A DNA stretch of 56,296 bases from positions 1-56,296 of the forward strand of contig CADDYV010000018.1 in NCBI GenBank assembly GCA_902810695.1, read 5' to 3'. The notes beneath the pieces are model-generated. The model was not told where the DNA came from. It made no database searches and saw nothing but the letters and a program-made list of their open reading frames with translations. The stretch comes from Actinomycetota bacterium (GTDB taxonomy: Bacteria > Actinomycetota > Rubrobacteria > Rubrobacterales > Rubrobacteraceae). Every line of letters begins with the position of its first letter. The stretch's first letter is position 1. Of this stretch, positions 1 to 56,296 are shown piece by piece. Both the position numbers and the translations under genes were made by a program.

Positions 1-931
1 ACTTATCCATCATGGTGGACTCTCCTGAGTAGAGGGCTCTCATTCTCTTGAGTTCTGGGTGAGTTAGGTAATTGCTTGGTCCGTACTGGGGGGCTATGGG
101 TTCTGGTCCGTGGTAGGAGTCGTCGTAGTAGTTAGAGTAGTGTTTGGGCGGGTCCCAGGGCTCATGGACGTCATAGGAGTCAACCACCAGGAAGAAAGGC
201 TGCTGCTCGCGCAGTGCTTCCAGTAACGTCGAGCCGTGGGTAAAGACCTGAGGGGAGAACCAGTCTGCCTCGGACTTCCGGCCAGCTATGTTGGCGGCGT
301 ACTGCTGGATCCGGTCCTTCACCATGTAGGGATCTCCCTTGAGGAGATACTTGCTCATCGTTTTCTGGGAGACCATCCAATGCGGCTTGTAGAAGTCGCG
401 CTCCTGGCCCCGGATCCACTGGAACACGTCAAAGCCCCGGTGGAAATCGTAGAAAGGCTTGAAGAAATGGTCAACGTCGCTCGTGATCACGTTTGTAATG
501 CCCGCGCTCTGGAGATGCTCCGCGAGTGTGGTCTGATCCTGGGGAATGGGTTCCCAGCCGTAAGGCATGTTGCTTTCGCCCGGCACTGGTTGCCAGTTCC
601 TGAAAGGCCAGGTTCTTATACCCGTGTGGATCGCTCGCCGGGCGCAAATGGTGGGAAGCGACTCGGGATAAGGCTGGGTAAAACGCAGGCTCTCCTTCGA
701 TAAAGCGTCGAGTGTAGGGGTCTTCATCCAGTTGTTGCCATAAGCTCCCACGTGATCCCGCCTCAAGGTGTCTATGATCACCAGGATCACGTTCATCCTC
801 GATCCCCCCTCGGGGAGATAGTTTTTGTACCTGGCACCTTCGGCTACTGAGGAGCCGAGCAAAGCAGCCGCCGCCGTGCCTGCCCCAGCCACCTTCAGGA
901 AGTCTTTGCGCGTTATGGTTCTCTGGGTCAT
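1..931 (-). CDS. Exported sulfatase/phosphodiesterase-fold protein, 3' part cut by window edge
   Basis: The visible 310 codons match the alkaline-phosphatase-like sulfatase fold (Pfam Sulfatase). The ATG at 931 follows an AGGAG motif. Residues 8-13 (RKDFLK) plus an Ala-rich stretch look like a Tat-type signal with RK in place of RR, so export is likely. The metal-binding strand VIIDTLRRDHVGAYG (about residues 51-65) is typical of the family. In the nucleophile motif, LPTICARRAIHTG, aligning on the conserved Arg and Thr-Gly puts Thr94 where true sulfatases carry the Cys or Ser that becomes formylglycine; Cys96 is two positions off. Thr is the nucleophile in LtaS-like relatives and phosphate-transfer members, so sulfatase activity should not be assumed. 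The gene is divergent from the polytopic membrane gene at 1220 and continues leftward out of view. The family call is firm; the substrate is unknown. Confidence 0.85.
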   Translation of the reverse strand, partial: MTQRTITRKDFLKVAGAGTAAAALLGSSVAEGARYKNYLPEGGSRMNVILVIIDTLRRDHVGAYGNNWMKTPTLDALSKESLRFTQPYPESLPTICARRAIHTGIRTWPFRNWQPVPGESNMPYGWEPIPQDQTTLAEHLQSAGITNVITSDVDHFFKPFYDFHRGFDVFQWIRGQERDFYKPHWMVSQKTMSKYLLKGDPYMVKDRIQQYAANIAGRKSEADWFSPQVFTHGSTLLEALREQQPFFLVVDSYDVHEPWDPPKHYSNYYDDSYHGPEPIAPQYGPSNYLTHPELKRMRALYSGESTMMDK

Positions 932-1078
932 TTTTTCTCCTCACGGAACTTCTCGTATCTCCGCATAACTGTCTACCTCAGCCCTCGCGCGTTGTAACCG
1001 TAGCAGATCGGATACGAAAAGCCAGCCTCTTTCTTGCCTCACACCCGACAAAGCTTATACGCTTACAGGCTGGAGTGT

Positions 1079-1229
1079 GAGAATTCTCTCCGGGAAATGA
1101 GAACCCTTTCTCACCCTCTGTGAAAGCCAGAGGCGAGGCCGAAACCAGTAGCTGCCCTGAAACGTAACTTACCGAGGGCGACGTCTTGGTGCCACAAACC
1201 TATAACGCGGGAGTGAGAATTGCTTTCTC
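1079..1229. promoter_or_regulatory. Three GAGAA/TTCTC dyads in a divergent intergenic region
   Basis: The 288-base gap between the divergent genes starting at 931 and 1220 holds three inverted repeats with the same half-site: GAGAATTCTC at 1079-1088, TGAGAACCCTTTCTCA at 1098-1113, and GAGAATTGCTTTCTC at 1215-1229. The last overlaps the TTG start of the plus-strand gene. Their spacers differ (0, 4-6 and 5 bases), which argues for caution. They could be operators for an unseen regulator. No other feature was recognised in this gap. Confidence 0.35.
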
Positions 1230-3373
1230 GGAATAAGAAGCCGGGCAATTTCGGGGCTAGATATCTGAAGACCCCTGGATCCAGCTCCCGCATCCGCTCC
1301 TTCGAAACCTGGCTGTTGCTGTTTAATCTGATGGCGCTGATGGTGCTCGTGCCTTTGAGGAACGTCTTTGTCGAGCACCCCTTGCTCTCTTTTGCGGCTT
1401 CCCTGGTTTTGTTTTTTACGCCCGGGGCGTTGCTGTCGCATCGGTTGTTGAGAGAATACTTTCCCGGCGCGGCCCTGATACCCGTGGCTCTAGCCATCAG
1501 CGTGGGCATCTTCGGGCTCCTGGGCATCCCCGCGCTCATCCTGCACCTGAACCTTGGGGATTACCTCTGGGGAGCCGGAGCCATCCTGCTCGGAGCCCTG
1601 GTTGCAGCGGCGGCAAGGTTGCTGCGTCCGGAGTCTGAAAAGGAAGGCGGATATCATCCCGCCCCAGATACATCCGCACGGTGGTTGTGGGGCCCATTTC
1701 TGGCGATGTCTTCGACTCTGGCGTTCATCACCCGGATAAAGGTTCCGGTCGTGGACGGCGATACGTGGGATTACCTGGCATGGATACGCGAGTTTTTGAA
1801 CACAAACAGGCTGGCTCTCTACGACCCGTACTTCGGGATCAGGATCTCCGGGATCTCGCGGGTGAAGATCAACGGCTGGATCCTGGAGCAGGCCGCGCTC
1901 TCGAAAATCTCCGGGATAGACCCCATAACCCTGGTGCTGAAGTACCTGGCTCCCACTCTTGTTATCGTGGCTCTTCTGGCGTTCTATGCTCTTGCCCGCG
2001 TACTCTTGAAAAGCGAAGCGGCGGCGCTTCTGGCAGGCTCGCTCTACGCGCTGTTTCTTCTGGTTCACCTCAGCCCCTCGGTGTTTACTTTCGGGGGAGA
2101 GTTCGTAGGGCGCATCGTGCAAGACAAGTTCCTGGCCCGCTATCTTTTCCTGCCAGTAGCACTCTGTTCAAGCGTCGCCTTCCTGCAAGGCAGGAAGTTC
2201 AGGTATCTGGCGCTCCTCACGTTCCTCTGCTGGGCGGTGGTGGCGGTACACCCGATCGGGCTGGCGGTGATCGGGCTCTCCACCGCCGGATTCGGAGCCA
2301 TCCACGTGGTCCTCAACCGGCGAAACAGAGAAGCCTGGGCCGGGGTGTCGAGCCTCGCGGTTGCGCTCCTCAGCATCCTTGTCGTTCCCGTATTGTATTT
2401 CGCGGCAACCGGGAAACCTCCAACCGCATCGCTCTATCACGCCGACATAGGCGGTACGAACCCGCAGGTGCTCGCCAACATGGTCTTCGTGCGCCCCAAC
2501 TGGAAGCACGCCTTCGTCCTGGGGCACGGTCTCTACATCATGAGCCCCTCGCTCCTGCTGACTCCCGTAATCGCCGCCGCCTACCTGGTGGGAGCACCGT
2601 TTCTGGCCTGGCGCCTGAAGCGCAGCCTGGCGGCCCAACTCCTCCTGGGGATGCTGCTCGCGGCGACCGTAATCTGCTACGTGCCGCCCATCGCCACGTT
2701 CGTAGGCAACGATCTGGTCGCGCCGGGTGAACTCTACCGACTCGCCTGGCCCATACCGCTGGCGGCGCTGCTGACCATCGGCTGGATAATCTGGGAAGGG
2801 GTAGGCTACACAAGACACAAACTCGAAGCGCACCGGGCTCCGCCGCAATTTACGAAACTGCTACCGCTGATGCTGGTGGTCGCGTTGATGGCTGCGGGGG
2901 CACCTTCTTTCCTGGCAGGAGTCAGGAGCATATATGAGCTGGAGAGGCCGCCTCTAAACACCACCTTCTACTTCGATCCCGCATTCAGGTGGATGCAGCA
3001 CAACATCAAGAAGCCCGGCGTGGTGATGGCCCCCGATGCGGAGAACCTCTGCATCCCGGCGTACTCCGCAAATCTGAACGTGGTGAGCTTTAGAGGCTCC
3101 CCCCTCTTGGGCAACCTCCATGCCCTGGAACGGTTCGCAGGCCACAAGATCAAAGTTCCCCCGCGAGATCTGGCGGTACGGGAGTTCTACTCGGGACCGT
3201 CCATGAGCAGGGCGTTCGAGATCCTGCGCCGCTACAAGGTAAATTACGTGATGGTCTTCTCGCATACGCCTCTGAGCAGGCAACTGGAGCACCTGCCCGC
3301 TTTTCGGCAATTGAAGGTTCCCAGCCACAGGTACAGCCTGTTTGCGGTAAACCGCTCGAAGCTGGGAGCGTAG
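1220..3373 (+). CDS. Large polytopic membrane protein, GT-C/DUF6077-like
   Basis: This 717-residue protein has many hydrophobic segments (roughly residues 30-75, 85-135, 155-175, 240-370 and 380-580) and a soluble C-terminal part of about 150 residues. The layout, with a short Asp-containing loop (VPVVDGDTWDYLAW) after the early helices, resembles GT-C type glycosyltransferases and the DUF6077 membrane family, but no catalytic motif settles this. The start is TTG at 1220, with GGGAG about 6 bases upstream. The divergent sulfatase-fold gene suggests a cell-envelope role, perhaps handling a lipid-linked sugar or polymer; this is inference. It ends 124 bases before the convergent amidase gene, a gap with no clear terminator. 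Confidence 0.7.
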   Translation: MLSRNKKPGNFGARYLKTPGSSSRIRSFETWLLLFNLMALMVLVPLRNVFVEHPLLSFAASLVLFFTPGALLSHRLLREYFPGAALIPVALAISVGIFGLLGIPALILHLNLGDYLWGAGAILLGALVAAAARLLRPESEKEGGYHPAPDTSARWLWGPFLAMSSTLAFITRIKVPVVDGDTWDYLAWIREFLNTNRLALYDPYFGIRISGISRVKINGWILEQAALSKISGIDPITLVLKYLAPTLVIVALLAFYALARVLLKSEAAALLAGSLYALFLLVHLSPSVFTFGGEFVGRIVQDKFLARYLFLPVALCSSVAFLQGRKFRYLALLTFLCWAVVAVHPIGLAVIGLSTAGFGAIHVVLNRRNREAWAGVSSLAVALLSILVVPVLYFAATGKPPTASLYHADIGGTNPQVLANMVFVRPNWKHAFVLGHGLYIMSPSLLLTPVIAAAYLVGAPFLAWRLKRSLAAQLLLGMLLAATVICYVPPIATFVGNDLVAPGELYRLAWPIPLAALLTIGWIIWEGVGYTRHKLEAHRAPPQFTKLLPLMLVVALMAAGAPSFLAGVRSIYELERPPLNTTFYFDPAFRWMQHNIKKPGVVMAPDAENLCIPAYSANLNVVSFRGSPLLGNLHALERFAGHKIKVPPRDLAVREFYSGPSMSRAFEILRRYKVNYVMVFSHTPLSRQLEHLPAFRQLKVPSHRYSLFAVNRSKLGA

Positions 3374-3497
3374 AGACATCCAGACACCGGGATGCGCTCG
3401 ACTCCCGTAGCGAGCGACGAGAAAAGATCTGTACCGCCGGGGTTCAGGATCTGCCTGGCCGAACTCGTCCCTACTCTCGTTGTAATTCTTGAAGTAT

Positions 3498-5066
3498 CTA
3501 GTGCTCGACCTTCACGGCGTCGGCTATCACGTAGCCGCCGGTCCTCGTCCAGCGCGAGATAAGCACGTAGTCCCTGTCACCCGCCGCCAGGTGGAAGGTG
3601 CCGATATAATTCCACCTGCCGCCGTTTTTGCGCTGGTTCACCCGTATCCACTTCAGGCCCGAGGTGGTTCTGACCCCGATGGGGGTGGAGTAGTTGTACC
3701 CGGCGTTGGCCGGCCAGTGGGCGTAGACGCGGTAGTTGCCGGTATGCGGGATCTTTATCCTGTAGCGTGCGGGATCGTCTACCGACTTGGGATCGGCGAA
3801 GCGGTAGCCGGGGCCGTAACGCTGGTCGTTCCAGTGACTGTGTCCCCAGTGCTTCGAGGCCTGGAACCGGGAAGAGGTATTGTCCACTATCTGCACGTAA
3901 GAAGGCTTGCGACGCGTGCTGCCAGCGTACTCCCGTATATAGGAGATGTATTTGCTCCAGTTCCAGTAGGGACCGGGGTCCTTGTGATGGTCTACGCCGC
4001 CGTATTCGCCGGGGTGGTTGGGGTCCGGGACCTCGTTGTGCCCAATGATGTGATTGCGGTCTATGGGTATGTGGTATTTGTTGCAGAGGTAGGCGGAAAG
4101 TCGCGCCGAGGAACGGTACATCGCGTCGGTGAACCAGGAGGAGTCGTTGATGTAGCCCTCGTGCTCTATTCCGACGCTGTGCTGGTTGTAATTCCAGTTG
4201 CCCGCGTGCCAGGCGATGTTGTGCTCCCTCACCGACTGGCCTATGAACCCGTCCTTAGAGCGAACAACGTAGTGCGCCGAGGCCTGGGCGTTGGGGTTCT
4301 GGAACCAGTTTATGGCGCTCCCCCACGAACTCTGGGTTACGTGGATGACTATCTTGTTTATCTTGAGGTCATGGGGCCTGTTGGCGGGCGTGTAGTTGTT
4401 GCCGTTGGTCCCATACCAGGCGGCGCGGCTGTAGTCGGCGCTACTGCTCTGCGGCGAATAGGTCGTTCGGGGGCTTACTTGAGACTGGGGAGCGAGCCTG
4501 ACGTTCTGTCCGGAGACCTTCGCCGAAGCGCCGCTCCTCAGAGCCTCGAAGACCTGCTCCGCGTACAGGTCGCCCGCTCCGTATTTCCTCACGGCGGCGT
4601 ACCAGCCGTTTATACCGGATGGCTTTCTTTCGCCTGCCATCTTCGCCAGAACAGCCGCCGCTCCCAGGATATTTGAGGCCCGGTCGGTCTTGAGCTTTCT
4701 GGCCGGAATGCCGGTAAGTTTGGCCGCCTCACCCAGGGTGTTCTGCGAAGGGTTGCGAGTGAGCTCCATGACGCCAAACGTTCCCCTGGCCTCGGGGTTG
4801 CCCTTCTCATACGGGCTGGGTGGAGGCGTCTGCCAGCGGGAGTTCACGTATCCTATCGCCAGGAGCAGTTCCTCCGGCACGCCATACTTTCTGGCCGCCG
4901 CTCCGACCTGCGCTTCGAGTCTGGAATCTGGAGATACTGTTCCGGCCAGAGCCTCTCGGGGGAAAGCGTAGGGCAGCGCCACGCCCACCAGACCAAGACC
5001 ACCTAGCTTCAGGAATCGCCGCCGATCTATATCTTCCGGCGACAACGCAGAATACGCAGAACGCAT
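3498..5066 (-). CDS. Tat-exported N-acetylmuramoyl-L-alanine amidase with golvesin-like C-terminus
   Basis: The protein cleaves the amide between muramic acid and the stem peptide of peptidoglycan. Residues 15-20 (RRRFLK) and the following hydrophobic run form a clear Tat signal, with likely cleavage after ALA near residue 41. Residues about 50-180 look like a lysozyme/transglycosylase-type helper region. Residues about 225-370 are an Amidase_2 (PGRP-type) zinc domain: IVIHVTQSSWG carries the first His, VGIEHEGY the Glu, and the segment GHNEVPDPNHPGEYGG followed by VDHHKDPGPYWNW the distal His and Asp. The last 110 residues, ending GGYVIADAVKVEH, match the golvesin/Xly carbohydrate-binding-like domain. 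AGGAGGGGGG lies right before the ATG. A role in wall turnover or lysis of neighbours is inferred. Confidence 0.9.
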   Translation of the reverse strand: MRSAYSALSPEDIDRRRFLKLGGLGLVGVALPYAFPREALAGTVSPDSRLEAQVGAAARKYGVPEELLLAIGYVNSRWQTPPPSPYEKGNPEARGTFGVMELTRNPSQNTLGEAAKLTGIPARKLKTDRASNILGAAAVLAKMAGERKPSGINGWYAAVRKYGAGDLYAEQVFEALRSGASAKVSGQNVRLAPQSQVSPRTTYSPQSSSADYSRAAWYGTNGNNYTPANRPHDLKINKIVIHVTQSSWGSAINWFQNPNAQASAHYVVRSKDGFIGQSVREHNIAWHAGNWNYNQHSVGIEHEGYINDSSWFTDAMYRSSARLSAYLCNKYHIPIDRNHIIGHNEVPDPNHPGEYGGVDHHKDPGPYWNWSKYISYIREYAGSTRRKPSYVQIVDNTSSRFQASKHWGHSHWNDQRYGPGYRFADPKSVDDPARYRIKIPHTGNYRVYAHWPANAGYNYSTPIGVRTTSGLKWIRVNQRKNGGRWNYIGTFHLAAGDRDYVLISRWTRTGGYVIADAVKVEH

Positions 5067-5207
5067 TCCCCCCTCCTTATTTTGTTGTGGGCACCCTGCG
5101 GATGCCGGTTTTTGAAGCTATTCTAGTCCGGTTATCGGTATGTAATCAATAAAACTTAAGCGGTATTATCTAAAGTTACCAAAATTTCGCCCCAAATACC
5201 CCGGAGA

Positions 5208-5915
5208 TTACGCGGGGCCTGCAGCAGAATCAGGTTCGTCGGCATCCAGGTCTTCTTTCAGGCAGGCGAGTAGCAGTTTTCCGGTATCTTCGACATGCCT
5301 GCGTAGCAGATCCAGCGCGGAATCGAGGTCTCTGCGGCGGCACATGTCGAGAAGCTGGTAGTGCTCGCGCTGCGGCTTCTCGTAGTCGGAGAGGGCGAGG
5401 TGCACGCGGATGTAGCGTTCGAAAGCGGTATGCTGAGCTTTGATCAGGTCCATCAGTCGCGGCCTCTGCGCGGGGGCGAACAATGTGGCATGAAATCTCC
5501 AGTTCAACTCGCCCCAGCGGGAGATCAGATCCTCTTCGCGGTCGATCTGGAGCAGGATATCCTCCGCCCGCTCCAGATCCTCCTCTTCCAGGAAAGGAAA
5601 CGCCTTGCGGAAGGCCATCGTCTCCAGGACGGCCCGGATCTCGGTGATCTCCTCGACCTCTTTGCGAGAGAGCTTCGAGACGACGGCTCCGCGGTGCGGG
5701 TAGAAGGAGACCAGCCCCTCGCCCTCCAGTTGCCGCAACGCCTCGCGGACCGGGATCTTGCTGACCCCGAATCGCCGGGCGATCTCCTCCTGCCTCAAGG
5801 GTTGCCCGCCCGCGAGCGTGCCGCTCAGGATCGCATCCCGGAGCCCGCCCGCTACCATGTCCTGGGCCGTCCGGTATCTCCCTGATGCTCTGGCAAAAGC
5901 CTCGTCCAGCCCCAT
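5208..5915 (-). CDS. GntR/FadR-subfamily regulator of the proline operon
   Basis: Residues about 20-85 form a winged helix with the GntR signature (LRQEEIARRFGVSKIPVREA), and the all-alpha C-terminal region is an FCD-type ligand domain of the FadR subfamily. The gene starts 6 bases after the P5C dehydrogenase stop codon and is the last gene of a four-gene run (permease, proline dehydrogenase, P5C dehydrogenase, regulator). It therefore most likely controls that operon in response to proline or a derivative; this is inferred from position. A 15-base palindrome at 9997-10011 in front of the operon is a plausible operator. The GGAGG lies almost against the ATG. Confidence 0.88.
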   Translation of the reverse strand: MGLDEAFARASGRYRTAQDMVAGGLRDAILSGTLAGGQPLRQEEIARRFGVSKIPVREALRQLEGEGLVSFYPHRGAVVSKLSRKEVEEITEIRAVLETMAFRKAFPFLEEEDLERAEDILLQIDREEDLISRWGELNWRFHATLFAPAQRPRLMDLIKAQHTAFERYIRVHLALSDYEKPQREHYQLLDMCRRRDLDSALDLLRRHVEDTGKLLLACLKEDLDADEPDSAAGPA

Positions 5916-5921
5916 CCTCCG

Positions 5922-7475
5922 CTAGAATCTCTCGACGACCGTCTTGGCCACCATGTGCAGCGGCAGGTAGTCCGGCCCGCCGGCCTTCGAGTCGGTGCCG
6001 GAGAGCCCGAAGCCCCCGAAGGGCTGCACGCCGACCAGAGCCCCCGTGATGTGACGGTTGAAGTAGACGTTTCCGGCCCGCAGCTCGCGGCGGGCAAGCT
6101 CCAGGTGATCCCGATCCTTCGAGTAGACGCCTCCGGTGAGGCCGTAGGGGGAGTCGTTTGCGATACGCAGGGCGTCGGAGAAATCGCGGGCCTTTATAAC
6201 CGAGAGGACGGGGCCAAAGATCTCCTCCTGCGCTATCCTGGCTTTCGGGTCCACATCGCCGAAAACGGTCGGGGATATGAAGTAGCCGCCGTCCGGGTCT
6301 CCGGGGTCTTCGCCCGCGAGCCGCTCGGCTTCGTCCTTTCCTATTTCCACATAACTTGAGACCTTCTCGAACTGCGGCTCGCTTATGAGCGGTCCCACGA
6401 TGACGTCTGGACTCTCTGGAGGGCCGAGCCTGAGCGTGCGTACCTTCTCAACCACCTTCCCCAGAACCTCATCGTAGACGTCGGCGTGGAGGATGGCGCG
6501 GCTCGCGGCGCTGCACTTCTGTCCCGAGTAGCCGTAGGCGCTCCTTACGATGTCGTTCGCGGCGGCTTCGAGGTCTGCGGAGTCGTCTATGATCATGGCA
6601 TCCTTGCCGCCCATCTCCGCTATTACCCGTTTGATCCAGGGCTGCCCGTTCGGCTTGGCCGCAAGCTCGTTGATCCGCAAGCCCGTCTTCATTGAGCCGG
6701 TGAACGAGATGAAGCGGGTGCGCGGGTCCTTCACCAGGTAGTCCCCGATCTCGGAGCCGTACCCCGGACAGAAGTTGAGGACGCCCGCCGGGAGCCCTGC
6801 CTCGTCGAAGATCTCCGCGACCTTTGCCCCGATGACCGAGGTGAACTCCGAGGGCTTCATGACGATGGTGTTGCCGGTTACGATGGCCGCGCTCGACATC
6901 CCGGTGAGAATGGCGGTCGGGAAGTTCCACGGTGCGATGATGACGCCGACGCCCATCGGCTGGTAGAAGTAGCGGCTCTCCTCGCCGGGGACGGAGTAGA
7001 TCTCCACGCCGTCCTTGAGCCTGAGCATCTCGCGGGCGTAGTATTCGAGGAAGTCTATGGCCTCGGCTACCTGCGCGTCGGCCTCGGCCCAGGGCTTGCC
7101 CCCATCGTAGACCTCCCAGGAGATCATCTCCAGCTTCCTGCGGCGCATGATTCCCGATGCCCGCAAGAGAATACGTGCCCTTGATTCCGGCTCCGTCCGG
7201 CTCCAGGACTCGAAAGCGCGCGTTGCGGCATCGAGCGCCATGCCGGCTTCGCGCTCGGTTGCCCGACCCACACGCCCCACGACCTGCGAGGGCTTCGCGG
7301 GGTTGACCGAGGGGATATCACCCTCCGTCTCCACCGGCTTGCCGCCGATAACGAGCGGGTAGCTCTTCCCCAGCTCTCCCCCGATCTTCTCCAGAGTAGC
7401 GCGCAGAGCGCTCTGGTTGGACTCGTCACTCCAGTCCAGATAAGGCTCGTTCTTGTACGGCAGAAGTCCCATCAT
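5922..7475 (-). CDS. rocA: L-glutamate gamma-semialdehyde (P5C) dehydrogenase
   Basis: The enzyme oxidises glutamate-5-semialdehyde, in equilibrium with pyrroline-5-carboxylate, to glutamate with NAD+. The 517 residues match the RocA/PruA type of aldehyde dehydrogenase. Visible motifs are APWNFPTAI and FTGSMKTGLRI of the nucleotide-binding fold, EMGGKDAMI with the general-base Glu, and GYSGQKCSAASR with the catalytic Cys; the C-terminal GGFGLSGTDSKAGGPDYL is typical of P5C dehydrogenases. It begins 13 bases after the proline dehydrogenase stop, with GGAGGATG overlapping the start, so the two are co-transcribed and catalyse consecutive steps. Confidence is high because both family and context agree. 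Confidence 0.96.
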   Translation of the reverse strand: MMGLLPYKNEPYLDWSDESNQSALRATLEKIGGELGKSYPLVIGGKPVETEGDIPSVNPAKPSQVVGRVGRATEREAGMALDAATRAFESWSRTEPESRARILLRASGIMRRRKLEMISWEVYDGGKPWAEADAQVAEAIDFLEYYAREMLRLKDGVEIYSVPGEESRYFYQPMGVGVIIAPWNFPTAILTGMSSAAIVTGNTIVMKPSEFTSVIGAKVAEIFDEAGLPAGVLNFCPGYGSEIGDYLVKDPRTRFISFTGSMKTGLRINELAAKPNGQPWIKRVIAEMGGKDAMIIDDSADLEAAANDIVRSAYGYSGQKCSAASRAILHADVYDEVLGKVVEKVRTLRLGPPESPDVIVGPLISEPQFEKVSSYVEIGKDEAERLAGEDPGDPDGGYFISPTVFGDVDPKARIAQEEIFGPVLSVIKARDFSDALRIANDSPYGLTGGVYSKDRDHLELARRELRAGNVYFNRHITGALVGVQPFGGFGLSGTDSKAGGPDYLPLHMVAKTVVERF

Positions 7476-7488
7476 CCTCCTCCTGCTT

Positions 7489-8406
7489 CTATCGTTTGGT
7501 AGCTCCCGTCATGCTCCTGATAACGTCCTCCGTCACGTAACGGGCTATCCTGGGGTTCTCTTTCAGACGGCGGGTGGAGTACTCGTACCATTGCTTCCCG
7601 AACGGCACGTATACCCTCACTTTGTGCCCCGATCTGACGAGTATCCTCCTGAGCTGCTCGTCCACCCCGAGGAGCATCTGGAACTCGTAGCGATCTTTCG
7701 GTACGTCTAGCTGGTGGATCAGGCGCAGCGCGTGCCAGATCAGGAACTCGTCGTGGGTCGCCACCCCGACGTAGCAGCCGCCCTTCAACAACTCTTCCAG
7801 AAGCAAAATATAGTTCTGGCGGACGGTATCGAAGTCCTTGTAGGCGACCTCGCGGGGCTCGTCGTAGATGCCCTTGCACAGCCGCACCGAGACACCGGCT
7901 TCTACCAGCCGGGTAACGTCTTCGAGGCTGCGCCGCATGTACGCCTGGATAACGGTCCCCACGTTCTCGTAGCGCCCGTGCATATCGAGCACGAGCTGGA
8001 TCGTGTCCGAAGTGTAGGGAGAGTTCTCCATATCCACCCGGACAAACCGCCTTCTTTCGGCGGCGTAGGCGATGATCTCCTCCAGGTTCGCCCGGCACAG
8101 CTCCTCATCCAGACCGAGCCCCAGCGCGGTCAGCTTGACCGAGATGCCGCTTTTGAGATTATTCTCGTCCAGGGCATTCACGACCTCCTTGTACTCCCGG
8201 AGTGTCTCTGCGGCCTGGGCCTTATCCTTCGTGCTCTCGCCTAGCACGTCCACCGTCGCGACGCACCCTTCGCGGTGCAGGTCCTGGATCACAGCCACGG
8301 CGCTTTCGAGTCGCACCCCCGCTATGTAGCGGCTGGAGACCCTGCGGACTACGGGGCGAGGGATAAGCGGTACGGAGTTCGCTATTGCCTTGTCCAGAAT
8401 TCCCAC
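7489..8406 (-). CDS. Proline dehydrogenase, monofunctional
   Basis: This FAD enzyme oxidises L-proline to pyrroline-5-carboxylate and passes electrons to the respiratory chain. At 305 residues it has the length of monofunctional PutB/PRODH proteins, a TIM barrel. Recognisable parts are SGISVKLTALGLGLDEELC, VRVDMENSPYTSDTIQLVL and VRLCKGIYDEPREVA, and the C-terminal KQWYEYSTRRLKENPRIA contains the paired Arg residues that bind the proline carboxylate. The start is GTG at 8406 with only a weak GAG upstream, 75 bases after the permease stop. It sits between transporter and P5C dehydrogenase, giving a complete proline-to-glutamate route. Confidence 0.96.
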   Translation of the reverse strand: MGILDKAIANSVPLIPRPVVRRVSSRYIAGVRLESAVAVIQDLHREGCVATVDVLGESTKDKAQAAETLREYKEVVNALDENNLKSGISVKLTALGLGLDEELCRANLEEIIAYAAERRRFVRVDMENSPYTSDTIQLVLDMHGRYENVGTVIQAYMRRSLEDVTRLVEAGVSVRLCKGIYDEPREVAYKDFDTVRQNYILLLEELLKGGCYVGVATHDEFLIWHALRLIHQLDVPKDRYEFQMLLGVDEQLRRILVRSGHKVRVYVPFGKQWYEYSTRRLKENPRIARYVTEDVIRSMTGATKR

Positions 8407-8481
8407 GAGCTAAACTCCAGACTCTATGGTGTTCCCTCTCCCACCGATTTTACTCCCGAATGCCTCCTCTAAAGGCCGCAC

Positions 8482-9909
8482 TTATCGCGCGTTCCTGCCG
8501 GGAAGCCTCACGTTCCCGGGACGCTTCACCAGCCAGTACACGCCGAGCACCACCGCTATGCTCAGCAGCGTCAGCAGGAGCTGCGAGCGGGTGTCCGGGA
8601 TGATACCGACCGAGATGATTACCACGGCGAAGACGATTATCGTGAAGATCGTCAGATACGGATACAGCCACATCTTGACGACAAGCCTCTCGGGGTTCTC
8701 CCGCTCGATGCGCCGTCTCAGCCTCAGCTCGGAGATTGCGATCAGCAGGTACACGAAGAGCGCCACCGCGCCGGAGGTGTTGAGCAGGAACGTGAACACC
8801 GTGTCCGGGAAGTAGAAGGCCGCGATGACCGACAAAAAGCCGATGGTGGTGCTTATGAGGATTGACCAGAGCGGCACGCCCCGCCTGTTGACCCGGAGGA
8901 ACACTTCCGGCGCGTCCCCCCGGCGGGCGATGGCGTTGAGCATCCGCGAGCACGTGTAGAGGCCGGAGTTGAGACAGGAGAGGACGGCGACCAGGACTAC
9001 GAAGCTCATGATCGACACTACACCAGGGATATTGATAACCTGCAGCGCCGCCACAAACGGCCCGCGGGTCTGACCCTTGGGCTGCAGCGAGGGGTTGTTC
9101 CACGGGACTATGGTTACTATGAGGAAGATCGAACCAACGTAGAAGGTCATGACGCGCCAGATCACCGAATTGGTCGCCCGCGCAACCCCTCTTTCGGGTT
9201 CGTTAGATTCGGCGGCGGCGAGCGTGACGATCTCCGCCCCGACGTAGGAGAAGATCAGGGTGGTAACACCTGCGAACATCGCGAGCGCACCGTGGGGCAA
9301 AAAGCCGCCGTGGGCGGTGAGGTTGGAGAAGTCGAGGCTGGATCCGGGCCACAGCCCGAGCACGTACAGGATTCCAAGCCCGAGGAACGCCACGATCGCG
9401 ACCACTTTGATCAGGGCGAACCAGAACTCGAACTCGCCGTAGGAACCGACCGAGGCGAGGTTGGTTCCGGTCAAGAGGAGCATCAATACCAGCGCGAAGG
9501 CCCACTGCGGCACGCCGGGTATGAAGGATTTCAGTATGAGCGCCCCGGCCTGCGCTTCCACCGCCAGGACGACCACCCAGAAGTACCAGTAGAGCCACCC
9601 GACCGCGAACCCGGCCCAGTCTCCTAAAGAGATCCGGGCGTACTCGGCGAAGGAGCCGATCTGCGGAGAGGCGGTCGCCATCTCCCCGAGCATCCGCATG
9701 ACCATCACGATAATCAAACCCGCTATAGCGTACGAGACGACCGACGCCGGTCCCACCGAGCTTATCACCGCCCCGCTTCCCACAAACAGCCCGGCCCCGA
9801 TGACCCCGCCGAGCGAGATCATCGTCATGTGCCGCATCTTTAGCTGCTTTTTGAGATCTGGCGCTTGCCGCCCTATCTCTCCCTGAGTGCCCGCCGTCTG
9901 CGCCAACAT
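8482..9909 (-). CDS. APC-superfamily amino acid permease, probably for proline
   Basis: The 475-residue protein has about twelve hydrophobic segments and the amino acid transporter (AAT) family signature near the N-terminus, MISLGGVIGAGLFVGSGAVI, followed by GPASVVSYAIAG. It resembles ProY, AroP and GabP type H+ symporters. It is the first gene of the proline catabolic operon, so proline is the likely substrate; GABA or an aromatic amino acid is possible on sequence alone. The ATG at 9909 has AAGGAG only 3 bases upstream; the neighbouring TTG at 9906 would have a more usual spacing. Confidence 0.9.
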   Translation of the reverse strand: MLAQTAGTQGEIGRQAPDLKKQLKMRHMTMISLGGVIGAGLFVGSGAVISSVGPASVVSYAIAGLIIVMVMRMLGEMATASPQIGSFAEYARISLGDWAGFAVGWLYWYFWVVVLAVEAQAGALILKSFIPGVPQWAFALVLMLLLTGTNLASVGSYGEFEFWFALIKVVAIVAFLGLGILYVLGLWPGSSLDFSNLTAHGGFLPHGALAMFAGVTTLIFSYVGAEIVTLAAAESNEPERGVARATNSVIWRVMTFYVGSIFLIVTIVPWNNPSLQPKGQTRGPFVAALQVINIPGVVSIMSFVVLVAVLSCLNSGLYTCSRMLNAIARRGDAPEVFLRVNRRGVPLWSILISTTIGFLSVIAAFYFPDTVFTFLLNTSGAVALFVYLLIAISELRLRRRIERENPERLVVKMWLYPYLTIFTIIVFAVVIISVGIIPDTRSQLLLTLLSIAVVLGVYWLVKRPGNVRLPGRNAR

Positions 9910-9996
9910 TAACTCCTTTCCTCAAAGAGACGTCGCTAGACCCCTCGTGGATCGGCTCGCCCTTGCTCCCCTCTGTACTTACGTTCTCGTTCGGGA

Positions 9997-10011
9997 AGTA
10001 TAATTTATACT
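9997..10011. promoter_or_regulatory. Perfect palindrome, candidate GntR operator between divergent catabolic operons
   Basis: AGTATAATTTATACT has two perfect 7-base arms around one central base. It lies between the proline operon (start 9909) and the divergent dehydrogenase/oxidase operon (start 10117) and contains TATAAT on the plus strand. Its position and symmetry suit a GntR-family dimer binding over a promoter; assignment to the regulator at 5208-5915 is inferred. Confidence 0.45.
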
Positions 10012-10116
10012 CCTGTTGGCTTCACCAGATTCACGACTCGTCTATCCGGGAGACTTTGGTATAGGATGGTGTCCTGGAGGAGACGAGCGCGGAGGTTTTC
10101 CGGGAGGTATGAGAGC

Positions 10117-11706
10117 ATGAGCACCACCGATACCAGAGGCAGGACTACATCGGTTCGCACAGTGGCTTCTTTAGTCGGAGGCCGGAAGCTGGAAGACGCG
10201 GCTGCGGGGCGCATGCAGTCCGTAAACCCGGCGCACCTCGATGACGTGGTGGCCGAGGTCCTACTGGGCAATGCGGGAACCTTCGTCGAGGCGTGCCGAG
10301 CGGCGCGCGAGGCGCAGAAAGAGTGGGCGGCGGTACCGGCCCCGATCCGCTCGCGAGTAATACGCCAGATCGGAAGCCTCGTCGACGCCAACAAGGAGGC
10401 TCTGGCAAGACTGGTTACACGCGAGATCGGCAAGCCCTACACCGAGGCGCTCGGCGAGGTGCAAGAGATCATAGACACCTGCGACTTCTTCACCGGCGAG
10501 GGACGGCGGCTCTACGGGCAGACCGTCCCTTCGGAGATGCCCGACAAACAGCTTTTCACCTTCCGCGTTCCCGTGGGTGTGGCGGCGATCATCACCGCCG
10601 GAAACTTCCCCGTAGCCGTCCCGTCCTGGTACATCGTTCCGGCGCTGGTCTGCGGGAACGCCGTCGTGTGGAAGCCCGCCGAGTACTCCCCCGCCGTCGG
10701 CGAGGCGTTCGCCCAGATCTTCATGCACGGCGGTCTGCCAGATGGGGTTTTGAACGTGGTGCAGGCCGAAGGCCCGGTCGCCTTCGAGGGTCTGGAGCGC
10801 GCGCTGGACGAGCATCTCGTGGACAAGGTGGGCTTCACCGGCTCTTCTGAGGTGGGGTGCAGGATCGGGGAGCTCTGCGGGCGGCATCTGCAGTCTCCCT
10901 GCCTGGAGCTCGGCGGCAAGAACCCGCTCGTCATCATGCCGGATGCAAATCTGGACCTGGCGGTCGAAGGCGCCCTCTTCTCCGGGTTCGGGACGGCGGG
11001 GCAGCGGTGCACTTCTCTAGGCACGGTCATGGTCCACGAATCGGTCCACGACGAGTTTATCCGGCGCTTCTCCAAAGCCGTCGAGGAGGCCCGGATCGGA
11101 GACCCGATGCAGGACGTGCTCTACGGCCCGATGCTCAGCGAACGTTTCATGGAACGCTTCATCGGCTGGCTGGATTTCGTGAAGGACCATCATACCGTCT
11201 ACGGCTCGACCGGAACCGGGCGCATCACCGCCCGGAACCCGCGCGAGAACTTCGTCGGCGACCCGGAAGCGGGCTTCTACTGCCACCCGACCATCGTGGA
11301 CGGCGTTACGATGGAGGATGAGATCTACAAGACCGAGACCTTCGGTCCCATCGTCGGCGTCGCGAGCTTCTCGGACTTCGACGAGGCGGTCGAGCTCGCA
11401 AACGGGCACGGCTACGGGCTCTCGGCGGCGATCTACACCGAGAGTGCGAAGAATGCTCTGCGATTCCGGGAGCGCAACACCGCCGGGATGCTCTCCGTAA
11501 ACAACTCGACCAGCGGAGCGGAGGCGCACGTGCCTTTCGGCGGCAACGGCAAGAGCGGCAACGGCAGCCGGCTCTCGGGCATCTGGGTGCTCGACCAGTT
11601 CACCCGTTGGCAGGCGATGAACTGGGACTACGCCGGCAAGCTCCAGAAAGCCCAGATGGACATCGTGGAGCTCCCCGCCGACCCGGACTTCCGGCTGCCG
11701 GAGTAG
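10117..11706 (+). CDS. ALDH7-like aldehyde dehydrogenase, probable aminoadipate-semialdehyde dehydrogenase
   Basis: The 529-residue protein is an NAD(P)-dependent aldehyde dehydrogenase. PVGVAAIITAGNFPVAVP, FTGSSEVGCRIGELCG, LELGGKNPLVIM and GFGTAGQRCTSLG (catalytic Cys) are all present. The GTAGQRCT block, VHESVHDEF and the late SGAEAHVPFGGNGKSGNGS match ALDH7 (antiquitin/PcD), where the Ser-Gly-Ala-Glu segment contacts alpha-aminoadipic semialdehyde. The gene is followed after 3 bases by a sarcosine/pipecolate-type oxidase, which would supply that aldehyde from pipecolate. ATG at 10117 was chosen because GGGAGG lies 9 bases upstream; the reading frame extends further 5' without a ribosome site. 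Family firm, substrate inferred. Confidence 0.88.
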   Translation: MSTTDTRGRTTSVRTVASLVGGRKLEDAAAGRMQSVNPAHLDDVVAEVLLGNAGTFVEACRAAREAQKEWAAVPAPIRSRVIRQIGSLVDANKEALARLVTREIGKPYTEALGEVQEIIDTCDFFTGEGRRLYGQTVPSEMPDKQLFTFRVPVGVAAIITAGNFPVAVPSWYIVPALVCGNAVVWKPAEYSPAVGEAFAQIFMHGGLPDGVLNVVQAEGPVAFEGLERALDEHLVDKVGFTGSSEVGCRIGELCGRHLQSPCLELGGKNPLVIMPDANLDLAVEGALFSGFGTAGQRCTSLGTVMVHESVHDEFIRRFSKAVEEARIGDPMQDVLYGPMLSERFMERFIGWLDFVKDHHTVYGSTGTGRITARNPRENFVGDPEAGFYCHPTIVDGVTMEDEIYKTETFGPIVGVASFSDFDEAVELANGHGYGLSAAIYTESAKNALRFRERNTAGMLSVNNSTSGAEAHVPFGGNGKSGNGSRLSGIWVLDQFTRWQAMNWDYAGKLQKAQMDIVELPADPDFRLPE

Positions 11707-11709
11707 AAG

Positions 11710-12867
11710 TTGCCCGCTACGTACGACACCATAATCGTCGGGCTCGGCGGGATGGGCAGCGCCGCCGCCTACCATCTCGCCGGACGCGGGAGGCGCGTGC
11801 TCGGCCTGGAGCAGTACGACCCGGCCCACGACAGGGGCTCCAGCCACGGTCGCTCGCGAATAATCCGCCAGGCATACGCCGAAGATCCCTCGTACGTGCC
11901 GCTTCTTCTGCGGGCCTACGAGTTGTGGGAGCGGCTGGAGCGAGAGACGGGGCGGGATCTGATGACGCTCACCGGCGGGCTCATGATCGGGGCTCCGGAG
12001 AGCGATCTCGTCTCCGGCAGCCTGAGAAGCGCCAGGGAGCATGACCTACCCTACGAGATGCTCGATGCCAGAGAGATCCAGCACCGCTTCCCGTCGTTGA
12101 ATCCCCGCCCCAACACAGTCGCCCTGTTCGAGAAGCGGGTGGGGTTCGTCCGGCCCGAGGAGTCGGTCAGGGCGCACCTGGACAGGGCGGAAGAGCTGGG
12201 AGCCGAACTTCGGTTCGGAGAAAAGGTGCTCTCGTGGGAGGCTTCGGAGGAGAAGGTCCGGGTGGAGACGACCGCGGGCTCCTACGAGTCCGGACGACTG
12301 GTGTTTTCGCCCGGCTCCTGGGCTCCGGGATTGCTCGAAGACCTCGGAATACCGTTCGAGGTGGAGCGGCAGGTGATGTACTGGTTCGAGCCGGAGAGGG
12401 ACCCGGAGCTATTCTCCGCGAAGAGGTTCCCGGTCTTCATCTGGGAGCCGGAGGACGGCAGAATCTTCTACGGCGTACCGGACCGGCCGGACGCGGTAAA
12501 AGCGGCCTTCCATCACGGAGGCGAGAAAGTCCAGAACCCGGATACGCTGGACCGCGATGTTCGCGCGGAAGAAGTGGGCCTTATCCGCGGCTACCTGAGA
12601 GAGTACGTTCCTGCACTCGACGGGAAACTGCTCGAAGCCAGAGCGTGCATGTACACGAACACGCCGGATCTGCACTTCGTAATCGGTGGGCACCCACATT
12701 ATCCGCAAGTGGTCCTCGCCTGCGGGTTCTCCGGGCACGGATACAAGTTCTGCGGCGTGGTAGGTGAGGTCCTGGCAGATCTCATCACCGAAGGCGCAAC
12801 GTCCCATCCAGTAGACCTCTTCTCCCCCACTCGCCTCTCGGCAAGCCGCGATGGAGCTTGCTCTTGA
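11710..12867 (+). CDS. MSOX-family flavoprotein oxidase (sarcosine, N-methylamino acid or pipecolate)
   Basis: The protein has an N-terminal FAD-binding fold (IIVGLGGMGSAAAYHLAGRG, then the partner Glu in VLGLEQYD) and GSSHGRSRIIRQAY, typical of monomeric sarcosine oxidase, SolA and human PIPOX. EARACMYTNTPDLHFVIG carries the Cys that binds FAD covalently in this family. Length 385 is normal. The start is TTG at 11710, 3 bases after the dehydrogenase stop, so the two are translationally linked. With an ALDH7-like partner the best guess is L-pipecolate oxidation to piperideine-6-carboxylate; sarcosine oxidation, which releases formaldehyde, is the alternative. The C-terminal 15 residues look unconserved and run into a decayed gene. 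Confidence 0.88.
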   Translation: MPATYDTIIVGLGGMGSAAAYHLAGRGRRVLGLEQYDPAHDRGSSHGRSRIIRQAYAEDPSYVPLLLRAYELWERLERETGRDLMTLTGGLMIGAPESDLVSGSLRSAREHDLPYEMLDAREIQHRFPSLNPRPNTVALFEKRVGFVRPEESVRAHLDRAEELGAELRFGEKVLSWEASEEKVRVETTAGSYESGRLVFSPGSWAPGLLEDLGIPFEVERQVMYWFEPERDPELFSAKRFPVFIWEPEDGRIFYGVPDRPDAVKAAFHHGGEKVQNPDTLDRDVRAEEVGLIRGYLREYVPALDGKLLEARACMYTNTPDLHFVIGGHPHYPQVVLACGFSGHGYKFCGVVGEVLADLITEGATSHPVDLFSPTRLSASRDGACS

Positions 12868-13036
12868 TCGTCGGGCCGTGCGCATCTGGAAGTCTTCCGC
12901 GAGGTTCTGGGCACCACGCAGGTCTTCGTCGCCTCCCGCACCGTAGAGAGCGCAAGCCCTGGCGGAGTACGCGGAGAGCCTGGGCATGGACCTTCAGGCG
13001 CAAAACCGTGTCGAGGTGGAGACGAGCAGCGTCTGA
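12858..13036 (+). pseudogene. Decayed fragment of an ornithine cyclodeaminase/mu-crystallin-like gene
   Basis: Three reading frames in succession give pieces of one Rossmann domain: LLIVGP, then RAHLEVFREVLGTTQVF with VASRTVESA, then QALAEYAESLGMDLQAQN, ending at TGA 13034-13036. The order (first strand, helix beginning HLE, second strand with the SRT that meets the NADP ribose, then a helix) is that of ornithine cyclodeaminase/mu-crystallin reductases, some of which reduce pyrroline- and piperideine-2-carboxylate. At least two frameshifts are needed, and the start and C-terminal half are missing. The piece overlaps the end of the oxidase gene. The assignment rests on short stretches and could be wrong. 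Confidence 0.42.
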
Positions 13037-13155
13037 ACGCAAATTATTACGTACCACGCGAAGATTTGCGCGAAGAGATCCCGTGCCAGAACATATGAAG
13101 GCGTATACACTCTGAGGTTGCCGGGAGACGATTTACCGGAAGCTAAGGAGCGGAG

Positions 13156-13533
13156 ATGCGAGAAGATCTGGCGAGGCCGAGGAACTTTGCGCAAGTGGAA
13201 GTCGGGCGCGAGAGCGCGGAGATGTGCCTCCTGGCCAGGCTATTTAACGGCTTCGCCAACTCGACCCGCCTCTCGATACTGCTCCTTCTGGCAGACCGGG
13301 GCGAGATGAACGTGGGTGAGCTGGTCGCGGCGCTCGGCGCCCCGCAGCCACGCATTTCCGACCACCTGCGGTGCCTGGCGTGGTGCGGCTACGTGCGCAT
13401 GCGTCGCGCGGGACGTAACGCCTACTACTCGGTAGCTGATGAGAGGGTTCTGAAGATGCTAGAACTCGGCGAGGCGCTCCTGCGCGATAACCGAGAACAC
13501 GTCGAAGCCTGCAACATCATCAAATCCGAGTAG
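13156..13533 (+). CDS. ArsR/SmtB regulator with CmtR-like cysteine set
   Basis: A 125-residue winged-helix repressor of the ArsR family. The recognition region is PQPRISDHLRCLAWCGYVRM. Cys73 and Cys77 (CLAWC) in the recognition helix and Cys119 near the C-terminus (HVEACN) match the three thiolates that bind Cd(II)/Pb(II) in mycobacterial CmtR; Cys24 is extra. Cadmium or lead sensing is therefore likely. AAGGAG lies 5 bases before the ATG. Upstream, CATATGAAGGCGTATAC (about 13092-13108) is an AT-rich imperfect dyad of the sort ArsR proteins bind. No metal exporter is adjacent, so the regulated gene is not obvious; the convergent GST ends 25 bases away. Confidence 0.88.
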   Translation: MREDLARPRNFAQVEVGRESAEMCLLARLFNGFANSTRLSILLLLADRGEMNVGELVAALGAPQPRISDHLRCLAWCGYVRMRRAGRNAYYSVADERVLKMLELGEALLRDNREHVEACNIIKSE

Positions 13534-13557
13534 TAGCTCCGAAGATGCTTGCGTCCT

Positions 13558-14154
13558 CTAGAGGGCGGCTTTATAGCTCTCTCTGCTCTCGACGCGCTCC
13601 ATCCAGGCGGCCACATTCGGGTAGCTTTTGAGTGATATCTCCCCCTTCTCTTCCAACTCGCGCAGCCGGATGAGATTGCCCGCGTAGGCCACTTCCGCCA
13701 GCGAAAAGCTACCGGCAAGGTACTCGCGCCCGGAGAGCCTCTTCTCCAGCTCCGCGAGGTGTCCCTTCAGTTTCTCCAGCGACTCGGAGATCCGCTCCTC
13801 AGAGTAGCCCCTCTCGCGCCCCACACCGGCCACGAAGACGGCCGGGAAGAACTTGTCGTCGGCGAAGGACATCCAGATGCGGGCGTGCGCTCTGGCCTTG
13901 GGATCATCCGGCATCAGAGGTGGCGAGTCCATTACCTCGTCGAGGTACTGGTTCACGGCGTTGGACTCGTAGAGAGATTCACCGTCAACCACGATGACGG
14001 GAACCTTCCCCGTCGGGCTCGCCGCCAGAAACTCCTCGCTCTTGTTCTTGAGGTCTACCTCGTAGGTCTCGAAATCAGCGCCCTTCTCGTGCAGGACCAT
14101 CCTGGTCCGCCGGGCGTAGGGTCAATGCTGGGTGTTGTATAGCCTGATCTTCAA
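13558..14154 (-). CDS. Omega-class-like glutathione transferase with TGA at the catalytic cysteine, candidate selenoprotein
   Basis: Reading from TTG at 14154 (GGAGG 9 bases upstream) gives MKIRLYNTQH, then TGA at 14124-14122, then PYARRTRMVLHEKG in the same frame and an open frame of 198 codons to 13558. Omega-class GSTs have CPF/YAxRTRLVLxxKG here, with that Cys as catalytic thiol; the next segments DLKNKSEEF, GKVPVIVVDGESLYESNA and QYLDEV match the same family. Thus TGA replaces exactly the catalytic Cys (residue 11), and the conserved N-terminal strand lies upstream of it. A hairpin at 14094-14108 fits a bacterial SECIS. Omega GSTs act as thiol transferases or dehydroascorbate-type reductases. 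The alternative is a TGC/TGT to TGA nonsense mutation. If translation began only at ATG 14100, the product would lack strand 1 and the active site. Confidence 0.75.
14094..14108 (-). promoter_or_regulatory. Candidate bacterial SECIS hairpin
   Basis: On the minus strand GGACCA and TGGTCC pair perfectly (6 bp) around the loop GGA. Nineteen bases separate the TGA (14124-14122) from the loop. Known rules for bacterial SECIS elements are a short stem just downstream of UGA, a loop of 3-14 bases with G among the first two, and a UGA-to-loop distance of roughly 16-37 bases; all are met. Function is inferred. Confidence 0.55.
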
Positions 14155-14221
14155 ATCCCTGCCCTCCGAAAACGTATCTCGAAAACTTTTGCAATTGATT
14201 GTAACATGCGAGTCGCGGCGG

Positions 14222-14584
14222 TCAGCTTTCCACCCTCTTGAGTGCTTCTTCGAGTTTTTGGCGCCACCCTTCGCCCCAACGGGCTTGTGCCGCGCAGCGT
14301 ATGCGTTCTCTGGCAAGATCGCCGGATATCAGGGCGTCTTCGTAGCCCTTGAGATACCCCAGACGCGCGGCGCGGAGCGCGTAGGGAGCCTCCCAGGCCG
14401 GCAGATCGAACCCGCGCCACATCCCGACCATCTCCGCCGCGGATCTGAACCTGGCTGCCGCGGCATCCTCCCTCCCGAGCCCCTCCCCGGCCATCCGGCA
14501 CACCTCGCGCAGGTCGTCCGGCGCGAAGCGTTCCCCCGAGACATGCCGAGACAACTCCTCCGGTAGCGGATACTCCCTGCTCAG
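14222..14584 (-). CDS. Uncharacterised protein of about 120 residues
   Basis: No family was recognised. The sequence is soluble, rich in Ala, Arg and Glu and probably all-helical, with segments such as SAAEMVGMWRGFDLPAWEAP and ARLGYLKGYEDALISGDLA. The start is uncertain. The frame stays open up to 14734, but that would overlap the leader of the divergent baeRF gene. The only good ribosome site, AGGAGG at 14596-14591, is 6 bases before a CTG at 14584, which would be a rare start codon. The gene ends 67 bases before the GST, with a possible GST promoter (CTGACC, 16 bases, TACAAT) inside that gap, so co-transcription is not required. Confidence 0.6.
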   Translation of the reverse strand: MSREYPLPEELSRHVSGERFAPDDLREVCRMAGEGLGREDAAAARFRSAAEMVGMWRGFDLPAWEAPYALRAARLGYLKGYEDALISGDLARERIRCAAQARWGEGWRQKLEEALKRVES

Positions 14585-14736
14585 ATTCCGCCTCCTCTCG
14601 AAGCTATTTCCCGAAATGAGACTAACACTCCCCGCTACAGGCCGCAGACCCGCGAAAAGTTTACGCTGGCGGGGAGGTGGGAACCGACGTTCTGGAAAGA
14701 CTGACGCCGGCAGAGAACCCCGGAGGTGTGACAAGC

Positions 14737-15846
14737 ATGGCTCAGACGCGAGACCTCAGAGAGACGATGGCATCCGTAAGTAACCGTATCGGGCCGATAT
14801 TCTCGGCGTATCTGAGCGTAAATGCCGCCCGGCCCGAGAACCAGGAGCGGGCTTACGTGGTCCGGTTGAGAAACGCCCTGGAAGAAAATGGGGTACCCGA
14901 AGGATTGAGAAAATGGATCCTGGATGCTGTTCAGGAAGAGAACCCGCAGGCCAGAACGCTCGCGATCTTCGCTGGAGAGAGCGATCCCGTGGAAGTCTAC
15001 CGGTTGCAGGTGGATCTGCCGGAATCTTTCCGCTGGGGTGAGCCGCACGTGAGCCCGCTCTCGCTTGTGCTGGAGGAACACGAACCCTACGGGGTCGCTC
15101 TTCTGGATGCCGAGAGATTTCGTTACTTCGTGGTCTCCCCACTATCGGCGGACGGAGAGGAAGACGAGATCATGGGCAACGGCTACCAGGAGCTTGACGT
15201 CTCGCCACAGACGCCGGGGCCCCGAGGGGGGATGGATCAGGATCCCATCAGCCGGCGGACCGAGGCGAACATCAGCGAGTTCTACAACGAGCTTGCGAAC
15301 CTGACGCGCGACATCACCTTTCGTGAAGGCGTCCGGCGGCTGATCCTGGCCGGCCCCGAGGAGCGGATCGCCGAGTTTCACGACCGGCTCCCCGAAGACG
15401 TCCGTAGCCGGGTAGTCGCCCGGGAGCATGTCTCTCTGGATGCGCCGGAGGGCGATATCCTGGAGCGGCTCGAAGCCGCCCGCGAGCGCGCCGAGCACGA
15501 GCGACGGGCAAACCTTCTCTCGCAGGTGCGAGAAACCGGTATCCATGGCCCCGAGGAAACCCTCAAAGCCCTCCAGGAAGAGAACCGCGTCTACCACCTG
15601 ATCGCCCTCTGGGATCTGGAAGGCGAGATGCGCTGGTGCGACAACGAAGGGCTGGCGATCCAGGACGTCATCCAGGAAGAGTGCCCGTTCTGCGGCCAGA
15701 AAACCCGCGTGCGAAACTTGAAGGATATTCTCGTGAGCCTCTCCCAGGAGAGAGGGGCACGCCTGGAGTTCCTGCGCGGCGAGAACGAAAACACGGAGGT
15801 CCTGCGCGAGGAGTTCGGGGGGCTCGCGGGCCTAACCCGCTTCTAG
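14737..15846 (+). CDS. baeRF-family protein (eRF1/Vms1-like domain)
   Basis: The 369-residue protein resembles bacterial homologues of the eukaryotic release factor eRF1/Vms1-like fold (baeRF/VLRF families), thought to act on stalled ribosomes or peptidyl-tRNA. Typical parts are SAYLSVNAARPENQERAYV near the N-terminus, EEHEPYGVALLDAERFRYFVVS, a FREGVRRLILAGPEERIAEF block, and a C-terminal segment with WCDNEGLAIQ and CPFCGQ that looks like a small zinc ribbon. ATG at 14737 was chosen because GGAGGTG lies 8 bases upstream. A strong terminator follows at 15887-15918, so it is probably a single-gene transcript. The molecular role in bacteria is not settled. Confidence 0.78.
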   Translation: MAQTRDLRETMASVSNRIGPIFSAYLSVNAARPENQERAYVVRLRNALEENGVPEGLRKWILDAVQEENPQARTLAIFAGESDPVEVYRLQVDLPESFRWGEPHVSPLSLVLEEHEPYGVALLDAERFRYFVVSPLSADGEEDEIMGNGYQELDVSPQTPGPRGGMDQDPISRRTEANISEFYNELANLTRDITFREGVRRLILAGPEERIAEFHDRLPEDVRSRVVAREHVSLDAPEGDILERLEAARERAEHERRANLLSQVRETGIHGPEETLKALQEENRVYHLIALWDLEGEMRWCDNEGLAIQDVIQEECPFCGQKTRVRNLKDILVSLSQERGARLEFLRGENENTEVLREEFGGLAGLTRF

Positions 15847-15886
15847 CCTACGCATCCGTCCGCAGGTCGCGTAGTAGAGTCCCCGG

Positions 15887-15918
15887 AACCGGCCGCAGTC
15901 CATCTGTGGCCGGTTTTT
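15887..15918 (+). terminator. Intrinsic terminator after the baeRF gene
   Basis: AACCGGCC and GGCCGGTT form a perfect 8-bp stem with a 13-base loop, followed by a short T run. It lies 40 bases after the stop codon. Confidence 0.85.
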
Positions 15919-16016
15919 GCTATGTGAAGCGGTGTGGAGCCCACTTTCAGGTTGACCGGAGTCTGTTTCTGCCATAAGCTGCATTATTGTGGGGGAAAGG
16001 TCGAGATAGGGGGAGG

Positions 16017-17627
16017 ATGTTCGACCAGATTCTGAATCCTGTGCACAACCTGGGGGCCACGGTCGCGCTCTCTCTGGTGCCGCTGGCAGTGTTGCTCGTG
16101 CTACTGGCCTTCTTCAAAGTCTCGGCCTGGCTCTCCGCCCTCATCGCCTCGCTAGTTACCTTCATCATCGCGGTGGTCGTCTGGCAAGCTCCCGTTGGAA
16201 GCACCATCAAGTCCTACGTCTTCGGCAGCTTCGACGGCATCTGGGCTGTTGACTGGATCACCTTCTGGGGCGTGGTAATCTTCAACACTCTATCTCTCAC
16301 CGGCAGCTTCGACAAACTCCGGAAGTGGCTCGTCTCCCAAGCCACGGCTGACATCCGGGCTCAGACCCTGCTTCTGGCCTGGGCCTTCGGGGCGCTTCTG
16401 GAGGGATTGGTAGGCTTCGGCTACCCATGGGCGCTGGTAGCACCGATCCTGATCGGGCTCGGAATCCCCGACCTCAAGGCGATACGGGTGGCGGCCATCG
16501 CCAACAACGCCCCGGTCTCCTTCGGCGCTCTGGGCGTGCCCATCATCGCGCTCTCTACCGTAACCGGGCTGCCCCTGATGGCGCTCTCGGGGTCGGTAGG
16601 TAAGGTTGTGGCGATCCTGGCCCTGCTTCCGCCGTGGGTCCTGATCTACCTGGTCGCGGGCAAGCGCGGCTTCCGAGAAGGGTGGCCGCTTGCCATAGTG
16701 GGCTCCTTCTCTTACATACTCGGACAGTACCCGACCTCGCAGTTTTTGGGACCGTACCTGCCGGACATAATCGGGTCCATCGTCTGCTTCGCGGCACTGC
16801 TCGCGCTGCTCAAGCTCTGGAAGCCCCGGACACCCCTGGGCTTCGGCGGCACACCCATAGAAGAGGGCGACCCATCCCGGGAGTCCGCTGCTGGAGGACT
16901 CTCGGCGACAGAGATCGTCAGTGCCTGGACACCGATAGCGATCCTGATCATCGTGGTCGTCGCCTGGACCGGTCCGTGGTCTCCGTTGCCGGATGTCAGC
17001 CTGTTCACGCTGGAGGTGGACGCCAAGTCTGCCCTCGGCAACCAGACGGTTGCCTCCGCTTTCAGTTTCGCTCCTTTTATCGGGGGAACGGCTATCCTGG
17101 CTTCCTGGCTGGCGATGCTTGCGTTCTTGAGGCCGGGCACCGGAATCATAAAACAGGTCTTCACCCGGACCTTCACCCAGATGTGGGGCGCGCTGCTGGT
17201 CGGGGTGTTCATCTTCGGGCTGGCCTACGTGTTCATCTACTCGGGCATGTCAACCTCGCTGGCCTACGGGTTCTCGCGAATAGGCCCGGCGTTCATCGTG
17301 CTCGCTCCGATCCTGGGTTGGATCGGGGTGGCTCTCTCCGGCTCCAACACCTCCACCAACACGATGTTCGGCGCGGTGCAGGCGACGGCAGGGAAGCTCC
17401 TGGGCTTTCCCATCCTGCTCGCCCCCACCCTCAACTCGGTAGGTGCCGAGGTCGGCAAGCCCGTTGCTCCGCAGACGGCCAGCGTCGGCGTCTCCACCAG
17501 CCGCTTCGTGCGCAACGAGGGCGAGGTCATCTGGCACAATATGGGCTGGACGCTGGTTCTGCTGGCGTATTTGATCCTGATCGGGCTCCTTTACTATTTC
17601 TTCGCGCCGGACCTGATGAGAATCTGA
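16017..17627 (+). CDS. lldP: L-lactate permease, LctP/LldP family
   Basis: This polytopic transporter (536 residues from the ATG at 16017) imports L-lactate or glycolate with protons. Many hydrophobic segments are spread along its length; family landmarks include GALLEGLVGFGYPWALVAP, NNAPVSFGALGVPI and near the end SGSNTSTNTMFGAVQ followed by NSVGAEVGKPVAPQTASVG. Start choice is awkward: GGGGGAGG abuts the ATG, leaving little spacing, while an upstream in-frame TTG at 15987 has no ribosome site. No lactate dehydrogenase genes are adjacent. It stands alone between a terminator and a convergent gene. Family assignment is firm. Confidence 0.93.
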   Translation: MFDQILNPVHNLGATVALSLVPLAVLLVLLAFFKVSAWLSALIASLVTFIIAVVVWQAPVGSTIKSYVFGSFDGIWAVDWITFWGVVIFNTLSLTGSFDKLRKWLVSQATADIRAQTLLLAWAFGALLEGLVGFGYPWALVAPILIGLGIPDLKAIRVAAIANNAPVSFGALGVPIIALSTVTGLPLMALSGSVGKVVAILALLPPWVLIYLVAGKRGFREGWPLAIVGSFSYILGQYPTSQFLGPYLPDIIGSIVCFAALLALLKLWKPRTPLGFGGTPIEEGDPSRESAAGGLSATEIVSAWTPIAILIIVVVAWTGPWSPLPDVSLFTLEVDAKSALGNQTVASAFSFAPFIGGTAILASWLAMLAFLRPGTGIIKQVFTRTFTQMWGALLVGVFIFGLAYVFIYSGMSTSLAYGFSRIGPAFIVLAPILGWIGVALSGSNTSTNTMFGAVQATAGKLLGFPILLAPTLNSVGAEVGKPVAPQTASVGVSTSRFVRNEGEVIWHNMGWTLVLLAYLILIGLLYYFFAPDLMRI

Positions 17628-17751
17628 CAGAGAAGGTAAAGTTTTGAGGCGTCCCAGCCGATAACCTGTAGTAATGGACGTGGCTCGATCGTCGTTTTTT
17701 ATCCCCTACGGCTCCGCCACGGGAACAAGACCTTCATGGGGCCTTCGTCCG

Positions 17752-17792
17752 CAAGGGTCGGAGCTTATTCATCTAGCCAGCTCCGGCCCTTG
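17752..17792. other. Long stable hairpin between convergent genes
   Basis: CAAGGGTCGGAGC and GCTCCGGCCCTTG can pair over 13 positions (one G-U type mismatch) around a 15-base loop. No T run follows on either strand, so it is not a standard intrinsic terminator; it may still stop or protect the ends of the two convergent transcripts. The rest of the 17628-17818 gap shows only a weak GACG/CGTC stem before six Ts near 17693. Confidence 0.45.
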
Positions 17793-17818
17793 TCGCACCC
17801 CGCGAGGGTAGAGGCGGC

Positions 17819-18265
17819 CTAAGAAGTTCCCTCGACCGAAGCCTTGAGATTCTCCAGCACGCCGCTGTAGACCCCGCGCACCCCGCCCGGAGCAAAGAGG
17901 CGTTCGAAGATACCGGCGATACCGCTCGCTCCGTCCCACTCCACCGTTACGCGCACACGCGTGCTCTCGCCGTTTGCCGGAGAGAGTTCCCAGGTCGTGG
18001 TAAACGAAGAGTCCATATCGCGCTCCGTTATGACGCTGCCCCGCTCGGGTTCCTCCACCCGCATCCGGTACGGCCTCTCGCGACCCGCACGCAGGCGGTA
18101 ACGCACAACGGTGCCCGCACCCTGTCCGCCTTCCTCGACCGAATAGTCGGAGAAGTTCGGGGTGAGGATCCGCGGGTGCCTCTCGCTGTAGTCGGCCAGA
18201 AACTCGTATACCACGTTGGGACTCGCCGCTATAGTGGTATCGGTCTCCGCTTTTATATGAGCCAC
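17819..18265 (-). CDS. SRPBCC/polyketide-cyclase-like protein
   Basis: A START-like helix-grip protein of about 148 residues: IAASPNVVYEFLADYSERH at the N-terminus, VVRYRLRAG and ERGSVITERD strands, and a long C-terminal helix (GVYSGVLENLKASVEG). Such proteins bind hydrophobic ligands; the actual ligand cannot be told from sequence. GTG at 18265 was preferred because GGAGGTG stands 6-10 bases before it, whereas the further upstream ATG at 18328 has no site and would add an unconserved tail. It is divergent from the 2H phosphoesterase at 18376 and convergent with lldP. Confidence 0.8.
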   Translation of the reverse strand: MAHIKAETDTTIAASPNVVYEFLADYSERHPRILTPNFSDYSVEEGGQGAGTVVRYRLRAGRERPYRMRVEEPERGSVITERDMDSSFTTTWELSPANGESTRVRVTVEWDGASGIAGIFERLFAPGGVRGVYSGVLENLKASVEGTS

Positions 18266-18375
18266 CAGTCTCACCTCCTCCGTTCTGGTCTCCGTTTTAT
18301 CCCCCTCCAGGATAAACCCGGCGGGCAACTCTTCACACTCCGCGCGAAGAACGAGTCTTTTGCTAAAGTTTCACC

Positions 18376-19086
18376 GTGAGAGAGTACGAAGAGATCTGGG
18401 AGAAGTTCAAGTCCGAACGCCGCCTCAACTTCGGCGGTCACACGGACCCGCAGTGGCGGCACGAGCACGAGACATCGGTCTCCTTTGTGGTCCCGGTCGA
18501 AACTTCTCCCCTGCGAGAGCGCCTGGAGCCTCTGCGAGACGCTCTCAGATCCATGCCGTTCGTCTCGCTCCACCCGGACTACTTTATGCATATTACGCTC
18601 TTGATCCTGGGTTTTTTCGTTCCTAAAGCCAGGGAGAAAGGTGAGATATCCACCAAACGTCTCGCGGAGCTGGAAGAGAAGGCGCAGGATGCTCTATCGG
18701 ATTTCCCCGCCTTCCCCGTTACGCTGGCGAACCTCAATGCTTTTCCCGGTGCGGCGTTCATAGAGGCCCACGCCAACGGTATGCTTGAGGAGTTGCAGGA
18801 ACGCTTGAGCGTAAGTTGCGGACTCCGGAAGCCTCCCGGACCGCCCCACCTCACTCTGGCGTACTTCCACGCCCCGGACAACTCGACGGCGCCGGAGGCT
18901 CTGATCTCCGCGATTGAGCGATACCGGAACTGGCCGGTCGGCGAGATCCAGGCCGACCGGGTTCATCTCTCCCTGATTAACCTGCAACAGGACTACCCGG
19001 AACCAGAGGTTGCGGCGGAGATCCTGCTGGCGGATGGCCGGGGAAGGCTAAAAGCTACGCCAGTCCGCGGAGTACCTTCGGTGTAA
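18376..19086 (+). CDS. 2H phosphoesterase (2'-5' RNA ligase-like)
   Basis: Two HxT motifs define the 2H superfamily: His72-Ile-Thr74 (MHITLLILG) and His158-Leu-Thr160 (PHLTLAYFH). They sit in the expected pseudo-twofold halves of a 236-residue protein. Relatives hydrolyse cyclic or 2'-5' phosphodiesters of RNA or nucleotides; the substrate here is unknown. The start is GTG at 18376. Its last 32 bases overlap the convergent SixA gene, so the two transcripts are antisense at their 3' ends. No operon partner on this strand. Confidence 0.82.
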   Translation: MREYEEIWEKFKSERRLNFGGHTDPQWRHEHETSVSFVVPVETSPLRERLEPLRDALRSMPFVSLHPDYFMHITLLILGFFVPKAREKGEISTKRLAELEEKAQDALSDFPAFPVTLANLNAFPGAAFIEAHANGMLEELQERLSVSCGLRKPPGPPHLTLAYFHAPDNSTAPEALISAIERYRNWPVGEIQADRVHLSLINLQQDYPEPEVAAEILLADGRGRLKATPVRGVPSV

Positions 19087-19564
19087 GCAGCCAGGCCAGG
19101 GTTCCGCTTCCCGGTTCGGGAGCGTCCCCGAATTTTATATACAGGGCGCCTCCCTTCTTTATTTGCGGTTGTGCCAGCCCCGGTTCGCCGGTGAGCAGGT
19201 AAGAGGCCAACTCGTGCAGGTGAGGCCTGTGTCCCACCAGGGCGAGGGAGCCTGCATCATCTCGCCCTCTGAGCGCCGCCAGAATCTTGTGCGGTGGGCA
19301 GTCGGGCTCCAGCTCCGGTTGCATCTCTGGCGCGGGCCAGCCTTGCCCGGCCAGGATCTCCGCCGTCTGCCAGGCCCGGACGAACGGGCTGCTGAGGACG
19401 AGTTCTACATCCGGCACCAGCCGCGTCAGGCCCTTCGCCGCCCTCCGGAAGCGTCTCTCTCCTTCGGGAGTCAACGGGCGCTCGCCGTCGTCCGGCCAGC
19501 GGCTCGGGTCCCTATCGTGGGCTATGGCGTGGCGAACGAGGTAGAGATCCAAACCGCTCCTCAC
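19055..19564 (-). CDS. SixA-type histidine phosphatase
   Basis: The RHG motif of the histidine phosphatase superfamily appears as LDLYLVRHAIAHDRDPSRW (catalytic His12), with the second-half LALVGHRPHLHEL giving the acid/base His. Its 169 residues fit the short SixA subfamily, which acts on phosphohistidine or small phosphoesters. It starts with GTG overlapping the stop of the CYTH-CHAD gene by 4 bases (GTGA), which implies translational coupling. SixA next to CHAD proteins suggests shared work on phosphohistidine or polyphosphate, but this is inference. It is the last gene of the six-gene run that begins with mntH. Confidence 0.88.
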   Translation of the reverse strand: MRSGLDLYLVRHAIAHDRDPSRWPDDGERPLTPEGERRFRRAAKGLTRLVPDVELVLSSPFVRAWQTAEILAGQGWPAPEMQPELEPDCPPHKILAALRGRDDAGSLALVGHRPHLHELASYLLTGEPGLAQPQIKKGGALYIKFGDAPEPGSGTLAWLLTPKVLRGLA

Positions 19565-21153
19565 TCTCCTTCCATCGCCTTCTTGAGCTTCTTCCAGCGT
19601 TTGCCCTTTATCTTGTCGTAAACCTCCGGGAACTGCTCCCGCAACTCCTCTGCCTGCTCCTGATAACGGCGAGCGATGCCGCCCATCACGAAAACGGCTT
19701 CTGTCGGGAGCTTGCGGCTGCCTTCCCGCTTGACGCCAAGCTCCCTGAGATAGCCTGCGGCGACGACCGCATCCTGGTGATCTCCGAGAACATCCTGCAA
19801 ATTTTTGAGGGCTTTGATCAGGTTTTCCGCAGGTTTGCCGTACACCGTCGAGAGGAACTCCAGGGCGTACCGCAGCCGCTTTCCGCGCTTGCGGAGCGTG
19901 TGATAATCCTCCGGCGGCGAGTCAGGGGTGATCTCATCCCCGATCTTGCGTACCCTGCGATACCTCTGGCGGATGAGGTCCGGTCCGGCTTCCAGGATGG
20001 GTCTTTTCGCGGCTTTCGAGCGGCGGGAGGGACCACGTTTGAGTAGTTCGGAGAACGCCTCGACGAAGCGGGCGTAGCGCCGGGAGTTCAGCGCCTGGAG
20101 CATGTGAGAGCGGGCTTTTTCGCGCCGCTCTTCGAGTACGGCTCCAAGCGAGGCGAGCGGCTCGCGGTCTTCGGGAGCGGCCTCGGAGATCCAAGTCCCA
20201 AGACGTTCGAGCTGCACGTCGAGATCCCGCACGTCCCCGAGCTTCCGGGTCACCCAGCGCAACTCGTCCTCAAGTTCCCTGATCTGCTTCGGCAGAGTCT
20301 CGGCAAAGATCCTCATGGCAGCCCGCATCCGGCGGCCCGCGACCCGCATGTCGTGCAGCTCCTCGGGGTCTTCGCCGAGCCGCGTGCCGCCCTCGTGGGC
20401 GAGGAAGACCCTGAACTGCCCCCGCAGCACGGCGAAGGCTACCTCGCCCACCGGGAGCGAGGCGTTCACCTCCGTTGGACCGAGATCCGGAAGCCCCATC
20501 GGCTCCAGCTTCCTGGCGATAAGCCCCGCCCGGTACTTGGAGTTGGTCGCGGCAGAGAGATTGCAGCCCCGGCGCAACTCCTCGACGAAGGGCTCGAAAC
20601 TGGAGAAAGCCTCCGGTTCCACTTCGACCTCGACGCGGCCGAACCTGACCGGCTCGCTCCCATCCTCTGCAGGTATGCTCGTTTCATCGAGCACCAGTTC
20701 GCCCGCGTTTTTGCCGTCGAAACCCAGGATGTAGGTGCTCCTGCGAGTCTCGACCTCGAACATGGACCTGAGAGCTTTTGGCCCGGCGAGATAATGCAGT
20801 CGCTCACCGACCGGACCGGAGTCCTTGCTCAAGTTCTTGAGATCCGGAGTCCCGAGCGGCTCGGATATCTCACGCCGCCGCTTGACGCCTGATTTCTCCG
20901 CCGAAACGAGAAACTTCATCGTGGCCTCGGTCCCGGCACCCTTTTTGTGGCGGATGCGCAGCGCGTACCCGGCCCGGTAGAGACGCCAGTCGTCGGTGTC
21001 GTAGTAGGTGTCTGAGATCTCCTGCGTCCCTCCGGCTTTGACCGAAGGTTCTTTACCGGAATCACGCCCGTCCAGCCAGCGGCTTATGGAGCCCAGATCC
21101 GAGGCGTCGAACTGCCACTCGACCTCCTGGTGATCCGAGGCCAGTTCTTGCAT
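19561..21153 (-). CDS. CYTH-CHAD domain protein
   Basis: Residues about 8-215 are a CYTH (triphosphate tunnel) domain and about 230-525 a CHAD domain, an Arg/Lys/His-rich helical module that binds polyphosphate. CHAD landmarks are EELHDMRVAGRRMRAAMRIF and DYHTLRKRGKRLRYALEFLS. In the CYTH domain the usual ExExK reads EVEWQ (residues 10-14), so the Lys is Gln, which may lower triphosphatase activity. CYTH enzymes usually need Mg or Mn. The gene starts 1 base after the macro-domain stop and overlaps SixA by 4 bases. A part in inorganic polyphosphate or tripolyphosphate handling is likely; the exact reaction is not. Confidence 0.9.
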   Translation of the reverse strand: MQELASDHQEVEWQFDASDLGSISRWLDGRDSGKEPSVKAGGTQEISDTYYDTDDWRLYRAGYALRIRHKKGAGTEATMKFLVSAEKSGVKRRREISEPLGTPDLKNLSKDSGPVGERLHYLAGPKALRSMFEVETRRSTYILGFDGKNAGELVLDETSIPAEDGSEPVRFGRVEVEVEPEAFSSFEPFVEELRRGCNLSAATNSKYRAGLIARKLEPMGLPDLGPTEVNASLPVGEVAFAVLRGQFRVFLAHEGGTRLGEDPEELHDMRVAGRRMRAAMRIFAETLPKQIRELEDELRWVTRKLGDVRDLDVQLERLGTWISEAAPEDREPLASLGAVLEERREKARSHMLQALNSRRYARFVEAFSELLKRGPSRRSKAAKRPILEAGPDLIRQRYRRVRKIGDEITPDSPPEDYHTLRKRGKRLRYALEFLSTVYGKPAENLIKALKNLQDVLGDHQDAVVAAGYLRELGVKREGSRKLPTEAVFVMGGIARRYQEQAEELREQFPEVYDKIKGKRWKKLKKAMEGE

Positions 21154-21154
21154 A

Positions 21155-21685
21155 CTATCCGAGTTCGGAGAGCGCCTTCTCGTGGGCTTCGAGATCCCGC
21201 GCTCCGAAGAGGACGAACCTCACCAGGAGCACGTTCTCCAGGCTCTCCGCCGTCTCGGCCACTGTACGCACCGCAACCCCGGCCGCTTCTTCGAGAGGGT
21301 AGCCGAAAGCACCGGTGGAGATGGCGGGGAAGGCCACCGAGTCTATCCCGCGCTCGTCGGCGAGCTTCAGAGAGTTGCGGTAGCAGTTGGCGAGAAGGTC
21401 TGCTTCCGGCTTGTCCCTGCCGTAGACCGGTCCGAGCGTGTGGATGACGTATTCGTTCGGCAGATCGTGGCCGCCGGTTATGACGGCCTCGCCGGGTTTT
21501 ATGGGAGCGAGCGGGCGGCTCTCCTCTTCGAGACCGGGACCGGCGGCGCGGTGGATGGCGCCCGCGACCCCGCCTCCGGTTCTGAGCTCGGCGTTGGCCG
21601 CGTTGACGATCGCCGTTATGTCGTCCTGGGCGGTTATGTCTCCCTGGATACACTCGACCGTTGTCTTGCCAAACTCCTTCTTCAA
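21155..21685 (-). CDS. Macro-domain protein, probable O-acetyl-ADP-ribose or ADP-ribosyl hydrolase
   Basis: The 176-residue protein is a MacroD/YmdB-type macro domain. ECIQGDITAQDDITAIVNAA carries the Asp and the NAAN-type motif that hold ADP-ribose; GGGVAGAIHRAAGPGLEEE and VAFPAISTGAFGYP complete the pocket. Such enzymes remove acetyl from O-acetyl-ADP-ribose or ADP-ribose from proteins. The start is TTG at 21685, overlapping the nagA stop (TTGA), with GGAGGTG 7 bases upstream inside nagA. It is followed after 1 base by the CYTH-CHAD gene, so it is firmly inside the operon. Confidence 0.92.
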   Translation of the reverse strand: MKKEFGKTTVECIQGDITAQDDITAIVNAANAELRTGGGVAGAIHRAAGPGLEEESRPLAPIKPGEAVITGGHDLPNEYVIHTLGPVYGRDKPEADLLANCYRNSLKLADERGIDSVAFPAISTGAFGYPLEEAAGVAVRTVAETAESLENVLLVRFVLFGARDLEAHEKALSELG

Positions 21686-22875
21686 ATCGGTTCACCTCCG
21701 TTGTCCGAGATCTCGTGTTCCACCAGACTCTCGTAGGCCAGGTTGCCTCCCTTCCAGACGGCGTGGACGGAGAGGTCAGGACGCAGCACTGTGATGTCGG
21801 CGTCGTATCCGGGGGCGAGGCGGCCCTTGCGCCTGCCCTCACCGACGAGCCTCGCCGGTGCGGTCGAGGCCATGCGCGCCGCCTCGGGCAGCGTACAGCC
21901 GGTGAAGGCGAGGATGTTCTGGAAGGCTTCCTCCATCGTCAGGAGGCTCCCGGCCAGAGCGCCGCTGCCGAGCCTGGTAACGTTGGTCTCGCGGTAGATG
22001 TGGCGGGTGGCGAGCGCGTACTCTCCCGGCTTCATCCCGGTGGCTGCGGTAGCGTCGGTTACCAGGCAGATGCGGTCGGGACCGAGCATCTTGAAGGCGA
22101 GGGCCACCATCTCCGGGTGGACGTGCAGGCCGTCGGAGATCAGACCGCACACCGCCAGGGGATGCGCGAAAGCCGCACCGGGGAGCCCTGGCTCGCGGTG
22201 GTGCATCAAGCTCATCGCGTTGAACAGGTGCGTCAGGCAGGAGACCTCTCTATCAAGAGACTCGTAGGCGACCTCGAAGGGAGCGTTCGAGTGCCCGGCG
22301 GAGACGACGAGCCCGCGGTTTTTCGCCATCTCCATCAACTCCTGCGCCCCTTCGAGCTCGGGGGCCAGTGTGATCATGCGTATGGGACCCAGATCGAGTA
22401 ACTCTCCGAGCAGGTCCGGGTTGGGAGATCTGAGATGGGCTGCGGCGTGTGCGCCCCTCTTCTCCAGGCTGATAAACGGTCCTTCGAGGTGGATACCCAG
22501 GATCTCGGCTCCGGAATCGGTGCGGCCGGTGGCGGACCCTATCTCGGGCAGCGCCTCTTCGTAGAGGCTGTAGGGAGAGGATATCACGGTTGGAAGGTAG
22601 GCGGTCGTGCCGGTCGAGAGAAGGTTCTGGGAGAGATCTCGCACCCGCTCTGGCTCCGAGGCCACATCCACGCCGAAAGCCCCGTTCACCTGCAGGTCTA
22701 CGAACCCCGGCACCAGCAGCGCGTCTCCGTAATCGTGAACCTCGTCGGCCTCTTCTGCGAGCGTCCCGTCGCGGCTTATGTCCCGGATTGCCCCGCTTTC
22801 GAGGAGCACCGTCCCTTCCGGCCAGACCTCGTAGTCCGTTACCAGCCTCCCCCTGAGAGCTATGAGATCCATCAC
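21682..22875 (-). CDS. nagA: N-acetylglucosamine-6-phosphate deacetylase
   Basis: An amidohydrolase-fold enzyme converting GlcNAc-6-phosphate to glucosamine-6-phosphate and acetate, for amino-sugar catabolism or wall recycling. Family marks are PGFVDLQVNGAFGVDV, HLEGPFISLEKRGAH (metal Glu), VVSAGHSNAPFEVA (His), THLFNAMSLMHHREPGLPG (His and substrate contacts) and LVTDATAATGMKPGEY (catalytic Asp). Its 397 residues match NagA. It begins 42 bases after the MFS gene and overlaps the macro gene by 4 bases. No nagB or PTS gene is present in the window. Confidence 0.94.
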   Translation of the reverse strand: MMDLIALRGRLVTDYEVWPEGTVLLESGAIRDISRDGTLAEEADEVHDYGDALLVPGFVDLQVNGAFGVDVASEPERVRDLSQNLLSTGTTAYLPTVISSPYSLYEEALPEIGSATGRTDSGAEILGIHLEGPFISLEKRGAHAAAHLRSPNPDLLGELLDLGPIRMITLAPELEGAQELMEMAKNRGLVVSAGHSNAPFEVAYESLDREVSCLTHLFNAMSLMHHREPGLPGAAFAHPLAVCGLISDGLHVHPEMVALAFKMLGPDRICLVTDATAATGMKPGEYALATRHIYRETNVTRLGSGALAGSLLTMEEAFQNILAFTGCTLPEAARMASTAPARLVGEGRRKGRLAPGYDADITVLRPDLSVHAVWKGGNLAYESLVEHEISDNGGEPI

Positions 22876-22917
22876 CGTACCTCCCTCCTTCTCATGAGCA
22901 TTTTTCTTTCCCTCTTC

Positions 22918-24288
22918 TCATGCGGATGAATCAAGGGATGGTGCTGAGGCTTCAGAGACACCTGCTCCGGGAGCGTACTTCTTGACCTTCGAATCGGGGC
23001 GCGCATCGGGGACGCGGGCGAGGAGCAGGATGCCGAGCACCATGAACAGCACGAGCGAACTTATGGCGACCCGGTAGGAGTTGTGGCCGAGTCCGCTAAA
23101 GGCATCCAGCAGCAGGCCCGTTATCATGGGTCCGAAGACAGCAGAGAGTTTGCCCGCCAGCCCGTAGAGCCCGAAGAACTCTCCCATCTTCTCCGGCGGC
23201 GAGAGGGCCACGAGCATGACCCGGCTCACGCTCCAGGTCCCCCCGAGGGCGATGCCGACGATCGGACCGACGATAAAGAGCATCCAGGCATATGGGGCTA
23301 CGATCGCGAAGGCGATGGCGAAGATCCAGAGCGCGAGGACGGCGAAGAGTGTTCTTTTGGGTCCGATCCTATCGGAGAGGAACCCGAAACCGAAGGAGCC
23401 TGCGGCGGCGAAGACGGTCGAGAAAAGGAGGAGGTTCCGGATCTGGGTCTCGTCCATTGCGAAGACCTGCCTGCCGTAGGCGGCCATGTTGGAGACGGCG
23501 GTGTTCGCCGCATCAGTGTAGAGCATCGTCGCCACTATGAAAGTCCCGGCTCCGGTATACGCGCGGATGTTCCTGACCGTGGCGTAGACATCGCGGTAGA
23601 TGGCCCCGATCCGCAAAGGTCTCGGCGCGCGCACTGCCCGGTCCGGAACCAGAAAGAAGACCGGCAGGCTGATGAGAAGATAAAGCGCGGCGGTCGGCAG
23701 GAAGGCGTTAGAGTTCCGCTCTCCTCCGATGTTTACCCATCCGCCCAGAGGCCCGAGCAGGGAGCGCACCTCTACGGCGTGGGTGACGAACAGGGAGAGG
23801 AAGACGAGCCCGAAGATGGCCCCGACGTACCCGAAGGCTGTTCCGTACCCGCTGACCCTCCCGGCCCCGCGCCCCACCGACACGCCGGGAAGCAGGGCGT
23901 TGTAGAAGATGAGCGCCGACTGGTAGGTAAAGTTCGCCGCCACGAAGAGCACCGCCGCAACCGCCACACTCCCGGAGAAGTCCAGAGCGGCTGCGAACGC
24001 GACCGCGAGCAGGGTCGTCAGGAGCAGGTACGGCTTGCGGCGCTGCCTGAGATCCCCGATGGCTCCCATAAACGGCGCGGTAACTACCACCAGGAAGGCG
24101 CTCGCTGCCGTGGCGTAGTTGACGGCGGCGAAGCCCGCCCCCATCTCCGATCCGAACCAGAGCGGGAAGAAGGTGCTGATGATGCTGACCGAAAACAGCG
24201 TGTTCGAGAAGTCGTAGAGCGCCCACGACCACACCGCGAGTCCGGATACTCGTCCGCGTGAAGCGTCCGCTGCAGCAGGTTCACTCAT
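22918..24288 (-). CDS. MFS transporter of the Atg22/UMF1-like family
   Basis: A 456-residue protein with about twelve hydrophobic segments. The opening SWALYDFSNTLFSVSIISTF and the following PFMGAIGDLRQRRKPYLL are typical of the Atg22-like (UMF1) branch of the major facilitator superfamily, and FLSDRIGPKRTLF is the central MFS loop motif. Yeast Atg22 exports amino acids from the vacuole; the bacterial substrate is unknown. It starts 33 bases after the mntH stop and precedes nagA by 42 bases. In this position export or import of an amino sugar, peptide or amino acid is possible, but nothing in the sequence decides. Confidence 0.85.
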   Translation of the reverse strand: MSEPAAADASRGRVSGLAVWSWALYDFSNTLFSVSIISTFFPLWFGSEMGAGFAAVNYATAASAFLVVVTAPFMGAIGDLRQRRKPYLLLTTLLAVAFAAALDFSGSVAVAAVLFVAANFTYQSALIFYNALLPGVSVGRGAGRVSGYGTAFGYVGAIFGLVFLSLFVTHAVEVRSLLGPLGGWVNIGGERNSNAFLPTAALYLLISLPVFFLVPDRAVRAPRPLRIGAIYRDVYATVRNIRAYTGAGTFIVATMLYTDAANTAVSNMAAYGRQVFAMDETQIRNLLLFSTVFAAAGSFGFGFLSDRIGPKRTLFAVLALWIFAIAFAIVAPYAWMLFIVGPIVGIALGGTWSVSRVMLVALSPPEKMGEFFGLYGLAGKLSAVFGPMITGLLLDAFSGLGHNSYRVAISSLVLFMVLGILLLARVPDARPDSKVKKYAPGAGVSEASAPSLDSSA

Positions 24289-24321
24289 AGCAACAGGGAT
24301 TATATAGCTGCTGTTTGGTTC

Positions 24322-25656
24322 TCAGCCGAAGAAGGTCCGGTAGAGGAGAAAGAGGTTGAGGCTGATGATCAGGGTAGCGACCGCTGTGGCTCCCACCGTG
24401 GTGAGAGGGCGGTTGACCAGCGCGCCCATAACCTTGTGGTTGCGGCAGAAGATGAGCAAGGGTATCAGGGCGAAGGGGATGCCGAAGGAGAGGACGACCT
24501 GGCTTATAACGAGCGCGCGGCTGGCGTTGATGCCGGCTCCGAGCACGACGAGAGCGGGGGCCATTGTGACCGCCCGCCGCAAGAACAGCGGGATCTGGCG
24601 GTTTATGAAGCCCCTCATGACGATCTGGCCGGAGAGCGTCCCGACCGAGGAGCTGGAGAGCCCCGAGGCGAGCAGCGCGACCCCGAAGAGTATGGCCGCA
24701 CCCTTTCCTTCGAGCGCGCCGAGCTGCCGGAAGGCCACGTCTATGTCCGAAACCCCGGTGAAACCTTTGGAGTGAAAGAGCGCCGCCGCCATGATGAGCA
24801 TGCTCCCGTTGATAAGCCCGGCGAGCCCCATCGCGATCACCACGTCTACCAGCTCGAAGCGAAAGATTTTCTTTTTCTGCTCGTCGCTCTTGCCCACCAC
24901 CCGCCGCTGGGTCAACGCCGAATGCAGGTAGATGACGTGGGGCATGACCGTCGCCCCGAGGATGCCCGTCGCCAGAAGCACGCTCTCCGTTCCTTTGAAG
25001 CGCGGGGTGAAGAGCCCGGCGAGCACCTTGCCTCCGTCCGGCTCGGCGTAGAACATCTGCAGGGCGAACGCCGCGATTATCACGCCGACCATCGCCGCGA
25101 TCACCGCTTCGAGCTGCCTGAAGCCCCGCCGCTGCAGCGCGAGTACCCCGAATGCAGCGACAGCCGTGATGAGTCCTGCCGGAAACAGCGGTATCCCAAA
25201 CAGCAGGTTCAGAGCCAGCGCCGCGCCCACGAACTCCGCCAGATCGGTAGCCATCGCCACGATCTCGGCCTGGACCCAGAGAACAAACGTAACCGGCTTC
25301 GGGAACCACTCGCGGCACATCTCCGGCAGGTTCTTGCCCGTCGCGATCCCGAGCTTCGCCGACATCGCCTGCACGAGCATCGCCATCAGGTTCGCGCAGA
25401 GGATCACCCACAACAGCAGATACCCAAACCGCGCCCCACCCGAGATGTTCGTCGCGAAGTTCCCCGGATCCACATACGCCACCGCCGCGATGAACGCCGG
25501 CCCCAGGAAAGGCAACAGACCACTCAGCCCCCGCCGCTTGCCCTCAAGCGAAGCGTGCGCCGCCCGCGCCGTCGCGCTCTCCCCAGGCAGAGCCCCCTCG
25601 ATGACCTTGTGAGATCGTTCGCTCAAAACCAGGTCTCCAAAATCTTCGTGTCTCAC
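24322..25656 (-). CDS. mntH: NRAMP-family Mn(II) (Fe(II)) importer
   Basis: The protein imports divalent metal with protons. The metal-site motifs of NRAMP are present: AYVDPGNFATNISGG in helix 1 (DPGN) and GATVMPHVIYLHSALTQ in helix 6 (MPH), in a roughly eleven-helix protein of 444 residues. Start choice: GTG at 25656 has no ribosome site; TTG at 25629 has GGAG 8 bases upstream and is preferred, giving about 435 residues. A strong promoter and a palindrome just upstream point to control by the divergent MntR-type regulator. Five further genes follow closely on the same strand. Confidence 0.94.
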   Translation of the reverse strand: MRHEDFGDLVLSERSHKVIEGALPGESATARAAHASLEGKRRGLSGLLPFLGPAFIAAVAYVDPGNFATNISGGARFGYLLLWVILCANLMAMLVQAMSAKLGIATGKNLPEMCREWFPKPVTFVLWVQAEIVAMATDLAEFVGAALALNLLFGIPLFPAGLITAVAAFGVLALQRRGFRQLEAVIAAMVGVIIAAFALQMFYAEPDGGKVLAGLFTPRFKGTESVLLATGILGATVMPHVIYLHSALTQRRVVGKSDEQKKKIFRFELVDVVIAMGLAGLINGSMLIMAAALFHSKGFTGVSDIDVAFRQLGALEGKGAAILFGVALLASGLSSSSVGTLSGQIVMRGFINRQIPLFLRRAVTMAPALVVLGAGINASRALVISQVVLSFGIPFALIPLLIFCRNHKVMGALVNRPLTTVGATAVATLIISLNLFLLYRTFFG

Positions 25657-25662
25657 TGAAAT

Positions 25663-25676
25663 TTAGCTTCAGCTAA
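25663..25676. promoter_or_regulatory. Palindromic operator for the MntR/DtxR-type regulator
   Basis: TTAGCTTCAGCTAA has two perfect 6-base arms around TC and resembles DtxR/MntR boxes (TTAGG-type halves). It begins 2 bases downstream of the mntH -10 box, so a bound repressor would cover the start of transcription. Its position next to the mntR gene makes the assignment strong. Confidence 0.7.
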
Positions 25677-25677
25677 C

Positions 25678-25705
25678 ATTATAATAAGCAGTAGTTAATA
25701 GTCAA
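25678..25705 (-). promoter_or_regulatory. Promoter of mntH
   Basis: On the minus strand TTGACT (25705-25700) and a perfect TATAAT (25683-25678) are separated by 16 bases. The operator follows at once, and the predicted start of transcription falls inside it. Confidence 0.75.
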
Positions 25706-25718
25706 ATTCAATAGAGCA

Positions 25719-25746
25719 TTGATAAAAAGTTTTCGTCGTCTATATT
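25719..25746 (+). promoter_or_regulatory. Promoter of mntR, nearly leaderless
   Basis: TTGATA (25719-25724) and TATATT (25741-25746) are 16 bases apart. The ATG is at 25757, so the transcript would start only about 3-5 bases before it. No ribosome-binding site is present, consistent with leaderless translation as is common in actinobacteria. Confidence 0.6.
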
Positions 25747-25756
25747 ACGGGTTGTC

Positions 25757-26452
25757 ATGAGTGAGGTGCCGGACGTTCAACCTTCCGTTTCGGTAGGGGA
25801 TTACGTCAAGGCGGTGTGGGAGACTGCGGGTTCCGGGGCCGCCTCGACGAAGGATGTGGCGGAGAGGCTCTCGGTCTCTCCGGCGTCGGTATCGAACATG
25901 TTCGTCAGGCTACAGGAGATGGGCCTCGTCCGGCACGAGCGTTATCACGGGGCTTCGCTCACGGAGCGGGGGCGGGCGGAGGCCATGCGGCTGCTCAGGC
26001 GGCACCGCCTGATCGAGACTTTTCTGCTGGAGCATCTGGGGTATTCGTGGCAGGACGTACACCGGGAAGCCGAGCGGCTGGAGCACGCCGTCTCGGACGA
26101 TTTCACCGAGAGGCTGGCGCAGTACCTGGGACATCCGGAGCATGATCCGCATGGAGATCCCATCCCCACCGCCGAAGGCACCCTGGAGCCGGAGCAGAGC
26201 AAGCCGCTCAAAGATGCGAGGACAGGAGAGCGGGTACGCATCTCGCGCGTGGCCCAGGGAGACAACGCGGTTCTGGCCTACCTCGGGGAGCGGGGGCTGG
26301 TTCCGGGCTCTGTTCTAAAGGTCAGGGAAGTCCGCGACGTGGACGGTGTCGTCGTGGTAGAGGACGAAAGCGGAGAGGCACATTCGCTCGGCGAGCCTTT
26401 GGCGCGTTCGATCTTCGTGCGGGCAGAGCAGGTTTCTCGCACAGGAAGATAG
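25757..26452 (+). CDS. mntR: DtxR/MntR-family metal-dependent repressor
   Basis: The 231-residue protein has the three-part layout of the DtxR family: an N-terminal winged helix (STKDVAERLSVSPASVSNMF, residues about 30-50), a dimer/metal domain with AERLEHAVSDDF holding the Glu and His ligands, and a C-terminal SH3/FeoA-like domain (GERVRISRVAQGDNAVLAYL). Asp in VGDYVKAVWE is the N-terminal metal ligand. Divergent mntH and the shared palindrome indicate that it represses Mn uptake when Mn is plentiful; Fe as co-ligand is possible. It ends 17 bases before the convergent propeller lipoprotein gene. Confidence 0.92.
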   Translation: MSEVPDVQPSVSVGDYVKAVWETAGSGAASTKDVAERLSVSPASVSNMFVRLQEMGLVRHERYHGASLTERGRAEAMRLLRRHRLIETFLLEHLGYSWQDVHREAERLEHAVSDDFTERLAQYLGHPEHDPHGDPIPTAEGTLEPEQSKPLKDARTGERVRISRVAQGDNAVLAYLGERGLVPGSVLKVREVRDVDGVVVVEDESGEAHSLGEPLARSIFVRAEQVSRTGR

Positions 26453-26469
26453 CGCACGGTAGAGCGGAC

Positions 26470-27993
26470 CTACCTGCGGAGCCCATAGGCACTCATCGTG
26501 CCGGCCTCATCGGAGATGTAGACCCTACCGTTGACAGCAATTGGGCTCTCCCAGTGGATGTCGCCGATCGTTCCGTCCGCGCCCTTCTGCCTGCTGGACC
26601 ACAGGTGGTGGCCGTTTTTGGGGTTCAAAGCGATCAGGGCTCCCTTCTCCGCGGCGAAGAGGACGCCACCGGCGAGAACCGGGGTCGTCGTCTGATCTCC
26701 TATCTTCCAGGACAAACGGAGGCGGGTTTTGCCGCTGCTGTCGGTGGAGAGGTGGTAAGCGGCTATACCGCAGGTTCCGGCCACGATCACCTGGATCTGA
26801 CTGCGGTTCTTCCAGATCACAGGTTGGGTGAAGGTCCCGCAGCCCGCCGAGTTTACTATCTGCAGAGCGCCGCCTACGTGTCCGGGTCTACCACTGCTGC
26901 TCATGTTCCTGCGGTTGATCAGGCGCAGTTTCCCGTCCTTGCCACCCTGTACGAGCAGGTACGGGGTCTTGCTGTCCGGTATCTTCGGCAGAAGCGTCGG
27001 GGATGCGCTGCTCAGGTCTTCATCTCGCTGCTGGAGCAACCGGTAGCTTTTCGGCGTGTAGGAGTCGAGCAGACGCAACCCAGCCGGGCTGAGGCGCACG
27101 ATGCTGTCGCCGTAGTCGTGGCCGCCACGGTTGGCGTTGTAGGGACCGTTGCCCGAGGTTGCGAACACGTCGCCGGTCGCGGGGTCTACCACGGCCCCGC
27201 CGCGTCCCCAGATGCCGGAGCGTTGCGAGGAGCATTCGCCTGGCGAGAGCAGGTGCCGGACGTTAGAACACAGGCTGTTGAAGACGCTCGATGCGCCGCT
27301 CTTCTCGTCAATGCTGACTACGTGCCCCTGGTAGGGCGGAGCGTCGCCGAGATAGCCGCTGGTCGTCATGTAGAGGCGCCCGTTCGCGATGTTCAGCGCC
27401 GAAGAACCCTTCTCCGTTTCGGGCATTTTGGTGATCCTCACCGGCCAGTGGCCACCTCTGATATCCCTGCCCGTCACGGCGTCGTACCTGTGCACCCGCC
27501 CGTCGAGGCTGTAGGAAAACACCAGCTTCTTCGAGACATCTGCGACAGGCGAGGAAGTCGTGATCTGAGGTCCCGAAGGCTTGTGGGACCAGAGGATTTT
27601 TCCGCTTGCGACGTCGAGAGCGACGATGTGGCCGTTTCTGGTCGTCGCGTAGAGCACATCACGCTTCCGGCCCCCAGGAAACTTGAGGTCGTGTAGCAGG
27701 ACGGGTGATGAGTCCGCGACTCCGGGTAGATTTACCCGCCAGAGTCTGTGAAGCCTGCCAACGTCTTTCCGGTTTATGAGCCTCTCGTGTGGGTTCACGC
27801 CGCTTCGCGCCGGGTCGAAGCCGAACCTCATCCAGTTGACCTTCTTCGACGCGGGCAAGGTAGAGGCGAGGTCTGTGGCTGGCTTCGTCCTCGCTCCGGT
27901 ACTCTCGTGGCCCTGTTCTCTACCACATGCAGCCAGAGCTACGGCCACGACCAAAACCGCGAGCACAGAGCACATCCTCACCAGCACGTCCAT
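26470..27993 (-). CDS. PQQ-type beta-propeller lipoprotein
   Basis: A hydrophobic signal of about 20 residues ends in the lipobox LAAC, so the mature protein is lipid-anchored outside the membrane. The remaining 480 residues contain repeated blades with the PQQ-repeat pattern, such as VLYATTRNGHIVALDVASGK, GGVLFAAEKGALIALNPKNG and NGRVYISDEAGTMSAYGL. The tryptophan-docking style repeats resemble BamB or PQQ alcohol dehydrogenases, but the catalytic residues of the latter were not seen, so a structural or binding role is more likely. Start: AGGAGG abuts the ATG at 27993; GTG at 27987 has better spacing. An earlier in-frame start at 28050 would add residues before the signal and is disfavoured. 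Confidence 0.82.
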   Translation of the reverse strand: MDVLVRMCSVLAVLVVAVALAACGREQGHESTGARTKPATDLASTLPASKKVNWMRFGFDPARSGVNPHERLINRKDVGRLHRLWRVNLPGVADSSPVLLHDLKFPGGRKRDVLYATTRNGHIVALDVASGKILWSHKPSGPQITTSSPVADVSKKLVFSYSLDGRVHRYDAVTGRDIRGGHWPVRITKMPETEKGSSALNIANGRLYMTTSGYLGDAPPYQGHVVSIDEKSGASSVFNSLCSNVRHLLSPGECSSQRSGIWGRGGAVVDPATGDVFATSGNGPYNANRGGHDYGDSIVRLSPAGLRLLDSYTPKSYRLLQQRDEDLSSASPTLLPKIPDSKTPYLLVQGGKDGKLRLINRRNMSSSGRPGHVGGALQIVNSAGCGTFTQPVIWKNRSQIQVIVAGTCGIAAYHLSTDSSGKTRLRLSWKIGDQTTTPVLAGGVLFAAEKGALIALNPKNGHHLWSSRQKGADGTIGDIHWESPIAVNGRVYISDEAGTMSAYGLRR

Positions 27994-28059
27994 CACCTCC
28001 TCGCATGCAGAGGATAACCGGAGCGCACCCGGTTCTAACTCGCGGCTCAACTTTTCCGG

Positions 28060-28254
28060 TCAACTACGCTTCGTCAAGCCCGCTCTACGGGCCAGTTGGT
28101 GAAGGTTGATCGCGTAGCCCCAGCCAAACGCCTTCGGCACAAATACCTTCTGCTCCTGAGTGTTCCACCACCTCTGCTTGAACCGCTCCCGTGTCGGTCT
28201 GCGCCAGTCGTAGGGGATGCCCAGGAACCTGCCGGTCCTGTCACCATCCTTCAT
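28060..28254 (-). CDS. DUF5808 small protein
   Basis: A 64-residue protein whose core, FLGIPYDWRRPTRERFKQRW with VFVPKAFGWGYAINL, matches the DUF5808 domain common in actinobacteria and often fused to or next to small membrane proteins. No function is known. It starts 3 bases after the stop codon of the small membrane protein at 28258, so the two are co-translated and may work together. Tryptophan and Arg content is high for its size. Confidence 0.8.
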   Translation of the reverse strand: MKDGDRTGRFLGIPYDWRRPTRERFKQRWWNTQEQKVFVPKAFGWGYAINLHQLARRAGLTKRS

Positions 28255-28257
28255 CGT

Positions 28258-28512
28258 TCACCTTCTGCGTCCGAACATAAAGTACGAAACCGGGCCGAAG
28301 AAGTTGACAGCCTGTGCGACGGCCCACACGGCCTTGGGCCCCCTTACCTCCTCCCGGTCGCGCCGGTAGAGGTCCACCAGCGCCGCCACCTTCAGCCCGA
28401 ACTCCACCGCTCCCGCGAGAATGATTGCCGCTTTCTGCCCCCCGGTAAGCTCGCTCCAGCTCTTCTTTCCTGCCACAATCTGCTCCTTACTCTCCAGCAT
28501 CGAACCGCCCAT
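28258..28512 (-). CDS. Small two-helix membrane protein
   Basis: An 84-residue protein with two hydrophobic stretches (KAAIILAGAVEFGLKVAALV and AVWAVAQAVNFFGPVSYFMF) and a charged loop (DLYRRDREEVRGPK), ending FGRRR. The shape and the NFFGPVSYFMFGRR ending resemble the phospholipase D nuclease N-terminal (PLDc_N-like) membrane module found alone in many actinobacteria. ATG at 28512 or at 28500 could be the start; neither has a clear ribosome site. Coupled to the DUF5808 gene downstream. Confidence 0.75.
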   Translation of the reverse strand: MGGSMLESKEQIVAGKKSWSELTGGQKAAIILAGAVEFGLKVAALVDLYRRDREEVRGPKAVWAVAQAVNFFGPVSYFMFGRRR

Positions 28513-28589
28513 TGTTCATGATACTGTACGATCCGGAGCGAGAAACCGCAGTCTCGACCATCCGGCGGGCACTCGGATCCCGCTAGCTC

Positions 28590-29375
28590 TCAGTGTTCCT
28601 GCTTGCGGCGGCGCAGGCTCTCCCAGCTACCGTCGCCGAACCATCCGCCGTCCACCGAGAGCGTATGCCCGTTGATAAAACCGCTCTCTTGAGGATCGGC
28701 GAGGAAGGCGACGGCACGCGCGATGTCTTCGGGTCTGGCAAACCGACCCATCGGAACGCGTCCTTCGATGTCGTCGTCGGTGTAGCCGCCTCCGGCCTGA
28801 TCTTCGGCGTCCATCTCGGTCTTCACCCAACCGGGGCAAACAGCGTTCACCCGGACGCCTCGCCCTCCCCACTCGGCGGCCAGAGTTCGCGTAAGCCCGA
28901 CGAGACCGTGCTTGCTCGCGTTGTAGGCCGCCCGGTCCGCGACCCCGAGAAGCCCGGCCACCGAACTTACGTTCACGATGCTACCGGAGCCCTGATCCAG
29001 CATCCTCTTCCCAAACTCCCGACACATAAGGAAAGACCCGGTCAGGTTCACCTCCAGAACACGCCTCCAGTCGGAGAGCGAGGTCTCCTCGGCGGGCGCT
29101 ATGAGGCTTACACCCGCGTTGTTCACCACCACGTCCACCCTGCCGAACCGCTCCATCGCATCCCCTACCATCTCGCGCACCGCCGCTTCGTCTGAGACGT
29201 CGCCGGGCAAGGAGAGAGCCGTAGCCCCAAGGCTTCGTAACTCTTCCAGTGTCTCTTCGGGTTCCCTGAGGTCGTTGGTGGCGAGAGAGTACCCACGTTT
29301 GGCCAGAGTGAGGGCGACGGTGCGGCCTATACCGCGGGCGGCTCCGGTTACGAGTGCGACGCTGGTTTCTACCAT
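28590..29375 (-). CDS. Short-chain dehydrogenase/reductase (FabG-like)
   Basis: A classical SDR of 261 residues. TGAARGIGRTVAL is the nucleotide-binding Gly motif, DVVVNNAGVSL the NNAG motif, and SSVAGLLGVADRAAYNASKH contains the Ser, Tyr and Lys of the active site; VCPGWVKTEM follows as usual. An Asp after the second strand (TNDLREPEE) favours NAD(H). The substrate is not defined: 3-oxoacyl-ACP and sugar or polyol reductases look alike. The ATG shares one base with the stop codon of the GPP34 gene (TGATG), so translation is coupled. Confidence 0.88.
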   Translation of the reverse strand: MVETSVALVTGAARGIGRTVALTLAKRGYSLATNDLREPEETLEELRSLGATALSLPGDVSDEAAVREMVGDAMERFGRVDVVVNNAGVSLIAPAEETSLSDWRRVLEVNLTGSFLMCREFGKRMLDQGSGSIVNVSSVAGLLGVADRAAYNASKHGLVGLTRTLAAEWGGRGVRVNAVCPGWVKTEMDAEDQAGGGYTDDDIEGRVPMGRFARPEDIARAVAFLADPQESGFINGHTLSVDGGWFGDGSWESLRRRKQEH

Positions 29376-30058
29376 CAGGAAGACGAAGGTGCAGAGTACG
29401 AGGTTGTCGCAGCAACGACGGCACCTGTTACGGCAGCCTGGGTCGCGGCCTGGGCGCGAGCAACCGCCCCGGAGACGGCTTTCCCGATGAGTTCGCTATC
29501 GGCTATACTGTCCAGCCGCTGGCGGGCGCGCTCGCGCTCGTCTGAGTAGAAGACCTCATCGGTCAGGTCGCAGGCTTTTATCAGGCTGATGAGGGCCGCG
29601 TCCCGCGGTTGCGGCTCGGCCCCGTCGAGGATCACAGCCCGGATACGCTCCCTCACGTCCCGCTCCGGTCCGGCGTCCCTGGCGGGGTAGCGGTCGCTCG
29701 GGATGACCCACAGGATACGGCGCTCCTCGCGCCTCAGGATTCCCTTGTCGAGGAGGCTCTTGATCAGGTTCCCCTTCGGATGCAGGCTGCCGAAACGCCC
29801 CACCCAGTACTCCGGGTCACGGGCTCTGCGTGAATACTCTATCTGCGCCAGGGCATCGTCGAGAGCATCGTCGCCGGTAGGGGATCCGTCCGCAACCACG
29901 AGCCCGCCACCCGCCATCCCGAGCCTGCCGGAGATCACAAGCTCTACCAGCATCGCCCCGGCGAGCCCGTACTCCAGCGAACTCGAGGCGGCAGAGCTTA
30001 CCGAGCCGCTCTCGTCGTCGAGAGCTAGAAGCAGCAACTCTTCGGCCAGGCTAAGCAT
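29375..30058 (-). CDS. GPP34 (Golgi phosphoprotein 3-like) protein
   Basis: The opening LSLAEELLLLALDDESGSV and the pattern GLAGAMLVELVISGRLGMAG followed by DPEYWVGRF and LLDKGILRREERRILWV match the bacterial GPP34 family. Eukaryotic GOLPH3 binds PI4P at Golgi membranes; in bacteria the role is unknown, though an association with membrane surfaces or anionic lipids has been suggested. It is coupled to the SDR by a one-base overlap. The C-terminus ends in a low-complexity Ala/Thr/Ser tail. Length 227 is normal. Confidence 0.87.
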   Translation of the reverse strand: MLSLAEELLLLALDDESGSVSSAASSSLEYGLAGAMLVELVISGRLGMAGGGLVVADGSPTGDDALDDALAQIEYSRRARDPEYWVGRFGSLHPKGNLIKSLLDKGILRREERRILWVIPSDRYPARDAGPERDVRERIRAVILDGAEPQPRDAALISLIKACDLTDEVFYSDERERARQRLDSIADSELIGKAVSGAVARAQAATQAAVTGAVVAATTSYSAPSSS

Positions 30059-30165
30059 CTCCCCTCCCGGTCAAATCAACTCCGGATCAAGCCGTAAGAT
30101 CTTACTACAGCTCCGCGCTGAAAATATACCAGGGACTGCAGGCTGGCAGGTAGAGCAGCACCAAC

Positions 30166-30184
30166 CTACCTGGTTTTCAGGTAG
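30166..30184 (-). terminator. Hairpin at the end of the flavoprotein gene
   Basis: CTACCTG and CAGGTAG form a perfect 7-bp stem with a 5-base loop and include the stop codon of the gene at 30177. There is no T run on the minus strand, so termination would be weak or Rho-dependent. Confidence 0.35.
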
Positions 30185-31322
30185 CTCCGAGGATCTTGCG
30201 GTAGCGTTCGACCATAAGATCCCTACCCTTCAGGCGTCTGGTGGTACGCTTGCCGACCACCAGGCCCCCGGCGATGGGGAACTGGGTAACGCCGTCGTCA
30301 GGACCTACCGGAACCACCATCGGTGGGTTCTCGGAGGGCCGGTAAGTCCTGAGCTTCGCTTTGTTTCCCTGGGAGAGCGCCTTGATGTTCCTGGCTACTA
30401 TCTCGGCGTGCTTCTGGGCGAGGTAGGCGGTCTTCGGCTCCTCGACGTTCGTGATGTCGCCTATGGCGAAGAGGTTGTTATGGCCTTCGATCCGCAGGTA
30501 GGGATCCACCCTGACCCTGCTCTGCTCGTCCAGCGGAACAAAGCCGCCTCCTTTGAGGTAGTCGCTGTTGGGCTTCACGCCGAAACAGATGAAGCCCATG
30601 ACGCCGGAGAGAGGATGCGGCCTCAGCAGAGAAGCCTCTATGGTCGTGCCCTTGTTGGTGACGAAGGTGGTCTCGGGGTCGGTCTCGTCCTCGGGCATCA
30701 CAGCCTCCTCGAAGATGACCCGCACGCCTTTCTTCTGCAGCTTATCGAGAAGCTTCGCGCCCAACTCAGGTTTGAACCAGCCCCCCATCAGGGTAGAGTG
30801 GCTGTGGACGAGCGCCACCCCTTTTTCGGGATAGCGGCTCTTGATCTCTCCGGCGAGTTCTATGCCCACAGGGCCTCCTCCGAAGAGCAAGACTCCTTCA
30901 GCCTCCCTTATCTGCCTGCCCGTCCAAGAGATAGTCTCGATCGAGGGTGCCGTCTCATCGAAAGGCGTCTTGGCAGGGAAGGGGTAGCTGGATCCGGTGG
31001 CGAGCACCAGGTAGTCGTAGCCGATCCTCTCTCCGCTTTCGAGGATGACCTCGTACGGCGCTACCTTCGCAACGACGCCCCGCACGACCCTCCCCCGCGA
31101 GAGGAGGTTATCGTAGGGGATGAAGAGTTCTCTGAGGAACTCCTCATCTACAGTGCCCCGCAGAGCGCCGATGTTGTGGAAGAAAGCTTCTTTTCTCTCT
31201 ATGAGAGTTACATCGAAGTCTTTGTCCAGGAGTTTGGCAGCGGTAACCCCACCGTAACCTCCGCCGACGATTACTATCTCGGGCGAAGGACTGCTCGCTC
31301 TTGCGCTCCCACCAGCACTCAT
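30177..31322 (-). CDS. FAD/NAD(P) oxidoreductase, FSP1/AIFM2- and NDH-2-like
   Basis: Two dinucleotide-binding motifs are clear: IVIVGGGYGGVTAAKLL near residue 17 (FAD) and GVLLFGGGPVGIELAGEI near residue 143 (NAD(P)H), with NLFAIGDITNV as the final FAD contact. The size (381 residues) and the absence of a CxxC pair fit the NDH-2/FSP1 group that reduces quinones. No C-terminal amphipathic helix was obvious. It sits downstream of the MarR and two-helix membrane genes on the same strand but separated by 144 bases. A role in quinone reduction or redox protection is inferred. Confidence 0.85.
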   Translation of the reverse strand: MSAGGSARASSPSPEIVIVGGGYGGVTAAKLLDKDFDVTLIERKEAFFHNIGALRGTVDEEFLRELFIPYDNLLSRGRVVRGVVAKVAPYEVILESGERIGYDYLVLATGSSYPFPAKTPFDETAPSIETISWTGRQIREAEGVLLFGGGPVGIELAGEIKSRYPEKGVALVHSHSTLMGGWFKPELGAKLLDKLQKKGVRVIFEEAVMPEDETDPETTFVTNKGTTIEASLLRPHPLSGVMGFICFGVKPNSDYLKGGGFVPLDEQSRVRVDPYLRIEGHNNLFAIGDITNVEEPKTAYLAQKHAEIVARNIKALSQGNKAKLRTYRPSENPPMVVPVGPDDGVTQFPIAGGLVVGKRTTRRLKGRDLMVERYRKILGAT

Positions 31323-31466
31323 CTCATCATGCTCCTTCCCTAGGCTAAATGGCTCGCGTGTTTCAGAGGTTTGTCTCGGGAGTTCCGCGATGGCCGGATG
31401 ATCCCGGAAGACCGCCCGACCCTGGTCTTCTCACCAGGCGGGGGTGATAATAACAGGGGTTCGATA

Positions 31467-31736
31467 TTAGCCCACCTCAGAGGATTCCGTCTCTTGCCTG
31501 CGACGACGCTCGGCTGCCAGAGCGGCGTCTCTTATGGCGAAAACCGCGAAGAACAGCAACGCCAGCATCGAGAGCACCGTCAGAACCCCTCCGGTCCACA
31601 TCTGGGTGCGGGTGGCTTCTGTCCAGTGAGCACCCACCTTCTGGTAGCCGACCACGAACGGGGCAAAAAATACCCACATTCCACCTACAAGCGTCAGTAT
31701 CGTGGTAGCCAGACCTACGCGAAGCCTTCCACCCAT
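31467..31736 (-). CDS. Two-helix membrane protein, paralogue of its upstream neighbour
   Basis: The 89 residues contain two transmembrane stretches (LATTILTLVGGMWVFFAPFV and GGVLTVLSMLALLFFAVFAI) joined by a short loop, GYQKVGAHWTEATRTQMWTG, and a charged C-terminal tail. The order W-x3-APF-x2-GYQ-x3-A-W-x3-T-x4-WTG is shared with the neighbouring protein at 31736-32212, so they arose by duplication. The arrangement recalls SPW-repeat proteins, but the match is not exact. Its ATG shares one base with the upstream stop (TGATG). Function unknown. Confidence 0.78.
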   Translation of the reverse strand: MGGRLRVGLATTILTLVGGMWVFFAPFVVGYQKVGAHWTEATRTQMWTGGVLTVLSMLALLFFAVFAIRDAALAAERRRRQETESSEVG

Positions 31737-32212
31737 CAGCTATCTGCCCTCCTCTCACCTTCGGGTCTGTCGTATTGCGACCTCTCCCCCTGGACGGTTT
31801 CTCCGGCGCGCGAGGTTTGCTCCTCCCGCCTCTGGCGTTGCTCCTGCATGTCCCTCAACATCTCGACCAGAAGCGGGGTTATGGCCTGCTCTATCGCGCT
31901 GTTGCCCTGGGATGCTACTTGAGGAGTATATTCCTGTTGGGGTTGGGGCTTGACCTTGCGCTCTATTACCCCCCTGCGCCTCATCTCCTCGACAAGCTCC
32001 AGAGCGTAGAGGATAAAGCCCACCACAGAGACGATCACGAGCCCTATCCCGGTCCAGAAGCTGGCTTTGGTAGGATCCGCCCAGGCAGCCCCGGAAGGTT
32101 GGTAGCCCTGGGCAAAAGGAGCCAGCATCAGCCACAGTCCGGCCAAAAACCCTACTACAGCACCCCCTATACCGAAAAAGTATTTGCTCACGCTCCGATC
32201 AACTCCTTCCAC
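31736..32212 (-). CDS. Two-helix membrane protein with long charged tail, paralogue of its downstream neighbour
   Basis: Residues 10-35 (GGAVVGFLAGLWLMLAPFAQ) and 52-75 (GIGLVIVSVVGFILYALELV) are membrane segments with the connecting loop GYQPSGAAWADPTKASFWTG, the same pattern as the 31467-31736 protein. A cytoplasmic tail of about 80 residues is rich in Gln, Glu and Arg, with EMLRDMQEQRQRREEQ probably a helix or coiled coil. It follows the MarR gene by 97 bases and is coupled to its paralogue. Possibly a pair of interacting membrane proteins controlled by the MarR regulator; inferred only. Confidence 0.78.
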   Translation of the reverse strand: MEGVDRSVSKYFFGIGGAVVGFLAGLWLMLAPFAQGYQPSGAAWADPTKASFWTGIGLVIVSVVGFILYALELVEEMRRRGVIERKVKPQPQQEYTPQVASQGNSAIEQAITPLLVEMLRDMQEQRQRREEQTSRAGETVQGERSQYDRPEGERRADS

Positions 32213-32309
32213 TCGCCTGCAGGACGTTTTCCGCCTTTGCGCTTTTTTATCCAGAGCGTCCGGATCCCTGTCGTTCTCCTCAAGCGGGCCTCCCTCTTTG
32301 ACTTCCTTC

Positions 32310-32762
32310 TCAGTCTTCCATCGCCTCGGTCACGGCACCCAGCATCCGTTCGAGTTCCGCGATGCCGTCTCCCCCCAGGACACCGCGCACCCTCTCCTCG
32401 AAGACCTCGCTCTTTCTAGAAGCCACATCGAGTACCTGCTTACCCTCCGGCGTTAGGTACATCCGCACCATCCGGTTGTCTTTGACGTCGCGGGCCCTTT
32501 CGATCAGTCCCTCCTCTTCCAGCACTTTGGCAAGCCGCGTGATCCGCGAGGGATCAACTCCAAATAGCCTGCCGATTTCACCCTGGCTGACTCCATCCTC
32601 TTGAGCAATCATGTGCAACACGAAATACTTGGGTGGGCTTATCCCCACGTCCCGCCCGAAAGTCGCGAGCATCTTCTTGAAGGCCACCCCCACCGAGGCG
32701 AGAACAGGGTTGATCTCACGCGTCGCCTGCTCGAGCCGGTTCTTCTCGTGTAAACCATCCAC
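32310..32762 (-). CDS. MarR-family regulator
   Basis: A 150-residue winged-helix dimer of the MarR type. GVSQGEIGRLFGVDPSRITR is the recognition region, LEEEGLIERARDVKDNRMVR the wing with its Asp-Arg pair, and the ends form the dimer helices. The start is GTG at 32762 with GGGAG 9 bases upstream. Two inverted repeats with the half-site TTGAT lie just upstream and indicate autoregulation. The two-helix membrane genes lie next downstream and are the likely targets. The ligand is unknown. Confidence 0.9.
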   Translation of the reverse strand: MDGLHEKNRLEQATREINPVLASVGVAFKKMLATFGRDVGISPPKYFVLHMIAQEDGVSQGEIGRLFGVDPSRITRLAKVLEEEGLIERARDVKDNRMVRMYLTPEGKQVLDVASRKSEVFEERVRGVLGGDGIAELERMLGAVTEAMED

Positions 32763-32790
32763 TGATAAATACTCCCTTCTGCAAAAATAC

Positions 32791-32802
32791 TTGATGGATC
32801 AA
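32791..32802. promoter_or_regulatory. MarR operator candidate, proximal
   Basis: TTGATGGATCAA has perfect 5-base arms around GG. It lies 29 bases before the MarR start codon and shares its half-site with the second dyad at 32823-32841. Confidence 0.5.
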
Positions 32803-32822
32803 AGATACCGAAAACAACTTCA

Positions 32823-32841
32823 CCCATCAATAGTTGATGGG
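32823..32841. promoter_or_regulatory. MarR operator candidate, distal
   Basis: CCCATCAATAGTTGATGGG is a perfect inverted repeat with 8-base arms around TAG. Its core ATCAA-TAG-TTGAT reuses the half-site of the proximal dyad, with the centres about 35 bases (roughly three helical turns) apart. Confidence 0.6.
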
Positions 32842-32862
32842 ACACCTTTTGCGCAGACAACT

Positions 32863-33292
32863 CAAACAGTTCGAGGTGGGGATGGCCGGGATCACGCTCC
32901 TCGCAGCCACATCTCCAGCCAAGGCGGCTTCAAAGATTCATCTCCAGCCTGCAATTACAGACCGATAGCGATCGTCTAACCGCAGATCTCATGATCCGCA
33001 GTCGGATTCCTCTGCCAGTTGAATGACAATAGGGGCACCGTATGAGGCTCTGCTACAAGAGGAGTGAGAACCTATTTGAGGATTGCATGAGAGCGGTCAA
33101 TAAAAGAAAGTGCGCACCCCTCACAGTAGAACTGTAAGAGGTTCTGCTCTCTCTTGCTTCGATAGGCGGTATAGCCCGCACACCTGGCATTGCCCTAACC
33201 TATCCCCTACATTGCCGGGAGTGTTAACCTGTCCAGCCTGTCAACCGCGCCCGGCACTGGAATCTTGTGAATAGGAGGCGCTACCTCATCTC
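32863..33292. other. Gene-free stretch
   Basis: About 430 bases between the MarR control region and the molybdenum hydroxylase operon, which runs toward it. Only very short open frames are present (for example 31 codons from 33042). A weak imperfect stem (AGAAC at 33128-33132 with GTTCT at 33141-33145) is the only structure noticed. No gene remnant was recognised. Confidence 0.5.
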
Positions 33293-33772
33293 CTAAGAAA
33301 ACGCCTTCATATCCCCGGCAGCCCGCACGACCGCCCGCCGGATCCCCTCGTAGCCGGTACACCGGCACAAGTTCGAGGTGAGCAGTTCCCGCAGCCGCTC
33401 CTCGTCCTCGACGATGTCCGGATCACCCTCAAGCGCCGCCGTGACGAGCATGAGAAAGCCCGGCGTGCAGAACCCACACTGCAGGCCATGCTCGGCCACG
33501 AAAGCCGCCTGCAGCGGGTGCGGGGTGCCGTCATCCGCCGCCAGGCTCTCGACGGTGCGTACCTCCCGCCCGCCACACTGCGCGGCGAACATGAGGCACG
33601 AGCGGACCGCTTTACCGTCCAGGATCACAGTGCACGCTCCGCAGACCCCGTGCTCGCACCCGAGGTGGGTTCCGGTCAGTCCCAGATCCTCCCGCAGGGC
33701 GTCGGCGAGCGTGCGGCGCGGCTCGATGTTCAGCTCGCGCTTCTTACCGTTTACTTCCAGCTCGATCTTCAT
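33293..33772 (-). CDS. Molybdenum hydroxylase, [2Fe-2S] small subunit
   Basis: This 159-residue protein transfers electrons from the Mo site to FAD. The N-terminal plant-ferredoxin-type cluster is bound by CEHGVCGACTVILDGKAVRSC, here spanning residues about 39-59, and the C-terminal four-helix cluster by GLQCGFCTPGF and NLCRCTGYEGIRRAV. It matches CoxS/XdhC-type subunits. Its ATG overlaps the FAD subunit stop by 4 bases. It is the third and last gene of the operon. Confidence 0.95.
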   Translation of the reverse strand: MKIELEVNGKKRELNIEPRRTLADALREDLGLTGTHLGCEHGVCGACTVILDGKAVRSCLMFAAQCGGREVRTVESLAADDGTPHPLQAAFVAEHGLQCGFCTPGFLMLVTAALEGDPDIVEDEERLRELLTSNLCRCTGYEGIRRAVVRAAGDMKAFS

Positions 33773-34641
33773 GCTCTCCCTTCCAGGTCCGCTGCGGCCT
33801 GCTCCAGAGCCCTCCCGGCCAGCACCCCGACGGCATGGCGCCGGTAGGCGACTCCTGCGTGCGGCTCCGGGAGTGGGTCGGTCTCCCGAACGGCGCGCCT
33901 GCCAGCCTCCGCGAATGCTTCCGCCGACAGCGGGCTCCCGAGCAGGTATTCCTCGGCCTCCCTCGCCCGAATAGGGCGGCCCGCAACACCCGCGAGCCCG
34001 ATGCGGGCGGCGGTGATCGTACCGTCCTCGACGGTCAGCGTCGCGACGGCTGCCACCAGCGCGAAGCTCGCCTGCGTGCGGCGCTGCTCGGCGAAGCCCA
34101 CGCCGCTGTTCTCTCCGAGCAGCGGGAGGCGCACGCCCGTGATCATCTCTCCGGGCCGGCAGGCGGTGGCAAACGGCCTCAAGAAGAAGTCTCCGGCTGA
34201 GACCGCACGCGGGCCGTCCGGACCGAGCAGCTCTATACCGGCATCGAGGGCTACCGCCACGGCGGGCCACTCCGCGACCGGGTGGGCGTAGGCGAGGCTC
34301 CCAGCCATCGTCCCCCGCGTCCGGATCGGGGGGTGCCCGATGTAGCGGCTGACCCGCGAGAGGAGTCGTCCCAGGGGGTCCGCGGAGACCGGCTCCTCGA
34401 AGTCCCGGTGCCGCACCAGCGCCCCCACCCACAGCACGCCGCCCTCTTCCTCGATCCTTTCCAGTTCAGAGATGCCGTTTATGTCCACGAGCAGCTTTGG
34501 GCGCTCGCGCCGGTAGTTCATCTCCAGCACCAGGCTCTGGCCTCCGGCGAGAACCCGCGCCTCACCGGGTCTCTCGGCGAGCGCCGAGACGGCTTCCTGC
34601 GGGCTCCCCACGGCCCGGTAGTCGAAAGGAGCTGGTTTCAC
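33769..34641 (-). CDS. Molybdenum hydroxylase, FAD subunit
   Basis: The 290-residue protein matches CoxM-type medium subunits. VLAGGQSLVLEMNYR and HPPIRTRGTMAGSLAYAHPV hold the FAD pyrophosphate and isoalloxazine, and the C-terminal CO-dehydrogenase flavoprotein domain follows (FALVAAVATLTVEDGTITAA). The GTG at 34641 was chosen because GGAGG lies 7 bases upstream; it overlaps the stop of the large subunit by 4 bases (GTGA). Electrons pass from the small subunit to this FAD and then to an acceptor such as NAD or quinone. Confidence 0.94.
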   Translation of the reverse strand: MKPAPFDYRAVGSPQEAVSALAERPGEARVLAGGQSLVLEMNYRRERPKLLVDINGISELERIEEEGGVLWVGALVRHRDFEEPVSADPLGRLLSRVSRYIGHPPIRTRGTMAGSLAYAHPVAEWPAVAVALDAGIELLGPDGPRAVSAGDFFLRPFATACRPGEMITGVRLPLLGENSGVGFAEQRRTQASFALVAAVATLTVEDGTITAARIGLAGVAGRPIRAREAEEYLLGSPLSAEAFAEAGRRAVRETDPLPEPHAGVAYRRHAVGVLAGRALEQAAADLEGRA

Positions 34642-36935
34642 GGGCGAACCTCCGCGCTGCGGGCTGCGGAGCGGTCGCACAGTGCCGTCCAGCACGTCTC
34701 CGGGGTAAGCGGCATCTGCAGATCCGCGGGATGGCCGAGGGCATCGGCCACCGCGTTGACCACGGCGGGCGGCACCCCGATGCACCCGGACTCCCCCACG
34801 CCCTTGGCGCCGAGCGGGGTGTTCGGGTTCGGGGTCTCCATCTCCTCCAGCCGCACGGGGGGCAGCTCGGAGAACGTGGGCAGCAGGTAATCGAGTAGCC
34901 CGTAATCCAGGAGATGACGCCCTGCCGCGTCGTAAGGGACCTCTTCATACAGAGCCTGCCCGAGGCCCTGCATGATGGAGCCGTAAGCCTGCCCCTCGAC
35001 GACCATCGGGTTGATGACGAGCCCACAGTCATCCACGGCGACGAGCCGCAGGACGCGGACGTTGCCGAGCTCGGGGTCCACCTCGACCACAGCCACGTAG
35101 CACCCGTAGGGGAACGCCTGCGGCGGGTCGAAGACATCCTCCACCCGCAGAGGGCCGGTCCGCTCTACAAGCTCCGGCAGGCTCAGCTCCTCCGAGCCAG
35201 CAAAGAGCATGCCCTCCCGGTACCCGACCTCCTCTACAGAGATCCCGAAAAAGTTTGCCGTCCTGCGCCGGGCCTCCTCGACGAGCCCGAGCGCGGCCCG
35301 GTGCAGCGCGGCACCACCGACCTGCATCGAACGGCTCGCGAAGGAGCCGACACCCCGGGGAACGGCATCGGTGTCGGCCTCCACGACGCGCACCCTCTCC
35401 ACGTCCACCCCCAGAGCCGAAGCCACCACCTGGGCGAAGGTGATCTCGTGGCCCTGGCCGGTCGAGGAGGCACCGGAGAGGGCGAGGAAGCTCCCGTCGG
35501 CACGCGCCTCCACCGCGCCATACTCCTCCATGACGCCCGCGCTCTCTACGTAGCAGGAGATCCCGATCCCGAGAAGCGACCCGTCTCCGCTCTCGAGGCG
35601 ACGCCGCTGCTCGGCGCGCCAGCTTTCGTAGTCTGCAGCCTCCAGCGCTTTATCCAGGGCGGTGGGGTAGTCTCCGCTGTCGTAGAGGGCGCCCGTCGGG
35701 GTTTCGTAGGGAAGGGCCTCCGGCGGGATGAGGTTGCGGCGCCGGATCTCAGCTGGGTCGAGATCCAGACGGCGGGCGAGCAGGTCCACGGTGCGCTCGA
35801 CGGCGTAGGCCGCCTCGGGGCGTCCGGCGCCACGGTACGGGGCAGTCGGCGTGGTGTTGGTGACGACGGCGCGGACACGGGCGTAGATGCGGGGTGTCTT
35901 GTAGACGCCCGCGAGCAGCCGCAGCATGTTGAACAGGGGCGCGAACCCGTAGTGCGGGTAGGCGCCGGTGCTGGCGTCCACCTCCACCGCGAGCGCGAGC
36001 ATTCGCCCGTCGCGGTCGGCGGCAAGCCGCACCCGCTGGTTCTGGCCCCGGCCGTGGGTGGCTCCGGCGAGCGCCTCTGCCCGGTCCTCGACCCAGCGCA
36101 CCGGACGCCCCAGACGGAGCGCCAGGTACGCCACCACGAGGTACTCCGGGAAGGTCTCGCTCTTGCCTCCGAAGGCCCCGCCGACGTCCGGTACGACGAC
36201 CCGGACCTTCTGCTGGGGTATCTCGAAGACCGAGGAGAGGTCTCTCCGCAGCCGGTGCGGGGCCTGGTGCGAGCACCAGACGGTGAGCCCGCCGTCCTCC
36301 TCGGGCCGGGCCAGAAACGCTCGGCCCTCGATCGAGGTCGGAGCCAGCGGCGGCTGGCGGTAGGAAGCCTCGACCACCACGGGCGCGTTCTTCCAGAAGT
36401 CCTCGCCGATATCCTCGCCAGTACCCCACTCCCCGACTACGTTGGAAAGTCCCTCGAAAAGCTCCGGCGCGTCTGCGGTGGTTGCCTTTGTGGGATCTAG
36501 GACCGCAGGAAGTTCTTTTACCTCCACATCTACCGCATCTGCCCCATCTTCTGCGGTGTAACGATTTTCCGCGACGACGACGGCGACCGTCTGTCCCGCA
36601 AACCGCACTCTGTCTGTGGCCAGGGAGGGCCAGTCCCTCCCCTCCAGCACCTCTGCCGGGAAGAGCGGCTGCGCCGCAGGTAGCTCCGGAAGCTCGTGAG
36701 CAGACCACACCCCGACGACCCCGGGCACCGCCCGCGCTTCATCGAGACGGACGCCGCGCAGCCTGCCGTGCGCGAGGCTGCTGCGCACGAAAGCAGCTTC
36801 CAGACAGCCTTCAACCCGCAGGTCTGCGACGTAGTGACCTTCGCCACGGACCATCCGTGCGTCCTCCACCCGCGGCAAACGGCGGCCGATGTAATCTCCG
36901 GGCTCCACGCCGTATCTCGAACTCTCGGAAGACAA
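34638..36935 (-). CDS. Molybdenum hydroxylase, molybdopterin (large) subunit, form II CoxL-like
   Basis: A 765-residue xanthine oxidase-family subunit. The N-terminal region (IGRRLPRVEDARMVRGEGHY) is typical, DVGGAFGGKSETFPEYLVVA and APYRGAGRPEAAYAVER lie around the Mo cofactor, and the C-terminal KGVGESGCIGVPPAVVNA holds the catalytic Glu. The active-site loop reads PYRGAGR, the pattern of form II enzymes; true CO dehydrogenase (form I) has AYRCSFR. CO oxidation is therefore unlikely, and an aldehyde, purine or other heterocycle is more probable. The start is TTG at 36935 with AGGAGG 4 bases upstream. First gene of the L-M-S operon; no maturation gene is nearby. Confidence 0.93.
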   Translation of the reverse strand: MSSESSRYGVEPGDYIGRRLPRVEDARMVRGEGHYVADLRVEGCLEAAFVRSSLAHGRLRGVRLDEARAVPGVVGVWSAHELPELPAAQPLFPAEVLEGRDWPSLATDRVRFAGQTVAVVVAENRYTAEDGADAVDVEVKELPAVLDPTKATTADAPELFEGLSNVVGEWGTGEDIGEDFWKNAPVVVEASYRQPPLAPTSIEGRAFLARPEEDGGLTVWCSHQAPHRLRRDLSSVFEIPQQKVRVVVPDVGGAFGGKSETFPEYLVVAYLALRLGRPVRWVEDRAEALAGATHGRGQNQRVRLAADRDGRMLALAVEVDASTGAYPHYGFAPLFNMLRLLAGVYKTPRIYARVRAVVTNTTPTAPYRGAGRPEAAYAVERTVDLLARRLDLDPAEIRRRNLIPPEALPYETPTGALYDSGDYPTALDKALEAADYESWRAEQRRRLESGDGSLLGIGISCYVESAGVMEEYGAVEARADGSFLALSGASSTGQGHEITFAQVVASALGVDVERVRVVEADTDAVPRGVGSFASRSMQVGGAALHRAALGLVEEARRRTANFFGISVEEVGYREGMLFAGSEELSLPELVERTGPLRVEDVFDPPQAFPYGCYVAVVEVDPELGNVRVLRLVAVDDCGLVINPMVVEGQAYGSIMQGLGQALYEEVPYDAAGRHLLDYGLLDYLLPTFSELPPVRLEEMETPNPNTPLGAKGVGESGCIGVPPAVVNAVADALGHPADLQMPLTPETCWTALCDRSAARSAEVRP

Positions 36936-37161
36936 CTTCCCTCCTGTTCCGCAAACTTTCCTCGTGAATCCCGCACACAGGGCGCCGGGACCCCGTGGCC
37001 AGTGTTTTATATATTCATACCCGGCTGTAAGGCACCTGCAACCCGCTATATTTGCTCTGCCCCATTGAAGATGGGTTGGAACGGCCGCAGATCAAAGTGC
37101 TTGATGTCTGATCTGGGGGGACGTATAGTCCGTTCGGGAGCGGGAGATGAGGAGGTGTTCG

Positions 37162-38094
37162 GTGGTACTGGACCCGCAGGCCGAGGCCCTGCTCGGGAAA
37201 CTGAAGGAACGGGGCGTGCCGTCCTCGGAGAAGATGGGCGTACTCCAGGCACGCGAAGCCGTACTCGCATTCAAGGACCTGGAGGGAAGCCCGGAACCCG
37301 TCGCCGAGGTAGAAGATCTGCTGGTTCCCGGCCCGGCGGGAGAGTTGCCGGTGCGCCTTTACACCCCCGAAGGGTCGGGACCGTTCCCTTTGCTGGTCTA
37401 CTTCCACGGCGGCGGGTGGGTCCGGGGTAACGTCGAGGTGGCGGACATGCCCTGCCGCAGCCTGGCTAACGCCTCCCGGTGCCTCGTCGCCTCCGTCGAG
37501 TATCGCCTGGCCCCGGAGAGCAAGTTTCCCGCTGCCGCGGAGGACTGCTACGCCGCAACGCTCTGGCTCGCCGTCCATGCCCGGGAGTTCGACGCAGCCC
37601 CTACGAGAGTTGCCGTAGGCGGAGACAGCGCCGGGGGCAACCTCGCCGCCGCGGTGACGCTGATGGCCCGGGAGAGGGGCGGTCCCGAACTCGCGTACCA
37701 GCTCCTGATCTACCCGGCAACCGATGCGAAAGGAGACTACCCCTCGCGCCGGGAAAACTCTGAAGGTTACTTCCTGACTACGGGAGCGATGGAGTACTAC
37801 TGGAGACACTACCTCTCCGGCGAGTCCGACGCGGATGATCCCTACGCCAGTCCGATGCGCGCCCAAGATCTCAGCGGGTTGCCACCAGCTTTGATCGTCA
37901 CCTGCGAGTTCGACCCGCTGCGGGATGAAGGCGAGGCGTACGGGAAGAGGCTCGAAGAAGCCGGTGTAAAGGTCAGAACCAGCCGCTACGACGGGATGAT
38001 ACACGGCTTTCTGTGGATGGGTGGGGTGATAGATCGCACCCGCGAGTTGTTCGATGAGGCTGGCAGGGAACTGCGCGCTACGCTACGAGCCTGA
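37162..38094 (+). CDS. Alpha/beta hydrolase, HSL-family esterase
   Basis: The oxyanion-hole motif YFHGGGWVRGN, nucleophile elbow VGGDSAGGNLAAA, Asp in EFDPLRDEGEAY and His in DGMIHGFLWMGG make a complete hormone-sensitive-lipase-type esterase of about 310 residues. Such enzymes hydrolyse short acyl esters. GTG at 37162 is preferred: AGGAGG lies 6 bases upstream and VLDPQAEALL is where relatives begin; ATG at 37147 in the same frame is the alternative. It is divergent from the molybdenum hydroxylase operon, and 204 bases separate it from the formaldehyde genes. Confidence 0.9.
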   Translation: MVLDPQAEALLGKLKERGVPSSEKMGVLQAREAVLAFKDLEGSPEPVAEVEDLLVPGPAGELPVRLYTPEGSGPFPLLVYFHGGGWVRGNVEVADMPCRSLANASRCLVASVEYRLAPESKFPAAAEDCYAATLWLAVHAREFDAAPTRVAVGGDSAGGNLAAAVTLMARERGGPELAYQLLIYPATDAKGDYPSRRENSEGYFLTTGAMEYYWRHYLSGESDADDPYASPMRAQDLSGLPPALIVTCEFDPLRDEGEAYGKRLEEAGVKVRTSRYDGMIHGFLWMGGVIDRTRELFDEAGRELRATLRA

Positions 38095-38298
38095 CGTAGA
38101 TCGCGGCTTACCGCCGTTCGCCTGGACAGTGAATTTTCCAGAGCGCATCTTTCACCGCAAGAGATGCTTCGTGATCGAGGAAGAGAACGAAACCCCGGGC
38201 GACCTTTCCCTGTCTAGCAACGAGGGGACAAGCCCAGGGGCCCGGTATGCTAGCATTCGGCAGACCGGGTAACACACCATGAGAGCGGGGAGAGGGAC

Positions 38299-39408
38299 AT
38301 GGATGTAAAAGCTGCCGTTGCATTCGAGGCGGGGGAGCCGCTCAGCGTCGAGACCGTCCGGCTCGGGGAACCCAAAGAAGGCGAGGTGATGGTTGAGATA
38401 AAGGCCACCGGCATCTGCCACACCGACGCCTACACCCTCTCCGGCGCGGACCCCGAGGGGATCTTCCCCTCGATCATGGGCCACGAGGGAGCGGGGGTCG
38501 TCGTCGAGGTCGGCGAGGGGGTAAAGAGCGTCAAGGAAGGCGACCATGTGATCCCGCTCTACACCCCCGAGTGCCGCGAGTGCGAGGCGTGTCTGAGCCG
38601 CAAGACCAACCTGTGCACGGCCATCCGCGCGACCCAGGGCCAGGGTGTGATGCCGGACGGCACCAGCCGCTTCTCACTCGACGGGCGTATGATCCACCAC
38701 TACATGGGAACCTCCACCTTCGCCAACTACACGGTGCTGCCGGAGATAGCGGTCGCCAAAATCCGGGAGGACGCCCCTTTCGAGAAGGTATGCTACATCG
38801 GATGCGGGGTGACGACCGGCATCGGGGCGGTGATCAACACGGCCAAGGTCGAGCCCGGCTCGAACGTGGTGGTCTTCGGGCTCGGCGGGATCGGGCTCAA
38901 CGTCATCCAGGGCTGCCGGATGGTCGGGGCCGACAAGATCGTGGGGGTGGACATCAACCCCTCCAAGCGGGAGCTGGCCGAGAGGTTCGGGATGACCCAC
39001 TTCGTCAACCCGAACGAGGTCGAGGGAGACCTGGTCCCCTACCTCATAGACCTCACCGGAGGCGGCGCGGACTACTCCTTCGAGTGCATCGGGAATGTGG
39101 GCGTGATGCGCCAGGCGCTGGAGTGCTGCCACAGGGGCTGGGGAGAGTCCATCATCATCGGGGTCGCCGGGGCCGGAGAGGAGATATCGACCCGCCCCTT
39201 CCAGCTCGTCACGGGCCGGGTCTGGCGCGGGAGCGCCTTCGGCGGGGCGCGGGGCCGCACCGACGTGCCCAGGATCGTAGACTGGTATATGGAGGGCAAG
39301 ATCAACATAGACGACCTCATCACGCACACCATGCCGCTGGAGGAGATAAACACCGCCTTCGACCTGATGCACGAGGGCAAGTCCATCCGCAGCGTGGTGA
39401 TCTACTAG
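38299..39408 (+). CDS. frmA: S-(hydroxymethyl)glutathione dehydrogenase, class III alcohol dehydrogenase
   Basis: This zinc enzyme oxidises the adduct of formaldehyde and glutathione to S-formylglutathione with NAD+; many also reduce S-nitrosoglutathione. Catalytic zinc ligands are in [21 protein letters not shown] and YIGCGVTTG; structural zinc Cys residues in [17 protein letters not shown]; the NAD fold is [16 protein letters not shown] with Asp in GVDINPSK. Its 369 residues and [15 protein letters not shown] fit class III closely. S-formylglutathione hydrolase follows after 2 bases, giving a complete formaldehyde-to-formate path. A purine-rich GGGGAGAGGG precedes the ATG. Confidence 0.95.
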
Positions 39409-39410
39409 GG

Positions 39411-40262
39411 ATGGGCTCCCTGAAGCCGGTAGAGGAGCACCGCTGCTTCGGGGGGACGGTCGGCTTCTACCGCCACCGCTCCGAAGCCTGCTCCTGCGAG
39501 ATGGGCTTCTCGGTCTACCTGCCGCCACAGGCCGGTGAGGAGTTGGTACCGGTCCTCTACTACCTGGCCGGGCTCACCTGCACCGAGGAGACCTTCCAGA
39601 TCAAGGGCGGCGCGCAGCGGTACGCCGCAGAGCACGGCATTATGCTCGTCGCCCCGGACACCAGCCCCCGCAACACTGGCATAGAGGGCGAGGACGAAGA
39701 CTGGGACTTCGGGACGGGGGCGGGCTTCTACATAGACGCCACCCGGGAGCCCTGGTCGGCCCACTACAACATGTACACCTACGTGACGGAGGAGCTGCGG
39801 CAGACGGTCCTGGAGAACTTTCCCGCGCGCGGCGACGCGCAGGGCATCTTCGGGCACTCGATGGGCGGGCACGGGGCCCTGACGCTCGCGCTCAAGAACC
39901 CGGACCTCTACTGCTCGGTCTCGGCGCTCGCCCCGATCTGCCACCCCACGGACGTTCCGTGGGGTAAGAAGGCTTTCGGGGGCTATCTGGACCCCAACGA
40001 GGAGACCTGGAGAGAACACGACGCGACCGAGTTGGTGCGCCGGGGGCGCATCTTCGACGGCACGATTCTGGTGGACCAGGGCCTGGACGACCAGTTCCTC
40101 GGGGAGCAGCTCTCCCCCGAGGCGTTCGAGCGGGCCTGCGAGGAGGCCAAACAGCCCCTGATATTGAGGCGGCATGCGGGCTACGACCACAGCTACTACT
40201 TCATCTCTACCTTCATGGAGGAGCACATCAGCCACCACGCCGCCCGACTCTGCCGCGAGTAG
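39411..40262 (+). CDS. fghA: S-formylglutathione hydrolase
   Basis: The enzyme, esterase D family, splits S-formylglutathione into formate and glutathione. The triad is visible: Ser in IFGHSMGGHGALT, Asp in DQGLDDQFLGEQL, and His in HAGYDHSYYFI. YYLAGLTCTEETF and DTSPRNTGIEGEDEDWDFG are signature blocks of the family. ATG at 39411 is 2 bases after the dehydrogenase stop, so translation is coupled. The frame is open further upstream inside frmA, but that extension is not homologous to the family. A methyltransferase gene follows after 9 bases. Confidence 0.95.
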   Translation: MGSLKPVEEHRCFGGTVGFYRHRSEACSCEMGFSVYLPPQAGEELVPVLYYLAGLTCTEETFQIKGGAQRYAAEHGIMLVAPDTSPRNTGIEGEDEDWDFGTGAGFYIDATREPWSAHYNMYTYVTEELRQTVLENFPARGDAQGIFGHSMGGHGALTLALKNPDLYCSVSALAPICHPTDVPWGKKAFGGYLDPNEETWREHDATELVRRGRIFDGTILVDQGLDDQFLGEQLSPEAFERACEEAKQPLILRRHAGYDHSYYFISTFMEEHISHHAARLCRE

Positions 40263-40271
40263 CGGATCATC

Positions 40272-41042
40272 GTGAGCCAGCCAGGTGCACAGGAGCCCTT
40301 CGCCCGGAGAGCCGAGTGGTTTGATCGCCACTACTACCAGACCGTGCGCGGGAGGGTGCGCTTTCAGGTTCTGCGTGAGCAGTTGAAGGAGAACTTGCCG
40401 CAGCCGCCGGCAGTCATTCTCGATGCTGGTGGAGGTCCGGGACGCATGGCTTGTGCGCTGGCTGCGGAGGGCTACCACGTGACGCTGCTCGACCCCAGCG
40501 AGGCGATGAGGGAGCATGCGATGGTCAACCTGAAGCCTTACGCCGGGCACTGCCGCGTGTGGGATGGAACGGTCGAAGAGGCGTCGCAGATATTCGGTAG
40601 AGAGGTATTCGATGTGATGCTGCTGCACGCGGTGGTGTGCTATGTGGACGATCTGGACCAGGCTCTTGGAGGAGCAGCCGCAGCGCTGAAGCACCGGGGT
40701 GTACTATCCATTCTCTTCAAGAACCGCGATGCTCTACCGTTTCGCCACGCCGCCGAAGGACGCCTAGATGAAGCCCTGCGTGTCCTCGACGACCCCATTG
40801 ACGTTGGTAAGCTCGGGATAGCCTATCGCGCTCGCACCAGAAGAGAAGTAGAAGAAGCAGCACTACGGCACGGTTTGCGTCTGAGAAAGGCTTATGGTGT
40901 ACGTGCTTTCACCGATCTCCTCCACAACGAACCCGAGGAGCAAGATATGCGGAAGCTCATCTCATTGGAGCTACGTGCTGGCGAACGCGAGCCCTACCGT
41001 TCGGTGTCGCGCCTGTTGCATCTGGTTTGCGAGCGCGCCTAG
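40272..41042 (+). CDS. Class I SAM-dependent methyltransferase, CmoM/SmtA-like
   Basis: The SAM-binding motif is VILDAGGGPGRMACALAAEG, with the acidic ribose contact in VTLLDPSEAMREH and a post-motif VMLLHAVVCYVDD. The overall sequence (FDRHYYQTVRGRVRFQVL at the start) resembles CmoM, which methylates a wobble-uridine modification in tRNA of proteobacteria. Whether that substrate exists here is unknown, so a generic call is safer. GTG at 40272 has no strong ribosome site, and coupling to fghA, 9 bases upstream, may help initiation. 256 residues. Confidence 0.82.
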   Translation: MSQPGAQEPFARRAEWFDRHYYQTVRGRVRFQVLREQLKENLPQPPAVILDAGGGPGRMACALAAEGYHVTLLDPSEAMREHAMVNLKPYAGHCRVWDGTVEEASQIFGREVFDVMLLHAVVCYVDDLDQALGGAAAALKHRGVLSILFKNRDALPFRHAAEGRLDEALRVLDDPIDVGKLGIAYRARTRREVEEAALRHGLRLRKAYGVRAFTDLLHNEPEEQDMRKLISLELRAGEREPYRSVSRLLHLVCERA

Positions 41043-41322
41043 CACTTTAGTGACCCTGTGACAGACCTCCCTATCATCGTTCTTAATGTCGTCCAGGACA
41101 CTAGCCTGAACGCTGCCCACGGGAACCCGGGATGTTCGCCGCACAGGGAGTTGCCGGCGGGGTCCTGAGAAGTAGACCCCCGGATCTGGCTCTAGAAACG
41201 ACTACTCTTCGTCAGAGAGGTAGGTGGAATGAGTTTTCGAGCGAGCCATAACGGGGCGAAACCCGTTGCGATGGCAGGGAGACGCATCTTACCCCGCTGT
41301 GAACCACTTCCCAGATACCCTC
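41043..41322. other. Gene-free stretch
   Basis: About 280 bases between two convergent genes. The frames are broken and no family was recognised. No terminator with a T run was seen. Confidence 0.45.
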
Positions 41323-42285
41323 CTAGAGGTTTACCGGGTTTGCTGGCCGTTCTCCCCGAAGCACGGACCGAAGGTTCTCAGCCGCGAGCTCGGCCATCTT
41401 GCTGCGGGTTTCGATGGAGGCGCTCCCGATGTGAGGCGCGAGGACGACGTTTTCGAGTTGCAGGAGCTTCGGGTGGACCGCGGGTTCCTCCTCGTAGACG
41501 TCTAACCCGGCGGCGAAGATGAGGAGTTCGGCGAGCGCGTCGGCGAGCGCCGCTTCGTCCACCACCGGGCCGCGCGAGGTGTTGACAAGAACGGCTGTCG
41601 GCTTCATCTTTTGAAGTTCGGGCTCGCCTATAAGGTGGCGGGTCTCCGTAGTGAGCGGGGTGTGGATGGAGATGAAGTCGCTCTCCCGGAGCAACTCGTC
41701 GAGATGGACGCGCCGCGCCCCTGTCTTGCGCTCCACACGCTCTTTGCGCGAGCGGCTGGTGTAAAGGATATCCATCTCGAAGCCGCGGGCGCGGCGGGCG
41801 ACGGCTTCCCCGATGCGCCCCATCCCGATGATGCCCAGTGTCTTACCCCACACATCGGGGCCGGTCAGGAGCTCTGGCCCCCAGTAACGCCACTTCCCGG
41901 AGCGAAGCATCCTCTCTCCCTCGCCGAGCCGCCTCGCCGCCGCGAGCATGAGCATGAACGCCACATCCGCCGTCGTCTCGGTGAGGACGCCCGGCGTATT
42001 CGTAACCACGATGCCCCGCTCTCTGGCAGCCGTAACATCCACGTTGTCGTAACCGACCGCCATGTTCGCGACGACCTTCAGGTTATCGCCCGCCGCGTCC
42101 ATGAACCCGGCATCTATGCGCTCGGTAACGGTCGAGAGAACACCGCTCGCGCCACGGGCGGCTTCGAGCAACTCGGTGCGCCCCGGCACTTCTTCGGAGA
42201 AGACGGTCAGGTCGAAGCCCTCGGCCTCCAGCAGGCGGAGCCCGGCGGCCGGGATCCTACGGGTTACGAGAACCTTGTCCGGCAC
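41323..42285 (-). CDS. D-2-hydroxyacid dehydrogenase, glyoxylate/hydroxypyruvate reductase type
   Basis: An NAD(P)-dependent enzyme of 320 residues. The nucleotide motif is LGIIGMGRIGEAVARR; catalytic residues are Arg in VNTSRGPVVDEAAL, Glu in LDVYEEEPAVHP and His in APHIGSASIETRS. It resembles GyaR/GHPR-type glyoxylate and hydroxypyruvate reductases. The residue after the nucleotide strand region (LYTSRSRKERVE) is Ser-Arg rather than Asp, which favours NADPH. It runs in the same direction as, and 55 bases after, the aconitase gene. Glyoxylate reduction to glycolate or hydroxypyruvate to glycerate is the likely reaction. Confidence 0.9.
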   Translation of the reverse strand: MPDKVLVTRRIPAAGLRLLEAEGFDLTVFSEEVPGRTELLEAARGASGVLSTVTERIDAGFMDAAGDNLKVVANMAVGYDNVDVTAARERGIVVTNTPGVLTETTADVAFMLMLAAARRLGEGERMLRSGKWRYWGPELLTGPDVWGKTLGIIGMGRIGEAVARRARGFEMDILYTSRSRKERVERKTGARRVHLDELLRESDFISIHTPLTTETRHLIGEPELQKMKPTAVLVNTSRGPVVDEAALADALAELLIFAAGLDVYEEEPAVHPKLLQLENVVLAPHIGSASIETRSKMAELAAENLRSVLRGERPANPVNL

Positions 42286-42340
42286 TTTTCAGTTTCCTAT
42301 CTTGCGGTGATCTCCGGGCACGGGCTCCGCCCTCTCTCCG

Positions 42341-45172
42341 CTAGGCATTCTCCTTGAGGAGCTGGCGCAGGACCGTCTGGAGGATTCCACCGTTTCTGAC
42401 GTACTCGACCTCTACCGGCGAGTCCACGCGGGCCTTGACCTTGAAGCTCTTTTCCTCGCCGTTTTCACCGGTAGTCCTCACGGTAAGCTCCTTGCCGGGC
42501 GAGAGGTCTTCGAGCCCCTCGATGTCGTAGGTCTCGCGCCCGGTGAGACCGAGCGAGTCGGCGCTCTCGCCGTCTGCGAACTGGAGCGGCAGGACGCCCA
42601 TCCCGATCAGGTTGGAGCGGTGTATCCTCTCGAAGCTCTCGGCGATTACGGCCTTTATGCCGAGCAGGAAGGTCCCCTTGGCCGCCCAGTCGCGCGAGGA
42701 ACCGGTGCCGTACTCCTTGCCGCCCAGAACCACCAGCGGCACGCCCTCTTCCTGGTATTTCATGGAAGCCTCGTAGATGGTCGTCTGCTCCCCGTCGGGC
42801 AGGTGGAGCGTGTAGCCGCCCTCGGTTCCGGGGACGAGCTGGTTACGGAGCCGGATGTTGCCGAAGGTCCCGCGCACCATGACCTCGTGGTTGCCGCGCC
42901 GGGAGCCGTAGGAGTTGAAGTTGCGCGGCTCGACGCCCTTGCCGATGAGGTACTGCCCGGCGGGGCTCTTCGAGGGGATCGCACCAGCCGGCGAGATGTG
43001 GTCGGTGGTCAGCGAGTCTCCGACCTTGACCAGCACGCGCGCTCCCTTTATGTCCTCCAAGGGCTCGGGCTCAGGGCTCATGTCCTTGAAGAACGAGGGC
43101 TCCTGGATGTAGGTGGAGTCGGGGTCCCACTCGTAGAGGTCGCCGGAGGGGACATCTACGGCGTTCCACTGCTCGTTTCCGGTGTAGACGTTCGCGTACT
43201 GCTTCCTGTAGAGGTTGGGATCTAAAGCGCCTGCGATCTCACGCGCTATCTCCTCCTGTGAGGGCCAGATGTCCGTCAGGTAGACGGGCTCTCCATCATC
43301 GCCGTAGCCGATGGGGTCGCGGGAGAGGTCTATGTCCACCGTCCCGGCGAGGGCGTAGGCGACGACCAGCGGCGGGGAGGCCAGGTAGTTCGCCCTGACA
43401 TCCGGGTTGATGCGTCCCTCGAAGTTGCGGTTGCCCGAGAGTACGGCGGCCACCACCAGATCATTCTCCTCCACGGCCTCGTGGATCTCATCCGGTAAAG
43501 GCCCGGAGTTGCCGATGCAGGTGGTGCACCCGTAGCCGACCACGTCGAAGCGGAGCTTCTCCAGGTAGTCCAGCAGCCCGGAGGTCTCCAGGTACTCGGT
43601 GACGACCTTCGAGCCCGGCGCGAGGCTCGTCTTGACGTGCGGCGCGACCGAAATCCCCTTCTCGACGGCCTTCTTAGCCAGAAGCCCGGCCCCGATCATG
43701 ACCGATGGATTGGAGGTGTTGGTGCAGCTCGTGATCGCGGCTATGACAGCGGAGCCGTGACGGATCCGGCTCTCCTCGCCATCGAGGACCACCTTCACGC
43801 CGCCATCTTCCGGGGCTCCCTCTGCTCCGGTAGAGCCGGAAGTCTCGGCCTCCCCCGCATCGCCTTCGTTGGTCACGCCGGCCATCCCGGCGGGGGTGTC
43901 GCTCGCCGGGAATGATTCCGCAGAGCCTTCTTCGACCTTGGAACGTGTGCCCCCGTTCTGTGAGCCGTTCGTCCCGGTCATCTCCGCCAGCGCCCGACGG
44001 AAGGCGCTCTGCATATTGGAGAGGGCGACCCGGTCCTGCGGACGTCTGGGGCCTGCGAGGCTCGACTCGACCGTTGTCATGTCCAGCTCCAGCGTCTCCG
44101 AGAAGCGCGGCTCCGGTGTCTCGTCGGTGCGGAAGATGCCCTGCTCTTTGGTATAACGCTCGACGAGGTCCACCAGGTCCTCGCGACCGGTCCCGCGCAG
44201 GTACTTCAGGGTCTCCGCGTCCACCGGGAAGAAGGAGCACGTCGCGCCGTACTCTGGGGCCATGTTCGCTATCGTCGCCCGGTCCGGCAGCGGCAGTTTG
44301 GAGAGCCCCTCGCCGTAGAACTCGACAAACTTGCCGACCACTCCGTGGGCGCGGAGCATCTCGGTAACGGTGAGGACCAGATCAGTCGCGGTAACGCCCT
44401 CCTGCAGAGCGCCGGTGAGCTTGAACCCGATCACCTCAGGGCTGAGCATGTAGTAAGGCTGGCCGAGCATCACCGCCTCGGCCTCGATGCCGCCCACGCC
44501 CCAGCCGAGGACCCCGAGACCGTTGATCATGGTGGTGTGGCTGTCGGTGCCGAGCAGGGTGTCCGGGAAGGCCACCCCGTCGCGCACCTGCACGACCTTC
44601 GCGAGATACTCCAGGTTGACCTGGTGGATAATGCCAGTCGCCGGAGGCACCACGGTGAAGTTGTCGAAAGCCTGCTGACCCCATTTCAGAAACTCGTAGC
44701 GCTCGCGGTTACGCTCGAACTCGCGCTCGGCGTTGAAGCGCAGGGCCATGGGCGTCCCGAAGGCGTCAACCTGCACCGAGTGGTCTATGACGAGATCCGC
44801 CGGGATGAGCGGGTTGATCTTCTTCGGGTCCCCCCCGACCGCCTTCATCGCACTGCGCATCGCCGCGAGGTCCACGACCGCTGGAACTCCGGTGAAGTCC
44901 TGCATCACCACCCGCGCGGGCAGATACGCAAGCTCCTCTCCCACTGACTCCGGCCAGGAAGCCAGCCGCTCGACATCCGCCTCGGAGACGAACTTTCCGC
45001 CGCACTCTCGCGCAAGCGACTCCAGGATCACCCGCAGCGAGAACGGCAACGAAAAAACGTCTCCCGAGACCCTGCCATCCAGCTCTTTCAGGCTGTAGTA
45101 GGCTACCTCCCCGGAGGTGGTATCAAGCTTTTTGCGCGCTCCGAACTGATCTTTTACCGGCGAATCTGGCAT
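42341..45172 (-). CDS. acnA: Aconitate hydratase A
   Basis: The enzyme interconverts citrate and isocitrate in the TCA cycle using a [4Fe-4S] cluster. Cluster Cys residues are in [17 protein letters not shown] and [13 protein letters not shown]; active-site regions [20 protein letters not shown] and [14 protein letters not shown] are intact. At 943 residues it is longer than E. coli AcnA because of an acidic, Gly/Ser/Glu-rich insert at about residues 400-465, as in several actinobacterial aconitases. ATG at 45172 was chosen for its GAGAGG 9 bases upstream; the frame extends 17 codons further without a site. Probably a single transcript with the dehydrogenase after it. Confidence 0.96.
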
Positions 45173-45292
45173 ATCTGAAAACCTCTCTGACCTGTAACGA
45201 GAATACGTACTTTCTATAAGCAAAGTATAGCAGTCAACCCGGACTATCCCCGATCCACAGCCGCAGAAGTAAGAGCCTTATAATCGCGGAAG

Positions 45293-45788
45293 ATGGATAA
45301 GATTCACCTCGAAATCGGCAAACGCGAAGACCCCGCCGACGGAATGGTTGACGCGGTCTGGATCTTTATCAACGACCGCAACCTCGTTGATATCGTGCGG
45401 GAGGTGGAGTTGCCCTTCGCGCAGCAGGACGGACCTGGCCGGAGACTACGCCGGACCGCCACCAGAGGACATCTTCTTGCCCTCGCGCCGCCTGCTCGGC
45501 GAGCCGTCAACGTACTACGATCACGACTATCCCAGAGACAAGCTCGCCGTACTCGGTTGCGCGTGCGGTGTGCCAGATTGCTGGCCGCTTCCGGTCAGAA
45601 TAACGACGCGGGAAGATAGTGTTCTCTGGAGCGACTTCGAGCAGCCGTTTCGGAGCAAAGGTCCTTATCCGATTTCCGAAGAATGCGCTATACCCTGGGA
45701 ATACGACCGGTTAGGACCTTTCGTGTTCGACAAGGCGCAGTACCTCTCCGAACCGAGAAAGAGTCCGGGTAACGACCAGCCGGACTGA
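45293..45788 (+). pseudogene. Conserved hypothetical gene interrupted by a frameshift
   Basis: The first frame from ATG 45293 gives HLEIGKREDPADGMVDAVWI and INDRNLVDIVREVELPFAQQ to about 45430. The continuation lies in the frame one base later: DLAGDYAGPPPEDIFLPS, LGCACGVPDCWPLPVRIT, WSDFEQPF, YDRLGPFVFDKAQY, ending at 45788. The joined product of about 164 residues looks like a widespread small bacterial family of unknown function with a CxCGxxxCW motif. The junction GACGGACCTGG has one base too many, or lacks several. TATAAT at 45279-45284 sits 8 bases before the ATG, so any transcript would be almost leaderless. Mutation, sequencing error or recoding all remain possible. Confidence 0.6.
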
Positions 45789-45870
45789 GCCCGTCGAAAT
45801 TTTCTGGTTCCGAGGCGAACAGTATCCGAAGGTGCTACCGTTTCAAGTAGGATGCGAAGTTGCCCCGAGG

Positions 45871-47316
45871 ATGCCTGACTTGAACAGCAAGGGCCCGGAC
45901 CCGAAAGCGACGCCGTGGTGGCCTGTTCTGGCGGCGCTGCCGGTGTTGTTCGGCGGGCTCTGGCTGTGGTGGGCCGCGCGCAGCGGTATTCCGGGCCTGC
46001 TGGTAGGCGCGTTGCCGGGGACCCTGCTGCTCTCTACCGGTCTCTCCAATATCCTCTGGGCCGGCGATGCGCGCATTTTCCAGTTCATGACCCTCGGAGC
46101 CATTCTGGGGTTCGTACTCTCTATTCCCGCTTTTCTGGTGTTCGGGCCGGCCAGCGCATCGGTTCTGCTGGTCTCCTCCGTGTTGTGCTTCGTCGCCGCC
46201 GGGTATCTCGCCTCCGGGCAGGAGCACATACCGCCCGGCGTGCCCGAGCCGCGCACGGGTCCGGGAATGTCGGTGAAAGTAGCCGCGGATGAGGTTTCGA
46301 TGTGCTTCATCGTGCTCACGACCTCGCCGCTCATGGTCGGGGGGCGGGCTCACCGGGTCGGCGCCGAAGTGGACGAGGCGCTGGTGCTCTTCGAGGAGAG
46401 GGGATGGTCGAGAGACCCCGCGCGCTACCACCAGAGTCCCCTGCCGGTCGAGAAAATACGTCACGAGCGCCAGCGATACCGCGATCAGGAGTTCGAGCGG
46501 CTCAGCTTCCAGAGCGCCTACGAGCCGTGGCCCGAGGAACCGGGTCGGGAACGCTGGCTCTCCTACGAGCACAACCGCACGGCTTACGCGTGGGTGTTGC
46601 GCCACCAAAAGGAGCGCCCGTGGCTGGTGTGCATCCCCGGCATCAGGATGGGATCTCCCAGGCTGGACTTCGGACTCTTCAGGCCGGAGTATCTGCACCA
46701 CGAGCTCGAGTTGAACCTGCTGGTTCCGGTCCTGCCGATCCACGGTCCCCGCAGGGTAGGCCCGGTCTCCGGCGACCGCATCCTCGCCGGAGACCTGATG
46801 GACACGCTGCACGCCGCCTCTCAGGCGATGTGGGACATAAGGCGGCTTCTGGCCTGGCTGCGCGTCGAGGAGGACAACCCCGCCATCGGGGTGCTCGGAC
46901 ACTCGCTCGGCGGTTACGCGGCGGCGCTGTTCGCGTGCCTCGACGACGAGCTCGAATGCGTGGTCGCCGGGAACCCCGCCGTGGACGCCACGCGTCTGTT
47001 CTGGCGCAACGCGCTCGGGCCGACCGCACGCTACCTGAGAACAGCCGGGGTCCAGGAAGAAAAAATGACCGCGCTGATGAAGGTCGTCTCGCCGCTGGTG
47101 CTCGAACCCCGGATCCCGAAGGAACACCTCGCTATCTTCGGTGGTGTCGCCGACCGGGTGGTGCCGCCAGTCGAGCCGCACAGCCTGTGGCTCCACTGGC
47201 AAAAGCCGCGCATCGCCTGGTATCAGGGAACCCACCGCGGTTTTCTGCACCACCCTGAAGCAAAAGCCGTATTCCTCGACACTTTACGCTCCTGCGGAAT
47301 GCTCGACGAGGGGTAG
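45871..47316 (+). CDS. Alpha/beta hydrolase with N-terminal membrane anchor
   Basis: Residues about 15-115 hold four hydrophobic segments (for example PVLAALPVLFGGLWLWWAAR and FMTLGAILGFVLSIPAFLVF). The remaining 360 residues form an alpha/beta hydrolase with PWLVCIPGIRMGSPRLDFG before the nucleophile elbow IGVLGHSLGGYAAALFA, Asp likely in FGGVADRVVPPVE, and His in YQGTHRGFLHHPEA. The substrate is unknown. ATG at 45871 was taken; the ribosome site is weak (CCGAGG directly before it), and the frame is open upstream to 45832. Nothing ties it functionally to the betaine genes 440 bases downstream. Confidence 0.82.
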   Translation: MPDLNSKGPDPKATPWWPVLAALPVLFGGLWLWWAARSGIPGLLVGALPGTLLLSTGLSNILWAGDARIFQFMTLGAILGFVLSIPAFLVFGPASASVLLVSSVLCFVAAGYLASGQEHIPPGVPEPRTGPGMSVKVAADEVSMCFIVLTTSPLMVGGRAHRVGAEVDEALVLFEERGWSRDPARYHQSPLPVEKIRHERQRYRDQEFERLSFQSAYEPWPEEPGRERWLSYEHNRTAYAWVLRHQKERPWLVCIPGIRMGSPRLDFGLFRPEYLHHELELNLLVPVLPIHGPRRVGPVSGDRILAGDLMDTLHAASQAMWDIRRLLAWLRVEEDNPAIGVLGHSLGGYAAALFACLDDELECVVAGNPAVDATRLFWRNALGPTARYLRTAGVQEEKMTALMKVVSPLVLEPRIPKEHLAIFGGVADRVVPPVEPHSLWLHWQKPRIAWYQGTHRGFLHHPEAKAVFLDTLRSCGMLDEG

Positions 47317-47754
47317 AGTCTTCAGAGAAGACTGTTCTCTCGCATACTGACATCTCAGGCCCCCGCCGGAAGCAAGCGGAGATGTTTTTGCATGCAAAAC
47401 ATGTTTTTGCACCAAACGGTGTAGCCCGCTGCATGAGATAGGAAACATTTTTATGTATGATATCTGGCACCGTGTTTTGAAAGGGAGCACATACGCATGC
47501 CAGCGAACCGCACCGGCAGAGTATTCTAGGGTATGGAGCATGCTCTCCGGCACCCATCCCATCGTCTGGCTCCGGATTTTCTGTAGGATCCGGGCGCCAA
47601 AACGCCGCCTGTGCGTGGACCGTGAAGGAGCGGTTCCTCCTGCAGGCTCCGGGACGCGAGTGGTGCCCTGGTGGATCCCCCCGCGAACCACCTGCCTGAA
47701 GAGAAAGGCGAAGCATCCTGACGGATAGCGAAATTCTCTAGGGGGTAGTTTTAC
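47317..47754 (+). other. Regulatory gap and long leader before the betaine synthesis genes
   Basis: 438 bases with no gene. It starts with a perfect 7-bp dyad (AGTCTTC-AGA-GAAGACT, 47318-47334) right after the hydrolase stop. Then come the triple half-site at 47383-47411 and a possible -10 box, TATGAT at 47456-47461, with no good -35. If used, it would give a leader near 290 bases. The leader is GC-rich with several short stems, such as GTGGT/ACCAC, GGAGC/GCTCC and GGCG/CGCC. It does not contain the conserved blocks of glycine, cobalamin or SAM riboswitches. Confidence 0.5.
47383..47411. promoter_or_regulatory. Three abutting, alternating half-sites upstream of gsmT
   Basis: TGTTTTTGCA (47383-47392), TGCAAAACA (47393-47401) and TGTTTTTGCA (47402-47411) follow each other without gaps, in forward, reverse and forward orientation. 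The first two make a near-perfect 19-base palindrome, and the last two overlap as a second one. The block lies about 45 bases before the possible -10 box, which suits an activator binding as a multimer. The protein is unknown. Confidence 0.6.
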
Positions 47755-48561
47755 GTGGCCGAGAGCGAAAAGCAATTGTTCGGAGAGGATCCCACGGCGG
47801 TTCGCGAGACCGACCACTATGCGATGGAGTACGTGAGGAGCTTCGTCGAGAAGTGGGATGACCTCATAGACTGGGACTCGCGGGCAGAGAGCGAGGGAGA
47901 CTTCTTCATCCAGCATCTCAAGGAGCGTGGGGCCCGTGAGGTTCTCGATGTCGCTACCGGGACGGGATTTCACTCGGTGCGGCTCCTGAACGCGGGCTTC
48001 GAGGTCGTCAGCGTGGACGGCAGCCCGCAGATGCTCACCAAAGCCTTCGAGAACGGGCAGAAGTACGGCGGGCACATCCTGCGCACCTGCCAGGCCGACT
48101 GGCGCTGGCTGTGCCGGGATGTTCGCGGCCAGTACGACGCCATCGTGTGCCTGGGCAACTCCTTCACCCACGTCTTCGGCGAGCGCGAGCGGCGCAAGAT
48201 CCTGGCCGAATTCTACGCCGCGCTCCGCCACGATGGAGTCCTGATCTTGGACCAGCGCAACTACGACGCGCTCCTGGAAGGCAAGTACTCCGGCAGCCAC
48301 GATTACTACTACTGCGGCGACGGGGTTGATGTCGAGCCCGAGCACGTGGATGAGGGACTCGCGAGATTCCGCTACGACTTCCACGACGGCTCCACCTACT
48401 ACCTCAACATGTTTCCGCTGAAGAAGGACTACACGCGCCGCCTCATGAGCGAGGTAGGCTTCCAGCGGATCGAAACCTACGGCGACTTCAGGGAAAACTA
48501 CCGCGAGGACTACGAGCCGGACTTCTTCATCCACGTCGCCGAAAAAGCTTACCAGGAGTAA
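47755..48561 (+). CDS. gsmT: Glycine/sarcosine N-methyltransferase
   Basis: The enzyme uses SAM to methylate glycine to sarcosine and then dimethylglycine, the first steps of de novo glycine betaine synthesis. The 268 residues match GSMT of halophilic bacteria: REVLDVATGTGFHSVRLLNA is SAM motif I, VVSVDGSPQMLTKAFENG follows, and QADWRWLCRDVRGQYDAIVC and LGNSFTHVF are characteristic. GTG at 47755 has AGGGGG 9 bases upstream. The companion SDMT gene follows after 34 bases. Osmotic control is expected for the pathway, and the unusual upstream dyad array may provide it. Confidence 0.94.
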   Translation: MAESEKQLFGEDPTAVRETDHYAMEYVRSFVEKWDDLIDWDSRAESEGDFFIQHLKERGAREVLDVATGTGFHSVRLLNAGFEVVSVDGSPQMLTKAFENGQKYGGHILRTCQADWRWLCRDVRGQYDAIVCLGNSFTHVFGERERRKILAEFYAALRHDGVLILDQRNYDALLEGKYSGSHDYYYCGDGVDVEPEHVDEGLARFRYDFHDGSTYYLNMFPLKKDYTRRLMSEVGFQRIETYGDFRENYREDYEPDFFIHVAEKAYQE

Positions 48562-48595
48562 ACACACAGAGCTGCAAGGAGAGAGGAACCGAAAT

Positions 48596-49429
48596 ATGTC
48601 TGATAAAAACACCTCCGCCGTGGAGGTAGCGAGAGACTACTACAACTCGAAGGACGCCGACGTCTTCTACTCCGGCGTGTGGGGCGGCGAGGACATCCAC
48701 GTCGGCATCTACCGCCACGGGAGCGAGCCCATCTTCGACGCCAGCCGCCGCACCGTCGAGCGCATGGCGTCGCACCTCGACGGGCTGGGGCCGGAGAAGA
48801 ACGTTCTGGACATCGGGGCCGGATACGGAGGTTCTGCCCGGTATCTTGCTGAGAACCACGGCTGTCGGGTGGTCGCCCTCAACCTGAGCGAGGTGGAGAA
48901 CGAGCGAAACCGCACGATGAATGAGGAGAGCGGCCTCGACCGTCTGATCGACGTGGTGGACGGCAGCTTCGAGGAGATACCTTACGAGGATGGATCGTTC
49001 GATGCTGTGTGGTCCCAGGACGCCATACTGCACAGCGGAGATCGGGAGAGGGTATTCGCGGAGGTATCCCGGGTGCTCAAGGAAGGCGGCGAATTCGTCT
49101 TCACCGATCCGATGAAGACTGATGGATGCAGCAACGATGTGCTGGGTCCGATCCTCGACCGCCTCCACCTGGACTCCCTGGGCTCGCCGGGCTTCTACCG
49201 CAGGACAGCCGGTGAGCTGGGTATGCGGGAAGTCTGCTTCGAGGACTACACCGAACACCTTCCCACCCACTACGCCAGGGTCCTGGAAGAGACAGAGCGG
49301 CGGGAGCAAGAGCTCTCCCGGGAGATCAGCGAGGACTACATCAGGCATATGAAGAAGGGGCTTACGCACTGGGTCGAGGGGGGCCGCAACGGGCACCTGG
49401 CCTGGGGCATCTTCCACTTTTGCGCGTGA
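48596..49429 (+). CDS. sdmT: Sarcosine/dimethylglycine N-methyltransferase
   Basis: The enzyme completes betaine synthesis by methylating sarcosine and dimethylglycine with SAM. VARDYYNSKDADVFYSGVWG and GEDIHVGIYRHGSEPI at the N-terminus and NVLDIGAGYGGSARYLAENH as motif I are typical of SDMT; VWSQDAILHSGDRERVF and HMKKGLTHWVEGGRNG follow as in homologues. The length of 277 residues is normal. AGAGAGGA precedes the ATG. A promoter-like pair and the SAM riboswitch begin immediately after the stop codon, so the next genes can be set separately. Confidence 0.94.
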   Translation: MSDKNTSAVEVARDYYNSKDADVFYSGVWGGEDIHVGIYRHGSEPIFDASRRTVERMASHLDGLGPEKNVLDIGAGYGGSARYLAENHGCRVVALNLSEVENERNRTMNEESGLDRLIDVVDGSFEEIPYEDGSFDAVWSQDAILHSGDRERVFAEVSRVLKEGGEFVFTDPMKTDGCSNDVLGPILDRLHLDSLGSPGFYRRTAGELGMREVCFEDYTEHLPTHYARVLEETERREQELSREISEDYIRHMKKGLTHWVEGGRNGHLAWGIFHFCA

Positions 49430-49430
49430 G

Positions 49431-49459
49431 TTGTACCCGTTAGAAGATTATGGTAGCTT
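49431..49459 (+). promoter_or_regulatory. Possible promoter for the riboswitch transcript
   Basis: TTGTAC (49431-49436) and TAGCTT (49454-49459) are 17 bases apart, starting 2 bases after the sdmT stop. A start near 49466 would place the aptamer at the very 5' end of the RNA. Confidence 0.4.
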
Positions 49460-49478
49460 CTTGGGGCCGATCTGCGGC

Positions 49479-49589
49479 GCTCATCGAGAGCGGTGGAGGG
49501 ACGGGCCCTGAGAAACCGCGGCAACCGGCGGGGTAAAAGCTCCGCGCCAGGTGCTAATTCCCGCGGAGGAGAGACTCCGGGAGATGAGC
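49479..49589 (+). ncRNA. SAM-I (S-box) riboswitch aptamer
   Basis: GCTCATC (49479-49485) and GATGAGC (49583-49589) close helix P1. Inside are the conserved S-box blocks: GAGAGCGGTGGAGGGA, GGCCC, GAAACC-type AGAAACCGC, GGCAACC, and GGTGCTAATTCC. The order and spacing are textbook SAM-I. SAM binding stabilises P1 and lets the downstream terminator form, shutting off methionine synthesis genes when SAM is high. It precedes the homocysteine methyltransferase-MTHFR gene. Confidence 0.96.
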
Positions 49590-49600
49590 AAATCCCCGAA

Positions 49601-49660
49601 AAACCCCTCTCCTCCGCAGGAGCTTTGAGCCTGCGAGAGTGCGGACAGGGGTTTGTTTTT
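49601..49660 (+). terminator. Riboswitch-controlled terminator overlapping the start of the next gene
   Basis: AAACCCCT (49601-49608) and AGGGGTTT (49647-49654) close a long hairpin with an inner CTCCT/AGGAG stem; G and five Ts follow. The 3' arm contains AGGGG, the probable ribosome site of the next gene, and the T run contains its first bases. Confidence 0.8.
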
Positions 49661-51494
49661 GGACTTTGACTTCAAGGAAATGCTGGATGGCCGGGTACTC
49701 GTCGGGGACGGCGCGATGGGTACCCTCCTGGCCGAGCGCGGCGTGGGCTACGGGCACCCCTACGTCCGCGCCAACCTCACCCACCCGGATGTGGTCGCCG
49801 GAGTGCACGAAGAGTACCTGCGCGCCGGCGCTTCGGTGATAGAGACGAACACTTTCTCGGCCAATCGTTTCAAGCTCGCCGCCCACGACCTGGAAGAGAA
49901 GACGCGCGATATCAACGTCCAGGGAGCCCGGCTGGCGCGCAAGGCAGCCGACGAAGCCGCGAGCGATCTGGCCGTGGTGCTCGGTGCGATCGGGCCTCTA
50001 GGCCAACCTCTCGATCCTATCGGTCCCATCAAGCGTGAGGAGGCGCGCTCTGCCTTCGTCGAGCAGGCCGAGGCGTTGCTGGAGGGCGGGGTAGACGCGC
50101 TGCTCCTGGAGACGTTCACCGATCTCAAAGAGCTTCGTCTGGCCTACGAATTAGCACGGGGTTTCGGGGTGCCGGCGCTGGCGTACAAGACCTTCGTCGA
50201 GGACGGAGAGACGCTCGCGGAAGGTCTACCGGGCCGGGTGGCGCGTGAGATATCCTCCTGGGGCGCCGACCTTACGGGCGCGAACTGCACCGTCGGCCCG
50301 CAGCGGATGGCCGTCATCGTGGAGCAGATGTCCGCCGCAGCGGGGCCCGTAGCCGCGCTTCCGACGCCCGGGCTTCCCCAACTGATAGACGGCAAGATCC
50401 GCTACAGCCAGGACGTGGAACACTTTGCCGCCGAGGGCCTGGAGCTAGCGAAAGCCGGAGCCCGGCTCATCGGGGGCTGCTGCGGTACGACCCCGGTGCA
50501 TATCCGCACCCTCGCGGAGGCTCTCAGGGACTTCGAGGTAACACGCAACGGGGACCGGAGGACATCGGTTGCCGTCGCGGAGGCCGAGCAGGTCGAGGTC
50601 GAGAGCAAGCCGGTCTCGGAGTTCGCGCGGAAGATAGAGAGCGGCTTCGCCGTAACGGTCGAGGTGGACCTGCCGCGCGGCAACGACATCTCGGGCGTGG
50701 TCGAGGCGGCAAGACGGCTCAAGGAGCGCGGGGTAGACGCCATAGACATCTCCGACGGAGCGCGGGCGCGCCTGCGGATGCACCCGGTGGCGGTAGCCAG
50801 GATCATCCAGGACGAGGTCGGGATAGAGGTCGTGGCGCACATCTCCTGCCGCGACCGGAATATCATCGGGCTGCAGGCGGATCTTCTCTCAGCGGCAGCC
50901 CTGAACGTGAAGAACATCCTGGCCGTAACCGGGGACCCGGCCCAGATCGGGGACTACCCCGAGGCCACCAGCGTCTTCGACACGGACTCGGTGGGGCTGG
51001 TACACATCCTCTCGAAGATGAACCGGGGCGAGGATCTGGCGGGCAACCCCGTAGGCAAGCCTCCGGGCTTTCTCATCGGGGCATCCTTCAACCCTACGGC
51101 TGAGGACCTCGAGGCGGAGGTCGAGAAGCTAAGACGCAAGGTCGGGGCCGGGGCGCACGCCTTCTGGACCCAGCCGGTCTTCGAGATGAGTGCGCTGGAG
51201 CACGCCCTGGAGAGGATCGGGGACATGGAGCTCAAGATTCTGCTCGGCCTGATGCCCTTGAGGAGCGCCCGCCAGGCCGAGTTCCTGCACCACGAGGTGC
51301 CCGGCATCAGCATCCCCCGCTCCATCCGCGAGAAGCTCGCGGAACTTTCCAAAGAAGACGCCCCCAGGTACGGTGTGGAGGTGGCCCGCAACCTGCTCGC
51401 TGCGGCGGAGCCACTGGTCGCGGGCGCGTACATCATGCCGCCAGCGAGCGCCCCGGACCTCGCCGCGGAAGTCATAGAAGTGCTCGATAGCTAA
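49659..51494 (+). CDS. Bifunctional homocysteine S-methyltransferase / methylenetetrahydrofolate reductase
   Basis: Residues 1 to about 290 are a zinc homocysteine S-methyltransferase domain: VGDGAMGTLLAERG, GANCTVGPQRM and IGGCCGTTPVHI give the Cys-Cys-Cys zinc set. Residues about 320-610 are an MTHFR barrel that makes methyl-THF: VEVDLPRGNDISGVVEAARR, HISCRDRN and LAVTGDPAQIGDYP. The layout equals B. subtilis YitJ. TTG at 49659 is preferred, with AGGGG 7 bases upstream and MDFDFKEMLDGRVLVGD matching homologues; TTG 49653 and ATG 49680 are alternatives. SAM-I control fits methionine supply. The split MetE genes follow after 15 bases. Confidence 0.94.
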   Translation: MDFDFKEMLDGRVLVGDGAMGTLLAERGVGYGHPYVRANLTHPDVVAGVHEEYLRAGASVIETNTFSANRFKLAAHDLEEKTRDINVQGARLARKAADEAASDLAVVLGAIGPLGQPLDPIGPIKREEARSAFVEQAEALLEGGVDALLLETFTDLKELRLAYELARGFGVPALAYKTFVEDGETLAEGLPGRVAREISSWGADLTGANCTVGPQRMAVIVEQMSAAAGPVAALPTPGLPQLIDGKIRYSQDVEHFAAEGLELAKAGARLIGGCCGTTPVHIRTLAEALRDFEVTRNGDRRTSVAVAEAEQVEVESKPVSEFARKIESGFAVTVEVDLPRGNDISGVVEAARRLKERGVDAIDISDGARARLRMHPVAVARIIQDEVGIEVVAHISCRDRNIIGLQADLLSAAALNVKNILAVTGDPAQIGDYPEATSVFDTDSVGLVHILSKMNRGEDLAGNPVGKPPGFLIGASFNPTAEDLEAEVEKLRRKVGAGAHAFWTQPVFEMSALEHALERIGDMELKILLGLMPLRSARQAEFLHHEVPGISIPRSIREKLAELSKEDAPRYGVEVARNLLAAAEPLVAGAYIMPPASAPDLAAEVIEVLDS

Positions 51495-51509
51495 GAAGGA
51501 GACTCGAAC

Positions 51510-52445
51510 TTGCCAGATATAAAAGCGTACGCGCCCGGAATCTACGCCCGCTCGGAGGAGCTGATCCAGGCCACCCGCGACCTGGACCGGGATCGCACGT
51601 CGCAGGAGGCGGTAGACAAGCAGCGGGACTCGGATCTCTTCTCATTCCTGGAGGTCCAGCGCGACGCCGGGCTCGATTACCTCTCGGACGGGCTTCTGAT
51701 GTGGCAGGACATCTTCCGGCCGCTGGCGGAGGCCACCGAAGGGCTCGAACCCGGCCCGCTGACCCGTTTTCTGAACACCAACACCTTCTACCGGGCTCCG
51801 GTCGTTACGGGCGAGAAGCTGCGGCTTCCCGAACCACTCGCCGAGCCGTACTTCCGGATCGGCGACCTCCCGCGGGGAAGGTGGGTCACAACCCTGCCCT
51901 CGCCGCACACCCTGGCGGTGAGAGCGACCGGCAAGAGGCGTCTGGAGGTCCGGGAGGTCGCCGAGGGAGTGCTGGGGCCCCAGATCCGGTGGCTCGCCGG
52001 AAACGGCTGCGCCTACGTGGTACTGCAGGAGACGGCGCTCTTCGAGGAGCCTAGCGACCTGCACGGCCTGAGCGCGGCGCTCGCGGCCATAGAGAGTCCG
52101 GTGCCGATTGCTCTGCAGATGCCGTTCGGGGATGCGGGTGATATCCTGGGCGAGCTGATGGAGCTTCCGGTGAGCGCCATCGGCGTGGACTTCTATGCCA
52201 CAGATGTAACCTCTCTTCCGCGTCCTTTTCCGAAAACGCTTCTGGCCGGGATCGTTGACGCCCGCAACTCGCTTTTGGAGGAGACGGATGAGCTGGTGAA
52301 GTTCGGGCGGAGGCTACTGGAGGAGCTGGAGGGGACGGCGCTGCACATCGTCCCGAACGGAGATTTGCAGTTCGTGCCGGAGAGGATAGCCCGCGAGAAG
52401 GTCCTGCGCCTCGGTGAGGCGGCCCGGGCCCTGAAGGAGGATTAG
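51510..52445 (+). CDS. MetE-like protein lacking zinc ligands (N-terminal-half type)
   Basis: A 311-residue protein of the UROD/MetE-like barrel superfamily, with DAGLDYLSDGLLMWQDIFRP at about residues 50-70 typical of short MetE-type proteins. The zinc-binding HxC and the late Cys of methionine synthases are absent: the expected regions read ALQMPFGDAGD and HIVPNGDLQFVP. It therefore cannot activate homocysteine like MetE and may serve as the partner of the next gene, as N-terminal halves do in split MetE. TTG at 51510 has AAGGAG 8 bases upstream. Only 3 bases separate it from the zinc-containing partner. The role is inferred. Confidence 0.78.
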   Translation: MPDIKAYAPGIYARSEELIQATRDLDRDRTSQEAVDKQRDSDLFSFLEVQRDAGLDYLSDGLLMWQDIFRPLAEATEGLEPGPLTRFLNTNTFYRAPVVTGEKLRLPEPLAEPYFRIGDLPRGRWVTTLPSPHTLAVRATGKRRLEVREVAEGVLGPQIRWLAGNGCAYVVLQETALFEEPSDLHGLSAALAAIESPVPIALQMPFGDAGDILGELMELPVSAIGVDFYATDVTSLPRPFPKTLLAGIVDARNSLLEETDELVKFGRRLLEELEGTALHIVPNGDLQFVPERIAREKVLRLGEAARALKED

Positions 52446-52448
52446 AAG

Positions 52449-53606
52449 ATGGCCAACGTGCGTTTCGTAACCAGGGAGATCGGAAGCCTCTCCAAACCCG
52501 GCTGGCGCGTGAAATCCATCTCCGGACGCCCCGTAGAGGGCAGCGACATCGAGGAGGCCCAGGAGTGGGGCAGGCGTCTCGGTGTGGAGAATGTAGAGGA
52601 GCTGGTCGAGATCCTAGAGAAAGGCGCGAACTTCGCTGAAGAGGAGAAGGCGAAGATCCAGGACTACGCCTCCCTGTATGCCATTCGGCTCCTGGAGAAG
52701 GCGGGGCTGGATGTGGTCTACGACGGCGAGCAGCGCCGCAGCGAGATGTACGATCACGCCGTAAAGCACGCCCGCGGCTTCGAGAGCCGGGGCACGGTGC
52801 GCTCCTTCGACAACAAGTACTACACCAAGGCGGCGGTCGTGGAGAAGCCGCTCGTGGAGAGCGCCTACGACCTGCAAGAGTACGAGTTCGTCCGCGACCA
52901 CACGAGCCGGGTGGTCAAGGTTCCCTTCACCGGGGCGTATACGATCATGGACTGGTCCTACGACGAGCACTACGCCGCGGACGGCGGGTTGCTCGGAGCC
53001 TCTGCAGAGCGCCGGGCCGGGGCGAGAAAGGCTTTCGGGGTGGACGTGGCACGCGACTTGGTGCGTCCGGATGTTCTTGGTCTGGTCGAGGCCGGGGCGG
53101 AGTGGGTCCAGATAGACGAGCCCGCCGCCACCACCCGCCCCGAGGAGGTCCCTCTGGTTATCGAGACCTTCAACGCCACCCGTGAGGGCGTCGGGGCCAG
53201 GGCCAGCATGCACATCTGCTTCTCCGACTACAACTGCCTCTTCCCGCACATCGAGAACCTGGATGACTGCTACGAGCTACAGCTAGAGTTCGCCAACCGC
53301 GACTCGCGGGAGTCCGGGACGAAGCCCGACGACAGGCCCGGCTACGCCATCCTGAAGAGGTTCGTCGAGAGCGCGTGGGACGGCAAGATCGGGCTCGGCG
53401 TGCTGGACATCCACTCGAACTTCATCGAGCCGCCGGAGCTGGTCCGCGACCGCATCCTCTACGCCGCGAGCATCCTCGGCCCAGAGCGCATCGAGGTCAA
53501 CCCCGACTGCGGGCTTCGCACCCGCACCTGGGAGGTCTCCTTCCAGAAGCTTCAGAACATGGTCGAGGGTACCCGGCTCGCCGAGAAGGAGCTCAACGGC
53601 TCCTGA
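52449..53606 (+). CDS. Core-MetE-like methionine synthase with complete zinc site
   Basis: A 385-residue cobalamin-independent-type methionine synthase barrel. The four zinc ligands of MetE are visible: His255 and Cys257 (MHICFSDYN), Glu280 (LQLEFANRDS) and Cys354 (NPDCGLRTRTWE). VQIDEPAATTRPEE is the usual Asp-Glu-Pro substrate segment. It is half the length of classical MetE (about 750), which marks it as core MetE; in studied core-MetE proteins the methyl donor is a methyl-corrinoid rather than methyl-THF polyglutamate. Here the adjacent MTHFR fusion and the MetE-like partner leave the donor open. The last gene of the SAM-I operon. Confidence 0.88.
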   Translation: MANVRFVTREIGSLSKPGWRVKSISGRPVEGSDIEEAQEWGRRLGVENVEELVEILEKGANFAEEEKAKIQDYASLYAIRLLEKAGLDVVYDGEQRRSEMYDHAVKHARGFESRGTVRSFDNKYYTKAAVVEKPLVESAYDLQEYEFVRDHTSRVVKVPFTGAYTIMDWSYDEHYAADGGLLGASAERRAGARKAFGVDVARDLVRPDVLGLVEAGAEWVQIDEPAATTRPEEVPLVIETFNATREGVGARASMHICFSDYNCLFPHIENLDDCYELQLEFANRDSRESGTKPDDRPGYAILKRFVESAWDGKIGLGVLDIHSNFIEPPELVRDRILYAASILGPERIEVNPDCGLRTRTWEVSFQKLQNMVEGTRLAEKELNGS

Positions 53607-53704
53607 GATTCCAGCCGACCCAGGCACGCCTTGAATAACACCGGGCTACTTTGTTTCTCTTAGCGTTGATCCTGGAGGTTTCTCCGGTAATTCGTCGTCT
53701 CAGA

Positions 53705-54316
53705 TCAAGCCTGAGAAGGCGGCGGCACGTAGCCGGGGAGGGTGGCTATCCTCTCCATCCACCTGCGCACCTCAGCAAAGCCTTCGAGGTCGTAGCCGCC
53801 CTCGTGACACAAACGCGGGTACACGTAGAGCGCCACATCGGCGGTTGTGGGAGTATCCCCGACGAAGAACTCGCGGTTGGCGAGGTGGCGCTCCATTACC
53901 CCCAGCGCCCTATACCCCTGCTCGAAGTACTCCTCTAGCTCTGCTTTTCTCACCTCTGTCATCTCCACATCCCACATGCGCCACAGGCGGGGACGCGAGA
54001 GGTAGAGAAGCAGGCTGTACTGCTCGAAGAACATCCAGCGCATCACCTGCGCCCGCTCCAAGCTACCCTCGGGAAGGTAGGGCGTGTCCTCGGCTAAGTA
54101 GAGCATGATCGCAGCGGACTCGGGAAGCATCGTCCCGTCGTCGAGTTCGAGCACGGGGACCTTGCCCTCGGGGTTGACGTTGTTGAGAAACTGTGGGGAG
54201 TGGGTCTCGCCGCCTCTGGTATTGTAGTTGACTACCTCGCATTCCTTGCCTAACAGCCCCAAGAGCAGCCAAACCTTGTAGGAGTTGCCCGACATCGGGG
54301 CGGAGTGCAAACGCAT
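53705..54316 (-). CDS. Glutathione S-transferase family protein
   Basis: Residues 1-80 form the thioredoxin-like GST domain (MRLHSAPMSGNSYKVWLLLG with Ser at the N-terminal active site, then PEGKVPVLELDDG and LPESAAIMLYLAE), and residues 90-203 the helical domain (FVGDTPTTADVALYVYPRLC). The electrophile or reductive substrate is unknown. AGGTGGG lies before the ATG at 54316. Unlike the protein at 13558-14154, it uses no Cys or TGA at the catalytic position. Convergent with the methionine synthase operon; 98 bases separate them. Confidence 0.9.
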   Translation of the reverse strand: MRLHSAPMSGNSYKVWLLLGLLGKECEVVNYNTRGGETHSPQFLNNVNPEGKVPVLELDDGTMLPESAAIMLYLAEDTPYLPEGSLERAQVMRWMFFEQYSLLLYLSRPRLWRMWDVEMTEVRKAELEEYFEQGYRALGVMERHLANREFFVGDTPTTADVALYVYPRLCHEGGYDLEGFAEVRRWMERIATLPGYVPPPSQA

Positions 54317-54523
54317 CGAATCCCACCTCTCTGTTTCGACATCCGTGTCTGCATTGTGGCGGGGCCAGACGTCACGTGCAATGCGCGTATTTACGCCTCT
54401 GAGGTCCCGTCTCGCTGTAGCTCCCTTGCTGCCATGAGTGGATCAGGGAAAATACTTGAGAGCAGATATGGCACCTGGTAGATTGCCGCTTCGTTCAAAG
54501 TCCAGGGGGAAAGGGCGTGATCA

Positions 54524-54682
54524 AACCACACAAATGCAGTAGGACTGGTCACAATGGTGTGGGGTGCGCGCAATCGCGAGGATATAAAACGCAACATAGA
54601 GTATATCCACGGAGCAATGAGGGCCGCCTCCTGGCTATCGAGCCTGGACTTCCCGGTCCGCTACACGGCTCTGGCGGAATGA
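54524..54682 (+). pseudogene. Remnant of a nitrilase-family carbon-nitrogen hydrolase
   Basis: One frame reads NHTNAVGLVTMVWGARNRED and IKRNIEYIHGAMRAASWLSS followed by LDFPVRYTALAE, then TGA. This resembles the first part of nitrilase-superfamily hydrolases, where a helix after a short lead is followed by PVRL and a catalytic Glu in xxPEG. Here ALAE falls where ALPEG is expected, and the frame stops at once. Start and all of the catalytic core are missing, so it is a dead fragment if the match is right. Confidence 0.4.
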
Positions 54683-54736
54683 GTGTGATAGGCAACATCC
54701 CTTTACTTGCCCCGAGGCGGGTGTTTTCGTATCTTT

Positions 54737-54753
54737 GAGAAAATGGTTTTCTC
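54737..54753. promoter_or_regulatory. Perfect dyad upstream of the MFS gene
   Basis: GAGAAAATGGTTTTCTC has 7-base perfect arms around TGG. It could be an operator or a hairpin in the leader of the MFS gene 112 bases downstream. Its GAGAA/TTCTC ends recall the dyads at 1079-1229. Confidence 0.35.
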
Positions 54754-54864
54754 CAGAGTGCTAATCTCGCTTCCACTGTGAACGACTGTTTCCGAGGGAG
54801 ACGGACTCTGCATCTTCGGAAACTTCGCCAGGGTACGCGCCCTACGGGACGCCACGGGTAATCG

Positions 54865-56037
54865 GTGGCGGCGCCCGGTGGAGCTGGCCTGAAGAGATCG
54901 CTACGACTCTTGAGGGCGGCAGCCTTCCTGAGCACCTTCGACCGGTTCACCATAGCCCCGATGCTGGTGACGATCGCGGCGGACCTCAACGTGTCGCTGG
55001 GTGGGGTTGCCGCGGCTGCTAGCCTGTACTATCTGCTCTACGGCCTGATGCAGCCGGTGTGGGGTATGCTCTCCGATCGGCTGGGGCGGGTGCGGGTGAT
55101 AAGGATTGCTCTCCTCTCCGCCGTGGCACCGGGGCTGCTCTCGGCCCTCGCGCCGAACCTCGCAGTCCTTATCGCGAGCAGGGCGCTTGCGGGCGGGCTC
55201 TTCGCAGCGGTCATACCGGCCACCCTCGTATACATCGGCGACGTTGTGCCAGACTCTAGAAGGCAGGGGGCACTGGCGGACCAGCTCGCCGCGAGCGCGG
55301 TGGCTACCGCCCTGGCTACGGTCGGGGCCGGTCTCGCCGCCCATCTGGGTCTGTGGCGAGTCGCCTTCGCGGCACCGGTCATCGCCTCGGGCACCCTGGG
55401 CCTCGTTCTCGCCAGACGGCTACCCGAACCAGAAAGGAATACCGCCGCCGTCTCGGGGCCGCTGGCGCAACTCGGCCTGGTCTTGAAACGCCTGTGGGCT
55501 GTGCTGGTGGTGCTCCTGGCGCTCGTGGAAGGTGGCGTCATCCTGGGCTTCTTGACGTATCTTGCTCCCTCGCTCGAAGCTCAAGGGTACGGGGCTGCCC
55601 TCTCGGGACTCGCGGTCGGTCTCTACGGTCTCGCCACACTCATCTGGACGCAGGTGGTGAAAAAGGCTGCCGCGAGGCTCGGTCGTCACGTCCTGATCCT
55701 GATCGGCGGAGCGTTTTTGGCTTCCGGGTACACAGCGGGAGCGTTCGACCGCCACCTCTTCGGCATCGCCGGGGCGGCGGTTCTAGTGGCTGGTGGGTTC
55801 GCCTTCATGCACTCTACCCTGCAAACCTGGGCCACGGAGGTGGTGCCAGAGGCAAGGGCCACGGTGATCTCCCTGTTCGCCGCCGCGCTGTTTGCGGGCA
55901 GCGGGGTCGCGACCGCCGCCGCAGCACCCCTCGCCGATGCCGGCTCCTTCGGTCTGCTCTTCGCCCTGGCCGCGTTGACAGCCGTTCCCCTGGGTTTTCT
56001 GGGCAGCCTCGCCCGCCTCCGCTACGACCGGAAGTAA
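54865..56037 (+). CDS. MFS transporter, sugar/drug efflux type
   Basis: The 390-residue protein has about twelve hydrophobic segments and the MFS loop motif GMLSDRLGRVRVIR after helix 2; LIASRALAGGLFAAVIPATL and DQLAASAVATALATVGAGLA follow. It resembles the bacterial drug or metabolite efflux branch of the superfamily; the substrate is unknown. The start is doubtful: GTG at 54865 has no ribosome site, and the hydrophobic core begins about 20 residues later. No operon partner is seen on this strand. Confidence 0.83.
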   Translation: MAAPGGAGLKRSLRLLRAAAFLSTFDRFTIAPMLVTIAADLNVSLGGVAAAASLYYLLYGLMQPVWGMLSDRLGRVRVIRIALLSAVAPGLLSALAPNLAVLIASRALAGGLFAAVIPATLVYIGDVVPDSRRQGALADQLAASAVATALATVGAGLAAHLGLWRVAFAAPVIASGTLGLVLARRLPEPERNTAAVSGPLAQLGLVLKRLWAVLVVLLALVEGGVILGFLTYLAPSLEAQGYGAALSGLAVGLYGLATLIWTQVVKKAAARLGRHVLILIGGAFLASGYTAGAFDRHLFGIAGAAVLVAGGFAFMHSTLQTWATEVVPEARATVISLFAAALFAGSGVATAAAAPLADAGSFGLLFALAALTAVPLGFLGSLARLRYDRK

Positions 56038-56183
56038 CCCGCCGAAAATAACCAAGAAGAGCACGAAGAGGTCGGCTGAACAGGATACACCTACTCTCAC
56101 GTCCTGCCCGCGGTGGGAGACCAGATCGTGAGGACGATGGAGGCTGAGCTTTCGTAGAACAAAACCCGCGTTGCTGCACGAAA

Positions 56184-56209
56184 AGGCCCCAGAAGGTATC
56201 CAGGGGCCT
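56184..56209 (-). terminator. Intrinsic terminator of the tRNA transcript
   Basis: AGGCCCC and GGGGCCT form a perfect 7-bp stem with a 12-base loop. On the minus strand TTTT follows directly, so it ends the tRNA-Ile transcript; on the plus strand it may also end the MFS transcript. Confidence 0.75.
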
Positions 56210-56254
56210 CTTCTTGTGCTTTACGTTTTGTCTGCAAACTAGGGAATTCTTTAG

Positions 56255-56296
56255 TGGGCCTGCCTGGACTCGAACCAGGGACCTCTTCCTTATCAG
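56255..56296 (-). tRNA. tRNA-Ile(GAU), 3' part, cut by the window edge
   Basis: From 56296 downward the minus strand reads the anticodon loop CTGATAA (anticodon GAT), the stem end GGAAG, a 5-base variable loop, the T arm CCTGG-TTCGAGT-CCAGG, the acceptor strand CAGGCCC and discriminator A at 56255. CTA follows, so CCA is not encoded. The 5' half lies beyond the window. Confidence 0.93.

Follow-up and report, generated by a model that had tools for sequence, protein, structure and literature searches.

A Rubrobacteraceae glutathione transferase-like gene with an in-frame UGA, very probably read as selenocysteine at the catalytic position

Introduction

Selenoproteins resembling glutathione transferases (GSTs; COG0625/PF13409) have been listed from marine metagenomes, with four sequences from the Sargasso Sea and twelve from Global Ocean Sampling (PMC1088965, PMC2398784), and they also appear, without a function, in reviews from 2022 and 2026 (PMC9312934, PMC13188914). 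Selenocysteine (Sec) decoding is already known in Rubrobacter xylanophilus (PMC1794560, PMC5330540). In the literature searched, no paper brought together Rubrobacter, selenocysteine, selenoprotein and glutathione S-transferase.

The window analyzed here is the whole stretch of 56,296 nucleotides from a Rubrobacteraceae genome of 3.59 Mb (148 contigs, 98% complete). A first-pass annotation had proposed a Sec-containing GST within it and had noted that GST-like selenoproteins were proposed from environmental sequence, as is borne out by their place in marine metagenome lists since 2005. Like the marine proteins, the one described here belongs to the GST family and has a Sec predicted from sequence. 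The marine set was drawn from metagenomes; the Rubrobacteraceae set comes from one family and offers host genomes, the full Sec machinery, gene context and covariation. The kind of protein is already known, and its presence in the Rubrobacteraceae seems to be new as far as the literature searched shows.

Results

The gene and its in-frame UGA

The minus-strand frame that runs from a TTG at 14154 to a TAG at 13560-13558 has a sole interruption, a TGA at 14124-14122 (codon 11), with the residues MKIRLYNTQH before it and PYARRTRMVLHEKG after it. The in-frame TGA with GST sequence on both sides was the starting observation of the first-pass annotation, whose coordinates and description were exact. 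The features of the locus are as follows.

13558-14154, minus strand: gene for the GST-like protein with predicted Sec; 198 amino acids plus TAG stop, TTG start, UGA as codon 11
14122-14124, minus strand: in-frame UGA, very probably read as selenocysteine (Sec11); TGA in 14 of 14 full-length orthologues including that of the window
14162-14167, minus strand: Shine-Dalgarno-like GGAGGG, 7 nt before the TTG start
14101-14154, minus strand: predicted beta1 strand, Sec11 and start of helix 1; missing if the start is the ATG at 14100-14098
14088-14112, minus strand: SECIS-like hairpin with upper and lower stem; from a fold of five homologues, with conserved pairing
13156-13533, plus strand: ArsR/SmtB-family metalloregulator gene, convergent with the GST gene; NCBIfam NF033788 above cut-off

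Among 60 relatives and the source genome itself, 13 full-length copies were recovered, that of the window among them, each with exactly one TGA, at codon 11, and a sample of 396 Actinomycetota genomes contributed one further full-length orthologue (G372), for a total of 14. A GGAG(G)-like motif precedes the start codon (TTG, GTG or ATG) in most orthologues. The 13 orthologues examined for cysteine have none in the GST-like protein, and because the protein is cysteine-free, Sec11 would be its sole thiol-like nucleophile. A gene that seems to be broken by a stop is very probably an intact gene for a GST-like enzyme, with its UGA read as selenocysteine at the catalytic position. The proposal that the TGA is read as Sec gains from the machinery in the genome, the retention of the TGA under purifying selection and the covariation of the hairpin, and we put the probability of selenocysteine decoding of a GST-fold protein at roughly 0.93.

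Fold, class and closest known proteins

The Pfam models GST_N_2 (71.8 bits) and GST_C_2 (45.7 bits) score above their cut-offs, as do GST_N_3 and related models. The structure predicted by AlphaFold2 from ten native sequences, with Cys standing for Sec, is a GST fold (pLDDT 83.6, pTM 0.78) in which residue 11 lies just before helix 12-23, and the features of the GST superfamily are present as a thioredoxin-like N domain, a helical C domain and a Pro and Glu-Ser site. Pro52, Glu63 and Ser64, the residues expected at the glutathione site of GSTs, are invariant in all 14 rows of the alignment, and the active-site motif U-P-Y/F-A is without a resolving Cys. The assignment of the TGA to the site of the catalytic cysteine agrees both with its place where helix 1 begins in the predicted fold and with the Cys (TGT or TGC) found at the aligned codon in three distant homologues (L059, L075 and L076).

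In the comparison with PDB structures the best match was SspA 4qq7, which has glutathione bound (TM 0.83), followed by tau and omega GSTs. SspA (4qq7 and 6v91) is the best match in both sequence and fold (E 1.4e-38 and 1.6e-38, TM 0.83-0.84), but the present protein has a predicted Sec in the active site and does not reach the NCBIfam SspA model (82.6 bits; cut-off 314), and SspA-type RNA polymerase binding is not indicated. The omega GST GSTO1 (1eem; profile E = 4e-32) carries its nucleophile at the aligned place, and the active-site motif resembles the CPF/Y-x-x-R-T-R of omega GSTs. Differences from the omega class are the replacement of Cys by Sec, the length of 198 amino acids and the lack of the N-terminal extension of animal omega GSTs, such that the profile aligns from residue 24 of 1eem. 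The label "omega-class" is thus apt for the nucleophile at the start of helix 1, but not as a statement of closest kinship, since SspA scores higher and the tau GST GSTU23 is about equal to omega in the profile search. The best NCBIfam score belongs to FzlA (NF050814), at 91.6 bits far below the 300-bit cut-off, and the window protein differs from it in its predicted Sec.

Genomic neighborhood and glutathione context

In 11 of the 14 loci examined, the GST gene has an ArsR homologue no more than 3 kb away. An alignment of 12 ArsR homologues has Cys24, Cys73 and Cys77 in every member and a C-terminal Cys in the majority, a pattern that may resemble the metal ligands of CmtR. The ArsR-family protein has CmtR 2jsc as one of its best PDB matches and does not reach the NCBIfam CmtR model (44.5 of 150 bits). 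In several Rubrobacteraceae genomes the Cys form of a DF-family gene sits between the ArsR and GST genes (L044:3658-4023, L051:2371-2655, L055:2349-2630 and L089:2651-2929), with a match to NF049942 that is below cut-off (62 of 70 bits); the DF family is listed among selenoprotein families (PMC13188914). Elsewhere in the source genome there is a further DF-family match (C44:23505-23789), and G037 and G054, two other Actinomycetota genomes in the sample, have TGA forms of this family. A baeRF family 10 gene is also found near the GST gene (window 14677-15846, plus strand) and is conserved nearby in several Rubrobacteraceae loci (L013, L056 and L072).

The window holds a second, ordinary GST-like gene without an in-frame stop (53705-54316, minus strand), for which the best NCBIfam models are maleylacetoacetate isomerase and GstA, both below cut-off. 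An S-(hydroxymethyl)glutathione dehydrogenase (38299-39408) and an S-formylglutathione hydrolase (about 39400-40262) were read by eye from their translations, and the two genes at 38299-40262 are in keeping with a glutathione-based physiology. No PF02955-type glutathione synthetase was found in the source genome, so glutathione is a putative co-substrate. Extraordinarily high glutathione production has been reported for Rubrobacter (PMC8146576), and the route of synthesis may differ from the PF02955 type. At 27074-27164 (plus strand) ARAGORN calls a tRNA-Asp (gtc) of 91 nt, overlapping a long minus-strand ORF (26470-28050); this call is probably false.

The resemblance to SspA, best in both sequence and structure, and the ArsR-family gene near most loci are what would be expected if the selenoprotein were an SspA-like regulatory or scaffold GST with Sec as a metal(loid) ligand or redox sensor, and several known selenoproteins are thought to bind metal (PMC13188914). 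This reading is compatible with Sec decoding and competes with the enzymatic part of the interpretation only. The invariance of Pro52 and Glu63-Ser64 across the 14 rows argues for an enzyme instead, as does the bound glutathione of SspA 4qq7 itself, and we regard a regulatory protein as unlikely, though it is the alternative that survives best.

Selenocysteine machinery in the source genome

The first-pass annotation had called for a search for selA, selB, selD and tRNA-Sec in the same genome, and all four were found. The tRNA-Sec (64.7 bits, above the Rfam cut-off, anticodon TCA) adjoins selB (354 bits) and selA (519 bits), both above cut-off, in a cluster on contig C12, while selD lies on contig C23 and has one in-frame TGA of its own (KAGU). 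Two matches to the formate dehydrogenase alpha subunit in the same genome each have one in-frame TGA as well, and together with selD they indicate UGA recoding elsewhere in the source genome. Four metagenome-assembled genomes (MAGs) that carry the TGA gene (G011, G022, G026 and G034) gave no match to the tRNA-Sec profile. Of these, G011, G022 and G034 have selA; in G026, which is 75% complete, none of tRNA-Sec, selA and selB was found.

A near-cognate or suppressor tRNA could instead insert another residue at the UGA (e.g., Trp or Cys), the hairpin serving as a read-through signal, and such read-through would account equally well for the conserved flanks of the UGA. A complete Sec machinery, the in-frame TGAs at known selenoprotein genes, the Cys at the aligned site of distant homologues and an otherwise Cys-free protein all weigh against it and make it very improbable.

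Conservation of the UGA and of the reading frame

The other full-length orthologues are 62-77% identical to the window protein. No Cys or other sense codon occurs at the TGA site among these close orthologues (14 of 14 TGA). In a scan of 84,980 genomes the TGA forms were confined to the Rubrobacteraceae, and neither this collection nor the 396 Actinomycetota genomes had any outside the family. One record in the larger scan was labeled no further than Actinobacteria bacterium, but it matches G025, a member of this family. The carriers in that scan are mostly MAGs, together with Rubrobacter marinus SCSIO 52915, whose complete chromosome holds a full-length orthologue, and within the family the distribution of the TGA gene is patchy. 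Plasmid-borne homologues share less than 60% identity with the window protein.

Some copies appear to be decayed. The copy of G011 (L044:3377, G011:C411) has the TGA and hairpin intact and a frame break directly after the hairpin, that of G030 (L047) is an N-terminal fragment, and the sister genome G002 keeps a C-terminal remnant of the GST-like gene (G002:C80:2533-2667, 56% identity over 45 residues), adjoined by a DF-family match at 2720-2992, from which the gene has apparently been lost in that genome. All three come from draft assemblies, and some of these cases may be assembly faults. G030 also has a second, distant GST-like gene (G030:C105; L046:2730, L093), about 37% identical, with a TGA at the aligned codon and the hairpin AGGACCA-GGA-TGGTCCT. 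It was seen only in this MAG, which has 6% contamination, and its host is uncertain.

By segment, dN/dS came to 0.23 ahead of the UGA (codons 2-10), 0.14 across codons 12-22, 0.15 across codons 23-100 and 0.27 over the remaining codons; with dS above 1 outside the hairpin, these values are approximate. Judged by these ratios, the protein sequence on both sides of the UGA is under purifying selection. Of the two signs that homologues had been expected to give, purifying selection was seen; an alternation of TGA with TGC or TGT in close relatives was not, as Cys occurs only in the distant homologues.

A conventional ORF of 180 amino acids (13558-14100) begins at the ATG at 14100-14098, the A of which is also the hairpin's final loop base, and the functional gene could be thought to start there, leaving the UGA to end a short leader peptide. 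Such a start would remove the catalytic residue, and codons 2-10 and 12-22, which evolve as protein, supply the first strand and the active site of the GST fold. In addition, no suitably spaced GGAGG-like motif precedes this ATG, unlike the GGAGGG 7 nt before the TTG at 14154, and the orthologue G372 has ATA in its place. The alternative start is rejected on conservation as even less probable than read-through as another residue. The least probable reading, a nonsense mutation, sequencing error or pseudogene of a formerly Cys-containing GST, which a single sequence alone would permit, which the copies in G011, G030 and G002 resemble and which the first-pass annotation had named, as a nonsense mutation, its main rival, is rejected for practical purposes by the same TGA in 14 full-length orthologues with an intact frame and a dN/dS well below 1 on both sides.

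The hairpin downstream of the UGA

For the reading of the UGA as selenocysteine, a signal in the mRNA would be expected, and the first-pass annotation had pointed to a 6-bp hairpin with the loop GGA, giving its positions exactly. This hairpin, GGACCA-GGA-TGGTCC (14108-14094), starts 13 nt downstream of the TGA and has its loop at 19 nt. In the upper stem 14108-14103 (GGACCA) pairs with 14099-14094 (TGGTCC) around a loop at 14102-14100, and a bulged T (14093) on the 3' side separates it from a lower stem. The claim that it follows the rules for a bacterial SECIS is consistent with the small apical loop containing G and with the conserved pairing and covariation among orthologues.

In one sequence alone the hairpin is not remarkable and lies within chance. 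A stem of at least 6 bp with a suitable loop arises in 9.5% of synonymous recodings, 29 of 179 codon positions in the same gene match this criterion, and the folding-energy z-score is only -1.8. The case for the hairpin thus rests on comparison among orthologues. Synonymous change is the lowest of the gene at codons 16-22, which form the hairpin, with a pS of 0.07-0.12 in six-codon windows starting at codons 16-17 and a gene median of 0.57. Only four of the 45 invariant amino acid positions with four or six codons keep a single codon throughout, codons 17, 18 and 21 being three of them. The codon for Arg18 reads AGG in each of the 13 tabulated copies, while AGG accounts for only 27% of the other Arg codons in these genes.

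Across the 14 orthologues 97.9% of hairpin cells are paired (shuffled mean 93.7%, with 1 of 500 shuffles as high), and pairing falls to 28-34% when the 3' side of the stem is slid; in G372 one apical pair is broken. The third bases of codons 16 and 20 pair as G-C (10), C-G (2), A-U (1) and G-U (1), with compensatory third-position changes in the stem (CGG/GTC, CGA/GTT and CGC/GTG), and because all of these changes are synonymous they are unexplained by protein constraint. One further stem pair shows a two-sided change once. It should be noted that six of the ten stem pairs are invariant and hence uninformative on covariation.

Discussion

The ribosome would, with little doubt, start at the TTG at 14154 and reach the UGA at codon 11, where SelB and a Sec-tRNA(UCA) made via SelA and SelD would insert Sec, most probably recruited by the hairpin with the GGA loop. 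The Sec11 selenolate would then lie at the N-terminal end of helix 1, next to a glutathione site marked by the invariant Pro52 and Glu63-Ser64. Omega-type GSTs with a catalytic Cys form a disulfide with glutathione. Sec11 may act correspondingly as a nucleophile with a single selenol, giving a selenenyl sulfide with glutathione. Since the protein has no second Cys or Sec, this intermediate would have to be resolved by a further glutathione molecule or a different small thiol. The likely reactions would be deglutathionylation, thiol transfer, or the reduction of an electrophile, peroxide or metal(loid). We consider this glutathione-dependent mono-selenol mechanism the favored account of the chemistry, at a confidence well short of that for the decoding.

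A physiological role in metal(loid) or redox stress is suggested weakly, as it is drawn from the adjoining ArsR/SmtB gene and, at some loci, the gene for a DF-family redox-like protein; the role is a tentative proposal and control of the GST gene by ArsR is only putative. Equally tentative is the broader picture of a clade specific to the Rubrobacteraceae in which Sec would be the sole chalcogen nucleophile of a Cys-free GST fold, tied to a thiolate metal sensor and a high-glutathione physiology and serving selenium-dependent detoxification of metal(loids) or peroxides.

For twenty years GST-like selenoproteins have been known from lists, with no characterized example. A carrier with a complete genome can now be named, Rubrobacter marinus SCSIO 52915, which opens the chemistry to test, and as a Cys-free GST bearing a single Sec, the protein would be a clean model of selenolate-glutathione chemistry. 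Gene calling that treats TGA as a stop would either start this gene at the ATG at 14100 or label it "broken", dropping the catalytic residue in the process, and other genes of the Rubrobacteraceae may be miscalled likewise. Should the proposed detoxification clade prove true, the Rubrobacteraceae would possess a selenium-dependent, glutathione-linked enzyme that is without a characterized counterpart.
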